NCBI GenBank assembly: GCA_025451235.1
Contig: JANWKT010000037.1
Span: 1 to 60,669 of the forward strand
DNA from: Flavobacteriales bacterium
Lineage (GTDB): Bacteria > Bacteroidota > Bacteroidia > CAIKAF01
Direction of reading: 5' to 3'
Length of the DNA stretch: 60,669 nt
Within the stretch, counting starts at the first letter, position 1, and every line of letters starts with the position of its first letter. The position numbers were made by a program, and so were the translations under genes. The notes under the pieces are model-generated. The model was given only the letters and a program-made list of their open reading frames with translations, did not search any database and was not told where the DNA came from. Below, piece by piece: positions 1 to 60,669 of the stretch.

Positions 1-1
1 C

Positions 2-100
2 CATGTATATGTGCATGGCAACGCTAATCATATCGAAAAAGGATACGACGAGAAAAAGAAAATGCACTTTTATAAGTTGTATTATAACAACGAAGAATAG
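2..100 (+). CDS. C-terminal end of an unidentified gene (5' truncated)
   Basis: The frame is open from the window edge and ends at TAG 98-100, giving 32 codons. The residues are charged and aromatic, ending FYKLYYNNEE. There is no start codon near the edge in this frame except an internal Met late in the fragment, so this looks like the tail of a plus-strand gene whose body lies upstream of the window. No family can be recognised from so short a piece. It may also be a chance open frame. Confidence 0.4.
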   Translation, partial: HVYVHGNANHIEKGYDEKKKMHFYKLYYNNEE

Positions 101-142
101 ATTTTTTCTAGTACTTTTATAATCGGCGTTTAATGATGTTAC

Positions 143-1747
143 ATGCCGGTTATACATATGAGCTTAAAAATAGAAGAGAACCTCCTCCGATTCAATAAGA
201 TTGAGCCTTATTATTTTTATCTTTTCCTTGTTATCCATTTAATCCCGGTCCTCTCTTTTCAATTCTTCCCAACGGTTGACGGACCGGCCCATTTGTACAA
301 TTCAAATTTGATGGTGGAGCTGATTAAAAACTCCAGCAGCCCTCTTCATGATTTTTTTGTTTTTAATAAAAGTATCCACCCCAATTGGTCGGGTCACTTT
401 TTATTATCCCTGTTTGCGTGGATCTTCCCCGGATTTATTGCGGAAAAGCTCGTCTTGTTGATCTACCTGATCGGGTTTCCCGTGGGTATGCGGTATTTAT
501 TCAAGACCCTTTCTATAGAAAACAAGTATCTCCTTTATTTGGTATTCCCCTTCACCTATTCCTTTTTGTTTTTTTACGGGTTTTACAATTTTAATATTGG
601 CCTGGTATTTTTCTTATTTGGAATAAGCTTGTGGATCAAGTATAAAAATAGCCCGGATATTAAAAAATGTATCGTCCTGTTTATCTTTAGCAGCCTGATC
701 TGCCTTTCACACCTATTTGTTTTTGCGGTATTCCTGCTGGTTATTTTCTTACTCAATATTCAACATATTTTTTCTAAAAAAACAGGAAAAGTCAATTACT
801 TTAAAAATATACTGCTTCAGCTCCTGATCCTTTCCATAGGGCTGGTCCTGATGGTAAAATATTTGTTCTTTTCGGCACCCAATCATCAACTGGCTGTTTA
901 TCTGCCCTGGAGGGAAATTCTAGGTGCCATACAGGATGTGATGCCTGCCAAAGGTATTCATTATGGGAAAGCGGGAACATTTACCAAGTGGATCTTCTAT
1001 ATTTTTGTGGCCTATATCATTTATTTGCCTGTTGCAAAAATATATGCCAGGCTCAAGAAGAAGGATTATATCATCAAAAATAAACTCTGGCTATGGACAG
1101 CTTTTATTGTGTTCATCCTCACCTTCCTTGTTCCCGACAATACCGGCTCTGTTGGTTTTATTACGGCCCGTTTTATTTTGTTCTTTTTTATTTTTTTGAT
1201 GGTTGGGTTGGCCTCACAAAAAGTGGCCTTCTGGCTGAGGATATGCGTTTTCATCATCATCAATTATATCAGTATCGCTTTGATCTTGCACAATTATCAA
1301 TCCATTGCCAAAGACTGCAGGATTGCTGAAGAAATATATGATGTCTCGAAAAATATGGAACCCAATAGCGTGGTTTTGCCTATTGTTAACTCAAACAATT
1401 TTATACATGCACATATCTCCAACTATTTGGGAGCAGATAAGCCCCTGGTAGTACTCGAAAACTATGAAGCTTCTCTCGATTATTTTCCTTTAAAATGGAA
1501 CTATGCAAAGGTCCCCTCACCATTGATTGAGTGGTACTCCAACAACGATCAGTGTAAAGCATGGAAATGTATCAACTCCCAATACAAACGGATTGACTAT
1601 GTTTTCATATTGGACGATCAAAGCGAATCCATCGATGCTTCCTGCCTTGAAAAGATCAATGAAGTATTAAAGCTTCACTATACAGAATCATACATAAGTA
1701 AAAATGGGATGATCAAGTTATTTAAGCTAAACGCTTCGGCTCGTTAG
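143..1747 (+). CDS. Multi-pass membrane protein, GT-C glycosyltransferase-like
   Basis: A 534-residue protein with about ten hydrophobic segments through roughly residue 390 and a soluble C-terminal part of about 140 residues. The first extracytoplasmic loop carries DGPAHLYN shortly after the first membrane segment. An acidic residue in that loop is characteristic of GT-C enzymes, which use lipid-linked sugar donors at the membrane. This placement is inferred from topology, not from a full family match. A second ATG at 158 (MSLKIEEN) is an equally good start. The next gene is an MBOAT acyltransferase on the same strand about 150 bases away, which fits a role in envelope glycan assembly. It could also be a membrane protein of unrelated function. 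Confidence 0.6.
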   Translation: MPVIHMSLKIEENLLRFNKIEPYYFYLFLVIHLIPVLSFQFFPTVDGPAHLYNSNLMVELIKNSSSPLHDFFVFNKSIHPNWSGHFLLSLFAWIFPGFIAEKLVLLIYLIGFPVGMRYLFKTLSIENKYLLYLVFPFTYSFLFFYGFYNFNIGLVFFLFGISLWIKYKNSPDIKKCIVLFIFSSLICLSHLFVFAVFLLVIFLLNIQHIFSKKTGKVNYFKNILLQLLILSIGLVLMVKYLFFSAPNHQLAVYLPWREILGAIQDVMPAKGIHYGKAGTFTKWIFYIFVAYIIYLPVAKIYARLKKKDYIIKNKLWLWTAFIVFILTFLVPDNTGSVGFITARFILFFFIFLMVGLASQKVAFWLRICVFIIINYISIALILHNYQSIAKDCRIAEEIYDVSKNMEPNSVVLPIVNSNNFIHAHISNYLGADKPLVVLENYEASLDYFPLKWNYAKVPSPLIEWYSNNDQCKAWKCINSQYKRIDYVFILDDQSESIDASCLEKINEVLKLHYTESYISKNGMIKLFKLNASAR

Positions 1748-1895
1748 ATCATTTGCCTATCCATTCATAGAGTTCTCAGCCGGTATAAGTATCCATCAAA
1801 AGCTGGATAATGGCAATGTTGATTTCATTCTTTTCCTAAAGTTAACAGGTTTCCCATTTTATATGCATCTTTACTTCGTTAAGGATTACTCAACG

Positions 1896-3305
1896 ATGAC
1901 CTTTACAACCATTACATTTCTGGTATTCTTTGTCCTCTTTTTTGGGGTTTACTGGCTATTGGCCGGGGTAAATAAGAACTTACGGAATGCCTTTATGATC
2001 CTGGGTGGCTATGTTTTTTACGGTTGGTGGGATTGGAGATTTTTAGTTCTTTTAATTTTCAGTTCTTCCATTGATTTCTTCTCGGGCCTTCTGATCGGTT
2101 CTACCGAAAACAAATATTATCGGAAACTTTATCTATGGCTGAGCTTGGGAGTGAATTTAAGTCTTCTCGGGTTTTTTAAATATTTCAACTTTTTTATTGA
2201 CTCCTTCCGCGACTTAGCCAATACCATAGGCTATGATATACCTGCTTCTTCTTTGAATATCATTCTACCTGTTGGACTGAGTTTTTATACTTTTCAATCT
2301 ATGAGCTATGCCATGGATATCTACTATAGAAGGTTAAAACCCACTACCCGTATTCTTGACTTTTTTGCTTTTGTTTCTTTCTTCCCCCAATTGGTAGCCG
2401 GCCCCATCGAAAGGGCGATCAATATGTTGCCCCAATTCGCCGAAGAAAAAAAATTCAACTACGTACAAGCTCTTGCCGGTTTGAGAATGATGCTCTGGGG
2501 ATTTTTCAAAAAAATGGTGATTGCTGATACGCTTTCTGTATATGCCAACCAATTTTTTGCTGATCCCTTCCAGTTCGACAGCCTCTCCGCCTGGATAGGA
2601 GTACTGGCCTTTGCCTTACAGATCTATTGTGATTTTTCAGGCTATTCTGATATTGCCATTGGTACCGCAAAAATACTGGGATTCGATCTCATGGTGAATT
2701 TCAGGACCCCTTATTTCTCTAAAACCTTTACAGAATTCTGGCAGCGATGGCATATCTCTCTGTCGACCTGGTTCAGGGATTATGTATTTATCCCGCTAGG
2801 TGGTAATAGAAAAGGTGATTTTAACTATATCATCAATATTATGATCACTTTTTTACTTTCCGGTCTATGGCATGGAGCGAAATACAATTTTATTCTCTGG
2901 GGGTTGATGCATGGGGTTTTGCTGATCATAGATAAAACTGCTAAGAAAATATCTCCACAATTCAAGGGTTCCTCCATACTGGTATTTATAGCCGTTGTAC
3001 TATGCTGGGTGCCTTTCAGAGCTATTCACCTGGGCAGAACGGTGGATGTCTATCTAACCTTATTTATCCCCCGCTTTCATTTCGATCATTTTATTTATCC
3101 ATTGAACATACATAATTCTTTATTCTTAGTGGTATTTATCTTGTTTGTGATCGCAGAGTTCTGGATCAACAAAAAAACTTTTGCCGAAAAGGTCGTCTCC
3201 CTGCCTAAAATAAGCAGATGGGTGCTTTACTATCTATTGATCCTTTGTATTTTTCTTTTTGGTGACTTTAACAATGCCCCCAGTTTTATTTATTTCCAGT
3301 TTTAA
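1896..3305 (+). CDS. MBOAT family O-acyltransferase (AlgI-like)
   Basis: Membrane-bound O-acyltransferase of about 469 residues from the ATG at 1896; an in-frame ATG at 1863 would add 11 residues with no membrane-protein character. The family moves acyl groups, usually acetyl, across the inner membrane to extracytoplasmic glycans, as AlgI does for alginate. Visible family features are VGLSFYTFQSMSYAMD, FFPQLVAGPI, CDFSGYSDIAIG, FWQRWHISLSTWFRDY and the paired histidines H326 (LLSGLWHGA) and H339 (WGLMHG). The second is expected to be the invariant catalytic histidine. The stop codon shares a base with the start of the downstream gene (TAATG), so the SGNH-like protein is probably translationally coupled and completes the acyl transfer. 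The acceptor glycan is unknown. Confidence 0.9.
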   Translation: MTFTTITFLVFFVLFFGVYWLLAGVNKNLRNAFMILGGYVFYGWWDWRFLVLLIFSSSIDFFSGLLIGSTENKYYRKLYLWLSLGVNLSLLGFFKYFNFFIDSFRDLANTIGYDIPASSLNIILPVGLSFYTFQSMSYAMDIYYRRLKPTTRILDFFAFVSFFPQLVAGPIERAINMLPQFAEEKKFNYVQALAGLRMMLWGFFKKMVIADTLSVYANQFFADPFQFDSLSAWIGVLAFALQIYCDFSGYSDIAIGTAKILGFDLMVNFRTPYFSKTFTEFWQRWHISLSTWFRDYVFIPLGGNRKGDFNYIINIMITFLLSGLWHGAKYNFILWGLMHGVLLIIDKTAKKISPQFKGSSILVFIAVVLCWVPFRAIHLGRTVDVYLTLFIPRFHFDHFIYPLNIHNSLFLVVFILFVIAEFWINKKTFAEKVVSLPKISRWVLYYLLILCIFLFGDFNNAPSFIYFQF

Positions 3306-4252
3306 TGAAGAAGTTTATTCTACATATCAGCCTTTTTTGTTTACCTATCCTGGTGGGTTCGATAATACTCCTTACTCAACCAACCCATAAAAAAAGGGCC
3401 TATCATTATTTAACGGAGGATTGCGAAGGCAGGGGTGCCTGGATGTACAGAAGGTTATTTGAATCTCAGCAGCCCATTGATATTGCCTTTTTAGGATCTT
3501 CTCATACCATTAACGGGATCAATGATACATTGATCAATCAATTACTGGCAACACAATCGTCGCCCTTTAAAAATACGTGTAACCTGGGTTATTGCAGGTT
3601 AGGGAGGGACCTTACCTATGTGCTGATGAAACATATTCTGGAACAGAAAAAGACCCGGGTGTTCATTGTAGAAGTATTGCCTGATGAGCCCAAATTTAGC
3701 CATCCTATTTTCCCTTTTCTTGCAGAAATGAAGGATATTGTAGAACCTCAAACCATGTGGAACCGGAGTTATCCGAATAACCTGTATTCAGCCGCGGTTG
3801 CCCGACTCATGTATGTACGGCAGGACCTTTTCAAGGAACCTTATGCCTATAAATATGGGTTAAGGGAACAATCCGGATTTAGCACCAATACTTTTTTTGC
3901 AGACAGTGTGCAACTGATCGCCAAAAAAGAAAGAAGATTTCTGAACCGTCATAAAAGCCATACCTGGACCCGAAAGATTAACCTTCCTTATTCCAGGGCA
4001 TGGTTAGCTAATATATATGCGCTGTCGAAAAAGAACAATTGTCAGTTAATATTTCTCTATATCCCTCCCTATGGGTCGGCCGAAAAGGAACCCATAGAGC
4101 TCGCCACGTATCAAAAATATGGAGAAGTATGGCTGCCGCCAGATACGTTATTGGAAAATAAAAGGAACTGGTATGATGATGAGCACCTGAACCTTCAGGG
4201 TGCCCATTCATTCTCGACCTGGGTGGCTGGAAGGATCACAAAACTTCCATAG
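3305..4252 (+). CDS. SGNH hydrolase-like periplasmic partner of the MBOAT protein
   Basis: A 315-residue protein with an N-terminal hydrophobic anchor (about residues 4-24) and an extracytoplasmic domain. I see GSSHT at residues 64-68, where Ser66 would be the nucleophile of a GDSx-type motif, and a C-terminal DDEH in which D291 and H294 have the DxxH arrangement of SGNH enzymes, followed by LNLQGAHSF. MBOAT exporters commonly work with such an SGNH/AlgX/DltD-like partner that places the acyl group on the final acceptor. The start overlaps the MBOAT stop by one base. Overall similarity to named partners is not obvious, so the assignment rests on motifs and context. Confidence 0.7.
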   Translation: MKKFILHISLFCLPILVGSIILLTQPTHKKRAYHYLTEDCEGRGAWMYRRLFESQQPIDIAFLGSSHTINGINDTLINQLLATQSSPFKNTCNLGYCRLGRDLTYVLMKHILEQKKTRVFIVEVLPDEPKFSHPIFPFLAEMKDIVEPQTMWNRSYPNNLYSAAVARLMYVRQDLFKEPYAYKYGLREQSGFSTNTFFADSVQLIAKKERRFLNRHKSHTWTRKINLPYSRAWLANIYALSKKNNCQLIFLYIPPYGSAEKEPIELATYQKYGEVWLPPDTLLENKRNWYDDEHLNLQGAHSFSTWVAGRITKLP

Positions 4253-4261
4253 ATATATGTT

Positions 4262-4729
4262 TTACAGAATTCCCTTACAATTGGTCAGGAACTTCACTGA
4301 AAACTCCGCCTGGTAGGTTCCTTTTTTGCCTTCCAGCGCAATTTTGGCAATTACTTTATCCACCTTTACCAAGTTCAGATTTGTAAAAGTCTGGGAATAA
4401 ATTCCTCGGGTTAGTTCTGGCAAGAGAGATTGCTTTTCATCCCAATTTTCCCAATTCCTTTGAGATATTTCCTCTCCATTCTGTACAACAAATATTTCCG
4501 CGTAACCAGACTGGCTAAGGTCTTCCATTTCATCCCCCACCCTTACTTCCACTGAAATTTTGTAGGTTCCCGTAGAGATCTTTTTTACCACCAATGTGAA
4601 GTGAACATCATTGTAGATGCCATTTTCACTGGAGGCAGGCCTTGACTTGCTTTTGCAATTATATACATCCTGTGCCGAAACAAGGCCGGAACTCAGCAGT
4701 AAAAAAAGTAGAACTGAAATACTTTTCAT
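4262..4729 (-). CDS. Small exported protein of unknown function
   Basis: A 155-residue protein with a clear signal peptide (MKSISVLLFLLLSSGLVSAQ, cleavage after about residue 19). The mature part alternates hydrophobic and polar residues, as in a beta-rich domain. One cysteine near the N-terminus (YNCKSK) and one near the C-terminus (TNCKG) could form a disulphide. I recognise no family. It lies 32 bases downstream of another exported protein on the same strand and converges with the SGNH-like gene, leaving only about 9 bases between the stops. Confidence 0.65.
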   Translation of the reverse strand: MKSISVLLFLLLSSGLVSAQDVYNCKSKSRPASSENGIYNDVHFTLVVKKISTGTYKISVEVRVGDEMEDLSQSGYAEIFVVQNGEEISQRNWENWDEKQSLLPELTRGIYSQTFTNLNLVKVDKVIAKIALEGKKGTYQAEFSVKFLTNCKGIL

Positions 4730-4761
4730 ACAAGAATATTTGATGTTATTCTGGGTAAAAA

Positions 4762-5409
4762 TTATTTACCGAACTTATACCCGATTCCAACGGTGCCGTA
4801 ATGGGTAAAATAGGTTTCTGTTTGGGCATCGTTAGCCGGATCGATGATAGGCGAATAGCCCGCTCTAACAATCCATCGGTTGGCTATGCAACCCTCTAGG
4901 AGAATGTAGGGCATGATCCGCACCCGATAATTCTTTGCAGCATATAGTTCAGAGCCTCCATGTGCAGTATCGCTTACTGTTTCGGGAATCCGGTCAAAAT
5001 AAAAATCATGCAACAAGGAACATCCTATACCTATTTTAAATGCATTGGGAAAAAGATAAAAGGTGGCACCTGTAATGGGAGTAATGTTGCGCCCCACGGT
5101 AAAATCGTATTTATGGTCAATAATAAATGGGCTGAGTCCAAGGTCAAAACGCATAGAAGTAATTCTACCAAACTGAATGATCCTTTCATAATGTACACCC
5201 ACCACCCCGCTGGCTCCCATCCCTTCAATCAGGATCACATTTTTTCTCCATAGTCTTTTATCCCATTTGCCCATTTTCATAGTGGTGGTGCCCCTATGTC
5301 TTTGAGCCTGGACAGATCCACTTGAAAAAGCCAGGAGAAATATCAACAAAAGGGCAAATATGCCGCTCCATTTGTATGATTTTATGGTAGGTTGTTGCAA
5401 ATGTTTCAT
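4762..5409 (-). CDS. Exported protein, possible outer-membrane beta-barrel
   Basis: A 215-residue protein with a long N-region followed by a signal sequence ending in VQAQ at about residue 35. Amphipathic strands with glycine-aromatic turns follow, and the C-terminus is GTVGIGYKFGK, a last strand ending close to an aromatic residue as in small Bacteroidetes outer-membrane barrels. Segments such as MRFDLGLSPFIID and IGIGCSLLHDFYFD fit beta-hairpins. No specific family is recognised. It probably shares a transcript with the exported protein downstream. Confidence 0.6.
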   Translation of the reverse strand: MKHLQQPTIKSYKWSGIFALLLIFLLAFSSGSVQAQRHRGTTTMKMGKWDKRLWRKNVILIEGMGASGVVGVHYERIIQFGRITSMRFDLGLSPFIIDHKYDFTVGRNITPITGATFYLFPNAFKIGIGCSLLHDFYFDRIPETVSDTAHGGSELYAAKNYRVRIMPYILLEGCIANRWIVRAGYSPIIDPANDAQTETYFTHYGTVGIGYKFGK

Positions 5410-5472
5410 AGACTGAAAAATCTCCCTCTATAAGGACAATAAATATACCAAATATTTTAGAGATTAAAATAG

Positions 5473-6243
5473 CTAGGACAATTTCTTGGCTTCTTCCCAG
5501 TAAACGTCCATGGAATCCAGGTCCATATTTTGAAGCAATTGGCCATTCTCACTGGCTTTCAATTCCATGTACTGGAACCTTTTAATAAATTTTTTATTTG
5601 TCCGTTCCAGGGCATCTTCCGGGTTAATGCCTATAAACCGGGCATAATTAATTAATGAAAAGATAAGATCACCGAATTCATTTTCCAGTTGATCGTGGTT
5701 GTTTTCTTTGTCGCTTTCCTGTTTGAACTCTGTGAGCTCTTCCTGCACTTTTTTCCAAACGTCTTCCACATGGCTCCATTCAAACCCAACTCCTTTTGCC
5801 TTTTCCTGGATCCTATGGGCCTTCACCATAGCAGGCAAACTTTTAGGAACCCCTTCCAACACGGATGTCTTTCCTTCTTTTAGTTTAATGGTCTCCCAAT
5901 TCCTTTTCACCTCTTCCTCATCCTGCACCTTTACGTCGCCATAAATATGGGGATGTCTTACAATGAGTTTTTCGCAAATGCCGTTCAATACATCGGCAAT
6001 ATCGAATTTGCCTTTTTCGCTGGCAATCTTGGCGTAGAAAACAATATGCAGGATGATATCTCCGAGTTCTTTTTTGATTTCTTCATCATCCCCCTCCAGG
6101 ATAGCATCCGATAATTCATATAACTCTTCAATGCTTAAATACCGGAGTGACTCCATGGTCTGTTTCCGATCCCAGGGGCATTTTTCCCGGAGCTCGTCCA
6201 TGATGGTCAACAATCTGTCAAAGGCTTGCAGCTGAGGCTTCAT
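5473..6243 (-). CDS. mazG: Nucleoside triphosphate pyrophosphohydrolase MazG
   Basis: MazG hydrolyses NTPs and dNTPs to the monophosphate and pyrophosphate, limiting non-canonical nucleotides and modulating (p)ppGpp. Two MazG domains are visible. The first has CPWDRKQTMESL, EELYELSDAI and KELGDIILHIVF, the EExxE...ExxD metal site. The second has QEELTEFKQE and ENEFGDLIFSLINYARF. The start at 6243 (MKPQLQAFDRLL) is chosen; an upstream in-frame ATG at 6279 adds a hydrophobic stretch atypical for the family. The resulting 256 residues match the usual length. A TAnnTTTG element lies 24 bases upstream. The gene is divergent from frr. Confidence 0.95.
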   Translation of the reverse strand: MKPQLQAFDRLLTIMDELREKCPWDRKQTMESLRYLSIEELYELSDAILEGDDEEIKKELGDIILHIVFYAKIASEKGKFDIADVLNGICEKLIVRHPHIYGDVKVQDEEEVKRNWETIKLKEGKTSVLEGVPKSLPAMVKAHRIQEKAKGVGFEWSHVEDVWKKVQEELTEFKQESDKENNHDQLENEFGDLIFSLINYARFIGINPEDALERTNKKFIKRFQYMELKASENGQLLQNMDLDSMDVYWEEAKKLS

Positions 6244-6267
6244 AAAATTATAGCTTGATAAACTTAA

Positions 6268-6275
6268 CAAAGTTA
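6268..6275 (-). promoter_or_regulatory. Candidate -7 element (TAACTTTG) for mazG
   Basis: Matches the Bacteroidetes -7 consensus TAnnTTTG, 24 bases before the chosen mazG start. No good TTTG was found at the -33 position. Its place just upstream of the later ATG and inside the longer reading frame supports the shorter mazG start. Confidence 0.35.
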
Positions 6276-6340
6276 GCAATATGAGAAGAATAGGGCCTAT
6301 GGAATGAGAGGCTGAATTGCATCAAAGTCAAATACTTCAT

Positions 6341-6348
6341 TATTTTTG
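6341..6348 (+). promoter_or_regulatory. Candidate -7 element (TATTTTTG) for frr
   Basis: Matches TAnnTTTG, 27 bases before the frr ATG. A TTG at 6317-6319 lies 21 bases upstream, close to the spacing expected for a Bacteroidetes -33 element. This is the best-supported promoter of the set. Confidence 0.45.
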
Positions 6349-6375
6349 CCATAGTAATCTTCTAAAAGACATTCT

Positions 6376-6933
6376 ATGAGTGTAGAATCTGTTATTAAAA
6401 CCAGTCGTGAAATGATGGAAAAAGCCATCAATCACCTGGAAGCTGAACTGGTAAAAATAAGGACCGGTAAAGCCAATCCATCCATGTTGGATAGTGTAAT
6501 GGTAGATTATTATGGCGCCATGACACCCCTCAATCAAATCGCCAATATTAATACGCCTGATGCCAGGACCTTGGTGATCCAACCATGGGAGAAAAGCAAG
6601 TTGGGAGATATAGAAAGGGCCATCATCAATAGCAATCTGGGGCTCAATCCTCAGAACGATGGGGAAATGATCCGTATCAACGTTCCGCCCCTAACGGAAG
6701 ATCGCAGAAAGGAAATGGTGAAGATGGCAAAGAATGAGGCAGAGACGTGTAAAATAAGTATCCGGAGTATTAGAAAGAATGCCAACGAGTCCATTAAAAA
6801 GCTTCAGAAAGATGGATTAGCGGAAGATTTGGCAAAAGATGGAGAAAATACCATTCAAAACCTCACCAAGGATTTTGAAGCCAAGGTAGATGACCATGTG
6901 GCCAAGAAGGAGAAAGAGATCATGACGGTATAA
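6376..6933 (+). CDS. frr: Ribosome recycling factor
   Basis: A 185-residue cytoplasmic protein that, with EF-G, splits post-termination ribosomes. Family features are near complete: the N-terminal helix ending in LVKIRTGKANPSMLD, the domain II strand region with TPLNQIANINTPDARTLVIQPW, and NVPPLTEDRRKEMVKMAKN leading into the long C-terminal helix, which ends in a short MTV tail. The length is exactly typical. In many Bacteroidetes frr follows pyrH; here it stands alone, with its own promoter-like element and a strong terminator. Confidence 0.98.
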   Translation: MSVESVIKTSREMMEKAINHLEAELVKIRTGKANPSMLDSVMVDYYGAMTPLNQIANINTPDARTLVIQPWEKSKLGDIERAIINSNLGLNPQNDGEMIRINVPPLTEDRRKEMVKMAKNEAETCKISIRSIRKNANESIKKLQKDGLAEDLAKDGENTIQNLTKDFEAKVDDHVAKKEKEIMTV

Positions 6934-6954
6934 GTTCAAGATATCCAAAATAGC

Positions 6955-6996
6955 AGAGGTTCAAGGTTGGTGTTAGCCAATGGTGAACCTCTTTTT
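6955..6996 (+). terminator. Intrinsic terminator after frr
   Basis: AGAGGTTCA (6955-6963) pairs perfectly with TGAACCTCT (6984-6992), and the run of T continues directly after the stem. It starts about 20 bases after the frr stop. Confidence 0.8.
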
Positions 6997-7091
6997 GTTT
7001 TATGTCGCCAGAACCAGGTCCTGGGTTTGATGTTTGACGACTGTTGGTGTTAACCTCACTTAAATCTGTTTGACATCACTGGCTCATGGGC

Positions 7092-7127
7092 ACAAAAAAA
7101 GGGCTGCTCGGTGAAGAACAGCCCTTT
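7092..7127 (-). terminator. Intrinsic terminator after the T9SS protein gene
   Basis: Read on the minus strand, AAAGGGCTG (7127-7119) pairs with CAGCCCTTT (7106-7098), followed by an unbroken T run. It lies just downstream of the stop of the minus-strand gene ending at 7147 and faces the frr terminator. Confidence 0.8.
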
Positions 7128-7146
7128 CGCAAATAAGTTAGTTATA

Positions 7147-8304
7147 TTATTTATTTACAATAATTCTTCTGGTTACTTTTTTGCTATCAACAGTAAGGGT
7201 ATACATGTATACACCATTGTTGAATTCAGAAGTACTCACAACAATATTGTTAGATCCAGCATCGCGTTTTCCAAGGTTGTTGCTATATACAACTCTTCCT
7301 GAAATGTCAGTCATACTAATAGAAACATTGGCATCATTTACCAAGGTGTATTCTATCGTAGTGAATTCTTTAGCAGGGTTTGGATAAGCTTTCACTTTCA
7401 CACCAGCTGATTCTTCATCCACACCCAGGTTATCGGTTAACGTACCTGAAGCCCAAATACTGAAGGTTTGAACAGCTTGCTCAGTTAACCAATCAGGAGT
7501 AGCATTGCCATTGCAATCGATGTACAATCCACCTGATCCAACACTGTTTGGAGAGACATTGCTAAGTGTAGCACTGTTCCAATATCTGTAAAAAGATGAA
7601 GGGAATACTTCAGAAGTAATGGCTTCATTACCTGCTGCTGCATTCGGACATGGATTACCTGTTGTAACATTGGTACTGATCAAACCAAATGTATCAACAG
7701 TAGCACCATAATATCTTACCTGTAGAGTGAATTGACCACCGGCAATTGGAGCCATATCAATAGGGAAACCAAAGGTGGCAAAACCATAAGTGTTACCGGT
7801 ATTTGGTGTAGTTAATGAAGTGGTTGTAAGAATGGTATCTCCCCATAGAGTAGTAGTACCTGGAGTTCCATTGCCAGCTACATTTTTTATAGTGATGATC
7901 ACGGTATCTTCAGTACCGGAATTGTTCTCATGATAGATACGAACGAAAGCTGTATCAATATCAAAAAACTGAACCGCATTACCTGGATAAGCAGTAAAGC
8001 TTTGATAATCCTGGGTTACGATCATTGTGTCAAATACTACATAAGCATCCGCCATACCTAAGGTGGATGTTGGTGTAAATCCAACCAATGTACGGGTGTT
8101 AAAGAAAAGTGCACCTGACTCTGGTGTTGCTAAAGAAGCATCATACCCTTCATAGTCCACATAGTACCATCCTACAGCCCTATCTGGATCATAGGTTTTT
8201 GGCTGCATAGTTACATTTGTATTGTGCGCCACATTCAACGGTTGTTGCGCAAAAAGACCGATAGCCCCGGTAAATAAAGCGATTGTTAGATAAAGTTTCT
8301 TCAT
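7147..8304 (-). CDS. Secreted protein with T9SS type A sorting domain
   Basis: A 385-residue protein. Residues 1-19 form a signal peptide ending LFAQ. The middle (about 20-295) is beta-rich with many Thr, Gly and Asn and no recognisable catalytic motif. The last 80 residues are a T9SS type A domain: KAYPNPAKEFTTIEY, then ISMTDISGRVVYS, and a final GVYMYTLTVDSKKVTRRIIV. Such proteins cross the outer membrane by T9SS and are anchored to lipopolysaccharide or released. The gene is monocistronic, with a TAnnTTTG element 21 bases upstream and a strong terminator. Confidence 0.85.
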   Translation of the reverse strand: MKKLYLTIALFTGAIGLFAQQPLNVAHNTNVTMQPKTYDPDRAVGWYYVDYEGYDASLATPESGALFFNTRTLVGFTPTSTLGMADAYVVFDTMIVTQDYQSFTAYPGNAVQFFDIDTAFVRIYHENNSGTEDTVIITIKNVAGNGTPGTTTLWGDTILTTTSLTTPNTGNTYGFATFGFPIDMAPIAGGQFTLQVRYYGATVDTFGLISTNVTTGNPCPNAAAGNEAITSEVFPSSFYRYWNSATLSNVSPNSVGSGGLYIDCNGNATPDWLTEQAVQTFSIWASGTLTDNLGVDEESAGVKVKAYPNPAKEFTTIEYTLVNDANVSISMTDISGRVVYSNNLGKRDAGSNNIVVSTSEFNNGVYMYTLTVDSKKVTRRIIVNK

Positions 8305-8325
8305 GTTTTTAAATCTTGATTAAAA

Positions 8326-8333
8326 CAAAGTTA
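8326..8333 (-). promoter_or_regulatory. Candidate -7 element (TAACTTTG)
   Basis: Matches TAnnTTTG on the minus strand, 21 bases before the ATG of the T9SS protein ending at 7147. No convincing -33 element was seen. Confidence 0.35.
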
Positions 8334-8364
8334 ACAAAAATGTCAATTCCACGTATCACCTTCC

Positions 8365-8736
8365 TTAGGTATTTCCATAAAATTTGAGACCTACAACCCC
8401 TATCAGTATGAGCCCTATGCTGCCAATTTGCCAAACCGATAATTGAATGTTCAGGAAAAGCCCGTCTACCAAGGTGATCCCAGCCAAAGCCAACCCTGTC
8501 CAAACAGAAAAGGCAACCGCTGGAGCAATTTGCCGGAGTGCCTTGGTAAATAGGATCAAATTAGCAATCCCGAATCCTGCATATCCTAATATTGACAAGG
8601 CCACCAACCCTGCATCCTCTCTATGGATAAAAGAAAAGTTTGACAACTCTTCCCACGAAACATGGTTTAGATATGCAATGCAATAAAACCAGCAAATCTC
8701 ACATAATGAGGCAATTATTAGGAGTATCCATCTCAT
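8365..8736 (-). CDS. SMR-family small membrane transporter, Glu-containing subunit
   Basis: A 123-residue protein with four membrane segments, the size and layout of the small multidrug resistance family (EmrE, Gdx/SugE, YkkCD; also ArnE/ArnF flippases). Helix 1 contains Glu13 (ASLCEICW), the position of the essential substrate- and proton-binding glutamate. Helix 3 carries AVAFSVWTGLALAG, the usual A-x-A-x-W-x-G motif. It overlaps the upstream paralogue by 4 bases (ATGA), typical of obligate SMR heterodimers. It is the last gene of a five-gene operon with a NeuB-type synthase, so a lipid-linked sugar or glycolipid substrate is as plausible as a drug or guanidinium ion. The substrate is unknown. 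Confidence 0.8.
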   Translation of the reverse strand: MRWILLIIASLCEICWFYCIAYLNHVSWEELSNFSFIHREDAGLVALSILGYAGFGIANLILFTKALRQIAPAVAFSVWTGLALAGITLVDGLFLNIQLSVWQIGSIGLILIGVVGLKFYGNT

Positions 8737-9110
8737 GGCATGGGGGTGGCTAGTCTTAATCCTACAATCCCAACTGCAATTGCCAAGATGAATATAAGTT
8801 TGATGATCTTGATAGGTTTCCGGTGAATGAGTTGATCAATAATGGTGGAAACCCCTATAACAATCCCGGTCCAAATGGCATAAGCTTCTGAAGTTTTGAT
8901 TTCCTTCATTGACCAGGTAAGAAAAACAATGTTTGAAATGCTGAATATTATATATAAGATGATAGGTAAAAAAAGTCGAAAAGTTTTCCATGAAAAAAAA
9001 GGGGTTGCCTTTAACTCCTTCCAAAACCCCTTCTTGATGCTTTTCAGGTTATATAACCAAGCCAACTGGAATACAGCAGCCATCAACAGGTATATAAATT
9101 CTATGCTCAA
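8733..9110 (-). CDS. SMR-family small membrane transporter, Gln-containing subunit
   Basis: A 125-residue, four-segment protein of the SMR family. Helix 3 has SEAYAIWTGIVIGVSTIIDQL, a good family match. Helix 1 has AAVFQLAWLYNLKS, with Gln15 where proton-coupled SMR exporters have glutamate. ArnE and ArnF, SMR-like proteins that flip undecaprenyl-phosphate aminoarabinose, also have glutamine in this region as I recall them. The start is a TTG at 9110, 5 bases after the previous stop; the first ATG (9083) would delete half of helix 1, so the TTG is preferred. It overlaps the Glu-containing paralogue downstream, suggesting an antiparallel heterodimer with only one acidic site. Confidence 0.75.
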   Translation of the reverse strand: MSIEFIYLLMAAVFQLAWLYNLKSIKKGFWKELKATPFFSWKTFRLFLPIILYIIFSISNIVFLTWSMKEIKTSEAYAIWTGIVIGVSTIIDQLIHRKPIKIIKLIFILAIAVGIVGLRLATPMP

Positions 9111-9115
9111 TATAC

Positions 9116-10102
9116 TTAATAATTAAATTCCGATAATTCGGGTTTGGGTCCGTAAATCTCACCATCTACCAATCGTCTTTTATTCAACCTGAAACCAAAG
9201 ATCTTTTTCCATCCTTTAAAAAATAACTTGATCAAATTTACCCTAAAATTAAAATACCATTTTAAGGCCGGCTCATTCTCTACTTTAGATACATTGAATC
9301 TATATACTGAAAAAAAATGCTGAGCAAACCAATCCCTGGGAAACCTATACCATACTCCATATCTTTCAGGTTTCCTATCGGGATTATAAACAGTTCCGAA
9401 TAAATAATCCCATAAGGAGAGCTTGGTGGCAAAATTAGCATGGTATACCTCTACCTGGTCACCATGATGCCATTGATGTAACCTGGGTCCATTAAAAACA
9501 TATCCAAACCATCCCAATTTTACGTTCAGGTTAGAATGAATAAATTGTCCATACACCGCATCAATGGAAGCCTTTATAAATTTTACCTGGATCCCTGTAA
9601 CAGGGTCGAGTAACAGAATGATAGGGGCAAATTCTATGGTTTGGTTGATGAGGATCTCTACCATATGAGATCTGCTTCCTGCAACAAAATCTACTTGCTC
9701 TACGCTATGGTGTGCTTCGTGGGTTCTCCATAAGAATTTATTATGGTGCTGCCATCGGTGGAACCAATAAATATAAAGATCATGGGTAACAAAAAAGAAA
9801 AGGATCAATGCCCAAAGAGGCCAATGAGATAGCAAACCCGTATCCCCCAGGTTCAAAGCCTCCCTTACAGGACCGATGATCAGGGAAAAGATAATGATCC
9901 CCATGATATAACTTTGAATAAACGTATACCAGATCACATCGATGTACCATCCTTTCCTGAAATAAGGCAGCCCCTTCTGGTATGGAAAAAGTCTCTCCAA
10001 AATGGAGAAAGTAGTAAAAGCTGCAATGATGATAAAAAAAGATATGGTAGCCGGATGCGTCCAGCTAATGGAATTAAAATAATCAACAATATATTGGAAC
10101 AT
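9116..10102 (-). CDS. Fatty acid hydroxylase / sterol desaturase family membrane enzyme
   Basis: A 328-residue integral membrane protein of the di-iron hydroxylase superfamily. The histidine boxes are intact: HDLYIYWFHRWQHH, HEAHH and HQWHHG. Four to five hydrophobic segments surround them. Relatives insert oxygen into, or desaturate, lipid chains such as sterols, carotenoids, sphingolipids or alkylglycerols; the substrate here cannot be read from the sequence. Its ATG shares one base with the end of the NeuB-type gene, and the SMR pair follows after 5 bases, so it belongs to the same operon. A lipid that also carries the sugar acid made by the upstream genes is an attractive substrate, but that is inference. 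Confidence 0.85.
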   Translation of the reverse strand: MFQYIVDYFNSISWTHPATISFFIIIAAFTTFSILERLFPYQKGLPYFRKGWYIDVIWYTFIQSYIMGIIIFSLIIGPVREALNLGDTGLLSHWPLWALILFFFVTHDLYIYWFHRWQHHNKFLWRTHEAHHSVEQVDFVAGSRSHMVEILINQTIEFAPIILLLDPVTGIQVKFIKASIDAVYGQFIHSNLNVKLGWFGYVFNGPRLHQWHHGDQVEVYHANFATKLSLWDYLFGTVYNPDRKPERYGVWYRFPRDWFAQHFFSVYRFNVSKVENEPALKWYFNFRVNLIKLFFKGWKKIFGFRLNKRRLVDGEIYGPKPELSEFNY

Positions 10103-10986
10103 TATTTGGTAAGATGAACTCTTCTCAATCTTTTAATGGGTTCCTTTTCGCTTTCGTACACTTTTTTTACTCCATCCCCTAAAGCGATCTCCACGTCCCT
10201 GATATTTCTAACAAGTCGGCTCATTCCTTCGGGCTCCACAGAGGCTGCGTGATCAGTTCCCCACATGGCACGGTCAAGGGTAAAATGTCTTTCGATAAAG
10301 TTGGAACCCAGGGCTATAGTAGCTTCTGTGGTGGCTAAGCCGGTTTCGTGACCAGAATATCCGATAGGATTATTCGGAAATAAATTTCTTAGACTAACAA
10401 TCATACGCAAGTTAAGTTCTCGCGGATCACATGGATATGCAGAAGTAGAATGGGCAATCAGAAGTTTGTCAAGTCCAATATGTTTTACCGCAGAGTGTAT
10501 TTCCTCCATGGTACTCATTCCAGTAGATAAAATAATCGGTTTTCCGGTAGCCTTTACCTTGGATAAGAGTGGAAAATCAGTTAAGGATGCCGATGCCATT
10601 TTATAGATCACCGGATTGAATTGCTCGATAAAATCCACTGAAGGTTCATCCCAACAAGAAGCGAACCAATCTATTCCTTTTTGTTTGCAATAGCGATCTA
10701 TTTCGGCATAGTCTTCAGCACTGAATTCTATCTTTTTTTTATAATCTATATAGCTCATTCTGCCCCAAGGTGTTTCTCTTTCCTTTTCCCACTGGTCCTT
10801 AGGCACACAAATCTCCGGGGTTCTTTTTTGAAACTTAACGGCATCACATCCTGATTTAACAGCAGCATCAATCAACTTTTTTGCAATGTCAATTGAGCCA
10901 TTATGATTAATTCCAATTTCAGCAATTATATAAGTTGGAAACCCATCACCAACACTCCTGTCACGTTTAATATCAATTCTTCTCAT
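10102..10986 (-). CDS. NeuB-family sugar-acid synthase lacking the SAF domain
   Basis: A 294-residue TIM-barrel enzyme of the N-acetylneuraminate synthase family, which condenses phosphoenolpyruvate with a mannosamine-type sugar or its phosphate to give a nine-carbon 2-keto-3-deoxy acid. Motifs: IIAEIGINHNGS, DAVKFQKR, ILSTGMSTMEEI, IGYSGHE and FIERHFTLDR followed by GTDHAAS. It stops just after LGDGVKKVYESE, where canonical NeuB (about 350 residues) continues into the antifreeze-like SAF domain that covers the partner active site. It sits 16 bases after a KdsC-type phosphatase, which suggests a route through a 9-phosphate (as NANS/NANP or KDN-9-P synthase/phosphatase). No CMP-sugar synthetase gene is nearby. 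The exact product is unknown. Confidence 0.85.
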   Translation of the reverse strand: MRRIDIKRDRSVGDGFPTYIIAEIGINHNGSIDIAKKLIDAAVKSGCDAVKFQKRTPEICVPKDQWEKERETPWGRMSYIDYKKKIEFSAEDYAEIDRYCKQKGIDWFASCWDEPSVDFIEQFNPVIYKMASASLTDFPLLSKVKATGKPIILSTGMSTMEEIHSAVKHIGLDKLLIAHSTSAYPCDPRELNLRMIVSLRNLFPNNPIGYSGHETGLATTEATIALGSNFIERHFTLDRAMWGTDHAASVEPEGMSRLVRNIRDVEIALGDGVKKVYESEKEPIKRLRRVHLTK

Positions 10987-11002
10987 TCTCTTTACAATCC
11001 AG

Positions 11003-11527
11003 TTATTTATTAATATTTGCTGCGTAGATGATCAATTCAGCCAATTCTCTAAATGCACCATGCCCGCCTTTTTCTTTACAAATATAATCTACTATTTCTT
11101 TTGTGAAAGCCGTTCCGTCAGCCGGAGTGGCAGAAAAGCCAATTTCTTTGATAATTTCGATGTCATTGGTGTCATCTCCAATAAATGCCATCTCCTCGCT
11201 TGAAAACCCTGTTTTAGCAATTAGGTCAGGCAAAAGCGCCTTTTTGTCCTTCGCGTCCTGGTACAGGAATTTTATTTTTAATTTCTCTGCTCTTTTAAGA
11301 ACTGATTTAGAGTTTTCCCCAGTCATAATGGCTGTTTCAACCCCTGCCCTGGTCCTGAGCCTTTCAACCCCCATACCATCCCGGATGGAAAATCTTTTGC
11401 TTGACTCCCCATTTTCAGAATAATATACCCCGTTATCCGTCAATACTCCGTCGCAATCTGTAATCAGCAATTTTATTTTGCCGGCTTTCCTGATTATTTC
11501 ATCTGAAAGCTCTTCAAAACCCATCAT
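11003..11527 (-). CDS. KdsC-type HAD phosphatase (sugar-acid phosphate phosphatase)
   Basis: A 174-residue C0-type HAD phosphatase. Motif I is LLITDCDGVLTD (D24 nucleophile, D26 acid/base), motif II is IMTGENSKS, and motif IV is FIGDDTNDIEI; the KGGHGAFREL tail closes the neighbouring active site in the tetramer. KdsC (KDO-8-phosphate phosphatase) usually has TGR at motif II, whereas as I recall the KDN-9-phosphate phosphatase of Bacteroides thetaiotaomicron has TGE. Here it is TGE (69-71). With the NeuB-type synthase next door, a nonulosonate-9-phosphate is a more likely substrate than KDO-8-P. It is the first gene of the operon, and a TAnnTTTG element stands 4 bases before its ATG. Confidence 0.85.
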   Translation of the reverse strand: MMGFEELSDEIIRKAGKIKLLITDCDGVLTDNGVYYSENGESSKRFSIRDGMGVERLRTRAGVETAIMTGENSKSVLKRAEKLKIKFLYQDAKDKKALLPDLIAKTGFSSEEMAFIGDDTNDIEIIKEIGFSATPADGTAFTKEIVDYICKEKGGHGAFRELAELIIYAANINK

Positions 11528-11531
11528 GCTG

Positions 11532-11539
11532 CAAAAGTA
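11532..11539 (-). promoter_or_regulatory. Candidate -7 element (TACTTTTG) of the NeuB/HAD operon
   Basis: Matches TAnnTTTG on the minus strand and is separated from the ATG of the HAD gene by only 4 bases (CAGC). Transcription from it would start at or next to the start codon. No clear -33 match was seen. Confidence 0.4.
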
Positions 11540-11604
11540 GGTCTAAATAACTGATTTCAGATTGGGATTTTCGAATATATTTAGTCCTATTTGGATGATT
11601 TAAC

Positions 11605-11618
11605 AGCTGGATCCAGCT
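11605..11618. repeat. 14-base perfect palindrome, possible operator
   Basis: AGCTGGATCCAGCT is fully self-complementary and lies 78-91 bases before the first gene of the NeuB/HAD operon. The position suits an upstream activator site better than a repressor site overlapping the promoter. It may be chance. Confidence 0.35.
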
Positions 11619-11758
11619 TCGAAGACCTTCATTAAACATAAACAATTGATTATCCCATAATTATATATTATCAATAGAAGTATTACTCTATTTTAAGCTA
11701 AGATGTTTATCGCTGAGTTAATTACTAACTAAATATAGGATTCATACTTAAATAAAAT

Positions 11759-11815
11759 AAACAAATAACTGGTATAAATTATTAATAATAAATAATTTAT
11801 ACCAGTTATTTGTTT
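11759..11815. repeat. Perfect 25-base inverted repeat with 7-base loop
   Basis: Left arm 11759-11783 and right arm 11791-11815 are exact reverse complements; the loop is AATAATA. It begins 24 bases after the stop of the minus-strand gene ending at 11840. Both ends run into A/T-rich tracts, so it can act as a terminator-like hairpin or an mRNA 3'-end stabiliser in either direction. The stem is unusually long and AT-rich for an intrinsic terminator and could be a miniature element remnant. Confidence 0.75.
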
Positions 11816-11839
11816 TAAAAAATACGAACTGGCTGTTGA

Positions 11840-12766
11840 TTACTTGTTGGAGACCAATCCTTCCATATTGACCAGCCAGGCGGCGGCATTCTTAACATAG
11901 CGATCGGTACCTGCGGTCTCCCATTTATAATAAAGTCGGGTAAACCCTCCATCTAAAATCGCCCTTTTTCCGTTATGCTCATAAACGGCCGTTACCAGAT
12001 TCCCAGCCGATCCATAAATAAGAGGCTGTAGTTTAGGATTAGACGATATAGTTGCAATGGTAATTCCCTCATATACATTTTCAAGCCCTGTAGTTACCAA
12101 ATGTTTTTCTTTGATTCCCGGAGAGACTGAATCCTTCTGTATTCCTACAGGATGATCTCCCATTAAGTTTCCCGTCATTTCACCTTCAAATAAATATTTG
12201 GCCACCTTATTTGCATCCGCATAGTAAGGATCGTTATCTCCCCAAATGTAAATTCCATGCCCTGCATCAAAATATTGTTTGATCACTTTTAAATGATCAT
12301 CATTTAACTTGCTGTAGCTATCGGAAATGATCCAGAGCTGACAAGATTGTGCAAGGTCTTTTCTTAATTGGTTGGCATCTGGCGGATTGTTGATGTACCG
12401 GAAAACAGAAAAACCCTTCTCTTTTAATGCTTTTTCAGGGCTTTTGAAATCAAAACTAGCTTCAGAATACAATTGCAGCACCAAAATGGTTTGGCCCTGA
12501 AAAGCCCCATCGACTGCCAAGTCATATTGATTCCCCTGGGCGTTTCCATAATTGTCTTTCTTTACTTCCTTGTAAATGATCTCGCCATTGCTAGATCGTC
12601 TTACGTCTCCCTTTTCGTCCCGGTCTGCCTCTTTTGGAGCATTCATTCCAGCATTGGCATTGTAGTACTTTGATAGTTCGTTGGTTCCGGATGAGTTTTG
12701 TGCTATGAGCATAACGCCGGAAAGTTGAAGGCATATTGCCAACAAAATGATTTTTATTCTATTCAT
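11840..12766 (-). CDS. Exported protein with a GATase-like/DUF4350-like domain
   Basis: A 308-residue protein with a signal peptide (cleavage near LIAQN, about residue 22) and a low-complexity polar stretch to about residue 80. A Rossmann-like alpha/beta domain follows: GQTILVLQLYSEASFDFKSP, QLWIISDSYSKL, GHGIYIWGDNDPYY and RAILDGGFTRLYYKW. The pattern resembles non-catalytic class I glutamine-amidotransferase-like domains found in Bacteroidetes exported proteins. There is no Cys at the nucleophile elbow (GHGIYIWGD), so enzymatic amidotransfer is unlikely. The role is unknown, and the gene appears monocistronic. Confidence 0.65.
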   Translation of the reverse strand: MNRIKIILLAICLQLSGVMLIAQNSSGTNELSKYYNANAGMNAPKEADRDEKGDVRRSSNGEIIYKEVKKDNYGNAQGNQYDLAVDGAFQGQTILVLQLYSEASFDFKSPEKALKEKGFSVFRYINNPPDANQLRKDLAQSCQLWIISDSYSKLNDDHLKVIKQYFDAGHGIYIWGDNDPYYADANKVAKYLFEGEMTGNLMGDHPVGIQKDSVSPGIKEKHLVTTGLENVYEGITIATISSNPKLQPLIYGSAGNLVTAVYEHNGKRAILDGGFTRLYYKWETAGTDRYVKNAAAWLVNMEGLVSNK

Positions 12767-12932
12767 GATCTATTGATTTCTTAAGTCTACACCCCGTCAA
12801 TAGGATGGTTCAATTCCGAAAAGAAATTAACAGCAACTTAGGCTAGCTCCCTGGCTAAAAGCGTATTAACATATCGCTTAGTGGTCGCCTGTATTTCTTA
12901 AAAATTTAATATGATTTTTAGACTTAAATGAT

Positions 12933-12940
12933 TAGATTTG
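12933..12940 (+). promoter_or_regulatory. Candidate -7 element (TAGATTTG)
   Basis: Matches TAnnTTTG, 37 bases before the ATG of the DUF2341-containing gene. Confidence 0.35.
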
Positions 12941-12977
12941 TTAGGATAGAATCTCAATTATTAAATCGGGCAATGCG

Positions 12978-15149
12978 ATGAAAAAAATTATTTTTTATGC
13001 ATTTGTTTTTTTGCCAACCTACGTTTGTTCGCAGGTTTATAGCCCGAATTACAAAACATCCTTTACAGTTATCAACGATAGTAACCAATTCCTGAATAAT
13101 TATCAGGTCCTGTTGGTTTATAATACCCTGCTTCCTATTGGTGCAGGCCATATGAATGCCGATGGAAGTGATATGCGCTTTTCGGCTGATTCCTGCAATC
13201 CTTCTGTTTATTTTAATTATTGGATCGAAGAAGGACTCAATACAGATTCAACAAGAATATGGATTCAGATTCCGGGTTTAGCCGCATCTTCCAGTACTAA
13301 CTTTTTATTATGGTATGGGGATTCGTCTGCTAGCTCTATGTCCAGTTTTGCACTCACATTTCCAAACGCATTTATATCCAATGGAAATGATACTACCCTA
13401 TCAGGATTGATCAATGTTGACTGGTTTCAACTCGATACTGGAGATATCATCAACATTCAACCCAATTCCCCACTCGAAATACGTGCCAGGGTAATAAAAA
13501 TAAATGGTAATATTTCGGGGAACGGTATGGGACATTCAGCACCTCTTACCCTAGGAAATGGAGGAGGACCGGGAGGAGGAGGACAATCGAATAATGCCGG
13601 GGCTGGTGGGGGTTCCTACGCAGGTTTGGGAGGAACAGGGGGAGATGATGTTGGAGATACCCCAGGAACCGGTGGACCTATTTATGGGGCTGTAAACGAC
13701 CTGTCGAATTGGATGGGATCAAGCGGAGGTACTACGGATAATGCCATGGGAGGAAGTGGCGGAGGAGCTTTATTGTTGAAAGCTGAATGGGTAACCATTG
13801 AAGGACAAATCTCAGTGAATGGAGACAATGGGATCGGGTCAATAGGAAGATGCGGCGGCGGCGGATCAGGGGGAACCATACTTATCATAGGAGAAAATAT
13901 TGATCTGAGCACTGCCAGCATTTTGTTGGCCGATGGTGGGGATGGAGGGGATGGCTCATCTCCGGCAAATGATGGTGGAGGAGGGGGATCAGGAGGAAGA
14001 ATAAAGATCTTTTATGAAAGCTCGTTCAATACATCCGGAGGAGTTTCATTCCTGGCTGGTTTAGGAGGCGTATATGGATCCAATGCATATGGAACTGATG
14101 GAGCTCCTGGAACTTATTTTGATGCTGCGTTGGCGATTACTTCCACCTATGCATTCGATATAGGCTCAGAAAACGCTTTAACAGCTGTTATTTTAGGGCT
14201 TGATAGTGTCTATTGCCTTAGTAAGGATAGTATTCTGATCACTGCTGAACCACCAGGAGGTGTGTTTTCAGGTCCTGGAGTGGTCCTCAATTACTTTTAT
14301 CCACTACTTGCCGGTGTAGGTATACATAGTATCACGTATGAATATATTGATCCTGTTTGTGGAAATCTATACGATACAGTAACGGTTGAAGTACTTAATA
14401 TTCCTCTTTTACCTTCGGCTACCAGCAATGGGCCTTTATGCGAAGGACAAACATTAATGCTGCAAGCTTCGCATCCAACCGCTACACATTTTTGGACCGG
14501 TCCTAACGGTTTTTCCTCTCCTGGTCAATTCCCTGTGTTAGCCAATATCAGTACTGCTGATAGCGGAATTTATATGGTAACCCTTACCAATTTAGAGGGC
14601 TGTTCGTCCAGTGCAACTACCCAGTTGACAGTTTACCCAACACCTGATATGGATGTTACCAATAATGGTCCTATTTGTATCAATGCAGATATCATATTTA
14701 CAGCTAGTGGAGGTACAAGCTGGAGCTGGACAGGTCCCAATGGATTTTCCTCGATATTACAGAGTCCTACCATCCTTGATGCAACACCTGTAAATGAAGG
14801 AATTTATACAGTCACTGCTACCGGTCCAGGAGGATGCACCGCAGCAACTACTACGGAATTGGTGATGGATGATTGTTATGATTATGTTGAAAATCCGAAG
14901 TTTGCCGACTTCTCCATTTATCCCAATCCTGCCTATGAAGAGGTATGGATAGAGTTTAATGATGAACAGCTTTTAAATGGGTTAAGCTTAAGAATGTTTG
15001 ATACGAATGGCCAGGAAATATCACTGGAAGTAATTGGGTCAGATCTTACCCGATTTAAAATCAATATTCAGAAACTTGCTCCTGGAGTTTATTATATTCT
15101 TACCCGAAACTATCTGTTTGAAAAAGGTTTTAAACTGATCAAGCAATAA
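12978..15149 (+). CDS. Secreted DUF2341, glycine-rich and Ig-like protein with T9SS type A tail
   Basis: A 723-residue protein. After a signal peptide (1-19), residues about 20-125 form a DUF2341-like domain (WIEEGLNTDSTRIWIQIPG, FLLWYGD). Residues about 185-375 are strongly glycine-rich, with runs such as GGGGSGG separated by short hydrophobic strands (GALLLKAEWVTIEGQISVNG, GGRIKIFYE), probably a beta-helix or beta-solenoid. Two Ig-like repeats follow (both with WTGPNGFSS, about 480-640). The end (SIYPNPAYEEVWIEF to YLFEKGFKLIKQ) is a type A sorting domain. A cell-surface adhesin or matrix protein is likely. The same Ig-like repeat recurs in the large protein starting at 54957. Confidence 0.85.
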   Translation: MKKIIFYAFVFLPTYVCSQVYSPNYKTSFTVINDSNQFLNNYQVLLVYNTLLPIGAGHMNADGSDMRFSADSCNPSVYFNYWIEEGLNTDSTRIWIQIPGLAASSSTNFLLWYGDSSASSMSSFALTFPNAFISNGNDTTLSGLINVDWFQLDTGDIINIQPNSPLEIRARVIKINGNISGNGMGHSAPLTLGNGGGPGGGGQSNNAGAGGGSYAGLGGTGGDDVGDTPGTGGPIYGAVNDLSNWMGSSGGTTDNAMGGSGGGALLLKAEWVTIEGQISVNGDNGIGSIGRCGGGGSGGTILIIGENIDLSTASILLADGGDGGDGSSPANDGGGGGSGGRIKIFYESSFNTSGGVSFLAGLGGVYGSNAYGTDGAPGTYFDAALAITSTYAFDIGSENALTAVILGLDSVYCLSKDSILITAEPPGGVFSGPGVVLNYFYPLLAGVGIHSITYEYIDPVCGNLYDTVTVEVLNIPLLPSATSNGPLCEGQTLMLQASHPTATHFWTGPNGFSSPGQFPVLANISTADSGIYMVTLTNLEGCSSSATTQLTVYPTPDMDVTNNGPICINADIIFTASGGTSWSWTGPNGFSSILQSPTILDATPVNEGIYTVTATGPGGCTAATTTELVMDDCYDYVENPKFADFSIYPNPAYEEVWIEFNDEQLLNGLSLRMFDTNGQEISLEVIGSDLTRFKINIQKLAPGVYYILTRNYLFEKGFKLIKQ

Positions 15150-15158
15150 TTCCGTTGA

Positions 15159-16328
15159 CTATTTTTTTCCCCTTCTTCTTTTTAATTCCTTCTTGATCAA
15201 TGAAAGCTCCCTTCCTGTCTGGCCTTTCACAGATGTATTTTCTTCAGCTCTTCGGATCAGATAGGGCACTACTTCTTTTACCGGCCCGTAGGGGACGTAT
15301 TTAGCCACATGATAACCTTCTTTGGATAAATTATAGCTGATATGATCACTCATCCCAAGTAATTGGGCAAAATAAATATGAGGGTGGTCAAATGGGATCT
15401 TTCTTGTCCGCAGCTCATTGGCCAGTTTCAAGCTGCTTACTTCGTTGTGCGTTCCCAGGCAAATAGCTATCCGGTTGATATGCTCAACACAAAATAACAT
15501 AGCAGCATCAAAATCGTGGTCAGAGGCTTCTTTATTGGGTTGAATGGGGTCCTCATAACCCATTTCTGAAGCCCTTTTCCTTTCCTTTTCCATATAAGCA
15601 CCCCTCACCAACTTTAATCCTAAATAAAAGTTTTCCTTTTCAGATAGGGCATACAGATCCCGAATGTATTGGAGCCTATCATGTCGATAGAGTTGGGCTG
15701 TGTTATAGATAATACATTTTTCGGAATTAAACTTTCTCATCATATCCAACGCCAATTCATCAATAGCTGGCTGTATCCAACTTTCCTCCGCATCAACAAA
15801 AATGGGCCTGCCAATGGCGTGAGAAGCCTTACAAATATTTTCTACCCTTAACTTTACCTTTTCCCACTCCTGCTTCTCATTGGAGTCCATCTCGGCCATT
15901 TTGCTGCGTTTTTCAAGTATATGATGCCTCCCTAATCCTGATATCTTGAAAACGGAGAAAGAAATTCTATCATCCGTTTTTGCTTTTGCAATGGTTTTTA
16001 AAATTTCCTGCTCAGCAGCTGAAAAACTTTCTTCCTCTTCTTTTCCTTCAACAGAATAATCAAGTATCGTCCCAATCTTATATGCATATAAAGTACCCAC
16101 CGTTTTTTCGCAATCATCAATGCTTTCTCCTCCAACAAATTGTTTAAATATAGTAGCCCGGATAATGGGCTTGATCGGAAGTCCAATAGAAAATGCAAAT
16201 TTTGTAAAGCCCTTTCCAAAACTCACTACCCATCTTCGCCCAATAACATTAAAAAGGAAATGGGCCCTTTTTAGCTCCTTGTTCGATTTGCTTTCAAAAG
16301 CTATTTGAGTATTGTCGAAACTTAGCAT
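15159..16328 (-). CDS. Proline dehydrogenase
   Basis: A 389-residue FAD enzyme oxidising proline to delta-1-pyrroline-5-carboxylate and passing electrons to the membrane quinone pool. Family features are the TIM-barrel segment GRPIFVDAEESWIQPAID, YNTAQLYRHD, LVRGAYMEKERKRA, CLGTHNEVSS, FAQLLGMSDHISYNL and the closing PYLIRRAEENTSV, which binds proline and FAD. It is a stand-alone enzyme without the aldehyde dehydrogenase half of PutA, as usual in Bacteroidota. It converges with the DUF2341 gene with only 9 bases between stops and is divergent from aroB. Confidence 0.92.
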   Translation of the reverse strand: MLSFDNTQIAFESKSNKELKRAHFLFNVIGRRWVVSFGKGFTKFAFSIGLPIKPIIRATIFKQFVGGESIDDCEKTVGTLYAYKIGTILDYSVEGKEEEESFSAAEQEILKTIAKAKTDDRISFSVFKISGLGRHHILEKRSKMAEMDSNEKQEWEKVKLRVENICKASHAIGRPIFVDAEESWIQPAIDELALDMMRKFNSEKCIIYNTAQLYRHDRLQYIRDLYALSEKENFYLGLKLVRGAYMEKERKRASEMGYEDPIQPNKEASDHDFDAAMLFCVEHINRIAICLGTHNEVSSLKLANELRTRKIPFDHPHIYFAQLLGMSDHISYNLSKEGYHVAKYVPYGPVKEVVPYLIRRAEENTSVKGQTGRELSLIKKELKRRRGKK

Positions 16329-16412
16329 GATCCAGTAAACTTATTCAACTCAGTTAGGTAATCAGGCGACCTATTCGGCTTGTATGCCACCAAATCCGGT
16401 GCAAACCTAAAC

Positions 16413-16420
16413 TAATTTTG
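16413..16420 (+). promoter_or_regulatory. Candidate -7 element (TAATTTTG) for aroB
   Basis: Matches TAnnTTTG, 58 bases before the aroB start, in the intergenic region shared with the proline dehydrogenase gene. Confidence 0.3.
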
Positions 16421-16478
16421 TTAATTCAACAATGAGCATTAATATTGATCAAGGTTTTATGTCAAGTATTAGCCAGAA

Positions 16479-17525
16479 ATGCCCGAACAACCTACTTATA
16501 TTCACATCGACCCGACGTTTGAAAAATTCAAAGCTTATTTGAATGTTCTTCCTCCCCATGTACGCATATTCATTTTAACTGACTCAAATACCCAAAAATT
16601 TTGTTGGCCTATTCTAAGTAAGGTATCCAATCGGTTGGATACAGCTCACCTCATTGAAATTCCTCCTGGAGAAAAATTCAAAAACCAGGATTCATTATTG
16701 AACATAGCGGCCGAAATGATCCGATGTTCAGCTGACAAGAACTGTCTTTTGATCAATCTGGGAGGTGGAGTGGTCTGCGATATAGGAGGCTTTGCCGCCA
16801 GTATATATAAAAGAGGTATCAAGTTCATCCATGTTCCAACCACTTTATTGGCAATGTTAGATGCTTCCGTCGGAGGTAAAAATGGGATTGATTTTGCAGG
16901 GTATAAAAACATCCTTGGAACGATTCACTTCCCTGAAAATGTATTTATATATACCCCCTTCTTAGATACCTTGCCTGCTGATGAAACCAGGAATGGAATG
17001 GCAGAAGCATTGAAGCATGCGCTCATTGCTGATGCTTCCTACTGGGATGAAATCAAGCAGGATCCTTTGAAGGATCCCGATCTACTCATTGAGCAATCCA
17101 TCGCTATCAAATCATCCATTGTTATCCAAGATCCACTTGAAAAAAATATTCGGAAAAAATTGAATGCTGGCCATACCATAGGCCATGCCCTGGAGTCGTG
17201 GAAATTGGAAAATAACCATCCCGTCATGCATGGACAAGCAGTGGCAGCAGGACTTATCATAGAATCTTATATATCCAAGCAGTTAGGTTATTTATCATCT
17301 AAAGAATTCGATGAAATGGAAGAACGAATTGTACATACTTTTGGTAAAATGGATTTAACAGGGTACAATGCTCAAGATCTGATCCAAAGAATGCAGCAGG
17401 ATAAAAAGAACAGTTCAGGACAAATATCTTTTAGCCTGATCCGACATATTGGTAATGCTTCCATAGATGATCATTGCGAATATTCAATGATTGCAGATGC
17501 CCTTGAATATTACGCCGCTACATGA
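16479..17525 (+). CDS. aroB: 3-dehydroquinate synthase
   Basis: A 348-residue NAD-dependent enzyme forming 3-dehydroquinate from DAHP, step two of the shikimate pathway. NAD-binding LINLGGGVVCDIGGFAASIYKRG, the substrate loop VPTTLLAMLDASVGGKNGID, the metal ligand region GMAEALKHALI and the histidines of LNAGHTIGHALE plus HGQAVAAG are all present. Its last four bases overlap the start of aroA, so the two are translated together. Length and motifs are standard. Confidence 0.96.
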   Translation: MPEQPTYIHIDPTFEKFKAYLNVLPPHVRIFILTDSNTQKFCWPILSKVSNRLDTAHLIEIPPGEKFKNQDSLLNIAAEMIRCSADKNCLLINLGGGVVCDIGGFAASIYKRGIKFIHVPTTLLAMLDASVGGKNGIDFAGYKNILGTIHFPENVFIYTPFLDTLPADETRNGMAEALKHALIADASYWDEIKQDPLKDPDLLIEQSIAIKSSIVIQDPLEKNIRKKLNAGHTIGHALESWKLENNHPVMHGQAVAAGLIIESYISKQLGYLSSKEFDEMEERIVHTFGKMDLTGYNAQDLIQRMQQDKKNSSGQISFSLIRHIGNASIDDHCEYSMIADALEYYAAT

Positions 17526-18745
17526 GTACCCTTACCCTCAAATGGAACAATGATTTTAGCTATGGCGAGGTAGTACTGCCATCATCAAAAAGTTTATGTA
17601 ACAGAGCGTACATTATTCAATCACTCTGCAAAGAACAATTTCATATTCATCATATTTCACCCTCCGACGATAGCCGGAACCTCGCTAATCTTCTTTCCTT
17701 TACAACTGACCATATGGATGTGGGTGCAGCTGGAACCAATATGCGTTTTCTAATCAGTCTGCTGGCTATACGACCCGGAAACTATATTTTGACCGGGAAT
17801 GAAAGATTAAATGACCGGCCCATAAGAGAATTAGTGGATTGTCTTCAATCCTTAGGGGCAGAAATCAGTTATCTGAAAAAGGAAGGGTATCCTCCACTTG
17901 AAATTACAGGTCAAATGCTACAGGGAGGTGAAATAAAAATCGACGGGAGTATTAGCTCACAATTTATTTCTTCCTTGTTATTGGTTGCTCCCTGCCTTAG
18001 CAAAGGGTTGAAGATAGAAATCCTGAACAACGTAGTATCCAAGCCATATATTGAAATGACGCTTGAACTCATGAAATATTTTGGAATTGAATATTCTATG
18101 AATAAAAATACCATTGAAATTAAGCCCCAAAATTATCAGGCAAAAAATTATGAAGTGGAACCTGACTGGAGTGCCGCTGCATTTTGGTACGCATTCATAG
18201 CCAATTCTAAAAAAGGAACCCGGCTTTTTTTCAAAGGACTGAGTTTCAAAAGCCTACAAGGGGATCGCTTAGTGAGCCGTTACTTTCAGTTATTTGGGAT
18301 TGATTCAACTGAAACAGGCGGTGGAATACAAATAGAAAAAACAGGAGAGGCTTCCGATAGGATCGATCTTAGTTTATTGAATGAGCCGGATCTGTTTCCC
18401 GCTTTGGCTTTTTCATGCGCTGCTTTAAGAATACCCTCCTCCTTTACAGGATTGCAAACCCTCAATCTCAAAGAGTCAAAGAGAATAGATTGCATAAAAA
18501 AAGAGCTCGAAAAAACCGGTGCAGTATGTGAATCGGGTATTGATTTTTTTAAAATCACTGACTATCAAACTATGCCGGATCAATTATATTTTGATACCTA
18601 TGGAGATCATCGCATCGCCATGGCTGCATCCATCTTTTTAACCACTGGAAAACCGGTACTGATCAAGGATCCGGAAGTGGTCTCTAAATCCTATCCAGGG
18701 TTTTGGGAAGCCTTAAAAAACATTAGAATTGCCAATATTTATTAA
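17522..18745 (+). CDS. aroA: 3-phosphoshikimate 1-carboxyvinyltransferase (EPSP synthase)
   Basis: A 407-residue enzyme joining shikimate-3-phosphate and PEP. Seen: the substrate-binding LPSSKSLCNRAYII at the N-terminus, GAAGTNMRFLISLLA, NDRPIRELVDCLQSLGA, SISSQFISSLLLVAP, ESKRIDCIKKEL and DTYGDHRIAMAASIF. It is about 20 residues shorter than Escherichia coli AroA but has every expected motif. It starts inside the end of aroB (ATGA-type overlap). Confidence 0.95.
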   Translation: MSTLTLKWNNDFSYGEVVLPSSKSLCNRAYIIQSLCKEQFHIHHISPSDDSRNLANLLSFTTDHMDVGAAGTNMRFLISLLAIRPGNYILTGNERLNDRPIRELVDCLQSLGAEISYLKKEGYPPLEITGQMLQGGEIKIDGSISSQFISSLLLVAPCLSKGLKIEILNNVVSKPYIEMTLELMKYFGIEYSMNKNTIEIKPQNYQAKNYEVEPDWSAAAFWYAFIANSKKGTRLFFKGLSFKSLQGDRLVSRYFQLFGIDSTETGGGIQIEKTGEASDRIDLSLLNEPDLFPALAFSCAALRIPSSFTGLQTLNLKESKRIDCIKKELEKTGAVCESGIDFFKITDYQTMPDQLYFDTYGDHRIAMAASIFLTTGKPVLIKDPEVVSKSYPGFWEALKNIRIANIY

Positions 18746-18772
18746 ATCTCTTCTCTGGTTCGGGTATAATTC

Positions 18773-18780
18773 TATATTTG
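18773..18780 (+). promoter_or_regulatory. Candidate -7 element (TATATTTG)
   Basis: Matches TAnnTTTG, 25 bases before the ATG of the M13 peptidase, inside the 60-base gap after aroA. It suggests that the peptidase gene has its own promoter. Confidence 0.4.
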
Positions 18781-18805
18781 TTCTTCACAAAAATTTTATG
18801 AAAAA

Positions 18806-20863
18806 ATGAAAGCTATTCTATACAGCGCATTTTCTTTAACAACAGTACTGTTTTTATACAGCTGCTCAGGTAAAAAAAATAATACAAATACGGAAGGTCA
18901 GAAAAAAAACGAAGCCATTGATGTTTCATTTTTAGATAGTACGATCAACCCAGCCGATGATTTTTTTAGCTATGTAAATAAAAAGTGGATCGATAAAAAT
19001 CCAATACCTGCCTCCAAAAGCTCCTGGGGAATGTTTGTTCAACTCGACGAGAACAGTGTAAAAGTGCTAAGAGATATTCAGGAAAAAGCATCCAAAGAGG
19101 ATGGTGCTAAACCAGGTAGCAATACGCAGATCATAGGAGATTTCTATTCCTCCGGAATGGATTCTGCAGGGATCGACAAGGCCGGAATTGAGCCGCTGAA
19201 GCCTTTGTTACAAGAAATTGACAACCTCAATTCCTCGGAGTCCATTGCCAGTTATTATGCAAAAATAACCAAGAACGGGGGCCCGGTTCCTATCGGATTC
19301 TTTGTTGAACAAGATCTCAAAAATACAAGCCAGTATATTTCTTATCTGTTCCAAAACGGATTAGGTTTGCCTGACAGGGATTATTATTTTAGAAATGATG
19401 AAAAGTCAAAGGCCGACCGTGAAGCATACAAAGCACATGTGAAAAAGATTTTTCTCCTAAGTGGTTCTGACGAAACAACCGCCCTTAAGCAAGCCTCCAA
19501 TGTTTTTGAAATTGAAAGTCAGTTGGCCAAGGCGTCTATGACTCTTGTGGAACAAAGAGATCCTTATGCTACTTACAATAAAATGGGAATTGCCGATCTT
19601 AAAAAAATGGCCGGAAATTTTAACTGGGATGTTTATTTTAAAGAATTGGGGGCCACAAAAATAGATAGCCTGATCGTTGGCATGCCTGCTTTTGTAAAAA
19701 CCTGGAATGGAATGCTTAAAAAAGTGGATGGGGCCAAATGGAAAGACTATTATAAATTTCAGCTCATCAATAATTTTTCTACTGAACTAAGCTCAGATTT
19801 CGACCAGGCATATTTCGATTTCTTTGATAAACAATTGGGAGGAATAGAAGTACAAGAGCCTCGATGGAAAAGGGTGACAGAGCTTTCTGATTATCTTTTA
19901 AGGGATGCATTAGGGCAGGAATATGTAAAGGCTGCTTTTGATGAAAATTCTAAGAAAAAAGCATTGGAGCTTGTTGAAAACCTCCGAAATGCGTTAAGTG
20001 AAAGAATTACCGGCTTAACCTGGATGGGTGATAGCACCAAGCAAAAAGCCCAGGAAAAACTTGGAAAGATCATGGTAAAAATTGGTTATCCTGATAAATG
20101 GAGAAGCTATGATGGGATTGGCATCAAGAAACAGCATTATGTATTAAATGTAATGGCGGCTACTGCTTATGAATTTAACCGGGTATTGAATAAATTGGGC
20201 AAACCCATTGATAGAACAGAATGGGGTATGGGACCACAAACAGTAAATGCTTATTACAATCCTTTATTGAACGAAATTGTTTTCCCGGCTGCTATTTTAC
20301 AACCACCCTTTTTCGATGCCAATGCAGATGAAGCGGTTAATTATGGTGGAATAGGAATGGTGATCGGTCATGAATTGACACATGGATTTGACGACCAGGG
20401 TCGTCAGTTTGACTCCAATGGTAACCTAAACAATTGGTGGACCAAGGCCGATGAGGAAAACTTCAACAAGCTGGCAAAAAGATTTGTTATTCAATACAAT
20501 TCATATGTCCCTGCCGATTCAGTACATGTAAACGGGGAGCTTACCCTCGGTGAAAACATCGCCGACCTGGGAGGTATGATCATTACATATACCGCTTTCA
20601 AAAAGGCAACAGCCAATAAAAAGGATGAAAAGATAGGGGGCTTAAGTGCCGATCAACGGTTCTTTATCAATTTTGCACAGATCTGGAGGACCCATTACCG
20701 GAAGGATGCATTGATCCAAAGATTGTATACCGATCCGCATTCTCCACCTTCTTGTAGAGTGATCGGGGTGTTATCGAACTTTCCGGAATTCTATAAAACA
20801 TTTAATGTAACTGATAAAAACAAGATGTATATCCCGGATAGTTTAAAATGCACTATGTGGTAG
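18806..20863 (+). CDS. M13 family metallopeptidase lipoprotein (PepO/neprilysin-like)
   Basis: A 685-residue zinc peptidase. The signal sequence ends in a lipobox (LYSCSGKK, Cys20), so it is a lipoprotein. The zinc site is intact: H522-E523-L-T-H526 in VIGHELTHGFDDQGRQFD and E583 in GENIADLGG. VNAYYNPLLNEIVFPAAILQPPFF precedes it, and the C-terminus ends CTMW, the usual CxxW finish of the family. These enzymes cleave small peptides inside a closed chamber. It follows aroA by 60 bases and ends in a strong terminator, so it is probably a separate unit. Confidence 0.95.
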   Translation: MKAILYSAFSLTTVLFLYSCSGKKNNTNTEGQKKNEAIDVSFLDSTINPADDFFSYVNKKWIDKNPIPASKSSWGMFVQLDENSVKVLRDIQEKASKEDGAKPGSNTQIIGDFYSSGMDSAGIDKAGIEPLKPLLQEIDNLNSSESIASYYAKITKNGGPVPIGFFVEQDLKNTSQYISYLFQNGLGLPDRDYYFRNDEKSKADREAYKAHVKKIFLLSGSDETTALKQASNVFEIESQLAKASMTLVEQRDPYATYNKMGIADLKKMAGNFNWDVYFKELGATKIDSLIVGMPAFVKTWNGMLKKVDGAKWKDYYKFQLINNFSTELSSDFDQAYFDFFDKQLGGIEVQEPRWKRVTELSDYLLRDALGQEYVKAAFDENSKKKALELVENLRNALSERITGLTWMGDSTKQKAQEKLGKIMVKIGYPDKWRSYDGIGIKKQHYVLNVMAATAYEFNRVLNKLGKPIDRTEWGMGPQTVNAYYNPLLNEIVFPAAILQPPFFDANADEAVNYGGIGMVIGHELTHGFDDQGRQFDSNGNLNNWWTKADEENFNKLAKRFVIQYNSYVPADSVHVNGELTLGENIADLGGMIITYTAFKKATANKKDEKIGGLSADQRFFINFAQIWRTHYRKDALIQRLYTDPHSPPSCRVIGVLSNFPEFYKTFNVTDKNKMYIPDSLKCTMW

Positions 20864-20886
20864 ATTCATTCATTGTTTAATCCTCA

Positions 20887-20919
20887 TCCGGCTGTAGTTT
20901 TTACAGCCGGATTTTTTTT
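20887..20919 (+). terminator. Intrinsic terminator after the M13 peptidase
   Basis: TCCGGCTGTA (20887-20896) pairs perfectly with TACAGCCGGA (20902-20911), followed by eight T residues. It lies 24 bases after the stop. Confidence 0.9.
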
Positions 20920-20946
20920 GCCCTGGGTTTTAGGTATAGGAGACCA

Positions 20947-22131
20947 TCATCTTTTGGTAAATTCTACCCTTCGATTATTCGCTTTTCCTTCCATCGTGGT
21001 ATTTATATCAACCGGATTGGCTTCCCCAAAACCTTTGGTGATTAACCTATCAGCAGAAATTCCCATGCTCACCAATTGCTCTTTTACTGCATTGGCCCTT
21101 TGCTCCGATAATTTCAAATTGGTCTGATCATCACCATCCGAATCCGTATAACCCCCAATCTCGAATTTCAATTCAGGATTGTCTTTTAATAACTGAAATA
21201 CCTGGTTAATGACCCCCATGCTTTCGGGCTTGATGGTTGATTTACCATGATCAAATAAGATCCCATGTGTAATGATCTTTCCATCGGTAAACAACTTATC
21301 CAACATGTTCATTTTACCACCTTCGGCAATTTTCACATGGGTAAACATGATCGGATACGTGGGATCCCCAATCCCATGAAAATCTAAGGAAACGGGCTGC
21401 ATCCCAATATTGGGCATGGTTAAAACCCGTTCCACATCCATATACACCTTGAGTTGATTGTTCTTATAGGCCAAGGCAACATGATGCCATTTCAAAAAGT
21501 AATTTTCCTGTTGCAGGTCGATGGGGTAAGTCCCAAATAAATATTTTTCGCCAAAAGTTCCTCCGATACCTTCAGAAGAAATAGAAATGTCTCCTTCATT
21601 TCCTTCATCATCAAAGAACCCGATCAATAATCCATAAGAACTACTGGCTGGATAATAATCAAACTCAAGCGTGAATTCGTTGCTTAAATAGTGCTGGTTT
21701 TTTATCAAAGGAATGATTCGGCAATAATTCCCATCGGTGATCAAAAAAGTTTTTTTCCCGGCTTCTTGATTCACAACTGCCTGGCCGCTGATGAGATCCC
21801 AATGGGCTGGAAATTCTCCATCCATATCCGAAAGAAAATGGTCTTCGAACAAGATCTTTTCCCCAGCTACAAAATCATAGTTTTGATAGGCTTTTAAATG
21901 GATTTTACTGGAATCTCCCGGATTACTTTTTGGGGGCTGATTTCCTCCGCCTGCTTCACTATTATTCGATGTGGCTGCCTCTTGTTTGTTCTCCGACCCA
22001 TCGTCAGCAACGTCAACGATTCCCTTCACCTGTTCAGCGCTATTTTTGATCTCTCCCAGGATTGGAGAGATCCCAACCTGCGCCTGGCAAATCATCATGG
22101 CGCCTCCTAAAATGATCAGTAATTTTTTCAT
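20947..22131 (-). CDS. OmpA-family exported protein with N-terminal jelly-roll-like domain
   Basis: A 394-residue protein with a signal peptide (1-17, ending CQAQ). A low-complexity Ser/Gly/Asn linker runs from about 40 to 75. Residues about 85-265 have a concanavalin/LamG-like character (VAGEKILFEDHFLSDMDG, LEFDYYPAS, VALAYKNNQLKVYMDVERVL). The C-terminal OmpA/MotB domain (about 285-394) includes FEIGGYTDSDGDDQTN, LSEQRANAVKEQLVSMG and GEANPVD...NRRVEF, which binds peptidoglycan. It probably anchors a surface or periplasmic binding domain to the cell wall. It follows the small lipoprotein by 22 bases. Confidence 0.85.
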   Translation of the reverse strand: MKKLLIILGGAMMICQAQVGISPILGEIKNSAEQVKGIVDVADDGSENKQEAATSNNSEAGGGNQPPKSNPGDSSKIHLKAYQNYDFVAGEKILFEDHFLSDMDGEFPAHWDLISGQAVVNQEAGKKTFLITDGNYCRIIPLIKNQHYLSNEFTLEFDYYPASSSYGLLIGFFDDEGNEGDISISSEGIGGTFGEKYLFGTYPIDLQQENYFLKWHHVALAYKNNQLKVYMDVERVLTMPNIGMQPVSLDFHGIGDPTYPIMFTHVKIAEGGKMNMLDKLFTDGKIITHGILFDHGKSTIKPESMGVINQVFQLLKDNPELKFEIGGYTDSDGDDQTNLKLSEQRANAVKEQLVSMGISADRLITKGFGEANPVDINTTMEGKANNRRVEFTKR

Positions 22132-22153
22132 TCTCTTGTATGATTAATAAATA

Positions 22154-22531
22154 CTACTGTCTGGTATAGTTTCCTGGCATAAAGTTTCCTCTTCCTCCGC
22201 ATTGATCGGCGATCAGCACCAGCGTGAGGCTGTTGTTGTTCACCGTAAACTTATAGGTCCCGGTATCTCCATAGGGACACGATGATAGGCCAGAAAGGTT
22301 GATAAATTGAAAAGTATCTGCCGACAGGGTATAGTTTCCCATCACATCATATTGAGTTTGGGTAGGATCACCTGGAATAATATACTCTCCACGTTGTGTT
22401 CCGTTTTCATATACGGTAAGGTACATAGCGTCTTTTTTCCATTTCCCAATGAGGCTGTTGTTAACAGGTGGCTCACAGGAAAACAGTAGAAATACACCGG
22501 TCAATAATAAAAAAACAATTGATTTTTTCAT
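22154..22531 (-). CDS. Small lipocalin-like lipoprotein
   Basis: A 125-residue lipoprotein from the ATG at 22531 (MKKSIVFLLLTGVFLL FSC). The lipobox Cys is at about residue 18. The mature part (LIGKWKKDAMYLTVYENG, GNYTLSADTFQFINL, GTYKFTVNNNSLTLVLI) has the G-x-W plus repeating beta-strand pattern of lipocalin-like domains common in this phylum. A longer version from 22552 would put seven residues before the signal and is less likely. It lies between a response regulator and an OmpA-type gene on the same strand. Confidence 0.7.
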   Translation of the reverse strand: MKKSIVFLLLTGVFLLFSCEPPVNNSLIGKWKKDAMYLTVYENGTQRGEYIIPGDPTQTQYDVMGNYTLSADTFQFINLSGLSSCPYGDTGTYKFTVNNNSLTLVLIADQCGGRGNFMPGNYTRQ

Positions 22532-22658
22532 GATTTTTTGATTTGAATACAAAATTCGCCCATTTAATGTAGGAGATCAATCGCATGAAAATGTGATATT
22601 GGTCCAGTGAAGAATTTTAAAGGTGATAGAAGTACCGGCGTGAAGCACGCCCTTAAAA

Positions 22659-23285
22659 CTATTTCTTGGAATAATATTTATTCAAAGCTTCCGTACGTGA
22701 ATGTACTTCCAGTTTTTCATAGATTTTACGGATGTGGGTCCTTACTGTATCAATGCTGATAAACAAGCTGGAAGCTACTTCCTTATACATATGCCCTTCA
22801 GACAAGTACTGCAAGATCTCTTTTTCTCTTTCACTCAGGTCATAATCCTTCGAAGGTATATTGGATTGGAACGAGGCAATTACGCGGCGAGCAATAGAAC
22901 TCGACATAGGAGAACCACCTGCGCTGATCTCCTGAATGGAACTGAGTATTTTTAGCGGGGTTGAATTCTTGAGTAAATATCCAGTAGCTCCATTCTTGAG
23001 GGATTGAAAAATACTTTCATCATCCTCGTATACCGAACACATTAAAAACTGGGTGGCAGGAATGGACGGCTTCAATGCCTTCACCAGGTCAATTCCACTC
23101 ATCCCGGGCAAATTAATATCGGTAAGCACTACATCGGGTTTTATTCTTGTCAGCTCAGCCAAGGCATCCTCGGCGTTGGAAAATACATCTGTGCATGAAA
23201 AGCCCTCGCTAGACCCGATCAACAATGCCAGCCCCTCTCTTATATCCTGCGTATCTTCTACGATAGCCACTTGAATTGTTTTCAT
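22659..23285 (-). CDS. LuxR/NarL-family response regulator
   Basis: A 208-residue regulator. The receiver domain has the acidic pair E10/D11, phosphoacceptor D56 (VVLTDINLPGMSG), and a Thr/Ser-Lys switch ending at LKNSTPLK. The LuxR-type helix-turn-helix (about 148-205) reads LSEREKEILQYLSEG, SIDTVRTHIRKIYEKL. It lies 51 bases downstream of the large sensor kinase and is almost certainly its partner. A TAnnTTTG element 4 bases before its ATG suggests additional transcription separate from the kinase. Confidence 0.95.
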   Translation of the reverse strand: MKTIQVAIVEDTQDIREGLALLIGSSEGFSCTDVFSNAEDALAELTRIKPDVVLTDINLPGMSGIDLVKALKPSIPATQFLMCSVYEDDESIFQSLKNGATGYLLKNSTPLKILSSIQEISAGGSPMSSSIARRVIASFQSNIPSKDYDLSEREKEILQYLSEGHMYKEVASSLFISIDTVRTHIRKIYEKLEVHSRTEALNKYYSKK

Positions 23286-23289
23286 ATTA

Positions 23290-23297
23290 CAAATATA
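23290..23297 (-). promoter_or_regulatory. Candidate -7 element (TATATTTG) for the response regulator
   Basis: Matches TAnnTTTG on the minus strand in the kinase-regulator gap and ends 4 bases (TAAT) before the regulator ATG. If used, the transcript would start at or beside the start codon. Confidence 0.4.
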
Positions 23298-23336
23298 TAA
23301 CCCGTTATGATGAATGGCATCACATCTATATGTGAA

Positions 23337-26300
23337 TTATATGTTGTATTCCAGAAATACGGAAGTTCCTTTCCCCGGTTGACTCTCTAATGAAAAACTC
23401 CCTCCTATTTCTTTCATTCTTTTTTCCATATTTTTTAATCCATTTCCTCCGAATTGACCTTTTACATCCATCCCTTTTCCATTGTCAATGATGGTAATCC
23501 GGAGTTTTGAAGGATCGATCAGCTCTATTCTCAATATGATCCTTTCTGCTTTCCCATGTTTTACTGCATTATTCAATGCTTCTTTGGTTACCAGAAAGAT
23601 ATTGCGGCGCACCTGTTCCGCTACTTCTTTGTCAATATAAATAGGTTGGATCTCCGTCTCAAACATTACCTGGCAACTTTCGGTGAATTGAGCCGCATAT
23701 TCCCGGATATAGGCTAGCAGGGCCTGCAATTGGTCGTTCCCAGGATTTAATGACCAGATGATATTGTTTAAATTCTGTACCAGTTCTCTTGATGAATCTG
23801 AAATATTTTCCAGGTATGTCTCCACTTTTTCATCGTTATGGATTTTTTTCTTCACCACCTCACTTAAAATGGAGATCTTTGTAAGCCCTGAGCCCAGATC
23901 ATCATGCATATCACCCGCTAATCGGCTCCTTTCCTTTTCTATGGCCTGATCTTTTTCCAACTGAAGGATCTTCAGCTTTAAATTGCGGGTTGAAACAAAC
24001 CGAACCAATAATACCATTCCGGTTAAAATAACCAATAACAACAATAACCTGAACCACCAAGTAGCCCAGAATGGAGATCTAATAACGAAGGAGATGCGCA
24101 ATGGTTCTTTTGACCAATGGAGGCCATCCTTTGTAGCCCTGATCTCTATTTGATAGGAGCCAGGGCTTAACTGTGGTAAAATGATCCTGTTATTTTCATT
24201 CGAAGCTGACCAGGTACCACCATTACCTATTCTATAACTATACATGAGCTTTCCCGTTTCCCCGAGGTTCGGTGTAATAAACCCTATTTCCACATTGTTC
24301 TCATTGTAACGAAAGTTTTTTTTCTCAATCCCAAAAGAATCATTCATTGAATAATAGCTTTTACCATTGATGAGAAATTCTTCCAGGTAAATGGACGGTG
24401 ATTCGGTATGCGATGCCAATATATACTCCTTGTTGATGGTATAGATTGAATGGTTACCAATCATATACAATTGATCCGACCATGGATTGATCGAAATCAA
24501 ATCAATGGTTGGCAATACAACCCCATTGTTGGTCGATAGAATAGATGTAGATAAAGTGCCAGAATTAAATCCGGCAATCGAATGCGGGAACCCCATCCAA
24601 ATATTTCCTTTTTTGTCTTCCACAATTCCATTCACACTTCTTTCGGGCAATCCATTCTCTATTCCTTTAAAGAACCATTGTTGATTTAGGTAAATAAATA
24701 ATCCGTTCTCGGTTCCCAGCCATACTATGCCTCTTGAATCCTTGAGGATAACATTTGCCCTTCCCATTTTAACAGGAATAGTATCACTGGCAACCTCTGT
24801 CCAATATCTCCATTCTTTGGTAAAATAATTGTACCGAATAACTCCTGCATTTGTGAGTATCCATAATGCCCCTGCTTGGTCATCATAGAATGACCATATC
24901 AGATCGTGTACAATAAAGGAGCTATTCTCCTTGTTTACATGAGTCGCTTTACCCGTTAACAGATCATACCGTGTTATACCGGCATCATAATTAGCAGTCC
25001 AAACCTCCTGTTCGGATTTATTTACCCATACATCATTTAACCGGTTGGTAGCAAATCCATTGTTTTCCTTTGTATAATAGGCCAAGGTTCTTTGCCTGTT
25101 CAAGTCATACTCAACAAGTCCATTAAAAGTAGCCACCCATAAATTCCCTTGATCATCCAGATCAAGGCCGGATATCTGAGAATTATTCAGTTCTTTTTTA
25201 CTTTCTGGAAAATAGGGAATGGTTTTCACCAGGTTCATTTTTCTATCGAAGAAATAAACTCCCTTTCCATACCAGCTCGAAGAAATCAGTCCATCATTGG
25301 TCCATAACAAATCTGTCGTAAGTCCGGTGCCAGAAGCCATTTCGTTATATTCCCGGTTAAGGGACATACTTGCATTCAATCCACCCGTATTGGCAACCCA
25401 TATATTCTCCTTTTGATCAATGGCAATATGATTGATCCAACTCGAAGAAAGTCCGTATCTTTCTTCAGGCTTGTATTGTAAACGAACGGTAGGGTTGGCA
25501 AGATCGATCGCCCCATCGATCTTATACATATATAATCCATTTGAAGTACCCACATATACTTCATTCTTATTCCCACTAATGCTTAAAACTATATTGGTGG
25601 CGCTGGGGTTGGAAGGATCTTGGTCCCATTTAAACTGCTGAGCATTGGTCCAATTACTGTTATACATCAACAATCCCCCGGCCCAGGTACCTATCCAATA
25701 ATTACCTTTTACATCCTGGTATAAAGTGGTATAGACGAATTTATCTTTATCTTCTTTTCTATATTCTTCCAATAATCCGGCTTCGTTTTTCTTCACAAAC
25801 AAGCTTCCACGTATAGCGATCAGCAGTTGATTGTTGTTCCCAATAGACAAATGGCCAGGTCGGTCCACCTGATCTATTATAACAAAACTATCCTTCTTTA
25901 AACAGAGAAGATAGTTGGATGTAAGTGCCCATATCGTTCCATGGTGGTCTGCGGTTACCTTGCTATAGAAACTGTTCACCAGAGAAGACATTTTTTTTCC
26001 TGGTGCATATCGGGTGCATCTTAAATGTCCGGGATGTATTTTAGAAATTCCTTTATCGGTACCAACCCAAATAAATCCTCGTGAGTCTTCTGCGATCGAC
26101 ATGACCCAATCAGACGAAAGACTGGTGGAATCAAGGAGATGATGCCTAATGTTTCTAAAATATTTACCATTGTACACCTGCAATCCCTCTTTAGAACCAA
26201 TCCATAAAAAGCCCCTGCTATCCCTATAGGTACAGGTAACTTCGTTGCTGATCAACCCATCATCCCTGGTGTATGCATTGAATACATATTGTGCTGAAAC

Positions 26301-26369
26301 AGAGCTGCTGCAAATATAAAAGCTGCTTAATAGTACAATTGCTTTTATAAATAAGTATACAGCATTCAT
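23337..26369 (-). CDS. Two-component sensor histidine kinase with periplasmic beta-propellers
   Basis: A 1010-residue kinase. A signal sequence (1-27) is followed by two-component propeller repeats to about residue 650 (SRGFLWIGSKEGLQVYNG, SRGFIWVGTDKGISKI, KGNIWMGFPHSIAGF and others). A Y_Y_Y domain (about 700-785) and one membrane helix (about 793-815) come next. The HisKA_3 dimerisation helix has H822 (GDMHDDLGSGLTKIS) and the C-terminal ATPase domain has NNAVKHG, DNGKGM and GGNGLKNMEKR. The layout resembles Bacteroidetes glycan sensors but without the fused regulator of hybrid systems; the regulator is the next gene. The ligand is unknown, and no polysaccharide utilisation genes lie nearby. 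Confidence 0.95.
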   Translation of the reverse strand: MNAVYLFIKAIVLLSSFYICSSSVSAQYVFNAYTRDDGLISNEVTCTYRDSRGFLWIGSKEGLQVYNGKYFRNIRHHLLDSTSLSSDWVMSIAEDSRGFIWVGTDKGISKIHPGHLRCTRYAPGKKMSSLVNSFYSKVTADHHGTIWALTSNYLLCLKKDSFVIIDQVDRPGHLSIGNNNQLLIAIRGSLFVKKNEAGLLEEYRKEDKDKFVYTTLYQDVKGNYWIGTWAGGLLMYNSNWTNAQQFKWDQDPSNPSATNIVLSISGNKNEVYVGTSNGLYMYKIDGAIDLANPTVRLQYKPEERYGLSSSWINHIAIDQKENIWVANTGGLNASMSLNREYNEMASGTGLTTDLLWTNDGLISSSWYGKGVYFFDRKMNLVKTIPYFPESKKELNNSQISGLDLDDQGNLWVATFNGLVEYDLNRQRTLAYYTKENNGFATNRLNDVWVNKSEQEVWTANYDAGITRYDLLTGKATHVNKENSSFIVHDLIWSFYDDQAGALWILTNAGVIRYNYFTKEWRYWTEVASDTIPVKMGRANVILKDSRGIVWLGTENGLFIYLNQQWFFKGIENGLPERSVNGIVEDKKGNIWMGFPHSIAGFNSGTLSTSILSTNNGVVLPTIDLISINPWSDQLYMIGNHSIYTINKEYILASHTESPSIYLEEFLINGKSYYSMNDSFGIEKKNFRYNENNVEIGFITPNLGETGKLMYSYRIGNGGTWSASNENNRIILPQLSPGSYQIEIRATKDGLHWSKEPLRISFVIRSPFWATWWFRLLLLLVILTGMVLLVRFVSTRNLKLKILQLEKDQAIEKERSRLAGDMHDDLGSGLTKISILSEVVKKKIHNDEKVETYLENISDSSRELVQNLNNIIWSLNPGNDQLQALLAYIREYAAQFTESCQVMFETEIQPIYIDKEVAEQVRRNIFLVTKEALNNAVKHGKAERIILRIELIDPSKLRITIIDNGKGMDVKGQFGGNGLKNMEKRMKEIGGSFSLESQPGKGTSVFLEYNI

Positions 26370-26395
26370 TTTTTGAGGATGGATTTGTATTCAAT

Positions 26396-26403
26396 CAAAT
26401 GTA
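26396..26403 (-). promoter_or_regulatory. Candidate -7 element (TACATTTG) for the sensor kinase
   Basis: Matches TAnnTTTG on the minus strand, 26 bases before the kinase ATG. Confidence 0.4.
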
Positions 26404-26473
26404 ATATTTTTTTGCCCACAGGGTTAATGCCACTCCAGAATGGATTCTTTTGCACAGCCAATAAATCATCCAT

Positions 26474-28216
26474 TTAATCAGCAGCTTCCTTTATCAATAC
26501 TTCTTCGAGATTTTTGCCTTGCACTTTATAGTACCTGCCATTTCCCTTTTTACTCATTTTCTCAAAATCCTTATCAATGGTAGGGGCATCTTCTTTGGTT
26601 CCGATCAAAAGAATAACCAGTTCTATGTTCTTCTTTTTAAAACTTCCCAGTAGCTTGGAAGCATCTCCATCCAATTGAAATTTCCCATCCGTTACCAAAA
26701 TGATCTTGTTCTTACCATTAGCGATCATATTGCTATCGGCTATGTCAAAAGCATGGCGAATACCCTCGCTTGCATTGGTAGCTCCATGGGTTTGGAGTTC
26801 ATCAATTTTTGTATTGATCCTTGTTTTTTGATCACAAGCCATGTTTCGTAAGAGAATATGACTATGGGTCGAAAAGGTAAGCAAAGAAATATGATCTGTT
26901 TTACGTTGTAAACCCACCAAGTATTTAGCTCCCTCCTTTAAAAGATCGAGCTTCCCCGGATCATGCATAGAGGCCGATACATCCAAGAGGAAAACCATAT
27001 GATGAGGAGAGGATTTATTGATCAACTGCTGATGCTCCGTAACTGCCGTATCCTTTCTATCCTGTACGGGTGGTTTTTCTTCGCCCGGTTTTACAAAATG
27101 AAAAATATAACTCCAACGCGGCCATTTCAACAGCACATTCTGATTGGTATCCACCCCGATCTGGGCAGCCATTTTCATCGAATAATCCAGGTTTTTCGAC
27201 AATTGTTTACCATCGGCACATTCAATCAGGTCATTGTAATCTTCAATCACCATATGTGTCCGGTCGACAAATTCATTATAGTTAATATCTGATTTTTTCA
27301 TAAACTCAGGATAATGATATTTATCCTTTACATACCAATACAAGGTAGTTTTCATCATGCTATAAAATGTGCAATATCTTGTATGAGGCATGGCCCCGTT
27401 ATTGGAAACCTTGTACCCGTATGATCCATAAAAAATAATTGAATCATTGGCAAGCGAAGCTTTGTTGAATTTCCTTACTGCCAGATCCATGGGATGGTTG
27501 TAAGAAGTATCACCCTTGAATAAACGTGCCTCCCATTGCTCTAATAAAACGATGATCATAAATGCTTCATCCTTTGCCTCTAATATCCTTTCTTGCGTCT
27601 TCAAGCGGGGTAATACCCCTAAGTAATACTCACGAATGTTATCATATAAATGATAAGCTCTTTGATGATAATGATCCAATATCTGTGATGTTTGTTCAAT
27701 AATATCCAATGCCGCCTTGAATTCGAAATCGGTCAAATAATTTTTATTGGTAACGTAGTCGTACAATCTGTGGTGCAAAATAACCAAGGAGTCCATGGTA
27801 TACTTAAAATCCAGTAAGGAATTTTTTAGAGAATCCTTGTTATTAAAAAACTTACCCGCTAATAATTTGTCGATGTTTTCTCTTTCCTGCAAATAAGGAT
27901 AGAGAATAAATTCGAAATCCGAAAACATACCTTCAGCATCCAAATGAATTTCAGGAAATCGTTGTGCATTATCATAGGATGAAATTCTCATGCCGGGATT
28001 TGCATGTGTGTACCAATAATTATCATTCCTTTTAGGCCTGCTGCTATGGATATAACCTTCGGCAAATTGTTTGATATCCCAGTATAATTCACGGTTGATC
28101 CTGCTACTCTCGTCCATATAATCAACAATCGTATTCAAGGTTCGTACCTGGTCATTCCTTGTCTGGGCATAGATGCATGCCATCGAAAACAGAATAAGAA
28201 AAATGAGTTTTTTCAA
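26474..28216 (-). CDS. Exported von Willebrand factor A domain protein
   Basis: About 580 residues. A signal peptide (KKLIFLILFSMACIYAQ) is followed by about 350 residues rich in helices, Tyr and charged residues that I do not recognise. Then comes a VWA domain with a complete MIDAS: DVSAS at about 412, a threonine/alanine segment HGATNASEGI and IILVTDGKF. Such domains bind metal-dependent protein ligands. No ATG precedes the signal. The best start is TTG at 28216; a TTG at 28237 lies inside a TAnnTTTG promoter element and would be upstream of, or at, the transcript start. It is about 100 bases upstream of the sensor kinase on the same strand. Confidence 0.75.
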   Translation of the reverse strand: MKKLIFLILFSMACIYAQTRNDQVRTLNTIVDYMDESSRINRELYWDIKQFAEGYIHSSRPKRNDNYWYTHANPGMRISSYDNAQRFPEIHLDAEGMFSDFEFILYPYLQERENIDKLLAGKFFNNKDSLKNSLLDFKYTMDSLVILHHRLYDYVTNKNYLTDFEFKAALDIIEQTSQILDHYHQRAYHLYDNIREYYLGVLPRLKTQERILEAKDEAFMIIVLLEQWEARLFKGDTSYNHPMDLAVRKFNKASLANDSIIFYGSYGYKVSNNGAMPHTRYCTFYSMMKTTLYWYVKDKYHYPEFMKKSDINYNEFVDRTHMVIEDYNDLIECADGKQLSKNLDYSMKMAAQIGVDTNQNVLLKWPRWSYIFHFVKPGEEKPPVQDRKDTAVTEHQQLINKSSPHHMVFLLDVSASMHDPGKLDLLKEGAKYLVGLQRKTDHISLLTFSTHSHILLRNMACDQKTRINTKIDELQTHGATNASEGIRHAFDIADSNMIANGKNKIILVTDGKFQLDGDASKLLGSFKKKNIELVILLIGTKEDAPTIDKDFEKMSKKGNGRYYKVQGKNLEEVLIKEAAD

Positions 28217-28234
28217 GAGTGATCGATTGATATA

Positions 28235-28242
28235 CAAATATA
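28235..28242 (-). promoter_or_regulatory. Candidate -7 element (TATATTTG) for the VWA gene
   Basis: Matches TAnnTTTG on the minus strand. Its last three bases are the more upstream TTG of the VWA reading frame, which argues that translation starts at the TTG 18 bases further on. Confidence 0.4.
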
Positions 28243-28293
28243 CAATTTAGATCGGTAGGCAACCTGACTGGTAGCTATGCGGCCAGGGGTGAA

Positions 28294-28335
28294 GCCTGCC
28301 TGCCATGTTGCAGGCCTGCGCTTCGGCAGGCAGGC
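28294..28335. repeat. GC-rich inverted repeat in an AT-rich gap
   Basis: GCCTGCCTGCC (28294-28304) and GGCAGGCAGGC (28325-28335) are exact reverse complements, with a T7 run starting seven bases after the right arm. It may work as a plus-strand terminator, but no plus-strand gene precedes it. The tetranucleotide unit CCTG/CAGG is repeated within each arm. Base composition differs sharply from the surroundings. Confidence 0.6.
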
Positions 28336-28360
28336 GGCATCCTTTTTTTATTTGCATTGA

Positions 28361-28528
28361 TCGGTATTTTCCATTCGTCAGATTAACCCACTTAAGTCGT
28401 GGGATATCAAGCGGCTGGCAAATGCTCTGGCAAAAATAAAAAAAGATACAGCGGAACACCGGACAGGCCGCCCAAAAAAAGATATTGTTAAAAGACTTGT
28501 TGAATTAATTCGGAAACTTAGATCTTAA
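28361..28528 (+). pseudogene. Possible decayed coding fragment (55 codons)
   Basis: After a TGA at 28358 the plus-strand frame stays open for 55 codons to TAA 28526-28528. The predicted peptide looks like a real basic helical protein: KSWDIKRLANALAKIKK, then EHRTGRPKKDIVKRL. GRPKK followed by a hydrophobic helix resembles the N-terminal linker of some transposases and integrases. There is no plausible start codon, and the last nine codons are antisense to the end of the gene ending at 28505, so this would be at most a remnant. Chance is a real alternative. Confidence 0.25.
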
Positions 28529-30694
28529 CATCAAGACCTTCCCTCGAAATTTATGTTTTTCGTCGAAGACATCGACAATATCGACCGAATAGACATAGAC
28601 ATCCTCCGGCAACATGATCCCTTGGTTATTTAATGAACCCTTCCATTCTTCCAATTGATCAGTGGTCTTAAAAATGGTACGGCCCCAACGATCATAGATA
28701 CGGAAATCATATTCCTTGATACCAATCCCTTTGCCTCTGAATCCATCATTCAATCCGTCCCAGTTGGCAGTAAAGGTATTAGGTATATTGAAAACAAACT
28801 CTGGTTTTACAATGATAGGAATGATCATCGTATCAGGGCAAGTATAAATATTATATACTATTTGCGTTAGATTGTAATGGCCTGTATCTGAATAAATATA
28901 CCATCCGTCGTTGCAGCTATTAGAACTATCCCCATTGCCGTAGAACATCCAGCAATCAACTACTCCGCCCGATGATTGATCGGTAATATAGAAATGTGGC
29001 CAGAAAATAGATTGCTCAATAGGGTCTACTGTAAAGTCGGCATTGGGCACAGGATATACATCGATCCAATTGGGTTTATTGATATTAATGGTGTCCTGGC
29101 AGCCCGTTAATGCGATCAGTTGAAAAGTAACCGAATAATCACCAGGAGTAAAATAAATATGGATAGGATCTTCTACTGTGTCGGTTCCTCCATCTCCAAA
29201 AGTCCAGTTGAACAATAGATCGTTATAGGCATAATTCACATCAGCAAAGAAATGTGCATCATAGTTCACACAACCAACGGTATCCACATCAATGGTTACG
29301 GTTGGATGCCCATATACCATAATATCATGCACCGCTGTATCTAAACACCCATCGAAATCAGCTGCCAACGTAACGGTATGAGGTCCGGCAGTCGCAAAAT
29401 TGACTCCCATCGTATTTTGCGTATTTGAGGTAGCCGGTGTGGCATCTGTGGTAAAGTCCCAGTTAAAAATGGTTCCGGCAGGCATAGCTCCGGTAGCGAT
29501 AAAATCAAAGCTATTCAAATCAATACATTGTCCGGTAGGCGTTGCAAAATCGATATCCATGTTTTCTCTTACATGAATGGTTACATAATCAGTATCTGCA
29601 CAGAAGAATCCGGGGTTAGCTACCAGCATAACTGTATACGTGCCAGTTGTAGGATAATTGTAGACAGGATTCTCCAAATTTGATGTATCGGTGATGATCA
29701 CTGGAACTCCAAAATCCCAATGCTGATAAACACTGTTGATCCCATGGTCTTCAAACTGAACTCCCAATCCTTCGCAACTTTCATATACCCCTCCATTTAA
29801 AATCCAGGTAGCAGGCACTTCAATATTTGCCTGAACGTTGCTTTGACAATTGGTTACATTGAACTGAAAATCTCTTCTATGTGTTCCTATCAATACTCCA
29901 TTCCTGTATTCGCTTACACAAACACTTACCACATATTGGCCCAATTGCGTTGGCGTTACTGTTAATACACCGGTATTGGGATCAATCGCTGCGGCCGGTA
30001 CACTTGCAATTGGATAGCCCGCAGAATAAGGGGGCTGAAAGGTGAGTGGTGAAAACGGTGGAGGACTTGTAATATAGGGTTGAGGATCATTCGGTGTAGC
30101 TCCCTCAAAGGTAGAACATAGCTGATAAACCAACGAATCACCGTCAGGATCAGTAGCTGAATGATCAAATACCAATGGCTCTCCTATACAAAGTGCGATC
30201 GGTGGGAAATTATTAAATCGTGGACTATTGTTGCATAGATCACTTGCCGGAACTTGTTCTGTGTAAGTGGCTCCGGTATTTCCAGGATCAATGATATTCA
30301 TGATCGTATTGTTCCTGCAGCATCTTTGGTAAGCAAAAATGTATCCGCTGGGTGAATTGGGTAAACTTACAACGGTTTGATAAATGGCTTGCTCCACACA
30401 AACATTGGCCGGCGGCTGAAAGCATGGATTGTTGGTAATAAATGGAACATTGGTAGACCCCGGAAATGGAACTTCAATTACCTGCATATAAGCTCCGGTA
30501 CCTGTCCAAATAGTGATCTTTGCAGGATCATCAAAGGGTGCCTGGCCTAAATAACAATCCCGATAAATTTTTAAAGTGATCCTATACGTGTTGTTCCCAA
30601 GACAATCGTAATATAACTCTCCTCCTATGATATGGGTTGCCCATGAAGTCTGTAGACAGCAAATAAGTGCACCCAGTAATAGAAGTTTTTTCAT
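28505..30694 (-). CDS. PKD-domain surface protein with T9SS type B (gliding-associated) tail
   Basis: A 729-residue secreted protein. The signal peptide is 1-19 (LQTSWA); the next 260 residues begin THIIGGELYYDCLGNNTYRITLKIYRDC, a conserved opening of large Bacteroidetes surface proteins. Several PKD-type beta domains follow (YQHWDFG, FNWDFTTDATPATSN, LFNWTFGDGGTDTVEDPIHIYF). The last 90 residues are a gliding-motility-associated C-terminal domain (FNIPNTFTANWDGLNDGFRG, FRIYDRWGRTIFKT, VLMLR). Type B domains target proteins through T9SS and commonly leave them attached to the surface. It lies 3 bases after a protein of the same class, so the two are co-expressed. Confidence 0.9.
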   Translation of the reverse strand: MKKLLLLGALICCLQTSWATHIIGGELYYDCLGNNTYRITLKIYRDCYLGQAPFDDPAKITIWTGTGAYMQVIEVPFPGSTNVPFITNNPCFQPPANVCVEQAIYQTVVSLPNSPSGYIFAYQRCCRNNTIMNIIDPGNTGATYTEQVPASDLCNNSPRFNNFPPIALCIGEPLVFDHSATDPDGDSLVYQLCSTFEGATPNDPQPYITSPPPFSPLTFQPPYSAGYPIASVPAAAIDPNTGVLTVTPTQLGQYVVSVCVSEYRNGVLIGTHRRDFQFNVTNCQSNVQANIEVPATWILNGGVYESCEGLGVQFEDHGINSVYQHWDFGVPVIITDTSNLENPVYNYPTTGTYTVMLVANPGFFCADTDYVTIHVRENMDIDFATPTGQCIDLNSFDFIATGAMPAGTIFNWDFTTDATPATSNTQNTMGVNFATAGPHTVTLAADFDGCLDTAVHDIMVYGHPTVTIDVDTVGCVNYDAHFFADVNYAYNDLLFNWTFGDGGTDTVEDPIHIYFTPGDYSVTFQLIALTGCQDTININKPNWIDVYPVPNADFTVDPIEQSIFWPHFYITDQSSGGVVDCWMFYGNGDSSNSCNDGWYIYSDTGHYNLTQIVYNIYTCPDTMIIPIIVKPEFVFNIPNTFTANWDGLNDGFRGKGIGIKEYDFRIYDRWGRTIFKTTDQLEEWKGSLNNQGIMLPEDVYVYSVDIVDVFDEKHKFRGKVLMLRSKFPN

Positions 30695-30697
30695 TTT

Positions 30698-32869
30698 TTA
30701 TCTTAGTAAATTAACATGGCCTATGTACCGATACTTTAATGATGCCGGTGTTTCCAGGTCCACCTTATAAGCATACACTCCTATCGGACAATTTCCATTT
30801 TTCCCGTCAGTTCCATCCCATCCTCTATGAATATCGTTTGTATAGAAGATCTCCTGACCCCAACGGTTAAAAATTCTCATTTCATATTTTACAAATCCTA
30901 AACCCAATCCGCTGAAGATATCATTCAACGCATCCCAATTTGGCGTAAATGTGTTAGGTATAAAGAACCTGAAGTCAGGATATGCATACACAACCGTAAA
31001 GGCAGTATCGGTACAACCAAATTCGTTAGTGACTACCAACATCACATTGTAATATCCGCTATCCAGATAAGTATGTTCAGGGTTTTGAAGTGCCGAAGTT
31101 TGTCCGTCACCAAAATCCCATAAATAACTCACTACATCAGGCGATGGGTGAGAAAAAAACTGAAGTGTTCGGTTTTCTTTGTACATATAGCTAATGGAAA
31201 CTTCGGGAGCCAGCACTGTTACCAGGGCACCATCAGTTAATGAATTTCCACAACTATCCGTTAAGATCACACTGTACAAGGTAGTTTCCATCGGAAACAC
31301 CAGCTTTGAAAAAATATTCGATTCGCCGGTACTCCAACTCAGGTTCAACGGGCCTATTCCGCCCCCAACCGACGCATTTAGTTGTACCGGGCTTCCAGGG
31401 CATATAGCAGTATCATCTGTAAAAGTAAGGATCAAAGGAGTAACATTCGGAACAAAAACGGTAAATGAATCCGTTACAGAATTACCACATTGATCCGTAG
31501 CAATGACGACGTAGGTTTCTGTATATCGAGCTATGAAGGGAATATAATTTCCCTGTCCTAATCCATCACTCCAACTCAAGGTAATATTTCCTGCTCCTCC
31601 CGTTGAAGTGGCAAATGCATATAATACCTCGTTGTTGCATACCAACGAAGTATCCGTTCTGGCGGTTACTGTCATCGGTGTTACATTCTGCAAATAAATA
31701 GTATCTCTTGGCATTTGTACATTAGGACATGCAGCCGTGTCAATTAATTCGATCACGATAAATTCCAATCCTTCCGGAACTCCATCCGCAATAGGTGTGA
31801 TGGTAATATGAGCCGTGCTCTGCCCCGCTGGAATGATCACTGTTGTTCCAGGAGGAGAAATGGTATAATCCACTCCATTGGTGGCCGAGCCCAATACCTG
31901 GTATTGAATGGAATTGGCCACGGAAGTATTTCCGGTAATGGTAAAAGTAACATCACCTTGTCCACAAGTTTCATAAAGGGTATCGGCACTGAAAGAACCA
32001 ATGATCTCTGAACTAACATCCATTCCATTGGAAGAAAAACTTTTCTCTTCAAGAAATACCCCAGAATCATAAATTCCATCCGAAACATCAGCAATAGCCA
32101 ACCTGATGGTATAGGTGCTGCATGGTATCACGGATGCCTGGGCCGTTAAGGGTCTGGTAAAACCATCATATTGAACGGTGGCTCCAGACGGGGGGTCATT
32201 GTCTACATAGTAAGCTGTGTTCGTAATATGGTTGATGGAATTAATAGCAACTGCAGTTCCAGGAGTTCCCGGTACAATAGCAATATTTTGATTGGTATAA
32301 TTTCCACCTCCTGGTTTAGGACCGGTTAAAAAGAATCCAAAAATATCGTTGAACTGGCTATTCACATATTCCTTGTATTCTTCAGAGGCGAAAACATATC
32401 TGAAATTAATGGAGTCTCCCTGTGGAATAAAGGTAAACTCGATCACGGTAGCATTAAAAGTTTGTTCAGGCGCAGAAATAGCATCCAATAGGCCATATCC
32501 TCCGGTCCCGTTATCAATCCCGGCATTCGGCATAGAATTAGGACCTACCGGTCCGTCGGGTCCGCTGATCGATCCGGTGGTCATGATCACTCCGCTGGAA
32601 AGCCCGATATTAGAAGAAGACCCGTTAAATGTCCCCATAGCAGTAGGCATGCCCTGAGAAGTGACGCTGATAATTTGCACCCCTCCCCCTAACAATACAT
32701 TCTGAACTAGCTGTGTAGCTGTGAGCCCCCCTGAAGTTTGTAGTTGCCCCCAAGCAAATGAGGTGGACAAAATGAGTCCAACTAAAATCTGAAATATGCG
32801 TATATAGGGCCTTTTCTGCAAAATTACCTTTCTCTTAGAACCTGCTAAAGTAGTGAAACACTTGGTCAT
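30698..32869 (-). CDS. Choice-of-anchor L / PKD protein with T9SS type B tail
   Basis: About 723 residues from the ATG at 32869; an ATG at 32908 is an alternative and neither has a clear ribosome site. The signal sequence (QILVGLILSTSFAWGQ) is preceded by an unusually long basic N-region. Residues about 45-290 are a choice-of-anchor L domain (LSSGVIMTTGSISG, INFRYVFASEEYKEYV, FNDIFGFFLTGP, YTIRLAIADVSDGIYDSGVFLE). A Calx-beta-like segment, Ig-like repeats and a PKD domain (YLWDFGDGQTSALQNPEHTY) follow. The end is a gliding-associated type B domain (FIPNTFTPNWDALNDIFSG, MRIFNRWGQEIFYTN). A large adhesin-like surface protein is likely. Confidence 0.88.
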   Translation of the reverse strand: MTKCFTTLAGSKRKVILQKRPYIRIFQILVGLILSTSFAWGQLQTSGGLTATQLVQNVLLGGGVQIISVTSQGMPTAMGTFNGSSSNIGLSSGVIMTTGSISGPDGPVGPNSMPNAGIDNGTGGYGLLDAISAPEQTFNATVIEFTFIPQGDSINFRYVFASEEYKEYVNSQFNDIFGFFLTGPKPGGGNYTNQNIAIVPGTPGTAVAINSINHITNTAYYVDNDPPSGATVQYDGFTRPLTAQASVIPCSTYTIRLAIADVSDGIYDSGVFLEEKSFSSNGMDVSSEIIGSFSADTLYETCGQGDVTFTITGNTSVANSIQYQVLGSATNGVDYTISPPGTTVIIPAGQSTAHITITPIADGVPEGLEFIVIELIDTAACPNVQMPRDTIYLQNVTPMTVTARTDTSLVCNNEVLYAFATSTGGAGNITLSWSDGLGQGNYIPFIARYTETYVVIATDQCGNSVTDSFTVFVPNVTPLILTFTDDTAICPGSPVQLNASVGGGIGPLNLSWSTGESNIFSKLVFPMETTLYSVILTDSCGNSLTDGALVTVLAPEVSISYMYKENRTLQFFSHPSPDVVSYLWDFGDGQTSALQNPEHTYLDSGYYNVMLVVTNEFGCTDTAFTVVYAYPDFRFFIPNTFTPNWDALNDIFSGLGLGFVKYEMRIFNRWGQEIFYTNDIHRGWDGTDGKNGNCPIGVYAYKVDLETPASLKYRYIGHVNLLR

Positions 32870-33011
32870 CCCCAAAAAATTAACATCATTATACAAGTCA
32901 AATTTCATTCCAAAAAAAACCGCCCGGTTTCTTCGCCTCCTCTAACCAACACTACCTTTTTAAATAATAACTGATATATTCGCCTTTTAGTTGCATTCAT
33001 TCAAACTATTT

Positions 33012-34385
33012 ATGGAAAAAGTACAAGGTTTTATCAAGGAAAATAAACAAAGATTCATGGATGAATTATTCGATCTCATCCGCATTCCCTCTATCAGTGC
33101 CGACTCTGCCTATAAAGCAGATGTCTTGAAAACAGCTGAGTTCTTAAAGGAAAAATTAATAGCGGCAGGTGCCGATAATGTTGAAATAAGCCCTACTCAA
33201 GGCCATCCAATCCTGTATGGAGAAAAGATCATTGACCCCAAATTACCTACGATCCTGGTATACGGGCATTATGATGTTCAACCGGCTGTGCCACTGGAGC
33301 TATGGACCACCCCACCTTTCGAGCCGACTATTCGGAACGAACGTATCTATGCCCGTGGATCTTGTGATGATAAAGGCCAGATGTATATGCACCTGAAGGC
33401 TTTTGAAGCGATGATGAAAACAGATTCTCTTCCGTGTAATGTTAAATTCATGATAGAAGGAGAAGAAGAAGTAGGATCACCTAACCTGGGCCCCTATTGC
33501 ATTGCCAACAAATCTAAACTAAAAGCAGATGTTTGTCTGATCTCCGATACCTCTATGATCGCCAATGATATTCCCTCGATCGATATTGGACTTCGTGGAC
33601 TTTCGTACCTGGAAGTGGAAGTAACAGGGCCTAACCGTGATCTGCACAGTGGTGTGTATGGGGGTGCGGTGGCCAATCCTATCAATGTTCTGGCCAAAAT
33701 GATCGCTTCCTTACATGATGAAAATAACCATATCACCATCCCTGGTTTTTATGATGGAGTGGTAGAACAAACTGCCGAAGAACGGGCAGAAATGGCCAAA
33801 GCTCCTTTTGACCTGGAAGAATATAAAAAAGATTTAGGTGTTGCCGAGATCTGGGGTGAAAAAGGATATACTACAAATGAAAGGACGGGTACCCGCCCTA
33901 CCCTCGATTGCAATGGAATTTGGGGAGGATATACTGGAGAGGGATCAAAAACCGTTTTACCATCTAAAGCATTCGCCAAAATCTCCATGCGGTTGGTTCC
34001 AAATCAAAATAGCCATCAGATCACAGAATTGTTTACCAAACATTTCAAGAGCATTGCACCTCCATCTGTAAAGGTAGAAGTTCGTCCACATCATGGCGGT
34101 GAGCCTGTATTAACTCCGACAGATAGTTTGGAATTCAAAGCTGCCAGTATGGCCATGGAAAAAACCTTTGGTAAAAAACCTATTCCAACCCGGGGCGGGG
34201 GAAGCATTCCCATTGTAGCCTTGTTCGAAAAAGAACTCGGCGTAAAATCAGTTCTCATGGGCTTTGGATTAGATATAGATGCTTTGCATTCTCCTGATGA
34301 AAGTTATGGTGTATTTAATTTCTATAAAGGAATTGAGACCATCCCTTATTATTATGAGAACTATACTCAGCTAAAAAAGCAATAA
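33012..34385 (+). CDS. M20 family dipeptidase
   Basis: A cytoplasmic zinc peptidase of 457 residues from the ATG at 33012; an ATG seven codons upstream is possible. Metal-site motifs are present: LVYGHYDVQP, RGSCDDKGQM, and the general-base segment MIEGEEEVGSPNLG. The dimerisation (lid) domain contains RDLHSGVYGGAVANPINVL, and LHSPDE near the end supplies the last metal ligand. Relatives hydrolyse dipeptides such as carnosine-like substrates. The stop shares a base with the next ATG (TAATG), coupling it to the LEA-like lipoprotein, although no functional link is apparent. Confidence 0.93.
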   Translation: MEKVQGFIKENKQRFMDELFDLIRIPSISADSAYKADVLKTAEFLKEKLIAAGADNVEISPTQGHPILYGEKIIDPKLPTILVYGHYDVQPAVPLELWTTPPFEPTIRNERIYARGSCDDKGQMYMHLKAFEAMMKTDSLPCNVKFMIEGEEEVGSPNLGPYCIANKSKLKADVCLISDTSMIANDIPSIDIGLRGLSYLEVEVTGPNRDLHSGVYGGAVANPINVLAKMIASLHDENNHITIPGFYDGVVEQTAEERAEMAKAPFDLEEYKKDLGVAEIWGEKGYTTNERTGTRPTLDCNGIWGGYTGEGSKTVLPSKAFAKISMRLVPNQNSHQITELFTKHFKSIAPPSVKVEVRPHHGGEPVLTPTDSLEFKAASMAMEKTFGKKPIPTRGGGSIPIVALFEKELGVKSVLMGFGLDIDALHSPDESYGVFNFYKGIETIPYYYENYTQLKKQ

Positions 34386-34867
34386 TGCAAATAGAAAAAA
34401 TAATCAACAAAAAGCTATGGTGCATCCTCGCCATGGCTTTTTTTATGTCCTCCTGTACCTTCACAGAGCCTACCATCGGTAACTTTAACTTTAAAAGCAT
34501 GAGTCCAAAAGAAGATGGTAACTTTCGCATAGAGGTAGAAGTGAAGGTGGACAATCCTAACAACTATAATATATGGCTTAAAAAGGGGAAATTTGATATC
34601 CTCATGGGCAATCAAAAGATGGGAACGGTTCATACCGTAGGGAAAGTAGTTCTCAAAAAACAGAAAAACGATTATTATATCATCAAAGCAGAAACCAAAC
34701 TAAATCCTGATGGAGCATTGCTCGGCATGCTTACCGGACTTACCAGCGGAGGTAACAAGCCGGTTACACTCAAAGGAGATATCAGGGCTGGAGTTTTTAT
34801 TTTCAGTAAGAAATTCGACATTGAATTTTCAGATAAACTTCCTTCCATGAGTTTGTTTGGGAATTAA
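34385..34867 (+). CDS. LEA type 2-like lipoprotein
   Basis: A 160-residue protein with a lipobox (FFMSSCTF, Cys24). The mature domain begins EPTIGNFNFKSMSPKEDGNFRIEVEVKVDNPNNYNIWLKKGKFDI, the immunoglobulin-like pattern of LEA14/WHy domains, where the V-x-N-P-N segment is conserved. In bacteria these small domains are exported and implicated in stress tolerance; the role here is not known. It starts within the stop of the M20 peptidase gene. Confidence 0.75.
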   Translation: MQIEKIINKKLWCILAMAFFMSSCTFTEPTIGNFNFKSMSPKEDGNFRIEVEVKVDNPNNYNIWLKKGKFDILMGNQKMGTVHTVGKVVLKKQKNDYYIIKAETKLNPDGALLGMLTGLTSGGNKPVTLKGDIRAGVFIFSKKFDIEFSDKLPSMSLFGN

Positions 34868-34898
34868 ATGGAACCATCGTTGCTTCATTCCGGAAAGC

Positions 34899-36683
34899 AT
34901 GGATAAAAACTTAAGGATCAATATTTATATAAGAAACACCTACTTCCTGATTGCTCTGGGAATTTTCATCTATCTTATTCTGAGAGCTCTGTATGTTCCG
35001 GTACTGGAAGACGAAGCGGCCACCTTTTTAAGATATATCCAAAAAAACAAATGGCTTCCTGATCAAAAAGAACTATCTGCCAATAACCATTTGCTGAACA
35101 CATTTCTATCTATACTTACTTATAAAATCTTCGGCCACGGCATTGTTCAGCTACGACTGGCCAACCTATTGTTCTTTCCCGTATTCGCCATCTACTTATA
35201 TAAGATCACCCAGTACCTTCATCATTCAATCATCCGGATCGGCTGCATGATGGCCATCTTATGTGTACATAATCTCATAGAATATTTTGCGTATTCCAGA
35301 GGATATGGATTGTCGTTGGCATTGTTGATGGGATCGGTTTATTACGTTTTGCATTTTTACCATACAAAACGTTTAACGGTTCTTTGGGGATTTTATATCT
35401 GCTCATTTCTTGCCATGCTGGCAAACCTCACTTTGATCAATACCATGCTCATTTTAAATATACTGATCACCGTTTCATTGTTTAGGAAGGGAAACAATAT
35501 CCTTATTAAATCCATGTATACAATGGCAGGCTTTCTTCCATTAACGCTGATCACATGGATCAGCCTTCGGATGAAACAATACGGAGCTTTGTACTATGGT
35601 GGAGACGAGGGGCTTTGGCAAGCAACCATCAAGAGTTTAACCCAACTTATCTATGGAGAATGGAAACTGATGGTAGCTATCTTTTTTATTGCAGCTGGCA
35701 TTCTTGGTCTCATTTTTCTCCTTCTGGGTAAAGCCTCCCATGAAAAAAAATCGGCTTATCTAAGTCCACGGATAGTCTTTTTCCTCCTTTTCATAGGCAA
35801 CCTGATTGCTTATGTAGCTCTAAGGAAACTATTCCATATAAATTATCCAAAGGATAGGGTCGCCATTTATCTATACTTTTTATTGATTTTGTTTTTTTGC
35901 TTTTCTCTGGATAAGATCCGATACAAAAAACTCAACTATATAGCTTGCTTGTGGATTACTGTGCCCGTCCACTTTTTGTTGAACGTAAACTTTACCCATT
36001 CTACCTTTTGGTATTACGACAATCTTCCGGTTAACTTTTACCAAACCATTCTGCAAAAAGGGGGCAATAATCCTTCAATCATTTCTATAGGAGGAAACAG
36101 CCGGATAGAAAACATTTGGGCATACGATAATCAGCTTCACAAGGGAATATTAAATGACATTCAACTGCGAGACTATCCATCTTTCTATTACGATTACTTA
36201 CTCTTATACAATGATGAAAAATTGGAATGGGCCAAGAAAGACTATAATATCCTCCTGATCGATCCTTATTCCAACATCCATCTTTTGGAAAGAAAGCAGA
36301 AGATCCAACTGGTACCCTTAGTTCATCATGAAATCAATGATATATTGAATACCAAAGAGGAGTTCGTTGAATTCTATTTAGGTGATTCATTGAAAAAACA
36401 TAAAAACCTATGTTTTGAAATAAGTACTACTATCAACACCCCTCGAAATATAGAAGGATATTTTGTGCTTTCCACAGAGATCAGAAAAACTGAAACGTCC
36501 AGGGAAGATCTTCCGTTATTATCCATAAAGAATCAGTGGAAAGGAGAAAATACTTTCCACCATAGCATTTTTGTTCCGAATATTTCACCGGAAACAGACA
36601 AAATCTTATTATACTTTTGGAACCCGCAAAAACAAGAGATCTCATTTTCTAAAACCATGGTAAACGTCTATAGCTGGAACTAA
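34899..36683 (+). CDS. Multi-pass membrane protein, GT-C/GT39-like
   Basis: About 594 residues from the ATG at 34899 (MDKNLRINIYIRN). Roughly ten membrane segments run to about residue 370, followed by a 220-residue extracytoplasmic domain. The first loop contains LEDEAATFLRYIQKN and then ANNHLLNTFLS. The paired acidic residues in loop one and the conserved NH...NT segment match GT39/ArnT-like lipid-linked sugar transferases. No precise acceptor can be inferred. It starts 31 bases after the LEA-like gene and may be co-transcribed with it. It is the second GT-C-like protein of the window. Confidence 0.7.
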   Translation: MDKNLRINIYIRNTYFLIALGIFIYLILRALYVPVLEDEAATFLRYIQKNKWLPDQKELSANNHLLNTFLSILTYKIFGHGIVQLRLANLLFFPVFAIYLYKITQYLHHSIIRIGCMMAILCVHNLIEYFAYSRGYGLSLALLMGSVYYVLHFYHTKRLTVLWGFYICSFLAMLANLTLINTMLILNILITVSLFRKGNNILIKSMYTMAGFLPLTLITWISLRMKQYGALYYGGDEGLWQATIKSLTQLIYGEWKLMVAIFFIAAGILGLIFLLLGKASHEKKSAYLSPRIVFFLLFIGNLIAYVALRKLFHINYPKDRVAIYLYFLLILFFCFSLDKIRYKKLNYIACLWITVPVHFLLNVNFTHSTFWYYDNLPVNFYQTILQKGGNNPSIISIGGNSRIENIWAYDNQLHKGILNDIQLRDYPSFYYDYLLLYNDEKLEWAKKDYNILLIDPYSNIHLLERKQKIQLVPLVHHEINDILNTKEEFVEFYLGDSLKKHKNLCFEISTTINTPRNIEGYFVLSTEIRKTETSREDLPLLSIKNQWKGENTFHHSIFVPNISPETDKILLYFWNPQKQEISFSKTMVNVYSWN

Positions 36684-36723
36684 ATTAGGTGCTGGAAATA
36701 TGCTCGTTTTTATCTTAAACCCT

Positions 36724-36731
36724 TATATTTG
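36724..36731 (+). promoter_or_regulatory. Candidate -7 element (TATATTTG)
   Basis: Matches TAnnTTTG, 24 bases before the ATG (36756) of the DUF1028 gene, and supports that start over an in-frame ATG at 36729 that overlaps the element. Confidence 0.4.
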
Positions 36732-36755
36732 ATCATAACATCCAAACTCAATGTC

Positions 36756-37754
36756 ATGAAAAAAATATTACTCGGTTTTTTTATACTTACCTGCCAAATT
36801 GTAAAAGCACAAGACACTTTTTCTATTGTTGCTGTTGATACCACCACAGGTGAAGTGGGAAGCGCAGGAGCTTCTTGTGTAGATCTGTTTTTATTTCCTG
36901 GTTTTACCAACGATTTCCTGGGTGATCTTTTGCCTGGTATTGGGGCCATTAATACGCAGGCATCTTACCATGCCACCAACCAAGATAGTGCAATGGGCAG
37001 GATGATGGCCGGAGATACACCTGCACAGATCATTAACTGGTTATCACTGAATGATGTTTCCAGTAACCCACAGGTCAGACAATATGGAATAGCAGCCATT
37101 ATAGGTGGGTCGGCACAGACGGCGGGTTTTACAGGGACCAATTGTTTGGATTATAAAAATCATATCACCGGACCCAATTATTGTATACAGGGTAATATTT
37201 TATTAGGGCAAGAAGTATTGGATTCAATGGAAGCCCGTTTTAATGCGGAGCCGGGTGACCTCGCCTGTAAGCTCATGGCGGCCCTCCAGGGTGCCAACAT
37301 GGTGGGAGCTGATACGCGCTGTGCTCCAGATGGGACTTCTTCCCTTTTTGCTTTTGTAAAAGTTTCCCAACCAACAGATCCTTATGGAAGTCCATCCCTG
37401 GTAGTTTCCGTAAAAACACATGACAATGATGGGATCGAACCCATTGATACTTTACAAACTCTATTCAATATTGCCCATAATTGTAGTTCCATTGGAATCG
37501 AAGAACCCTTGCTTTCAGATCTGCAGTTGGTTATCTATCCCAACCCGGGCTCCCAATCGATCAGTCTGCATGTGAATACCAATCAACCTGTTGAAGTTTC
37601 CTGTAGCATAACGGATGTTGATGGCCGTATGGTTTGGGAAGGGAAAATCACTTCTCAGAAAAACCTTGATATCTCCACCTGGGAAAATGGATTCTATTTT
37701 GTGAAAATCCAATCTGGAACATCGACCATTATAAAAAAGCTCATCAAGCAATAA
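36756..37754 (+). CDS. Secreted DUF1028 protein with T9SS type A tail
   Basis: A 332-residue protein. After the signal peptide (1-18, ending VKAQ), residues about 19-245 form a DUF1028 domain (Ntn-hydrolase-like fold): DTFSIVAVDTTTGEVGSAGASC, GAINTQASYH, YGIAAIIGG, NILLGQEVLDSM and RCAPDGTSSLFAFVKVSQP. The C-terminal 80 residues are a type A sorting domain (VIYPNPGSQSISLHV to TSTIIKKLIKQ). DUF1028 proteins are generally uncharacterised; some have been suggested to bind or process peptidoglycan or peptides. The T9SS tail places this one on the cell surface. Confidence 0.88.
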   Translation: MKKILLGFFILTCQIVKAQDTFSIVAVDTTTGEVGSAGASCVDLFLFPGFTNDFLGDLLPGIGAINTQASYHATNQDSAMGRMMAGDTPAQIINWLSLNDVSSNPQVRQYGIAAIIGGSAQTAGFTGTNCLDYKNHITGPNYCIQGNILLGQEVLDSMEARFNAEPGDLACKLMAALQGANMVGADTRCAPDGTSSLFAFVKVSQPTDPYGSPSLVVSVKTHDNDGIEPIDTLQTLFNIAHNCSSIGIEEPLLSDLQLVIYPNPGSQSISLHVNTNQPVEVSCSITDVDGRMVWEGKITSQKNLDISTWENGFYFVKIQSGTSTIIKKLIKQ

Positions 37755-37948
37755 GGTAAATTTGCCTTTTAACCATTTTTTTGAGTAAAAATTGTATCCA
37801 AAGTCTGGGTTACACGTCTAAATAGATAACCACCAGCTTGTGTTATCTGCGAATGATGGAAAATTTCTTCGTTATTCTATAACATTAAAAAAGCTAAACT
37901 CCTCAACTTTACAGTGCAGTAATTATGGCATCGGTGCTATGATAAGAT

Positions 37949-39580
37949 TTGATGGATATGAATAATACGAATAAGATAGCGCATCCTCTGTTTTCACCTT
38001 TTACATTAAGAGAAGAAAAAGAGTTTGATACAATTATAATTGGTTCAGGTATAAGTGGTATGGCGTTGGCAGCCATGCTTTCGAAAGATGGACAAAAGGT
38101 ACTGGTACTCGAAAGGCATTATGTAGCGGGTGGATGTACCCATACATTTAAACGCGGAAATTACGAATGGGACGTAGGTCTTCATTATGTAGGCGAAGTG
38201 GGTACAGATACGGAATTAAAAATGATCTACGATTATATTTGCGATACACCTATTGAGTGGGCAGATATGGGTGAGGTATATGACCGTATTTATTTTGGTG
38301 ATGAAGTATACGAATTTCGGAAGGGATCGCAGGAGTTCATCGACTACTTTTCCGAACTCTTTCCATTAGAAAAAGAGAGCATTAAAAAGTATGTGGAGCT
38401 GCTAAATCTAGTGGCTAAATCCGCCAAGCTTTTTTATGCAGAAAAAGCTATTCCTGAATTCGTAAGTAAACTTATCGGTAAATGGATGCGACACTCGTAT
38501 ATGAAATATGCAAGCCGAACTACTCAGGAGGTCCTGGACGAATTATTTATCAGTGGAAAATTAAAAGCCGTTCTTGCCGGGCAGTTTGGCGACTATGGTT
38601 TGCCTCCCTCTAAAAGTTCCTTTGTAATACATGCTACCATCGCTCATCATTATATGGAAGGTGGTTTTTATCCGGTGGGTGGATCAAGAATGATCTTTAA
38701 AAAAATCGCACCGGTCATACAAAAAGCTGGGGGAGAAATTTATGTAAATGCCGAAGTAAGCGAAATTTTAGTAGAAGATGGAAAAGTTCAAGGTGTTAAA
38801 ATGGCCAGCGGGAAAGTGTGGAAAGCCAAAACAGTCATCAGCACGGTAGGAATTGAAAAGACCTATGAAAACTTATTATCTGAACCCGTTAAAGAGAAAT
38901 TTGGCTTGCCTGAAAAACTGAAAGGATTAAATCCTTCCATTGGCTACTTCGGTTTATATGTTGGTTTGAAAGAAACGGCAGCGGTTCTTGATTTTCCAAA
39001 ATCAAATTTTTGGATATTTCCTCCGGAATATGATCATGAAAAAAACCTAAGTGAACATGCGGAGGATCCGCAAAAGGATCTGCCGGTAGTATATATTTCA
39101 TTTCCCAGTGCCAAGGATCCGGATTTCGAAAATCGTCATCCGGGTATCAGCACCATTGAAATTCTTACTTTGGTGGATTATGCCCCATTTAGATCCTGGG
39201 AAGGTTCCTCCTGGAAGCACCGAGGGCAAAAATATGACCAGTTGAAGGAAAAAATAAGCCAGAAATTACTTGCCTATTTATACAAATATCTACCTCAAAC
39301 CAAGGGTAAGGTGGATTATTATGAATTATCCACTCCACTTACCACCAAGCATTTTCAAGGGTACCAGCATGGAGAAATGTATGGAGTAGAAGCCACGCCT
39401 GAACGTTTTAAAAATCGATTCCTCAAGCCCCGTACACCCATTAAAGGTTTATATCTGGCCGGACAGGATATTGTTTGTGCCGGAGTGGGTGGTGGCCTCA
39501 TGTCGGCTATTGTATGTGCTTCGGCCATGAGAAACACGAACTATGTTTCGAAGATCGTTAAGAAGGCAAAAAGGGCATAG
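37949..39580 (+). CDS. FAD-dependent oxidoreductase, retinol saturase / phytoene desaturase-like
   Basis: A 543-residue flavoprotein. The N-terminus has the dinucleotide-binding motif TIIIGSGISGMALAAMLSKDG and VLERHYVAGGCTHTFKRGNYEWDVGLHYVG, typical of the CrtI/all-trans-retinol 13,14-reductase branch. The C-terminal GLYLAGQDIVCAGVGGGLMSAI contacts FAD. Members saturate or desaturate conjugated polyenes. No carotenoid genes are adjacent, so the substrate is unknown. ATG codons at 37949 and 37952 (MMDMNN) are nearly equivalent starts. The gene converges with xth with 5 bases between stops. Confidence 0.88.
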   Translation: MMDMNNTNKIAHPLFSPFTLREEKEFDTIIIGSGISGMALAAMLSKDGQKVLVLERHYVAGGCTHTFKRGNYEWDVGLHYVGEVGTDTELKMIYDYICDTPIEWADMGEVYDRIYFGDEVYEFRKGSQEFIDYFSELFPLEKESIKKYVELLNLVAKSAKLFYAEKAIPEFVSKLIGKWMRHSYMKYASRTTQEVLDELFISGKLKAVLAGQFGDYGLPPSKSSFVIHATIAHHYMEGGFYPVGGSRMIFKKIAPVIQKAGGEIYVNAEVSEILVEDGKVQGVKMASGKVWKAKTVISTVGIEKTYENLLSEPVKEKFGLPEKLKGLNPSIGYFGLYVGLKETAAVLDFPKSNFWIFPPEYDHEKNLSEHAEDPQKDLPVVYISFPSAKDPDFENRHPGISTIEILTLVDYAPFRSWEGSSWKHRGQKYDQLKEKISQKLLAYLYKYLPQTKGKVDYYELSTPLTTKHFQGYQHGEMYGVEATPERFKNRFLKPRTPIKGLYLAGQDIVCAGVGGGLMSAIVCASAMRNTNYVSKIVKKAKRA

Positions 39581-39585
39581 TGTGA

Positions 39586-40356
39586 TTAAATATCAATCTC
39601 GAGCACTGTGGGGCAATGATCGCTATGATAAGCCTCAGGCAAAATAGCGGCTCTTTTTAAGTGAGGTTTTAAGGGGGAGGTTGCCAACTGGTAATCGATC
39701 CTCCAACCTTTATTTTGTTTCCGGCTGTTGAAACGATAGCTCCACCATGTATACCAATGTGGTTCATCATTGAATTCACGAAAGGAATCTATAAATCCAC
39801 TTTCAATGAATTTGGTTACCCAAGCCCTTTCTTCAGGTAAAAATCCAGTCGAGTTTTTATTCGAGATGGGATTATGAATGTCTATTTCTTTATGACAAAT
39901 ATTAACATCTCCGCAAATGATCAGGTTGGGTATTTCTTTTCTGAGTTCCTGGATATAATTATAAAACTTATCGAGGAATACGTATTTAAATCCTTGCCGT
40001 TCGTCACCCGAGGTACCCGAAGGGAAATAAACAGACATAACCGAAAATCCTTTATAATCAGCACGGATAATCCTTCCTTCATGGTCAATATCCTCTATCT
40101 CACAACCAATGGTTACCTTTTCAGGAGAGATCTTCGACAAGATCGCTACTCCACTATATCCTTTTTTTTGGGCCGAATGCCAATAACAATGATAACCTAG
40201 GTCTTCAAATAATTTCGTTTCAAACTGGTTATGCTCTGCTTTTAGCTCCTGGATACAAAAAATATCTGGGTTCGCTGCTTTCAACCATTCTACCAATCCT
40301 TTGGTCATAGCTGCACGGATCCCGTTGAGGTTATAAGAAATGATCTTTAGATGCAT
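39586..40356 (-). CDS. xth: Exodeoxyribonuclease III
   Basis: A 256-residue AP endonuclease/3'-5' exonuclease for base-excision repair. Visible catalytic features are ISYNLNGIRA (N11), CIQELKA (E37), GYSGVAILSK, VYFPSG, IICGDVN (Asp/Asn pair), WRIDYQLAT and the terminal AYHSDHCPTVLEI (Asp-His). Length and motifs are standard. It ends a minus-strand run following rnhA and the GSCFA gene, and its start directly abuts the end of the GSCFA gene. Confidence 0.96.
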   Translation of the reverse strand: MHLKIISYNLNGIRAAMTKGLVEWLKAANPDIFCIQELKAEHNQFETKLFEDLGYHCYWHSAQKKGYSGVAILSKISPEKVTIGCEIEDIDHEGRIIRADYKGFSVMSVYFPSGTSGDERQGFKYVFLDKFYNYIQELRKEIPNLIICGDVNICHKEIDIHNPISNKNSTGFLPEERAWVTKFIESGFIDSFREFNDEPHWYTWWSYRFNSRKQNKGWRIDYQLATSPLKPHLKRAAILPEAYHSDHCPTVLEIDI

Positions 40357-40357
40357 A

Positions 40358-41299
40358 TTATAAATTCAATTGTGGAAATTTCATTTTGAGTTCTTTTTTC
40401 TTTTGTTCTTTTTCATTTTCCAGTTGTTTCATGCTATTTTCATCAGTGCTTAATGACCGGTGAGATAAAAATTGTTGAAGTTTTTTTACTTCATTCATCA
40501 ATTCAGTGGTATTTGAAGTAAAATAAGTAGCAGAAAATTTATCCCAAATATATTCAATAGCCAGTTCATTGGGATGCAACATATCAGCACTCCAGAAACG
40601 ATAATCCCTCAGGTCATCATTCATGATCTCATAGGCCGGAAAATAGGAAACATTTTCGCCGATAGATTCCTGAATAGCCAGGTATAGCAAAGATTTACTG
40701 AGCTGATTTTCCATAAACCCATCTTTTAAATGTTTTACCGGACTAAGGGTAAAAACGATTTGTATCGAAGGATTCATGGAAAAGATCCTTTCCATCATTG
40801 TTTCCAATGCCATTTTGATCTCTGCGAGGCTGAGTAATTTTTTTTGAAATTGGGATGAAGGCATTTTATGACAGTTCGCAACAATCTCTTCTGTATGCTT
40901 TTCTATATATACCCAGGCAGTGCCCAAGGTGATAAACACAAATTGAGACCCTTCAATAAAGCTACGGTGCAATTGAATGGTTTCGTTGATATTTCCCAGT
41001 ACATGTGCAGGCTTCTTTCCATCAAAACATCCATGATGAAAATAGCTAAAAAACCGGTCCTTGTCCTGCACCAGGTCTTCCAACTCATATTCATACCTGG
41101 TTTCAAGGTCATAAAAACTTTCGCGAATAGAAACAGGGTTATAAATGATCCCGTGGCTATTCGATAAAACATGAAATCCATGGTAATTAAACTTCGATGC
41201 CATGTTTTCAGAAAAGCAGGAGCCTATGAGATAAACTTTCTGGTGATGGTCTATCTTTTTCTCTGAGGAAGGAATATGGATATCAGTTTTCAGTTTCAT
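40358..41299 (-). CDS. GSCFA domain protein (SGNH-like)
   Basis: A 313-residue protein from the ATG at 41299 (MKLKTDIHIPSS); an upstream in-frame start would sit deep inside rnhA. The eponymous motif is YLIGSCFSENMASKF, followed by GIIYNPVSI and FITLGTAWVY, HKMPSSQFQKKLLS, TLSPVKHLKDG and the late SADMLHPNE. GSCFA proteins are predicted SGNH-type hydrolases of unknown substrate, common in Bacteroidota. A highly charged C-terminal tail (KEQKKKELKMKF) follows. It overlaps the end of rnhA by 17 bases and is followed by xth, so the three are probably one transcript. Confidence 0.88.
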   Translation of the reverse strand: MKLKTDIHIPSSEKKIDHHQKVYLIGSCFSENMASKFNYHGFHVLSNSHGIIYNPVSIRESFYDLETRYEYELEDLVQDKDRFFSYFHHGCFDGKKPAHVLGNINETIQLHRSFIEGSQFVFITLGTAWVYIEKHTEEIVANCHKMPSSQFQKKLLSLAEIKMALETMMERIFSMNPSIQIVFTLSPVKHLKDGFMENQLSKSLLYLAIQESIGENVSYFPAYEIMNDDLRDYRFWSADMLHPNELAIEYIWDKFSATYFTSNTTELMNEVKKLQQFLSHRSLSTDENSMKQLENEKEQKKKELKMKFPQLNL

Positions 41300-41786
41300 C
41301 CAGCAAATCCTTTTTTTGTTTCGCCAATGTTTCAAATATTACGTCCTTTGACAATTTGGCGCCTTTATACGCCATTACCGCCAATTCATCACAACGGTTA
41401 TTGAAGGGATTGGATGAATGCCCTTTTACCCAAACGAATTTGATCTTAAAGAGAGGATATACCTTTAGAAATCTGATCCACAGGTCGGCATTTTTTTTCC
41501 CGCTGAAGTTTTTCTTCTGCCAACCAAATACCCATTTTTTTTCAATGGCATCTATTACATATTTCGAATCTGAATAAATGGTAACGGGATGTTCATTGGT
41601 TTTGAGCATTTCCAATGCTTTTATTACCGCTAACAACTCCATTCGGTTGTTGGTAGTAAGTTGGTAACCCTCTGCATATTCTTTTTTATGAGGACCGGCC
41701 ATCAAGATAATGCCAAGGCCTCCCGGACCCGGATTCCCACTACAGGCACCATCTGTATAAATGATTATTTGACCCTTATTGCTCAT
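41283..41786 (-). CDS. rnhA: Ribonuclease HI
   Basis: A 167-residue enzyme from the ATG at 41786 (MSNKGQIIIYTDGACSGNPG). It removes RNA from RNA-DNA hybrids. Active-site acids are D12 (YTDGA), E50 (NNRMEL), D73 (YSDSKYV) and the Asp of NNRCDELA; the WVKGHSSNPFNNRCDE loop and the basic protrusion KKWVFGWQKKNFSG are both present. An 18-residue upstream extension to 41840 is unlikely. The gene is divergent from the VOC protein gene, about 40 bases away. Confidence 0.95.
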   Translation of the reverse strand: MSNKGQIIIYTDGACSGNPGPGGLGIILMAGPHKKEYAEGYQLTTNNRMELLAVIKALEMLKTNEHPVTIYSDSKYVIDAIEKKWVFGWQKKNFSGKKNADLWIRFLKVYPLFKIKFVWVKGHSSNPFNNRCDELAVMAYKGAKLSKDVIFETLAKQKKDLLDETEN

Positions 41787-41825
41787 TGTGGACGAAGTTA
41801 GTATTTTTAGCCTAGTTTTAACTCC

Positions 41826-42206
41826 ATGCAAATCCACCATACCGGATATATTGTAAAAAATGCAGAAGACCCGCTATCGGTTCAATCGGGTCTTCATTTG
41901 GTAGCTTCTGGGATTGATCCGGCTCAGGAAGCTAAAATCTGCCTGTACAAAAATCAGCAGAATGAATTATTGGAATTGGTGGAACCATTGAACGAAAGAA
42001 GTCCGGTTTGGAATTTTTTGCAAAAAAACGGAAATGCATTTCATCATTATTGCTATAGCTCTACTGAAGATGAAATGATAAATTATGCTAAAAAGCATGA
42101 ACTCATAAAAATTATGGGACCTCTTGATACCGCTCTATTTCCAGGTCAAAAAGTGGTTTTTTACATATCTAAGCAGCAGGAAATTACCGAGTTTATTCTG
42201 GGATAA
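41826..42206 (+). CDS. VOC (glyoxalase/bleomycin-resistance fold) family protein
   Basis: A 126-residue protein with paired beta-alpha-beta-beta-beta modules: IHHTGYIVKNAEDPL at the N-terminus with a possible metal-ligand His, ICLYKNQQNELLELVEP, GNAFHHYCYSSTED and VVFYISKQQEITEFIL. It resembles methylmalonyl-CoA epimerase-type VOC proteins in layout but lacks enough motif detail to name a reaction. It lies 36 bases before the marC-like gene. Confidence 0.7.
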   Translation: MQIHHTGYIVKNAEDPLSVQSGLHLVASGIDPAQEAKICLYKNQQNELLELVEPLNERSPVWNFLQKNGNAFHHYCYSSTEDEMINYAKKHELIKIMGPLDTALFPGQKVVFYISKQQEITEFILG

Positions 42207-42242
42207 ATGCTTAACTTGTAACAATTGGATAATTGATACGAG

Positions 42243-42848
42243 ATGCTGGAGTTGATCAAAACATTTATATTCTTTTTTGCTGTCATTGATCCCATTGGTT
42301 CGGTGCCGGTATACCTGGAAGCTACCAAACAATTTAATGAGAAAGACAAACGAAAAATTGCCATTCGGGCGGCTTTGGTAGCTGCAGCCGTACTGGTGTT
42401 TTTTATTTTGGTAGGTGAGCCTTTGATGGATGTCATGCATATTTCATTGCCTGCTTTTCAAATGGCCGGAGGGGTTATTTTATTTCTCTTTGCTTTAACA
42501 ATGGTTTTTGGTGGTAAACCAGAAAAGGAAAAATCTCTCATCAAAGATTATAACCATGTGACCATTTTTCCCATCGCCGTGCCTTCCATTGCCTCGCCAG
42601 GGGCCATCATGGCGGTTGTGCTGTTAACTGAAAATGAGACCTATACCTTCATCGAACAATTAATTACTACTTCCATTATCCTGCTGGTACTTGTGGTTAC
42701 TTGTTTAATGCTTTTGGCAGCCAGGAAAGTACAATCTAAAATAGGGGACGCCGGCATTACTTTGATCAGTAAGGTAATGGGATTGTTGTTAGCGGCTTTT
42801 GCCATGCAAAACATCCTTACAGGGATCACGGAATATTTTGGTCTATAA
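42243..42848 (+). CDS. MarC family integral membrane protein
   Basis: A 201-residue inner-membrane protein with six hydrophobic segments. Family signatures are FFFAVIDPIGSVPVYL, MAGGVILFLFALTMVFGG, IFPIAVPSIASPGAIMAVVLLT and KVMGLLLAAFAMQNILTGI. The function of MarC proteins is unknown; the early link to multiple antibiotic resistance was not upheld. It is probably co-transcribed with the VOC gene. Confidence 0.9.
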   Translation: MLELIKTFIFFFAVIDPIGSVPVYLEATKQFNEKDKRKIAIRAALVAAAVLVFFILVGEPLMDVMHISLPAFQMAGGVILFLFALTMVFGGKPEKEKSLIKDYNHVTIFPIAVPSIASPGAIMAVVLLTENETYTFIEQLITTSIILLVLVVTCLMLLAARKVQSKIGDAGITLISKVMGLLLAAFAMQNILTGITEYFGL

Positions 42849-42899
42849 AACTATATGCTCCTGTGTCTAATTTAATGGTGGGTATGATCGCATAAATTT

Positions 42900-42907
42900 T
42901 ACATTTG
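42900..42907 (+). promoter_or_regulatory. Candidate -7 element (TACATTTG) for the thioesterase gene
   Basis: Matches TAnnTTTG and is followed by TTAT and the ATG at 42912. The 4-base spacing is the same as at 11532 and 23290, predicting a leaderless or nearly leaderless transcript. Confidence 0.4.
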
Positions 42908-42911
42908 TTAT

Positions 42912-43322
42912 ATGCTTGAACTGGAAACTTATCGGGGAGTTGTATATCCCTGGCATTGTGATTTTATAGGCCATATGAATGTAATGCATTATGTAGGTAA
43001 ATTCGACCAGGCCACCTGGCACTTTCTGGCCCATTTAGGAATTACACCTTCTTATTTGCAAAAAAATAATAAAGGCATGGTAGCTGTGGAGCAAAACCTC
43101 AAATATTTTGAAGAACTGGTAGCGGGTGATCTCCTCTATGTTAAAACCCAATTGGTGGAAGCCAAACCCAAAGCCATTATTTTCATGCATAAAATGTACA
43201 ATGCCGAAACAAATTCCTTATGCGCCGAAGGTAAAATGGTAGGTGTACATATTGATAAGGAAAGCAGGAAGTCAATCGAGTTGCCCCCTAATATTCTTCA
43301 AAAGATACATACGTTGATATAA
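42912..43322 (+). CDS. Acyl-CoA thioesterase, hot-dog fold (4HBT family)
   Basis: A 136-residue hot-dog protein. The catalytic loop is YPWHCDFIGHMNVMHYVGKFDQA, with D17 as the expected catalytic acid of the YbgC/4-hydroxybenzoyl-CoA thioesterase type. MVAVEQNLKYFEELVAGDLLYVKTQLVEA and CAEGKMVGVHID match the central helix and strands. It hydrolyses an acyl-CoA; the chain is not identifiable. It ends at a strong bidirectional hairpin. Confidence 0.88.
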   Translation: MLELETYRGVVYPWHCDFIGHMNVMHYVGKFDQATWHFLAHLGITPSYLQKNNKGMVAVEQNLKYFEELVAGDLLYVKTQLVEAKPKAIIFMHKMYNAETNSLCAEGKMVGVHIDKESRKSIELPPNILQKIHTLI

Positions 43323-43335
43323 ACTTTATGTCAAG

Positions 43336-43377
43336 TTATAAAACCACATAAGCATATAAGCCTATGTGGTTTTATAA
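43336..43377. terminator. Bidirectional hairpin terminator between convergent genes
   Basis: TTATAAAACCACATA (43336-43350) and TATGTGGTTTTATAA (43363-43377) are exact reverse complements with a 12-base loop. The A/T ends give a T-rich tract in both directions. It lies between the thioesterase and the CARDB-T9SS gene, 14 bases after the former's stop. Confidence 0.8.
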
Positions 43378-43380
43378 AAC

Positions 43381-43399
43381 AAAGCCGGGCGGGCTTTTT
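43381..43399 (+). terminator. Second short hairpin with T run
   Basis: AAAGCC (43381-43386) pairs with GGCTTT (43392-43397) around GGGCG, and the T run extends to 43399. It follows the longer hairpin and probably backs it up for plus-strand transcripts. Confidence 0.6.
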
Positions 43400-43404
43400 A
43401 CTTG

Positions 43405-44136
43405 TTATTCTTTGATCAATTTACCCGTACTCCAGATCTTTCCATCCATGCCCACTATTCTATATATATACAATCCTTGGGTAAGATCAGAAATATCCAG
43501 GTCTGTCGTACTCAAACTCAGTTCTGTGCTTTTCACTATTTTCCCTGATATATCTGATAGCTGAATGCTTGTTTTACCCCAGTTGTTATCCACTTTGAAC
43601 GTAACCAGTGTTCTGGCCGGATTTGGATACAGGGTAACTCCGTTATGACCACTCCCCGAAGGATCAATACTTGCGGTACTTGGATTAAAGGTGAGGTTAT
43701 TCCCTTGGGGGCTGATGAATAGGCAATTGTTATTTTCGTCGGTTTCCGAAATGGCATTGTCAGGATCTACACATACAGCCAGGCGATATTGCCCCCCCGG
43801 GATCCCAGAAGTATTATTGAAATCAATATCAATGTTATCATAAGTAACCACTGTGTTTCCTCCCTGGCCATCACCATCTGTATAACTCCACACTGTATAC
43901 GTGATGTTATAATCGTTTGGGTCCACCAGGTACACTTTTACATCAAAAGATCCGGGATTAGAGTTCTCGTTGTTAAGCACATCAAAATAAACTCCGGTAA
44001 TAACCCCTGTGGATGAGTTGTAGGTATTCCATCCTGCACTGATATTGCCAATGGCCATATCATTTTGTGCATAGGATAGTTTGCCCAGTAATAAGGAGCT
44101 AAGTAAAGCTCCTGCAATTGTAATTTTTGCTTTCAT
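43405..44136 (-). CDS. Secreted CARDB-like protein with T9SS type A tail
   Basis: A 243-residue protein. The signal peptide is 1-23 (ending LSYAQ). Residues about 25-145 are a CARDB/Ig-like adhesion module (GVYFDVLNNENSNPGSFDVKVYL, YRLAVCVDPDNAISETDENNNCLF). The end (VTLYPNPARTLVTFKV to GLYIYRIVGMDGKIWSTGKLIKE) is a type A sorting domain. The single adhesion-like module makes it one of the smallest T9SS cargo proteins here. A TAnnTTTG element lies about 35 bases upstream. Confidence 0.88.
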   Translation of the reverse strand: MKAKITIAGALLSSLLLGKLSYAQNDMAIGNISAGWNTYNSSTGVITGVYFDVLNNENSNPGSFDVKVYLVDPNDYNITYTVWSYTDGDGQGGNTVVTYDNIDIDFNNTSGIPGGQYRLAVCVDPDNAISETDENNNCLFISPQGNNLTFNPSTASIDPSGSGHNGVTLYPNPARTLVTFKVDNNWGKTSIQLSDISGKIVKSTELSLSTTDLDISDLTQGLYIYRIVGMDGKIWSTGKLIKE

Positions 44137-44171
44137 GTTTATCTATTTTAATTGATTTGATCAACCGAAAG

Positions 44172-44179
44172 CAAAACTA
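44172..44179 (-). promoter_or_regulatory. Candidate -7 element (TAGTTTTG)
   Basis: Matches TAnnTTTG on the minus strand, 35 bases before the ATG of the CARDB-T9SS gene. Confidence 0.35.
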
Positions 44180-44270
44180 TGACCACAAAAGGATTTTCTG
44201 AGATTAGAGGTATCTACATCATCCCTACAAAGGTCCCTACAAAATCACTACAGGAAGGTAGAAGTATGGA

Positions 44271-46199
44271 TTATATCTCCGACAGGAACTTATTCAGGTC
44301 TTCCTCATTGGTCAAATTGAGTTTCTTTCTCATCCTGTACCGGTTCATATCCACACTCTTAGAAGAGATATTCTGGATAGCAGCAATTTCCTTGGAAGAT
44401 AAGTTCAACCTGATCATGGCACAGAGTTTTTTTTCGTTTTCGCTCAATTGAGGAAATTTCTCGGAGAGGTTTCTATAAAAATCCTGGTTGATCAGGTCAA
44501 CATTCAATTCAAAATCCTCCCTTTGTTTATCCAGATTGATCTTGGCATCCAACTCTCTTTCCAGTGATCTTACTTCGGGTGTAGGGCTCACTTCCTTTAA
44601 ATTGTTCTTAAGTGATTCCAGGAAATCGTTTTGTTGGCTGATATGCAAAGCAAGCTGGGTGAGTTCTTTCTTTTTAAAACTCAACTCAGCCATGATTTTT
44701 CCCTGCTCGGCCTTTGATCGTTCCAATTCGGCCTGCATGGTTTTTTGCTGGCTCTCTGCCAACAGAATATTCTTCTCTGCTATTTCAAGGTTTTTCAGAT
44801 TTTTAATTTGGGTACGCTTATAGGATACCACTCCCAATAAAATAATCAGGGCGATAATGATGCCCAATGCCGCCAGAGAAAAAATAAATAAATTATTCGA
44901 CCTCCGCAGGATCTTGATTTTTCCCTTTTGGATGGCCAGGTCTTCCTGTGCTTTTTCGGTTTGATATTTAGCATCCAGCTCTTGTACTACCTGAAGTTTT
45001 TTCTGATCGTAAATGGTATCCTGGAAGGTGGCATAATTTTTCATGGCATCGAAAGCCCTTTGATAATTTCCCTGCTTGGCATGAAAATTAGCCATAGAAT
45101 AGTAAACATCTGCGGTGCGCTGAACTGTTCCAATGGCTTTGGAAATGGTGAGGGCAGAATCATAATAAAGTTCAGCCAGTTCAAGATTACCGGTGGCATA
45201 ATTCACATTGGCTAATCCGGTAAATGAAATGGCCATCCCATATATATCCCCATTATTTCTTCGAATGAACAATGCCTCTGAATAATATTCCCTGGCATAT
45301 TTGAACATGTTTCTTTCCATCATAATATCGCCCAAATTGTTCAGGCATTGGGAAACTCCGTTGGTACCACCTGCCTCCCGATAAATCGACAAAGCTTCTT
45401 GATGGCAAACAAAAGAGCTATCCATAAATCCTTCATTAAAATATGCACTTCCCAAATGCACAACAGCATTCGCCTCGCCCAATCGATCACCCATTTCTCT
45501 TAATTTAATAAGGGCCTGACGGATGTATCGCTTAGCCTTGGAATAATCTTTCTGGGCACTGTAAAGTAATCCCAGGTTGAGTTGGTTGATGGAAATGAAT
45601 TTTGGGCTATTGAGTTTTTCGGCCAGTTTTAATGAATTGGAATAATACCGGGCTACCTGATCATATTCTCCCCGATAAAAATTGACCACACCAATATTAT
45701 GTAATGCGATCACCACTCCTACCGAATCATCGGAATCAATATAACTATACAAGGCTTCTTTATAATACTTTTCGGCCTGGTAGTACTTGGCCTGTCCCAT
45801 AAAAATAAGCCCCAGCAGATTAGTAGCATCGGCCTGCTCTACTACTGTTCCATATATTTTAAGTTTTTCAAGAGCGATCATAGCCAACTTTTCAGCTTTA
45901 GACATATCGCCTTTGTTTTGGTAGATAGAGGCCAACATTTTATAAGACTTGGCCTCTCCATGATGGAACTGGATCCGAACTGCTTCTTCATTCGCCATCA
46001 CGGCATATTCCAATGCTTTGTCGGTATTGATGCGCTGGTATTGGTAAGCTATTTTTAATGCAATACTCACCCTGGCGGTATCCTTGGATCGGACCAGAAC
46101 TTTCTCCAGGCTGTCAATTGTTTTTTCGGGTTGTGAAAAAGCAACAGACTGAAGAAAGGTCAATAAAAAAAAGGTAAAGAGGGTAAATGTTTTTTGCAT
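44271..46199 (-). CDS. TPR repeat protein with membrane helix, coiled coil and LuxR-like HTH
   Basis: About 642 residues from the ATG at 46199 (MQKTFTLFTFFLLTFLQ, a signal sequence); a longer version from 46244 is unlikely. About nine tetratricopeptide repeats fill residues 30-420 (AEKYYKEALYSYIDSDD, VVIALHNIGVVNFYRGEYD and so on). A membrane helix follows (LFIFSLAALGIIIALIILLG, about 440-460), then a coiled coil and a C-terminal helix-turn-helix (LSENEKKLCAMIRLNLSSKEIAAI, KSVDMNRYRMRKKLNL). The layout places TPRs in the periplasm and DNA- or protein-binding HTH in the cytoplasm, a common but poorly understood Bacteroidota regulator class. It lacks a kinase domain. Confidence 0.85.
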   Translation of the reverse strand: MQKTFTLFTFFLLTFLQSVAFSQPEKTIDSLEKVLVRSKDTARVSIALKIAYQYQRINTDKALEYAVMANEEAVRIQFHHGEAKSYKMLASIYQNKGDMSKAEKLAMIALEKLKIYGTVVEQADATNLLGLIFMGQAKYYQAEKYYKEALYSYIDSDDSVGVVIALHNIGVVNFYRGEYDQVARYYSNSLKLAEKLNSPKFISINQLNLGLLYSAQKDYSKAKRYIRQALIKLREMGDRLGEANAVVHLGSAYFNEGFMDSSFVCHQEALSIYREAGGTNGVSQCLNNLGDIMMERNMFKYAREYYSEALFIRRNNGDIYGMAISFTGLANVNYATGNLELAELYYDSALTISKAIGTVQRTADVYYSMANFHAKQGNYQRAFDAMKNYATFQDTIYDQKKLQVVQELDAKYQTEKAQEDLAIQKGKIKILRRSNNLFIFSLAALGIIIALIILLGVVSYKRTQIKNLKNLEIAEKNILLAESQQKTMQAELERSKAEQGKIMAELSFKKKELTQLALHISQQNDFLESLKNNLKEVSPTPEVRSLERELDAKINLDKQREDFELNVDLINQDFYRNLSEKFPQLSENEKKLCAMIRLNLSSKEIAAIQNISSKSVDMNRYRMRKKLNLTNEEDLNKFLSEI

Positions 46200-46285
46200 A
46201 TGATCATATGTATTCAAAAACCTTACCAAAGTAAGTAAAATCATTCTTGCAACCCGATAGTTATTGGGAAGCAGGAGAAGGTGCC

Positions 46286-47071
46286 CTAAAAATATCCTTT
46301 ATGCCAAAGGCTTAGAAAATCCATAGAAATGGCTACACATACATGCATGCATGCACCCAATACGATTGATTTATATCGGTAACTTAAGGTCCCCAGAACA
46401 ATACCTGCAATAATTGATCCCATGCATTCAGGCAAAGGTTTTCCAAAATGGATCATGCAATAGGGAACTACCATGGCAAAAATACTATATACCCCCAACT
46501 TCTTCTTCAGCCCGTGTACCATAAATCCGCGGAAGAAAAACTCCAATGTGATGAACTGCAATACATAAAAGATCTCCCAAATGATCATTTTTCCCATGAA
46601 ATTCTGTCGGGGTGGTTCATAAAACGGATAGGTGAACTGAAACCCTTTCCCATACGAAACAATTAAAACGCAAGGCATCATGATGCAAAGCATGACTGCG
46701 TAAATCGGCCATCCCTGTAACGAACCTTTAAGCTTGAATCCATAATCAGCTAGACTTTCCCTCCAAACTAACTTAATAACGCAAGCAGGGATAACAAAAT
46801 AAAAGAAACAGGTCCAGCTGCTCCAGTAGATGAGTTGATGCAGGCTATAATCTTCGTGACGATAGAGCCATATCGTGAGGTTTTTGCCTGCATCTTCATG
46901 GAATACATTTAAAATCGAAGTAAAATATAAATAACTGGAAGAAGGGGTAAGATACGTAATACCGGCCAGGCAAAGGGCCGAAATGATGAATACCCAAAAC
47001 GGTCTTCTATCCTCTTTTGTTTTAGGGAAAAAATCTTTGAGCCAAGAAAAAGAGGAAAAAAATGTCCGCAC
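46286..47071 (-). CDS. CPBP-family intramembrane protease-like protein (atypical active site)
   Basis: A 261-residue protein with about eight membrane segments and the CPBP/Abi layout. The first motif, normally EExxxR, is L176-E177-FFF-R181 (FITLEFFFRGF), so the first glutamate is leucine. The second motif keeps a histidine (YCMIHFGKPLPE). The last is HVCVAISMD, where the usual asparagine four residues after the histidine is alanine. CPBP proteins include CAAX prenyl proteases and bacteriocin-immunity proteins. The changes suggest weakened or lost proteolysis, though CPBP subfamilies vary. Confidence 0.8.
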   Translation of the reverse strand: MRTFFSSFSWLKDFFPKTKEDRRPFWVFIISALCLAGITYLTPSSSYLYFTSILNVFHEDAGKNLTIWLYRHEDYSLHQLIYWSSWTCFFYFVIPACVIKLVWRESLADYGFKLKGSLQGWPIYAVMLCIMMPCVLIVSYGKGFQFTYPFYEPPRQNFMGKMIIWEIFYVLQFITLEFFFRGFMVHGLKKKLGVYSIFAMVVPYCMIHFGKPLPECMGSIIAGIVLGTLSYRYKSIVLGACMHVCVAISMDFLSLWHKGYF

Positions 47072-47099
47072 GAATTAATATCTATAGATTACCTTAAAT

Positions 47100-47132
47100 G
47101 AGAACCAAGAGTTAAGAACCAAGAAGCAAGAC
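47100..47132 (+). repeat. Left imperfect inverted repeat of the four-helix-bundle element
   Basis: It contains three AACCAAG/GCAAG-type units. The inner 17 bases (47116-47132) match the reverse complement of 47522-47538 with one mismatch. Together with the right repeat it brackets one small gene. Confidence 0.6.
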
Positions 47133-47140
47133 AATTCATT

Positions 47141-47500
47141 TCAGTCAGAGGAAATATTGTTTCTAAATGTAAATATCATTTTTTGCACTTCAGTTATTTC
47201 GCTTAAAAGTTTATTTAATAATTCTGTGTCCCCATATTTTCTGCGTTCACAAATCAATAAATGAGTTTCAAGCTCGTAGGCAGAAGATAACGAGGTAGTA
47301 AGGAATTCTGCAAAATGCTTTTTTGTCCTTTTCCCAGATCCTTCAGCGATATTCGAAGGTATTGAGCAGGAGCTTCTGTTTAATTGGTCGATTAGATTAA
47401 ATCGCTCAGATGCAGGTAAACTCAAACAATAACTAAATGTCCAATCTGTAACATCCATAGATCGCTGCCAAATAAGCAGATTTTTAAAATTATGCGCCAT
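47141..47500 (-). CDS. Four-helix bundle protein (23S IVP / Avd-like)
   Basis: A 119-residue helical protein starting MAHNFKNLLIWQRSMDVTDW and containing LIDQLNRSSCSIPSNIAEGSGKRTKKHFAEFLTTSLSSAYELETHLLI, the conserved core of the four-helix-bundle family first found in 23S rRNA intervening sequences and related to Avd of diversity-generating retroelements. In Avd this fold is pentameric and binds nucleic acid and reverse transcriptase. No reverse transcriptase, variable repeat or rRNA gene is nearby. The gene sits alone between inverted repeats rich in CTTGGTT units, suggesting a small mobile unit. Molecular function is unproven. Confidence 0.88.
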   Translation of the reverse strand: MAHNFKNLLIWQRSMDVTDWTFSYCLSLPASERFNLIDQLNRSSCSIPSNIAEGSGKRTKKHFAEFLTTSLSSAYELETHLLICERRKYGDTELLNKLLSEITEVQKMIFTFRNNISSD

Positions 47501-47521
47501 ACTTAACTACAAACATTTTTA

Positions 47522-47552
47522 GTCTTGGTTCTTGGTTCTAGCATCTTGGCTC
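47522..47552 (-). repeat. Right imperfect inverted repeat of the four-helix-bundle element
   Basis: Reverse complement of the left repeat at 47100-47132: the innermost 17 bases have one mismatch and the outer part matches in units with short gaps. It ends 6 bases before the stop of the M49-like gene. Confidence 0.6.
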
Positions 47553-47557
47553 TTTCT

Positions 47558-49219
47558 TCACTTCAATCCTAATACATCTTTTCCTTGCTCAAACACCACA
47601 TCCACCGGAATGTTTTTTGCATCCAATCTATCAAGATCAGCCTGAAGCTCTTCTCCGATCTTTCCTTTTTCTTTCACCAGTTTATCCACCCCGGCATAGT
47701 CACCATCTCCTTGAAGGGTAAGGATCAGTGTGCTTAGGGAGGTCATGGCATCTTTCATTTTATCGAAGTTCACTTTGTACTTTCCATTAGACCCTCTTTC
47801 AAAGGCTCCTTTTTCTTTAAAATAATTAAAGCGGATCATATTAGCTACTCCATGCGCTTCCCCAGCACCAAATCTTACGCTCCGAAAAATGCCTGCAAGA
47901 AAAGTAACATAGAACTCTTCCAACTGTCCTTCAATTTCGCCCATTTTATGCAACTCAGTGATCATATATAATCCAAGAATGTCGGCCTTTCCTTCCTCAA
48001 GTGCCGAAGCATGGTCCTTTAAGGCTTCTCTTACCGTTCCTTTACCATTGATCGTATTTTTGATCCCCAGCCCATGAGCCACTTCGTGGAACATAGTTGT
48101 TGAGAAGAACGCATCGAAATTGATCAATTTCAACTGCTCCGGATCTATTAATTCCTCAGCGATCGGCATCATGATCTTATCGAATTTTGCACGCATTACG
48201 TTTTTAAGTTGCAACCTTCTGGAACCATATTTTACATGTACCTCTTCGTCGTTGGGTAAATTAATGGCAATCGTTTTACCTCCTGAATTACCTTCTCCTG
48301 CATAATATACCACATCGTATGCATTCAAATCAGCTTTTGATCCTGTTAAAGATGGTTTGTATTTTTTATCCACAGGAAGACCTTGTTGCAGATCAGGAAG
48401 CATGGCAACATATTTTTCCAATTTTTTGCTCCACTCCATATCTTTTATCAAAACGTATGCCTCGAAAGAGGACCGATAACCATACAATGCATCTTCATAG
48501 GTTTCAATAGGTCCAACTACAAAATCAATTTTGTTGGTTTTCATTTCCATCCAGGCAATATCACTTGCCTGGTATTCGTCGCTCAGCAATGCTTCATGCC
48601 TTAAATGCAGGTATTTATTCAGGCCTGGATCATCTGCAAACTGCGCTGCTTGCTTAATCAACTCTGCTGCCTGCTCCAATTTTGCTTTATAATATTCACT
48701 GTATTTGATCAGCTTCAACTTTCCTCCTTCATCTCTTCTTACTACACTATACAGTCCTTTCTTGCCAGGTTCTTTCCAGTTTTGGAATTCAGTGGTATCC
48801 ATATCCGTCGGGTAAAAATTAGCTCCCTTAGGCTTTACTCCATACCCTTCTATAAAAGGTTTGTTATCATCCAGTCTATCCCATGGACCATAATTGTAAA
48901 TGGCGAATTGTTTTAATTTTTCATCTTTTATTTTTGCCAGAAACTCCTCCTTCGGTTCTCCCAATGTCTGTTCCCAAAACAATTCGTCCATGATTTTGGC
49001 TGCATCAATTAACAAAGGGATCATTTTTTTTTCATTCTCTGTTAATGCACCCATATCAGCCTCCAGCCTAACGGTGGTATATTTTGATAATAATAGATCC
49101 TGAGGGCTTTTTTGTTGAGTTGAATCCTTTGGATCTGCTGTGCCGGTTTTCTTTTTATTACCACAGGAAGCCAGCAATAGGATGGTACAGCCTAAAATAA
49201 AGAGTTTTTTAGTTCGCAT
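47558..49219 (-). CDS. M49-like zinc peptidase lipoprotein (dipeptidyl-peptidase III family)
   Basis: A 553-residue lipoprotein (lipobox LLLASCGNK, Cys19). The zinc motif is H378-E379-V-A-H382 in FHEVAHGLGIKNTI, and the third ligand comes from EEGKAD (408-413), the M49 second motif. DPP III enzymes usually have a six-residue HExxGH; the five-residue HExxH form seen here is known from some bacterial members. Spacing between the two motifs (about 30 residues) is like that of Bacteroides enzymes. It probably removes dipeptides from short peptides at the periplasmic or outer face of the cell. The lipid anchor is unusual for a family best known in the cytoplasm. Confidence 0.82.
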   Translation of the reverse strand: MRTKKLFILGCTILLLASCGNKKKTGTADPKDSTQQKSPQDLLLSKYTTVRLEADMGALTENEKKMIPLLIDAAKIMDELFWEQTLGEPKEEFLAKIKDEKLKQFAIYNYGPWDRLDDNKPFIEGYGVKPKGANFYPTDMDTTEFQNWKEPGKKGLYSVVRRDEGGKLKLIKYSEYYKAKLEQAAELIKQAAQFADDPGLNKYLHLRHEALLSDEYQASDIAWMEMKTNKIDFVVGPIETYEDALYGYRSSFEAYVLIKDMEWSKKLEKYVAMLPDLQQGLPVDKKYKPSLTGSKADLNAYDVVYYAGEGNSGGKTIAINLPNDEEVHVKYGSRRLQLKNVMRAKFDKIMMPIAEELIDPEQLKLINFDAFFSTTMFHEVAHGLGIKNTINGKGTVREALKDHASALEEGKADILGLYMITELHKMGEIEGQLEEFYVTFLAGIFRSVRFGAGEAHGVANMIRFNYFKEKGAFERGSNGKYKVNFDKMKDAMTSLSTLILTLQGDGDYAGVDKLVKEKGKIGEELQADLDRLDAKNIPVDVVFEQGKDVLGLK

Positions 49220-49366
49220 ACATTGTTTTTTTAATGTGGACTCATGAGCTCATCCGCCTTCGACAAGGTCCGGTTCATGGTCAATTTTTTTCAAAGTAAG
49301 TGAAATTTGGTTAAACCCAAACCTTCATTTCTTGTCCAACAACCAAAGAATACCTATCTTTATCGA

Positions 49367-50560
49367 ATGAAGGGAAGGATTTTACTGGGTTTATTGCTTA
49401 TCCCACAGCTGATTTTCTCACAGAGTTTTTATGGTGATACTCTATGGGCACGTGACTATAGCAGCACCGGGGCCTTTAGCTGTTCTTTTTCTCCAGATGG
49501 GACCAAGCTGGCAGTCGCCTACGAATGTATGGGTCCTATGGTAAGAGTGATCGATGTAAATAACGGTTATATTCTATGGGAATCAGGAACTCCCGACTTA
49601 TGTTTATACAATATTCAATTCTCTTCCAATGGGCAGTATATAGCAATTGCGGAAGAGCTGGGGCACCTGGTAGTGGTGGATATTACCATTCCCGATACCA
49701 TCTACAATATTGATACCCAAAGTGGGGGATTGAATTCAGTCGATTTTTCTCCGGCAGGTGATTATATCTATACGGGCTGTGATGATGGTACCATACGTAT
49801 TTATGAAACAGCTACAGGAATGCATCATCATACCATTCCTGCTCATTCGGATGCGGTGTTGACGATCGATGTATCTTATAACGGCAGCTATCTGGCCAGC
49901 GGAAGTAAGGACAATACAATAAAAGTATGGGATTTACAGAGCGGGTACTCGATGGTATACAACTTTACAGAGCATATGGACGATGTAAAGGCAGTAAAAT
50001 TTACTCCCAATCAAAGCCTTTTGATCTCCGGTTCGGCGGATGACATGATCCATGCTTATACAATGTCCGACGGAGCTTTAGATACCATCTTGATGTTGCA
50101 TACTGCTGATGTAAATACGATTGATATTAGTGCCGACGGGTCTTTTGCTGTTTCAGGGTCCAACGACCAATCTGCGGAAATGATCAATCTGCACAACTAT
50201 GCATCGGTAGCCACTTTTACCAATCAATTACAAACAAGGGTATATGGAGTGGCCATTTCTCCACAAATGGACAAGCTGGCGGCAGCCAATCATATTGGTT
50301 ATGTGTTGATGTATAATATTCAATCATTGATATCTGTTGAAGAGCAGGGAGTGAAGCCACTCATAATCTACCCCAATCCCGCAAATGATATTATCCGTAT
50401 CGCTCATTTGGATCAGGCAGAATATTTTGAATTACTTCAGGTAAATGGTCAGGTCGTTCAAAGTGGGATAACTAGTAACACCATCAACATCAGTGAATTG
50501 CCCAGAGGATTATACATTCTCCATATAGGGAATCGTTTTTCAAGGATCATTAAAAATTAA
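49367..50560 (+). CDS. Secreted WD40 beta-propeller protein with T9SS type A tail
   Basis: About 397 residues from the ATG at 49367 (MKGRILLGLLLIPQLIFSQ, signal peptide); an upstream in-frame ATG at 49307 adds 20 polar residues. Seven or so WD40-like repeats fill residues 30-315 (CSFSPDGTKLAVAYE, NSVDFSPAGDYIYTGCDDGTIRIYE, LASGSKDNTIKVWDLQSG, LISGSADDMIHAY). The C-terminal 75 residues (LIIYPNPANDIIRI to FSRIIKN) are a type A sorting domain. A surface binding role is likely. Secreted WD40 proteins are less usual than cytoplasmic ones. Confidence 0.88.
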   Translation: MKGRILLGLLLIPQLIFSQSFYGDTLWARDYSSTGAFSCSFSPDGTKLAVAYECMGPMVRVIDVNNGYILWESGTPDLCLYNIQFSSNGQYIAIAEELGHLVVVDITIPDTIYNIDTQSGGLNSVDFSPAGDYIYTGCDDGTIRIYETATGMHHHTIPAHSDAVLTIDVSYNGSYLASGSKDNTIKVWDLQSGYSMVYNFTEHMDDVKAVKFTPNQSLLISGSADDMIHAYTMSDGALDTILMLHTADVNTIDISADGSFAVSGSNDQSAEMINLHNYASVATFTNQLQTRVYGVAISPQMDKLAAANHIGYVLMYNIQSLISVEEQGVKPLIIYPNPANDIIRIAHLDQAEYFELLQVNGQVVQSGITSNTINISELPRGLYILHIGNRFSRIIKN

Positions 50561-50690
50561 TTTTTTTATAAGATGCAGCTCCTATCCCCAGCGCAATAGG
50601 TCCAATATGCCCACTGGCATTATGATAAAACTCTTCAATTATTTGCTTTTCTCCAATTAAATTTCTTAATTTTATAGGAAGTAATTCACT

Positions 50691-51437
50691 ATGAATCAAG
50701 GTAGACTCATTTTTGGTACGCTCCTCTTCTCCATTTGTATCTCTGGGTTTTCTCAGGGAGGAACTTATATTACCGGTCCCGCAAGGAATTATAATACTTT
50801 TCAAATAGGCGGTATTGGATCATTGGATATGTGTTACAGGACATTGGAGAACAAGCAGCGAGAACAATCCATTGAAAATCTGATAGAATTAAAAAATAAT
50901 TCCGAAACCTTCAAATTCGGTTATTCCGCAGGGATTGGATTTTGTATGAACGTATCTCAGCATTTTGGAATGGAAGTAGGTGTTCTTTATTCAAACAAAG
51001 GGTATGAGACCAAGTTAACGGATTATATTTATGCAGTTCCAGAGCCGGGCATGCCTACACAAGGACGTTCTATCTATAACTATAATTTTATTGATGTTCC
51101 TTTAAAAGCTAATTTTTTTGCTGGTAAAGGAAAAGTGAAGTTTTATACAAGCTTTGGAATTATTACCAATGTTCTGGTGAACCAAAATGAAACATTCGTA
51201 AAAAAATACGAAGACGGAAGAACGGAATATGATGTATTCACAACCAACTATCCCTATGAGAAAGTGGTGTTCTCCGCAACCCTTGCCGCCGGTATTGATT
51301 GCAAATTCAGCAAATCCCTTCACCTTCGCATTTCTCCACATTTCAGCCATACCATTGGCCGCTTTTGGAATGGACCCATTTCAGGCTATTTATGGAATAC
51401 CGGTATAAGTGCTGATTTTTATTATGGATGGTATTAA
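50691..51437 (+). CDS. Outer-membrane beta-barrel protein (PorT-like family)
   Basis: A 248-residue protein with a signal peptide (ending GFSQ, about residue 22). Amphipathic strands follow: FKFGYSAGIGFCMNVSQHFGMEVGVLYSNKGYET, FIDVPLKANFFAGKGKVKFYTSFGI, ATLAAGIDCKFSKSLHLRISPHF. The protein ends STGISADFYYGWY, an aromatic final strand. This matches the outer-membrane beta-barrel family of Bacteroidota that includes PorT, but it is not PorT itself as far as I can tell. Its stop is about 44 bases before the BNR-repeat gene start. Confidence 0.75.
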   Translation: MNQGRLIFGTLLFSICISGFSQGGTYITGPARNYNTFQIGGIGSLDMCYRTLENKQREQSIENLIELKNNSETFKFGYSAGIGFCMNVSQHFGMEVGVLYSNKGYETKLTDYIYAVPEPGMPTQGRSIYNYNFIDVPLKANFFAGKGKVKFYTSFGIITNVLVNQNETFVKKYEDGRTEYDVFTTNYPYEKVVFSATLAAGIDCKFSKSLHLRISPHFSHTIGRFWNGPISGYLWNTGISADFYYGWY

Positions 51438-51480
51438 ACCTGGCATATCCCTTCTCGTCAAATGGGTCAATCCTGCTAAC

Positions 51481-53034
51481 ATGAAAAAAATCTTATCTCT
51501 TGTTGCCGTTTTATTCTCCTCTGTAATATTCTCCCAAAATCAGAATATTTCTGCCGGAATCGCTTTCGATGGAGAACCTTATATGGTGATTGATCCAAAC
51601 AATTCACAGCATATTGTGGTAGCTTGGATGGGTTATAGCTTGGGCCTCCCGTTGGGAATAAAAACCAAAGTATCCACCAATGGAGGAACTACCTGGAGTC
51701 TGTCACCGGTTTTTCTGCCGCACTATGCCACCACTTATCATTCGGCCGATCCTTCCATGGACTATGACAATACCGGTGACCTATGGGCATGTTATGTAGA
51801 TTATCGGCAAGCGCCGGATAGTGGAAATATTATTATTGTTCGCTCCACTGATGGTGGCTTTAATTGGGGTGCACCGATTTCAGCGATGGATGCATATGAT
51901 GATGGAAGCAAAAAACCCATCGACCGACCCTGGATGAAAATTAATCAGGTCAACAATCATATTTATATCACGTCAAAACCGGCTCCCTGGATAGCACCAC
52001 CCAATCGTCCTTATTTTAGTGTTTCCACGAATATGGGATCCAGCTGGTTGCCTTGGAGATATCTGGATACCACCAACTATCTGGTGGGAAATGTCATCAA
52101 AGGGCCCATGGCAGCAATAGATATTGGAACAAGTGGCACCGTACATTGCTTATATCCAACCTACGAACCTTCTCAAAATCCTTTACCGGGATTTATTCAT
52201 GCATCCTCTAGCAATGATGGAAGCAATTTTGCCTATCATCCTGCCGCCTATGCCATTCCAGGAGCAACAGACACCCTGGCCAAGCTAGGATCAAACCTGG
52301 TCGCCGATCCTTCGGATCCCAATCACCTGGTTTTTACATTTCCATTCAAGTCGCCGGGAGGTGATTATGATGTACAAATGATCGAATCTACCAATGGTGG
52401 TGTTAGCTGGGCTGCACCTGTAAGAGTAAATGATGATCCCTTAGGGAATGGGAAAATGCAGGATATGATCTGGTGTGATTTTGATACGGATGGAGACCTC
52501 ATCGTTGGATGGAGAGATCGAAGAAACGGATCCGCCAGCGGTTATGCCACCGAATCGGAAACCTGGGGAGCAGTGAAGTGGAAAGATTCCTCTAATTTTT
52601 CGGCTAATTTCCCCATAGCAGATTCGTTGGTGAACTATCAACCAGTATTATCGCAGGATGGAAATGATTTTATGAATATCCTCATGCTCAATGATACTTT
52701 ATATGCTGTTTGGGGAGAGGTAAGAACAGGTATCCTTCAAATATGGTTTTCGAAATCTGCTCTATTAACGGGTGTTACAAGCGTTGAACTGATTTCCCAG
52801 GAAGAGATCCCTTCCGTATCTATTTTCCCCAATCCATCAACTGATATATTAAAGTTGAAGGGAGATCCTGTTATGTCCATTCGTGTTTTTGATACAAACG
52901 GAAAAGTATATCTAAGTAAAAAAATGGAAGCCGATCAACAGATCGTTGACATTTCCAACTTCCCTTCCGCCATTTATTTTATTGAAATGAAAACAGCTAA
53001 AGGCAATATTGTCTCCAGATTCATCAAAGAGTAA
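51481..53034 (+). CDS. Secreted BNR-repeat (sialidase-like propeller) protein with T9SS type A tail
   Basis: About 517 residues from the ATG at 51481 (MKKILSLVAVLFSSVIFSQ, signal peptide); a longer frame from 51409 overlaps the barrel gene and is rejected. BNR/Asp-box-like repeats are visible: VSTNGGTTWSLSP, VRSTDGGFNWGAP, VSTNMGSSWLPW, ESTNGGVSWAAP. I do not see the full set of sialidase catalytic residues, so it is best called a six-bladed propeller binding protein. The end (SIFPNPSTDILKL to NIVSRFIKE) is a type A sorting domain. Confidence 0.85.
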   Translation: MKKILSLVAVLFSSVIFSQNQNISAGIAFDGEPYMVIDPNNSQHIVVAWMGYSLGLPLGIKTKVSTNGGTTWSLSPVFLPHYATTYHSADPSMDYDNTGDLWACYVDYRQAPDSGNIIIVRSTDGGFNWGAPISAMDAYDDGSKKPIDRPWMKINQVNNHIYITSKPAPWIAPPNRPYFSVSTNMGSSWLPWRYLDTTNYLVGNVIKGPMAAIDIGTSGTVHCLYPTYEPSQNPLPGFIHASSSNDGSNFAYHPAAYAIPGATDTLAKLGSNLVADPSDPNHLVFTFPFKSPGGDYDVQMIESTNGGVSWAAPVRVNDDPLGNGKMQDMIWCDFDTDGDLIVGWRDRRNGSASGYATESETWGAVKWKDSSNFSANFPIADSLVNYQPVLSQDGNDFMNILMLNDTLYAVWGEVRTGILQIWFSKSALLTGVTSVELISQEEIPSVSIFPNPSTDILKLKGDPVMSIRVFDTNGKVYLSKKMEADQQIVDISNFPSAIYFIEMKTAKGNIVSRFIKE

Positions 53035-53246
53035 AAGAAAGGGACATGAGTTCATCATAGAAAATGGGTTTTTTAATTAAATTTAAATAATTTCTGTTCT
53101 TTCATATTCAGCTTATACAACACTGTTATGGCCAGCTGGTCCTAACTTTCGACCTATGCGTGTTTCTAAAAAATTGGCTTTATTTATATAAAGAACTATC
53201 TTTATATATAGTATAGTAACCTAATTTTTGAATTTAATTAAGCACT
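53035..53246. other. 212-base AT-rich intergenic region
   Basis: No open frame with coding character. A small hairpin CTTTAT-TTAT-ATAAAG occupies 53178-53193, and further TATA-rich sequence leads to the next gene. It is not followed by a T run, so I do not call it a terminator; the promoter of the next gene should lie here. Confidence 0.4.
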
Positions 53247-54926
53247 ATGAAAAAGCTTTACTCGCCGATTGCTATTCTATTTATTTTATGCATGGGCATT
53301 TTTTCACCTCTATATTCCCAATGGAATTTTAATTATAGTATAAATACTCCTATTTGTGTGGCCGCCGATAAACAAGTGGATCCAAGGATCATTGATGACG
53401 ACCATGGAGGTGCATTTATTGCCTGGAAAGATTATCGCACCGGTATTCCGGATATCTATGTTCAACATATCGATTCATTAGGCTTCGTTCAATGGACCGT
53501 TGACGGAATAGGAGCTTGCACGGATTTTGCGGACCAGAGTACTCCTTCCCTTACCTCCGATATGGCTGGGGGGATCATTGTTACCTGGAGTGATTGGCGA
53601 TCCGGAATAGAGCGGGATATTTATGCACAGAGGATTGATGTAAACGGAAATATATTATGGGCAACCGATGGTATTGCAGTAACTGATCAGGTGCAAAGAG
53701 AACACAACGAACGAATCGTTTCGGATGGCGCCGGAGGGGCTATTATTGCATTTGAAAAACAAGTCGGACAATGGGAGATCTGGGCGCAGCGGATCAATAA
53801 CAATGGAGTACCTGTATGGTCACCAGGAGGGAAAAAACTTACATTGGTAAATTCGAATATGAGAAATCCGAAACTTCAAAAAGATCCTGTTGGAGGAGCC
53901 TATATTACCTGGCAGGATAACAGAAACGGGAACTATGATATTTATGCCCAGCATATAAGTGCCACAGGCGTGCTTGAATGGGGCGACAATGCGCTGCAGG
54001 TTTGTGGAGCGACCGGGGATCAAACCAATCCTAAAATTGATCCTGATAGTATTGGTTCCGGAGTATATATTGGCTGGACCGATGATAGGAATGGGAATGA
54101 CAATGATATTTATTGCCAGTTAATTGATTCTGCCGGAACTACTTTGTGGCCACAAGATGGAATTGCGGTTTGCACTTCTGTGGCTGGCAACCAAAGTGCA
54201 TTGGATATGATCAGCAATACCAAAATCAACGGGGTTATTGTAGCCTGGAAAGATTCCCGAATGGGAAGCACCGATATATATGTGCAAAAACTAAACAGAA
54301 ATGGAGTGGCTCAATGGACACCCAGCGGTGTGCTGGTTGCAGCAAGTAATTTCCCACAAATAAATCCAAATGTTTGTGGTGATGGAAATGGAGGAGCCAT
54401 TATCGCTTGGCAAGATTCCAGCAACAATTCTCAATGGAATATTTATACTCAACGTTTCGACCTCAATGGTAATAGACTTTGGGGTAATTCAGGGGTTCCG
54501 GTTAGCAACGCAACCGCTTCTCAAACTGGCCCAAAAAATATTTCAGATAAAAATGGGGGTAGTATTTATGTATGGGAAGATTATAGAGCAGGAGGAATCC
54601 GGGATATATATGCACATCATATAGGCGCCGACGGAATGAGCATCGGTATAGAAGAAAATCATCCTGTGTCCAATTTAACGGTGTATCCCAATCCATTTAT
54701 AAATGACCTGAATCTCCATTACACTTTAAGTCAGACAGGATATATTTCTATAGAGATTCACAATATATTGGGTGAAACGGTGGCAGAAATTCTCCCAAGC
54801 ACCACCTTGCAGGAGGCGGGAAAACATTCCATCCATTATCAGGCATCTGAACTTGCTTCCGGTATTTATTTCCTCGAAATAAGAAATCAAAACAAAGTAC
54901 AATCGATCAAAGTAATTAAACAATAA
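53247..54926 (+). CDS. Secreted repeat protein with T9SS type A tail
   Basis: A 559-residue protein with a signal peptide (1-25, ending LYSQ). Residues 30-460 consist of about eight repeats of a unit built as WxDxRxGxxDIYxQxIDxxGxxxWxxxG, such as WKDYRTGIPDIYVQHID, WSDWRSGIERDIYAQRID and WEDYRAGGIRDIYAHHI. This reads as a beta-propeller with one blade per repeat. The tail (LTVYPNPFINDLNLHYTL to KVQSIKVIKQ) is a type A sorting domain. I do not recognise a catalytic site. It is in a run of like genes and may bind surface polymer. Confidence 0.85.
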   Translation: MKKLYSPIAILFILCMGIFSPLYSQWNFNYSINTPICVAADKQVDPRIIDDDHGGAFIAWKDYRTGIPDIYVQHIDSLGFVQWTVDGIGACTDFADQSTPSLTSDMAGGIIVTWSDWRSGIERDIYAQRIDVNGNILWATDGIAVTDQVQREHNERIVSDGAGGAIIAFEKQVGQWEIWAQRINNNGVPVWSPGGKKLTLVNSNMRNPKLQKDPVGGAYITWQDNRNGNYDIYAQHISATGVLEWGDNALQVCGATGDQTNPKIDPDSIGSGVYIGWTDDRNGNDNDIYCQLIDSAGTTLWPQDGIAVCTSVAGNQSALDMISNTKINGVIVAWKDSRMGSTDIYVQKLNRNGVAQWTPSGVLVAASNFPQINPNVCGDGNGGAIIAWQDSSNNSQWNIYTQRFDLNGNRLWGNSGVPVSNATASQTGPKNISDKNGGSIYVWEDYRAGGIRDIYAHHIGADGMSIGIEENHPVSNLTVYPNPFINDLNLHYTLSQTGYISIEIHNILGETVAEILPSTTLQEAGKHSIHYQASELASGIYFLEIRNQNKVQSIKVIKQ

Positions 54927-54956
54927 ATAAATAATTAAGATTAAACCAAACCTATA

Positions 54957-57900
54957 ATGAATTGCCAGCTCAAAAAGAGAATACATGTTTTATTACTCTT
55001 TCTTTTTTCTTCACTCTTTCTTTCGGTGAATGCCCAGTCATGGCAAGACGTTGGCGGCGGGACGAACAACAGCAGCCATTGCATGACACTTTGGAATGGA
55101 AAATTGATCAATGGTGGAAGCTTTAACAATCCATGCAACAGGGTAGCATCCTGGAACGATACCGTTTGGAATTGCTTTGGCGGAGGAGCAGGAATAGTAG
55201 TAAGAGATGCTATTGACTTTAATGGAGAACTGGTTGTATGCGGCGATTTTTGGAATGTTCAGCAACCCTGCGTTGGTTGCAATGGTATTGCAAAATGGAA
55301 TGGAACTTCCTGGACACCTTTGGGAACAGGATTCAATAATGACGTATTATGTTTAACGATATGGAATGGCGAGTTGGTGGCCGGCGGTGATTTTACACAG
55401 GCAGATGGAAACCCCGTTTCACGAATAGCCAGGTGGAATGGGACTCAATGGGTTGGGATTGGTGGTACTTCTGATTTTAGCAATGATATCAGAACCATGA
55501 CTGTATATGATGGAGAACTTTGGGTGGGTGGCGATTTTAACAATGTTGGTGGATGCACCGCTTGTGATGGAGTAGTGAAGTGGACAGGCTCTGCATGGGT
55601 GGGTGGTGATTCAGGTGTGGATATAACCGGTGGAGTCGATAGCACTGTTAGAGTGCTTTATGTGGACCCGTCGACTAACTTACTTTATCTTGGTGGGCAC
55701 TTCATTGAATTAAACCTTGATGGGGTTATTAATACGGATTGTAACGGAATAGCCGTGTATGATGGTTCTGATTGGGCCCCCCTTGGAACTGGGGTAAACA
55801 GTTATGTTAGAGCTATAACAACCTATAACGGGAATATCATTGCGGGTGGAGATTTTAATATGGCAGGTGCAACAACTGCCAATAAAATAGCTAAATGGAA
55901 TCCTACTACTTCTACTTGGTATGCCATGGGAACTGGTATGAATGACTATGTCAAATCCGCAGCAGTTTATAATGGAAGCTTATATGCTGGTGGCCCATTC
56001 ACAACAGCCGACGGCCTTACCCGAAATCGAATTGCCAAGTGGTATGAAGCCCCTGTCATTCCACCAACTGCAGCTATCAATGCCAGTGCCACTTCTACCT
56101 GTGCAGGGCAGTGCATCAATTTTTCTGATAACAGTGCAAACAGTCCAACAGCGTGGACATGGAATTTCCCAGGAGGTACACCATCCAACTCTACCAATCA
56201 AAATCCTGGAAGTGTTTGTTTTAATTCAGCCGGAACCTATGCGGTTACACTTACCGCATGCAACTCAAACGGATGTAATACAACCACCCAAACCATTACC
56301 GTTTCAAATATTCCTAGCGTAGCTGTCAACAATTTAACCTTGTGTAATGGACAAAGTGGAAACCTGAATGCTACCGGGGCAGCCACTTATACATGGTCTC
56401 CTGCCGCAGGATTAAGTGCAACAACCGGCCCAACTGTTGTGGCAAATCCAACAGTTACTACCACCTATACCGTAACAGGAACCTCTGCCGGAGGATGCAC
56501 AAATACAGCCACCGCAACGGTAACCATCAACTCTTTACCTACCGCTTCAGCTACTAATAATGGGCCTTATTGTGCAGGTGAAACTATCCAACTCAATTCT
56601 ATTTCCGGATCACCAACCGATGATTGGACCGGACCCAACAGCTACTCTCAAAATAACATGCAAAATCCATCCATCATAAATGCTACAGTTGGTATGGGTG
56701 GATTATACACGGTAACGGTAACCAATGCAGCAGGATGCACTGCAACGGCAACTACCAATGTAACGGTCAACAGTCTTCCAGCCGCCGTTTCCTCTAATAC
56801 CGGACCTTACTGCATCGGATCTACGATTCAATTAAACTCTTCAGGCGGAACTGGTTATGCATGGGCAGGTCCGCTGTCATTTAGCAGCACCAATCAGAAT
56901 CCAACTATTCCTTCGGCCAGTATAAGTATGAGTGGAAATTATACAGTAACAGTTACGAATGCGGCAGGTTGTTCAACAACCTCTACTACCATGGTTAGCG
57001 TAAATACTTTCCCTACACCCACTGCAAGCAATACAGGTCCATATTGTGAAGGAGATAGTGTACAGCTGAATGGGACCGGAGGAGGGACATATAGCTGGAT
57101 GGGACCCGCAGGATTTTCCAGTAATTTACAAGATCCAATCATCAGCCCAGCCACTACACTCATGAATGGAATATATACTGTGACTGTAACATTGGCCGGT
57201 GGATGCAGCGCCTCAACCACCACAACTATAACTGTTAATACAAACCCTATAGTTACGGCAAATAGCTTTAACATATGTCAAGGAGGGTTGGATACCTTAT
57301 TTGCAGCTGGTGCAACCAGTTTTGCCTGGTCCCCGCCTATCGGTCTAAGCGCTACAACCGGAGTCATGGTTATTGCAAATCCTACCACAACTACTTCCTA
57401 TACTGTAACCGGAACCACTGGAAGTTGCAGCGGAACAGCCCTGGCAACCGTTACAATTAATTCCACTCCGGAAGATTCGATTTCTGCGAATGGGCCTACT
57501 ACCTTTTGTAATGGAAATTCGGTCATATTAACCGCCAGTGCCGGTGATAATTATTTATGGAATACTTCCGAGATAACTTCAAGTATTTTGGTGACGAATT
57601 CAGGAACTTATTCTGTTCAGGTCACCAATAACAATGGTTGTTCTGCAACATCAAGTATCACCATAACAGTGGATGCTCTTCCTGATGTTACTATAAGTAT
57701 TACGGGAATTACTATTACAGCCAATCAATCCAGTGCTGCATATCAATGGGTAGATTGCAATAATAATTTTGCGTACGTTCCAGGTGAAACTGGTCAAAAC
57801 TTTACCCCTAGCGTTAATGGAAATTATGCTGTAATTGTGGAACTAAATGGTTGCATCGACACCTCGGCTTGCCAACTTATTTCGAATGTTGGTGTTGGAC

Positions 57901-58139
57901 CTATAACATATCAAAGCAACTTGATTGTTTATCCAAATCCTTCCAGTGAATTCATTCATTTCGGAACCATTCAATCTGGGATCATGAACATTTATGACAT
58001 TTATGGAAGATCCTTAATAGCAACTGTTTTGCCAGAGGGAAACCAAAAAATATACATCGGTGATTTATCATCCGGTATATATTTTATCGAATTAACAACC
58101 CCCAAAGGGAGTATTACCACCCGATTCATCAGACAATAG
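54957..58139 (+). CDS. Large secreted propeller/PKD/Ig-repeat protein with T9SS type A tail
   Basis: A 1060-residue protein. The signal peptide ends at about residue 27 (LSVNAQ). Residues 30-365 are kelch-like repeats (WNGTSWTPLGTGFNNDV, LVAGGDFTQADGNPVSRIARWNG, LWVGGDFNNVGG). One PKD domain follows (about 375-450: CINFSDNSANSPTAWTWNFPGG). About seven Ig-like units come next, several with the frame GPYC...G..IQLN...Y.W.GP..FSS, each about 80 residues. The tail (LIVYPNPSSEFIHF to SITTRFIRQ) is type A. The unit repeats also occur in the gene at 12978. A long adhesin is the likely role. Confidence 0.9.
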   Translation: MNCQLKKRIHVLLLFLFSSLFLSVNAQSWQDVGGGTNNSSHCMTLWNGKLINGGSFNNPCNRVASWNDTVWNCFGGGAGIVVRDAIDFNGELVVCGDFWNVQQPCVGCNGIAKWNGTSWTPLGTGFNNDVLCLTIWNGELVAGGDFTQADGNPVSRIARWNGTQWVGIGGTSDFSNDIRTMTVYDGELWVGGDFNNVGGCTACDGVVKWTGSAWVGGDSGVDITGGVDSTVRVLYVDPSTNLLYLGGHFIELNLDGVINTDCNGIAVYDGSDWAPLGTGVNSYVRAITTYNGNIIAGGDFNMAGATTANKIAKWNPTTSTWYAMGTGMNDYVKSAAVYNGSLYAGGPFTTADGLTRNRIAKWYEAPVIPPTAAINASATSTCAGQCINFSDNSANSPTAWTWNFPGGTPSNSTNQNPGSVCFNSAGTYAVTLTACNSNGCNTTTQTITVSNIPSVAVNNLTLCNGQSGNLNATGAATYTWSPAAGLSATTGPTVVANPTVTTTYTVTGTSAGGCTNTATATVTINSLPTASATNNGPYCAGETIQLNSISGSPTDDWTGPNSYSQNNMQNPSIINATVGMGGLYTVTVTNAAGCTATATTNVTVNSLPAAVSSNTGPYCIGSTIQLNSSGGTGYAWAGPLSFSSTNQNPTIPSASISMSGNYTVTVTNAAGCSTTSTTMVSVNTFPTPTASNTGPYCEGDSVQLNGTGGGTYSWMGPAGFSSNLQDPIISPATTLMNGIYTVTVTLAGGCSASTTTTITVNTNPIVTANSFNICQGGLDTLFAAGATSFAWSPPIGLSATTGVMVIANPTTTTSYTVTGTTGSCSGTALATVTINSTPEDSISANGPTTFCNGNSVILTASAGDNYLWNTSEITSSILVTNSGTYSVQVTNNNGCSATSSITITVDALPDVTISITGITITANQSSAAYQWVDCNNNFAYVPGETGQNFTPSVNGNYAVIVELNGCIDTSACQLISNVGVGPITYQSNLIVYPNPSSEFIHFGTIQSGIMNIYDIYGRSLIATVLPEGNQKIYIGDLSSGIYFIELTTPKGSITTRFIRQ

Positions 58140-58143
58140 TTGA

Positions 58144-58365
58144 TCATACCTTAGGCGGCAGAGCAAATGCGGTAGCATCATGCTCAAATTTACCGTTATG
58201 CGATCCGTCACAAAATGGTTTTTTCTGAGAAAGACCACAACGGCATAAAGACACGATTTCTCTTCCTCCCAGATCATAAACATTTCCATCTTTGTCTACA
58301 ATTTCAAAGTCAGTTTCCAAACGAATTGGTCCGTTCTTGTTGATAGTAATTTTTGTTTTTGCCAT
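58144..58365 (-). CDS. CDGSH iron-sulfur domain protein
   Basis: A 73-residue protein from the ATG at 58365. The ligands of the [2Fe-2S] cluster are C41, C43, C52 and H56 in SLCRCGLSQKKPFCDGSH, an intact single CDGSH motif. The N-terminal part is a short beta-rich lead-in (GPIRLETDFEIVDKDGN). Small cytoplasmic CDGSH proteins carry redox- and pH-labile clusters; their roles in bacteria are mostly unknown. It converges with the large T9SS gene with 4 bases between stops. Confidence 0.93.
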   Translation of the reverse strand: MAKTKITINKNGPIRLETDFEIVDKDGNVYDLGGREIVSLCRCGLSQKKPFCDGSHNGKFEHDATAFALPPKV

Positions 58366-58409
58366 AATCAAATTTTAATATGCGTTAAATATAATAAAAC
58401 GTAAGGGCT

Positions 58410-59252
58410 TTATCCTTTATATATATTGTTGGTCAACCCGGCAAATAATTCCATGATGGTTCTTGTATGCCTGCCAACCTCGCCCTTTTGTATCGTCTTG
58501 TTATCGATACTTACCACAGGACATACCCCACGGGTACTCCCGGTGATAAAACATTCTGTGCATTCATCCAGTTCGCCCAGTAAAATCTCTCTAACTTCAA
58601 TATTGAATTTTTTGTCGGCCAGTTCCAAAACGACTTTTGCACTTACTCCTTTCAATACATTCTTTCCTGCAGTTACCAATGTATCACCGTGGAAAAGAAA
58701 AAAATTGTTACGGGTACATTCTAAAACCTTGTTATTATAATGGTACAAGGTATCCTGCACATCCATTTGATGTCGGGTTTCAGTAAGTTTGATAGCGGTG
58801 AGATAATTGATCGTTTTTACCAGAGGCAATTCGCGTTGATGTTCCCAAAGGTGCAACCTGATCCCTTGTTCAAATTGCCATGCCGGATAGGTCGGCAGAT
58901 CCTCCGCCAGAATAAAAAGTTGAGGATGTTCGATCTTATATTGATCTGGAGAATAACCACCGGTCAATAGAAACCGTATCCCAAATTCATGGCCTACGCC
59001 TGCTTTATTTTCACTTAATATTACCTCTACAATATGTTTGATCTCTTCTTTGGCCTTTGGAATTTCCAAATTCATTTCGCTGGCTGACTGATAGAACCGG
59101 TCCAGGTAATCATTGATCCTGAAGGGCGTTCCTGCATAAGTCCTCAGAAAATCAAAAACCCCATAACCACGTACCAAAGCCAAGTCGGTGATATTCACCA
59201 GTATTTGTTCCTTGGGCAGCACCTGTCCGTTGAAATAGCAAAAATAATTCAT
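58410..59252 (-). CDS. Class IV PLP-dependent aminotransferase
   Basis: A 280-residue fold-type IV enzyme (branched-chain or D-amino acid aminotransferase, or 4-amino-4-deoxychorismate lyase). The PLP lysine is K146 in LPLVKTINYLTAI; the N-terminal LALVRGYGVFDFLRTYAG and the C-terminal phosphate-binding TGSTRGVCPVVSID are family hallmarks. NKVLECTRNNFFLFHGDTLVT contains the usual E-x-x-x-x-N-(I/F)-F segment. The exact substrate cannot be read from the sequence, so no gene symbol is given. Confidence 0.9.
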   Translation of the reverse strand: MNYFCYFNGQVLPKEQILVNITDLALVRGYGVFDFLRTYAGTPFRINDYLDRFYQSASEMNLEIPKAKEEIKHIVEVILSENKAGVGHEFGIRFLLTGGYSPDQYKIEHPQLFILAEDLPTYPAWQFEQGIRLHLWEHQRELPLVKTINYLTAIKLTETRHQMDVQDTLYHYNNKVLECTRNNFFLFHGDTLVTAGKNVLKGVSAKVVLELADKKFNIEVREILLGELDECTECFITGSTRGVCPVVSIDNKTIQKGEVGRHTRTIMELFAGLTNNIYKG

Positions 59253-59319
59253 GAATATTTGAGCATGATCTAAATGCCAATTTAGCCTAATTATTTATCT
59301 TTACTTAAATATTTCCACT

Positions 59320-59817
59320 ATGCTCCCCAATATTAAGAAAAAACTGTCGGCACCCGTATCCCTTTGGATCACCTATATGGTGTTCTATTTTATCTGGGGA
59401 ACCTGTATGAACCAGTTTGGGGCTTGGGTGGGCATCGCGAAATTTACTTTTTGGTGGCAGGTGATCACTTGTTATTGTTTATATATGGTACCTATTTCTA
59501 TTTTGATCCGGGACCAAAACTTCTTTCATCAATATGTATATGGTGTGGTGGCCATTGCTCCCATCGAATTCCTGGGATATATGAACCATACATCCATTGT
59601 ATTAAATGTAGAACAGACTGGGAATACCATTGTTAACAACGGAAATATGTTGGCAGAGATAGTGGATATGAAAAACTTCTCCCTGGCCATGGTAATATTT
59701 TTTGGAGTTTATTTCCCCCTGGGTAATATCATGGTAAATGCGGTTTACAAAGCATTGGGCAAAATCGGAATTGTAAAAGCAAATCAGGTAAATATTCCTG
59801 AAAACGTGGAAGAATGA
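59320..59817 (+). CDS. Membrane protein of unknown function
   Basis: A 165-residue protein with four hydrophobic segments (about 14-34, 44-63, 70-90 and 120-145). The third segment is followed by a short extramembrane loop. Aromatic and Gly residues are frequent (FIWGTCMNQFGAWVGIAKFTFWW). No family is recognised. Its stop overlaps the start of the following gene (ATGA), so the two are probably co-translated. Confidence 0.7.
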   Translation: MLPNIKKKLSAPVSLWITYMVFYFIWGTCMNQFGAWVGIAKFTFWWQVITCYCLYMVPISILIRDQNFFHQYVYGVVAIAPIEFLGYMNHTSIVLNVEQTGNTIVNNGNMLAEIVDMKNFSLAMVIFFGVYFPLGNIMVNAVYKALGKIGIVKANQVNIPENVEE

Positions 59818-60669
59818 TAAGATATTTGCTCTTTCTTATTGGGCTAATATATACTCCACTTTGTTTCGGTCAATCCTGGAAAAAGCAATTTGGGGGTTAC
59901 CTAAAACCCGAAAAAGATCACCTCCCCATTGAAATGAAGTTAGAAAAAACCTCCGATTCCATTTTTGGAACGTACTATTATGTAAAATATGGAAAGGATA
60001 TGAGGTTAAAGGGAACTTTAACAGGATCTAAGATAAATCTCAAGGAATACAACGCAAAAGAAAAGCATACGGGTACTTTTTCCGGCACCTATTATATCAA
60101 GGGAGATAGCTTGAAAGGTACCTGGATGAATGTCAAGGGAGATGTCAAGATCCCCTTTCTGTTGCAAGGAGAAGAGTGGTGTGACTATAAGCTCGTTTTC
60201 CATAAACTGGAGGATAATGACGAAGATTATGAATGGTATGAGATGAAAGAACTACCTGATTCCGGAATTCAAAAGACCTTTAACAACATAGAAGAGAATA
60301 TTACCAAAGAACTTTCCGTCAAACCCAGCTGGGGGCCTGGGGCCATGGACGATTCGGTCATTTATACAGCCGCTACTTGGGCAACACTTACCCTGCAGAA
60401 CAACTACCTGATCTCTCTTGGATTTTTTCATTCCGATTATGTAGGTGGCATGGGAGCATGGAACCATAGTAACCACTATAATTTTGATTTAACTTCCGGT
60501 GAAAATGTTAGCCTGGATCATCTCCTAAAGACAGATACAGCTGCGTTCGACATCCTGATGAAATGGATCAAAACGGCCCTTCAAAACAGAGGTGACTGGG
60601 ACTATTTTGTGGAGGACTATGAAGCAGACTACCTGACTGAAAAAAACTTCTACGCAGAAATGTATTTCC
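59814..60669 (+). CDS. Exported DUF3298/RsiV-like protein (3' truncated by window edge)
   Basis: The frame opens at ATG 59814, overlapping the previous stop, and remains open for 285 codons to the window end. The signal peptide is MIRYLLFLIGLIYTPLCFGQ. A beta-rich part follows with repeated short strands (about 20-130, e.g. TGTFSGTYYIKGDSLKGTW). Then comes a DUF4163/DUF3298-like region with LISLGFFHSDYVGGMGAWNHSNHYNFDLTSGENVSL. In RsiV that region is part of a lysozyme-sensing domain; in Bacteroidota proteins of this class the ligand is unknown. The C-terminus is missing. Confidence 0.75.
   Translation, partial: MIRYLLFLIGLIYTPLCFGQSWKKQFGGYLKPEKDHLPIEMKLEKTSDSIFGTYYYVKYGKDMRLKGTLTGSKINLKEYNAKEKHTGTFSGTYYIKGDSLKGTWMNVKGDVKIPFLLQGEEWCDYKLVFHKLEDNDEDYEWYEMKELPDSGIQKTFNNIEENITKELSVKPSWGPGAMDDSVIYTAATWATLTLQNNYLISLGFFHSDYVGGMGAWNHSNHYNFDLTSGENVSLDHLLKTDTAAFDILMKWIKTALQNRGDWDYFVEDYEADYLTEKNFYAEMYF

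Follow-up and report, generated by a model that had tools for sequence, protein, structure and literature searches.

A four-helix-bundle gene between inverted heptad repeats forms a widespread insertable cassette in bacterial operons

Introduction

In the DNA analysed here, a 60,669-nt contig of a Flavobacteriales bacterium (JANWKT010000037.1; the window), a small gene for a four-helix-bundle (4HB) protein stands between two protease-like genes and is bracketed by inverted repeats. This raises the question of whether gene and repeats form one unit that enters host operons, how general such a unit is, and what might move it. An earlier note had suggested that the gene moves as its own cassette, perhaps using enzymes from elsewhere. 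We therefore analysed the locus, its counterparts in relatives, and 272 loci of the same protein family (PF05635).

Results

The cassette in the window and its protein

The cassette (47101..47553, reverse strand, 453 bp), delimited by its inverted repeats and by empty sites, lies between two host operon genes: upstream, a gene for an M49-family peptidase-like protein (47558..49219, reverse strand), whose stop codon is 4 nt outside the arm, and downstream, one for a CPBP/Rce1-like intramembrane protease (46286..47071, reverse strand; open reading frame and profile matches). Both neighbours were matched by profile, in agreement with the location proposed earlier, and the M49, 4HB and CPBP genes share one direction. 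The upstream arm of the 4HB gene (47522..47553, reverse strand) reads, in the sense direction, as the units AGAGCCA, AGATGCT, AGAACCA, AGAACCA and AGAC, and ends 21 nt before the ATG; the downstream arm (47101..47132, reverse strand), inverted relative to the first, reads on the forward strand as AGAACCA, AGAGTTA, AGAACCA, AGAAGCA and AGAC, and a TRF array (47101-47131) falls within it. The arms, tandem 7-nt units of the AGAACCA/AGAAGCA type, are 32 nt long and 81% complementary, and their inner 18 nt, AGAACCAAGAAGCAAGAC and AGAACCAAGAACCAAGAC, differ at a single base. The imperfect bracketing repeats, the single inner mismatch and the unit of about 450 bases free of any other gene (no further open reading frame of at least 60 aa lies between the arms) had all been described in the earlier note and were recovered here.

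As arm score we used the local alignment of the 250 nt upstream with the reverse complement of the 250 nt downstream, with a threshold of at least 14. The window cassette scored 18.5, a value reached or exceeded in 2/1024 displaced pseudo-cassettes (at least 14 in 8/1024). A period-7 scan of the window returned three stretches (11772, 40391 and 47518), the first two of low complexity. The cassette lies between the M49 and CPBP genes and not in a 23S rRNA gene, and no Rfam family reached its gathering score anywhere in the window.

The 4HB gene (47141..47500, reverse strand) encodes 119 aa with matches to PF05635 (110.2 bits, cut-off 33.8; 7.4e-32) and TIGR02436 (107.4 bits, cut-off 24). Foldseek comparison of its AF2 monomer model (pLDDT 95.7) identified a four-helix bundle of the type of 2gsc, the Xanthomonas S23p protein XCC0516 (TM 0.92, 29% identity), followed by 2rld (up to 0.81) and Avd (4dwl, TM 0.76-0.78), which places the protein in the S23p/Avd fold. 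The cassette protein is under purifying selection (median dN/dS 0.11 in the 22 pairs with finite dS out of 38 pairs at 70% protein identity or more). PF05635 occurs in 120/149 sampled Bacteroidia genomes, with up to 23 copies per genome, and could thus weigh heavily on how operons are built and annotated.

Some family members look different. A cluster of near-identical PF05635 genes in one relative (L078, L081 and L085 at G013:C14:30596-33952; the three compared are 96-98% alike), with the fragments L089 and L090 nearby, has no clear arms and represents a different sub-lineage, which may be domesticated. Larger variants of 156 and 150 aa (L006 at G000:C39 and L082 at G001:C249) also stand without clear arms, and past the L006 gene a longer repeat occurs in tandem.

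Further copies and the breadth of the architecture

The window's genome holds seven PF05635 genes, six of them with inverted arms (scores 15.5-23.5) and one, L006, without; each of the six armed loci has its own, different heptad-like unit. Since the arm sequences differ between resident copies, the ends are alike in form and not in sequence, and terminal repeats are not conserved among the seven loci, unlike those of an insertion sequence or MITE. The expectation of further copies with the same ends in this genome thus held for the arms, present at six of seven loci, but not for the heptad, which differs at each.

Matched inverted arms (score at least 14) were found in 188/272 PF05635 loci, counts that are not independent owing to near-duplicate loci, chiefly viral contigs (e.g., L179, L180, L181 and L206); a clear inverted repeat was missing in the other 84. 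By set, arms were present in 54/80 loci from named genomes (the best 80 of 587 retrieved with the motif SIP[SAT]NIAEG), 92/128 from Bacteroidia (28 search loci plus 100 from a best-first list, which biases this set to strong family members), 16/27 from the window's own family (fragments L087, L089 and L090 excluded), 6/7 from cyanobacterial plasmids and 20/30 from viral contigs. L208 and L209 were not re-found by the profile, and L220, L221 and L223 were positioned by profile match. The threshold was reached in 3/397 and 8/1024 displaced windows, in 7/400 mismatched arm pairs and in 0/27 genes of a single control family, ParE (30 loci fetched, of which L398, L401 and L402 were left out). The named loci above threshold come from Alpha-, Beta-, Delta- and Gammaproteobacteria, Acidobacteria, Planctomycetes, Treponema, Clostridia, Cyanobacteria, CPR and Bacteroidota. 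No 23S-located member occurred in this sample, in which a motif scan of the loci found no 23S motif and one 16S motif (L156).

The pattern is real and far larger than the earlier note described. Among the literature matches listed, with preprints and most subscription journals outside the scope of the search, no report joined the S23p/PF05635 family to heptad repeats, and this widespread cassette class is apparently undescribed.

Heptad rhythm and predicted RNA pairing of the arms

Across the 188 armed cassettes (median unit length 470 nt), arms have a median length of 31 nt (interquartile range 25-37), which corresponds to 4-5 units. Their self-match is.635,.631,.582 and.51 at lags of 7, 14, 21 and 28, against.23-.35 at the remaining lags tested within 1-27, and lag 7 is the best in 154/188. 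The upstream arm, whose median distance to the ATG is 27.5 nt, is C-poor in the sense direction (C.107, G.308; G exceeds C in 171/188), a strong strand asymmetry, and a stop trinucleotide is present in 156/188 arms.

Structure prediction for the operon mRNA of the window pairs the two arms round the open reading frame, with a duplex of -38.5 kcal/mol; like an IVS element, the cassette has terminal inverted repeats that can pair into a stem enclosing its S23p open reading frame. Arm RNA duplexes have a median of -36.7 kcal/mol against -8.5 for mismatched arms, a difference that describes stability and is not independent support, since arms were picked for complementarity. At 55 orthologous-site pairs, the match between the arms of one cassette exceeds that between orthologues in 38, which suggests that the two arms of a cassette change in concert, in a comparison that the selection of arms for mutual match biases in this direction.

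The heptad follows the protein

In 54 pairs of cassettes with proteins at least 60% identical and no flank homology, arm similarity is.416 against.236 when shuffled, and it falls to near the shuffled level once protein identity is below 35%. Label permutation gave the same picture for pairs at 55% or more (.355 against.212, 137 pairs) and within named genomes alone at 50% or more (.267 against.221, 186 pairs), the observed mean being reached in 0/60 permutations in each case. Cassettes of the AGGCACA type occur in Nitrospirae (L126, between cas1 and cas2), Desulfobacteraceae (L131, between genes for an ABC-2 permease and a Wzt-type ATPase) and KSB1 (L148), and no flank homology was found among them. 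Gene and heptad travel jointly between phyla; the correlation itself can also be explained by shared descent without binding.

Placement in operons

When both neighbours could be assigned by simple ORF calls (178 cassettes), 130 cassettes were sense, 22 antisense, 19 convergent and 7 divergent (sense versus antisense p 7.6e-20, kinship ignored), with median gaps to the neighbours of 57 and 46 nt. Host sites include carA|carB in Xanthomonas codiaei (L170, with arms of GGGACCG heptads), nuoC|nuoD in Bosea, cas1|cas2, glutamine synthetase|DAO, and cas6|cas4 on plasmids. In Flavobacterium, a cassette lies between a guanylate kinase gene and a cytidylyltransferase-like gene named nadD from its context; the available part of a report on F. 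columnare describes adjacent guanylate kinase, four helix bundle protein and nicotinate mononucleotide adenylyltransferase genes (PMC5524665). Three cassettes stand in CRISPR operons (L126, L091 and L092), once at cas1|cas2 and twice at cas6|cas4. Loci without clear arms are equally sense-biased (54 versus 8), so the bias may reflect selection for expression.

Empty sites

The M49 locus was sought in 60 relatives, the window's genome included; 34 have M49, and 16 loci (its own and the 15 next best) were inspected. The M49 and CPBP genes are adjacent without a cassette in five relatives (G001, G008, G010, G011 and G013), with 7 nt from the M49 stop to the CPBP start in G001, a member of the same genus. 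A 4HB gene was found in 0/15 of the relatives' M49 loci, one of which (L048) reaches a contig end 17 nt past the match.

Cyanobacterial plasmids gave full and empty versions of further sites (records fetched, source counted: TraM|hyp 6/29, integrase|hyp 3/41, nrdB|nrdA 1/2 and cas6|cas4 2/14). TraM|hyp is full in Nostoc C052 and N. edaphicum, empty in Nostoc C057 plasmids (94.6% and 94.2%) and UHCC 0926 (81.1%), and carries heptad arms with no annotated gene between them in ATCC 53789 (L358). Integrase|hyp is full in Calothrix and empty, with a 3-nt gap, in Tolypothrix, Aulosira and N. carneum (90-91%); nrdB|nrdA is full in N. edaphicum, where the cassette is antisense, and empty in Calothrix NIES-4105 (85%); cas6|cas4 is full in Anabaena 90 and has a 23-nt gap in Nostoc 0302 (72%). 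Heptads are absent from the examined empty plasmid sites. By eye, roughly 10-45 bp of the spacer present at empty sites is missing from full ones. No target-site duplication was seen by eye at three sites, in a comparison limited by the lost spacer and by flanks that agree at only 85-95% between full and empty versions; a clean target-site rule is not readable from these junctions.

Two further gaps hold other inverted-repeat sequences. In the TraM|hyp gap of the Nostoc sp. C057 plasmid p057_H (L359), 7-nt inverted arms of the TTCAAAA type surround other sequence with no annotated gene. The cas6|cas4 gap of Dolichospermum UHCC 0315A (L348, 98.8% flanks) was rejected as an empty site: its 245 nt, at the position of the Anabaena 90 heptad cassette, are occupied by another inverted-repeat element, about 220 nt long with GTAGGTTGGGTT ends, and either element appears to supply the cas6 stop codon.

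Gene and repeats are thus well supported as a cassette, one insertable unit, and the empty sites expected of it exist, at M49|CPBP in relatives and on cyanobacterial plasmids; the opposite picture, one position conserved in all relatives with no other repeat pairs, was looked for and does not apply. As for the earlier proposal that the small gene moves as its own cassette, empty sites and the joint travel of gene and heptad support an insertable unit, but these are footprints: in the loci examined, we saw no transposition event and no genome that carries the identical cassette twice.

Heptads outside cassettes

Several heptads also occur away from 4HB genes. In the window's genome, the GAAGTCC type has 15 matches, of which 4 belong to the L007 cassette, and its reversed pattern has 1; the corresponding figures are 22 (1 in the L005 cassette) against 6 for the CGTTATC type and 4 against 0 for the foreign heptad AGTAATT. 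At 10/13 examined heptad places, a hairpin of score at least 14 forms within the 110 nt to either side, a span that could not hold the gene. The CAAGAAC type occurs at several genome places outside cassettes; with one mismatch allowed, it is not enriched (57 matches against 48 reversed), and the evidence for it lies in the hairpin arrangement. Hairpins of the CAAGARN type (L008-L015 and L029-L034) are at G000:C7:191873-193002, C20:244682-245625, C14:155667-155750, C28:156784 and C44:17606; several are nested in larger TTTTAATA...TATTAAAA or GGGCGGC...GCCGC palindromes, and some are paired about 0.9-1 kb apart.

Discussion

A probable selfish cassette with a proposed recognition protein

For an architecture that recurs across phyla with a period of 7, a cassette-specific unit, sense placement in tight gaps and empty sites, the reading that we consider probable is a selfish, IVS-like cassette of about 450-500 bp, in which the 4HB protein would recognise the heptads of its own unit and the arms would pair with each other once the operon is transcribed. 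The arms would form a stem of about 30 bp round the open reading frame, as in 23S rRNA intervening sequences, and cleavage of this stem by a dsRNA nuclease such as RNase III would let the host operon tolerate the insert. Read-through transcripts would yield the 4HB protein, which as a pentamer may bind its own heptads, each subunit taking up about one of the 4-5 units of an arm; as a result, protein and heptad would co-evolve. The protein-heptad complex may then label the cassette ends, so that an enzyme acting in trans can copy or transfer the unit. Heptad recognition by the protein, excision at the RNA level and the trans-acting enzyme are the steps that we infer. Where the gene decays or is deleted, heptad hairpins would remain as solo copies, and these could plausibly have given rise to the heptameric intergenic repeats known from cyanobacteria, xanthomonads and others.

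Alternative explanations

The 4HB protein might instead be a TRAP-like RNA-binding autoregulator, with the upstream heptads as leader site and the downstream arm as anti-binding or terminator strand, now immobile as a unit and spread by ordinary recombination and horizontal transfer of the neighbourhood. The C-poor upstream arm a median of 27.5 nt before the ATG, the purifying selection on the protein and the tracking of protein by heptad would all fit. We nevertheless regard this as unlikely: related cassettes lie in different phyla without flank homology, and cassettes are inserted into canonical operons, a combination that needs unit-wise movement and is not readily explained by ordinary recombination.

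Another candidate is a Y1 transposase (HUH, IS200/RAYT-like) that would recognise the hairpins and mobilise the cassette in trans, as for REPINs. Y1_Tnp is found in 103/120 Bacteroidia genomes with PF05635 and 10/29 without (OR 11.5, p 9e-8, uncorrected for phylogeny and repeat load), and copy numbers of the two correlate across the 120 genomes (Spearman 0.48). To our knowledge, Y1 transposases make no target-site duplication, which agrees with the sites examined. Against this, 17/120 PF05635 genomes have no Y1_Tnp, two of these with 9 and 12 PF05635 copies; a scan of 20 Y1 loci, of which contig ends truncate two, found no heptad hairpin beside the gene, and the 17-nt palindrome at one locus (L370) has its best lag at 7 with a self-match of only 0.40; the GTAG-type REP foot is not enriched in arms. 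We therefore treat the Y1 transposase as a lead and not a finding, and rate mobilisation by it as improbable. An rve transposase was rejected as partner, with no association in 149 Bacteroidia genomes (62/120 with PF05635 versus 13/29 without, p 0.54). The earlier suggestion of an outside transposase thus keeps the statistical association with Y1_Tnp and loses both rve and, in the 20 loci scanned, a heptad hairpin beside the Y1 gene.

Copying of the cassette RNA by a reverse transcriptase (DGR, retron or group II type) that works together with the Avd-like protein would suit the Avd fold and the sense placement in transcribed gaps, but it is very improbable, and the reverse transcriptase that had been proposed as outside enzyme was dropped: RVT_1 shows no association in the 149 genomes (42/120 with the gene versus 11/29 without, p 0.83), and 19/32 genomes with at least 8 PF05635 copies have no RVT_1 match. 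In the window's genome, the single RVT_1 match is on contig C13 and the window is contig C37, where no reverse transcriptase stands beside the 4HB gene, whose neighbours are M49 and CPBP. That the heptads are ordinary simple-sequence repeats or terminators merely tolerated by 4HB genes, for which the over-representation of heptameric repeats in many bacteria speaks (available text of PMC4692102), is hardly credible given arms that match across about 400 bp and track the protein, empty sites without heptads, and arms in 8/1024 shifted windows and 0/27 genes of the one control family.

Wider meaning

If the selfish cassette is the correct reading, it may, more speculatively, belong to a superfamily of transposase-less elements whose ends are a 7-nt rhythm read by their own ring-shaped 4HB protein, one subunit per heptad. 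Protein and repeat would then co-evolve across phyla, the arms would be kept matched by concerted evolution, the heptameric repeats of cyanobacteria, xanthomonads and Bacteroidota would be debris, and the 23S rRNA IVS would be a special case; we consider this wider picture possible, though doubtful. A family widely annotated as 'four helix bundle protein' gains a testable role and is tied to heptanucleotide repeats, and the cassettes may account for the origin of many short bacterial repeats. They also offer a way to approach the long-standing problem of the origin and movement of rRNA intervening sequences with an S23p gene, and lead us to expect that nature holds many protein-repeat pairs, each matched in specificity.

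Comparison with known systems

The cassette arms resemble known heptameric intergenic repeats, which in cyanobacteria are called STRRs, in being 7-nt tandem repeats in intergenic positions. In the available parts of the reports, such repeats are GGGGA(C/T)T in Nostoc, GGGAATC in Xanthomonas and TAACTGA in Beggiatoaceae (PMC4692102, PMC4679880); those of Xanthomonas often form inverted pairs, of which two genomes have 70 and 75, and there is generally no association with mobile elements (PMC4692102). Cassette heptads bracket one gene family, whereas the known repeats are described without a link to S23; the term 'S23' is absent from the available texts of PMC4692102 and PMC4679880.

The 23S rRNA IVS of Coxiella burnetii, as far as the available text describes it, is a 444-nt element (428 after end mapping) with a 28-bp stem, an S23p open reading frame and a role for RNase III; its origin and mobility are unresolved, and its S23p is probably not made in vivo (PMC4990558; see also PMC2672173, available in part, for further context). 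It shares with our cassettes a unit of about 430-450 nt, terminal inverted repeats and a single S23p-family open reading frame. Unlike the IVS, the cassettes lie in gaps of protein operons, have tandem-heptad ends that vary per cassette, and encode a protein under purifying selection. Avd of the diversity-generating retroelements (4dwl, 8ubb) is a pentamer of the same fold; in contrast to Avd retroelements, the cassette has no reverse transcriptase, and its protein is 11-12% identical to Avd. XCC0516, the closest structural match, is a homopentamer as cited in the available part of PMC4990558.

REPIN/RAYT systems and MITEs are the remaining point of comparison. They are short inverted-repeat units without a transposase of their own, with solo copies and with ends conserved within a family. 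The cassettes are likewise short inverted-repeat units without their own transposase and have solo copies, but their heptads vary, and each cassette carries a protein gene.
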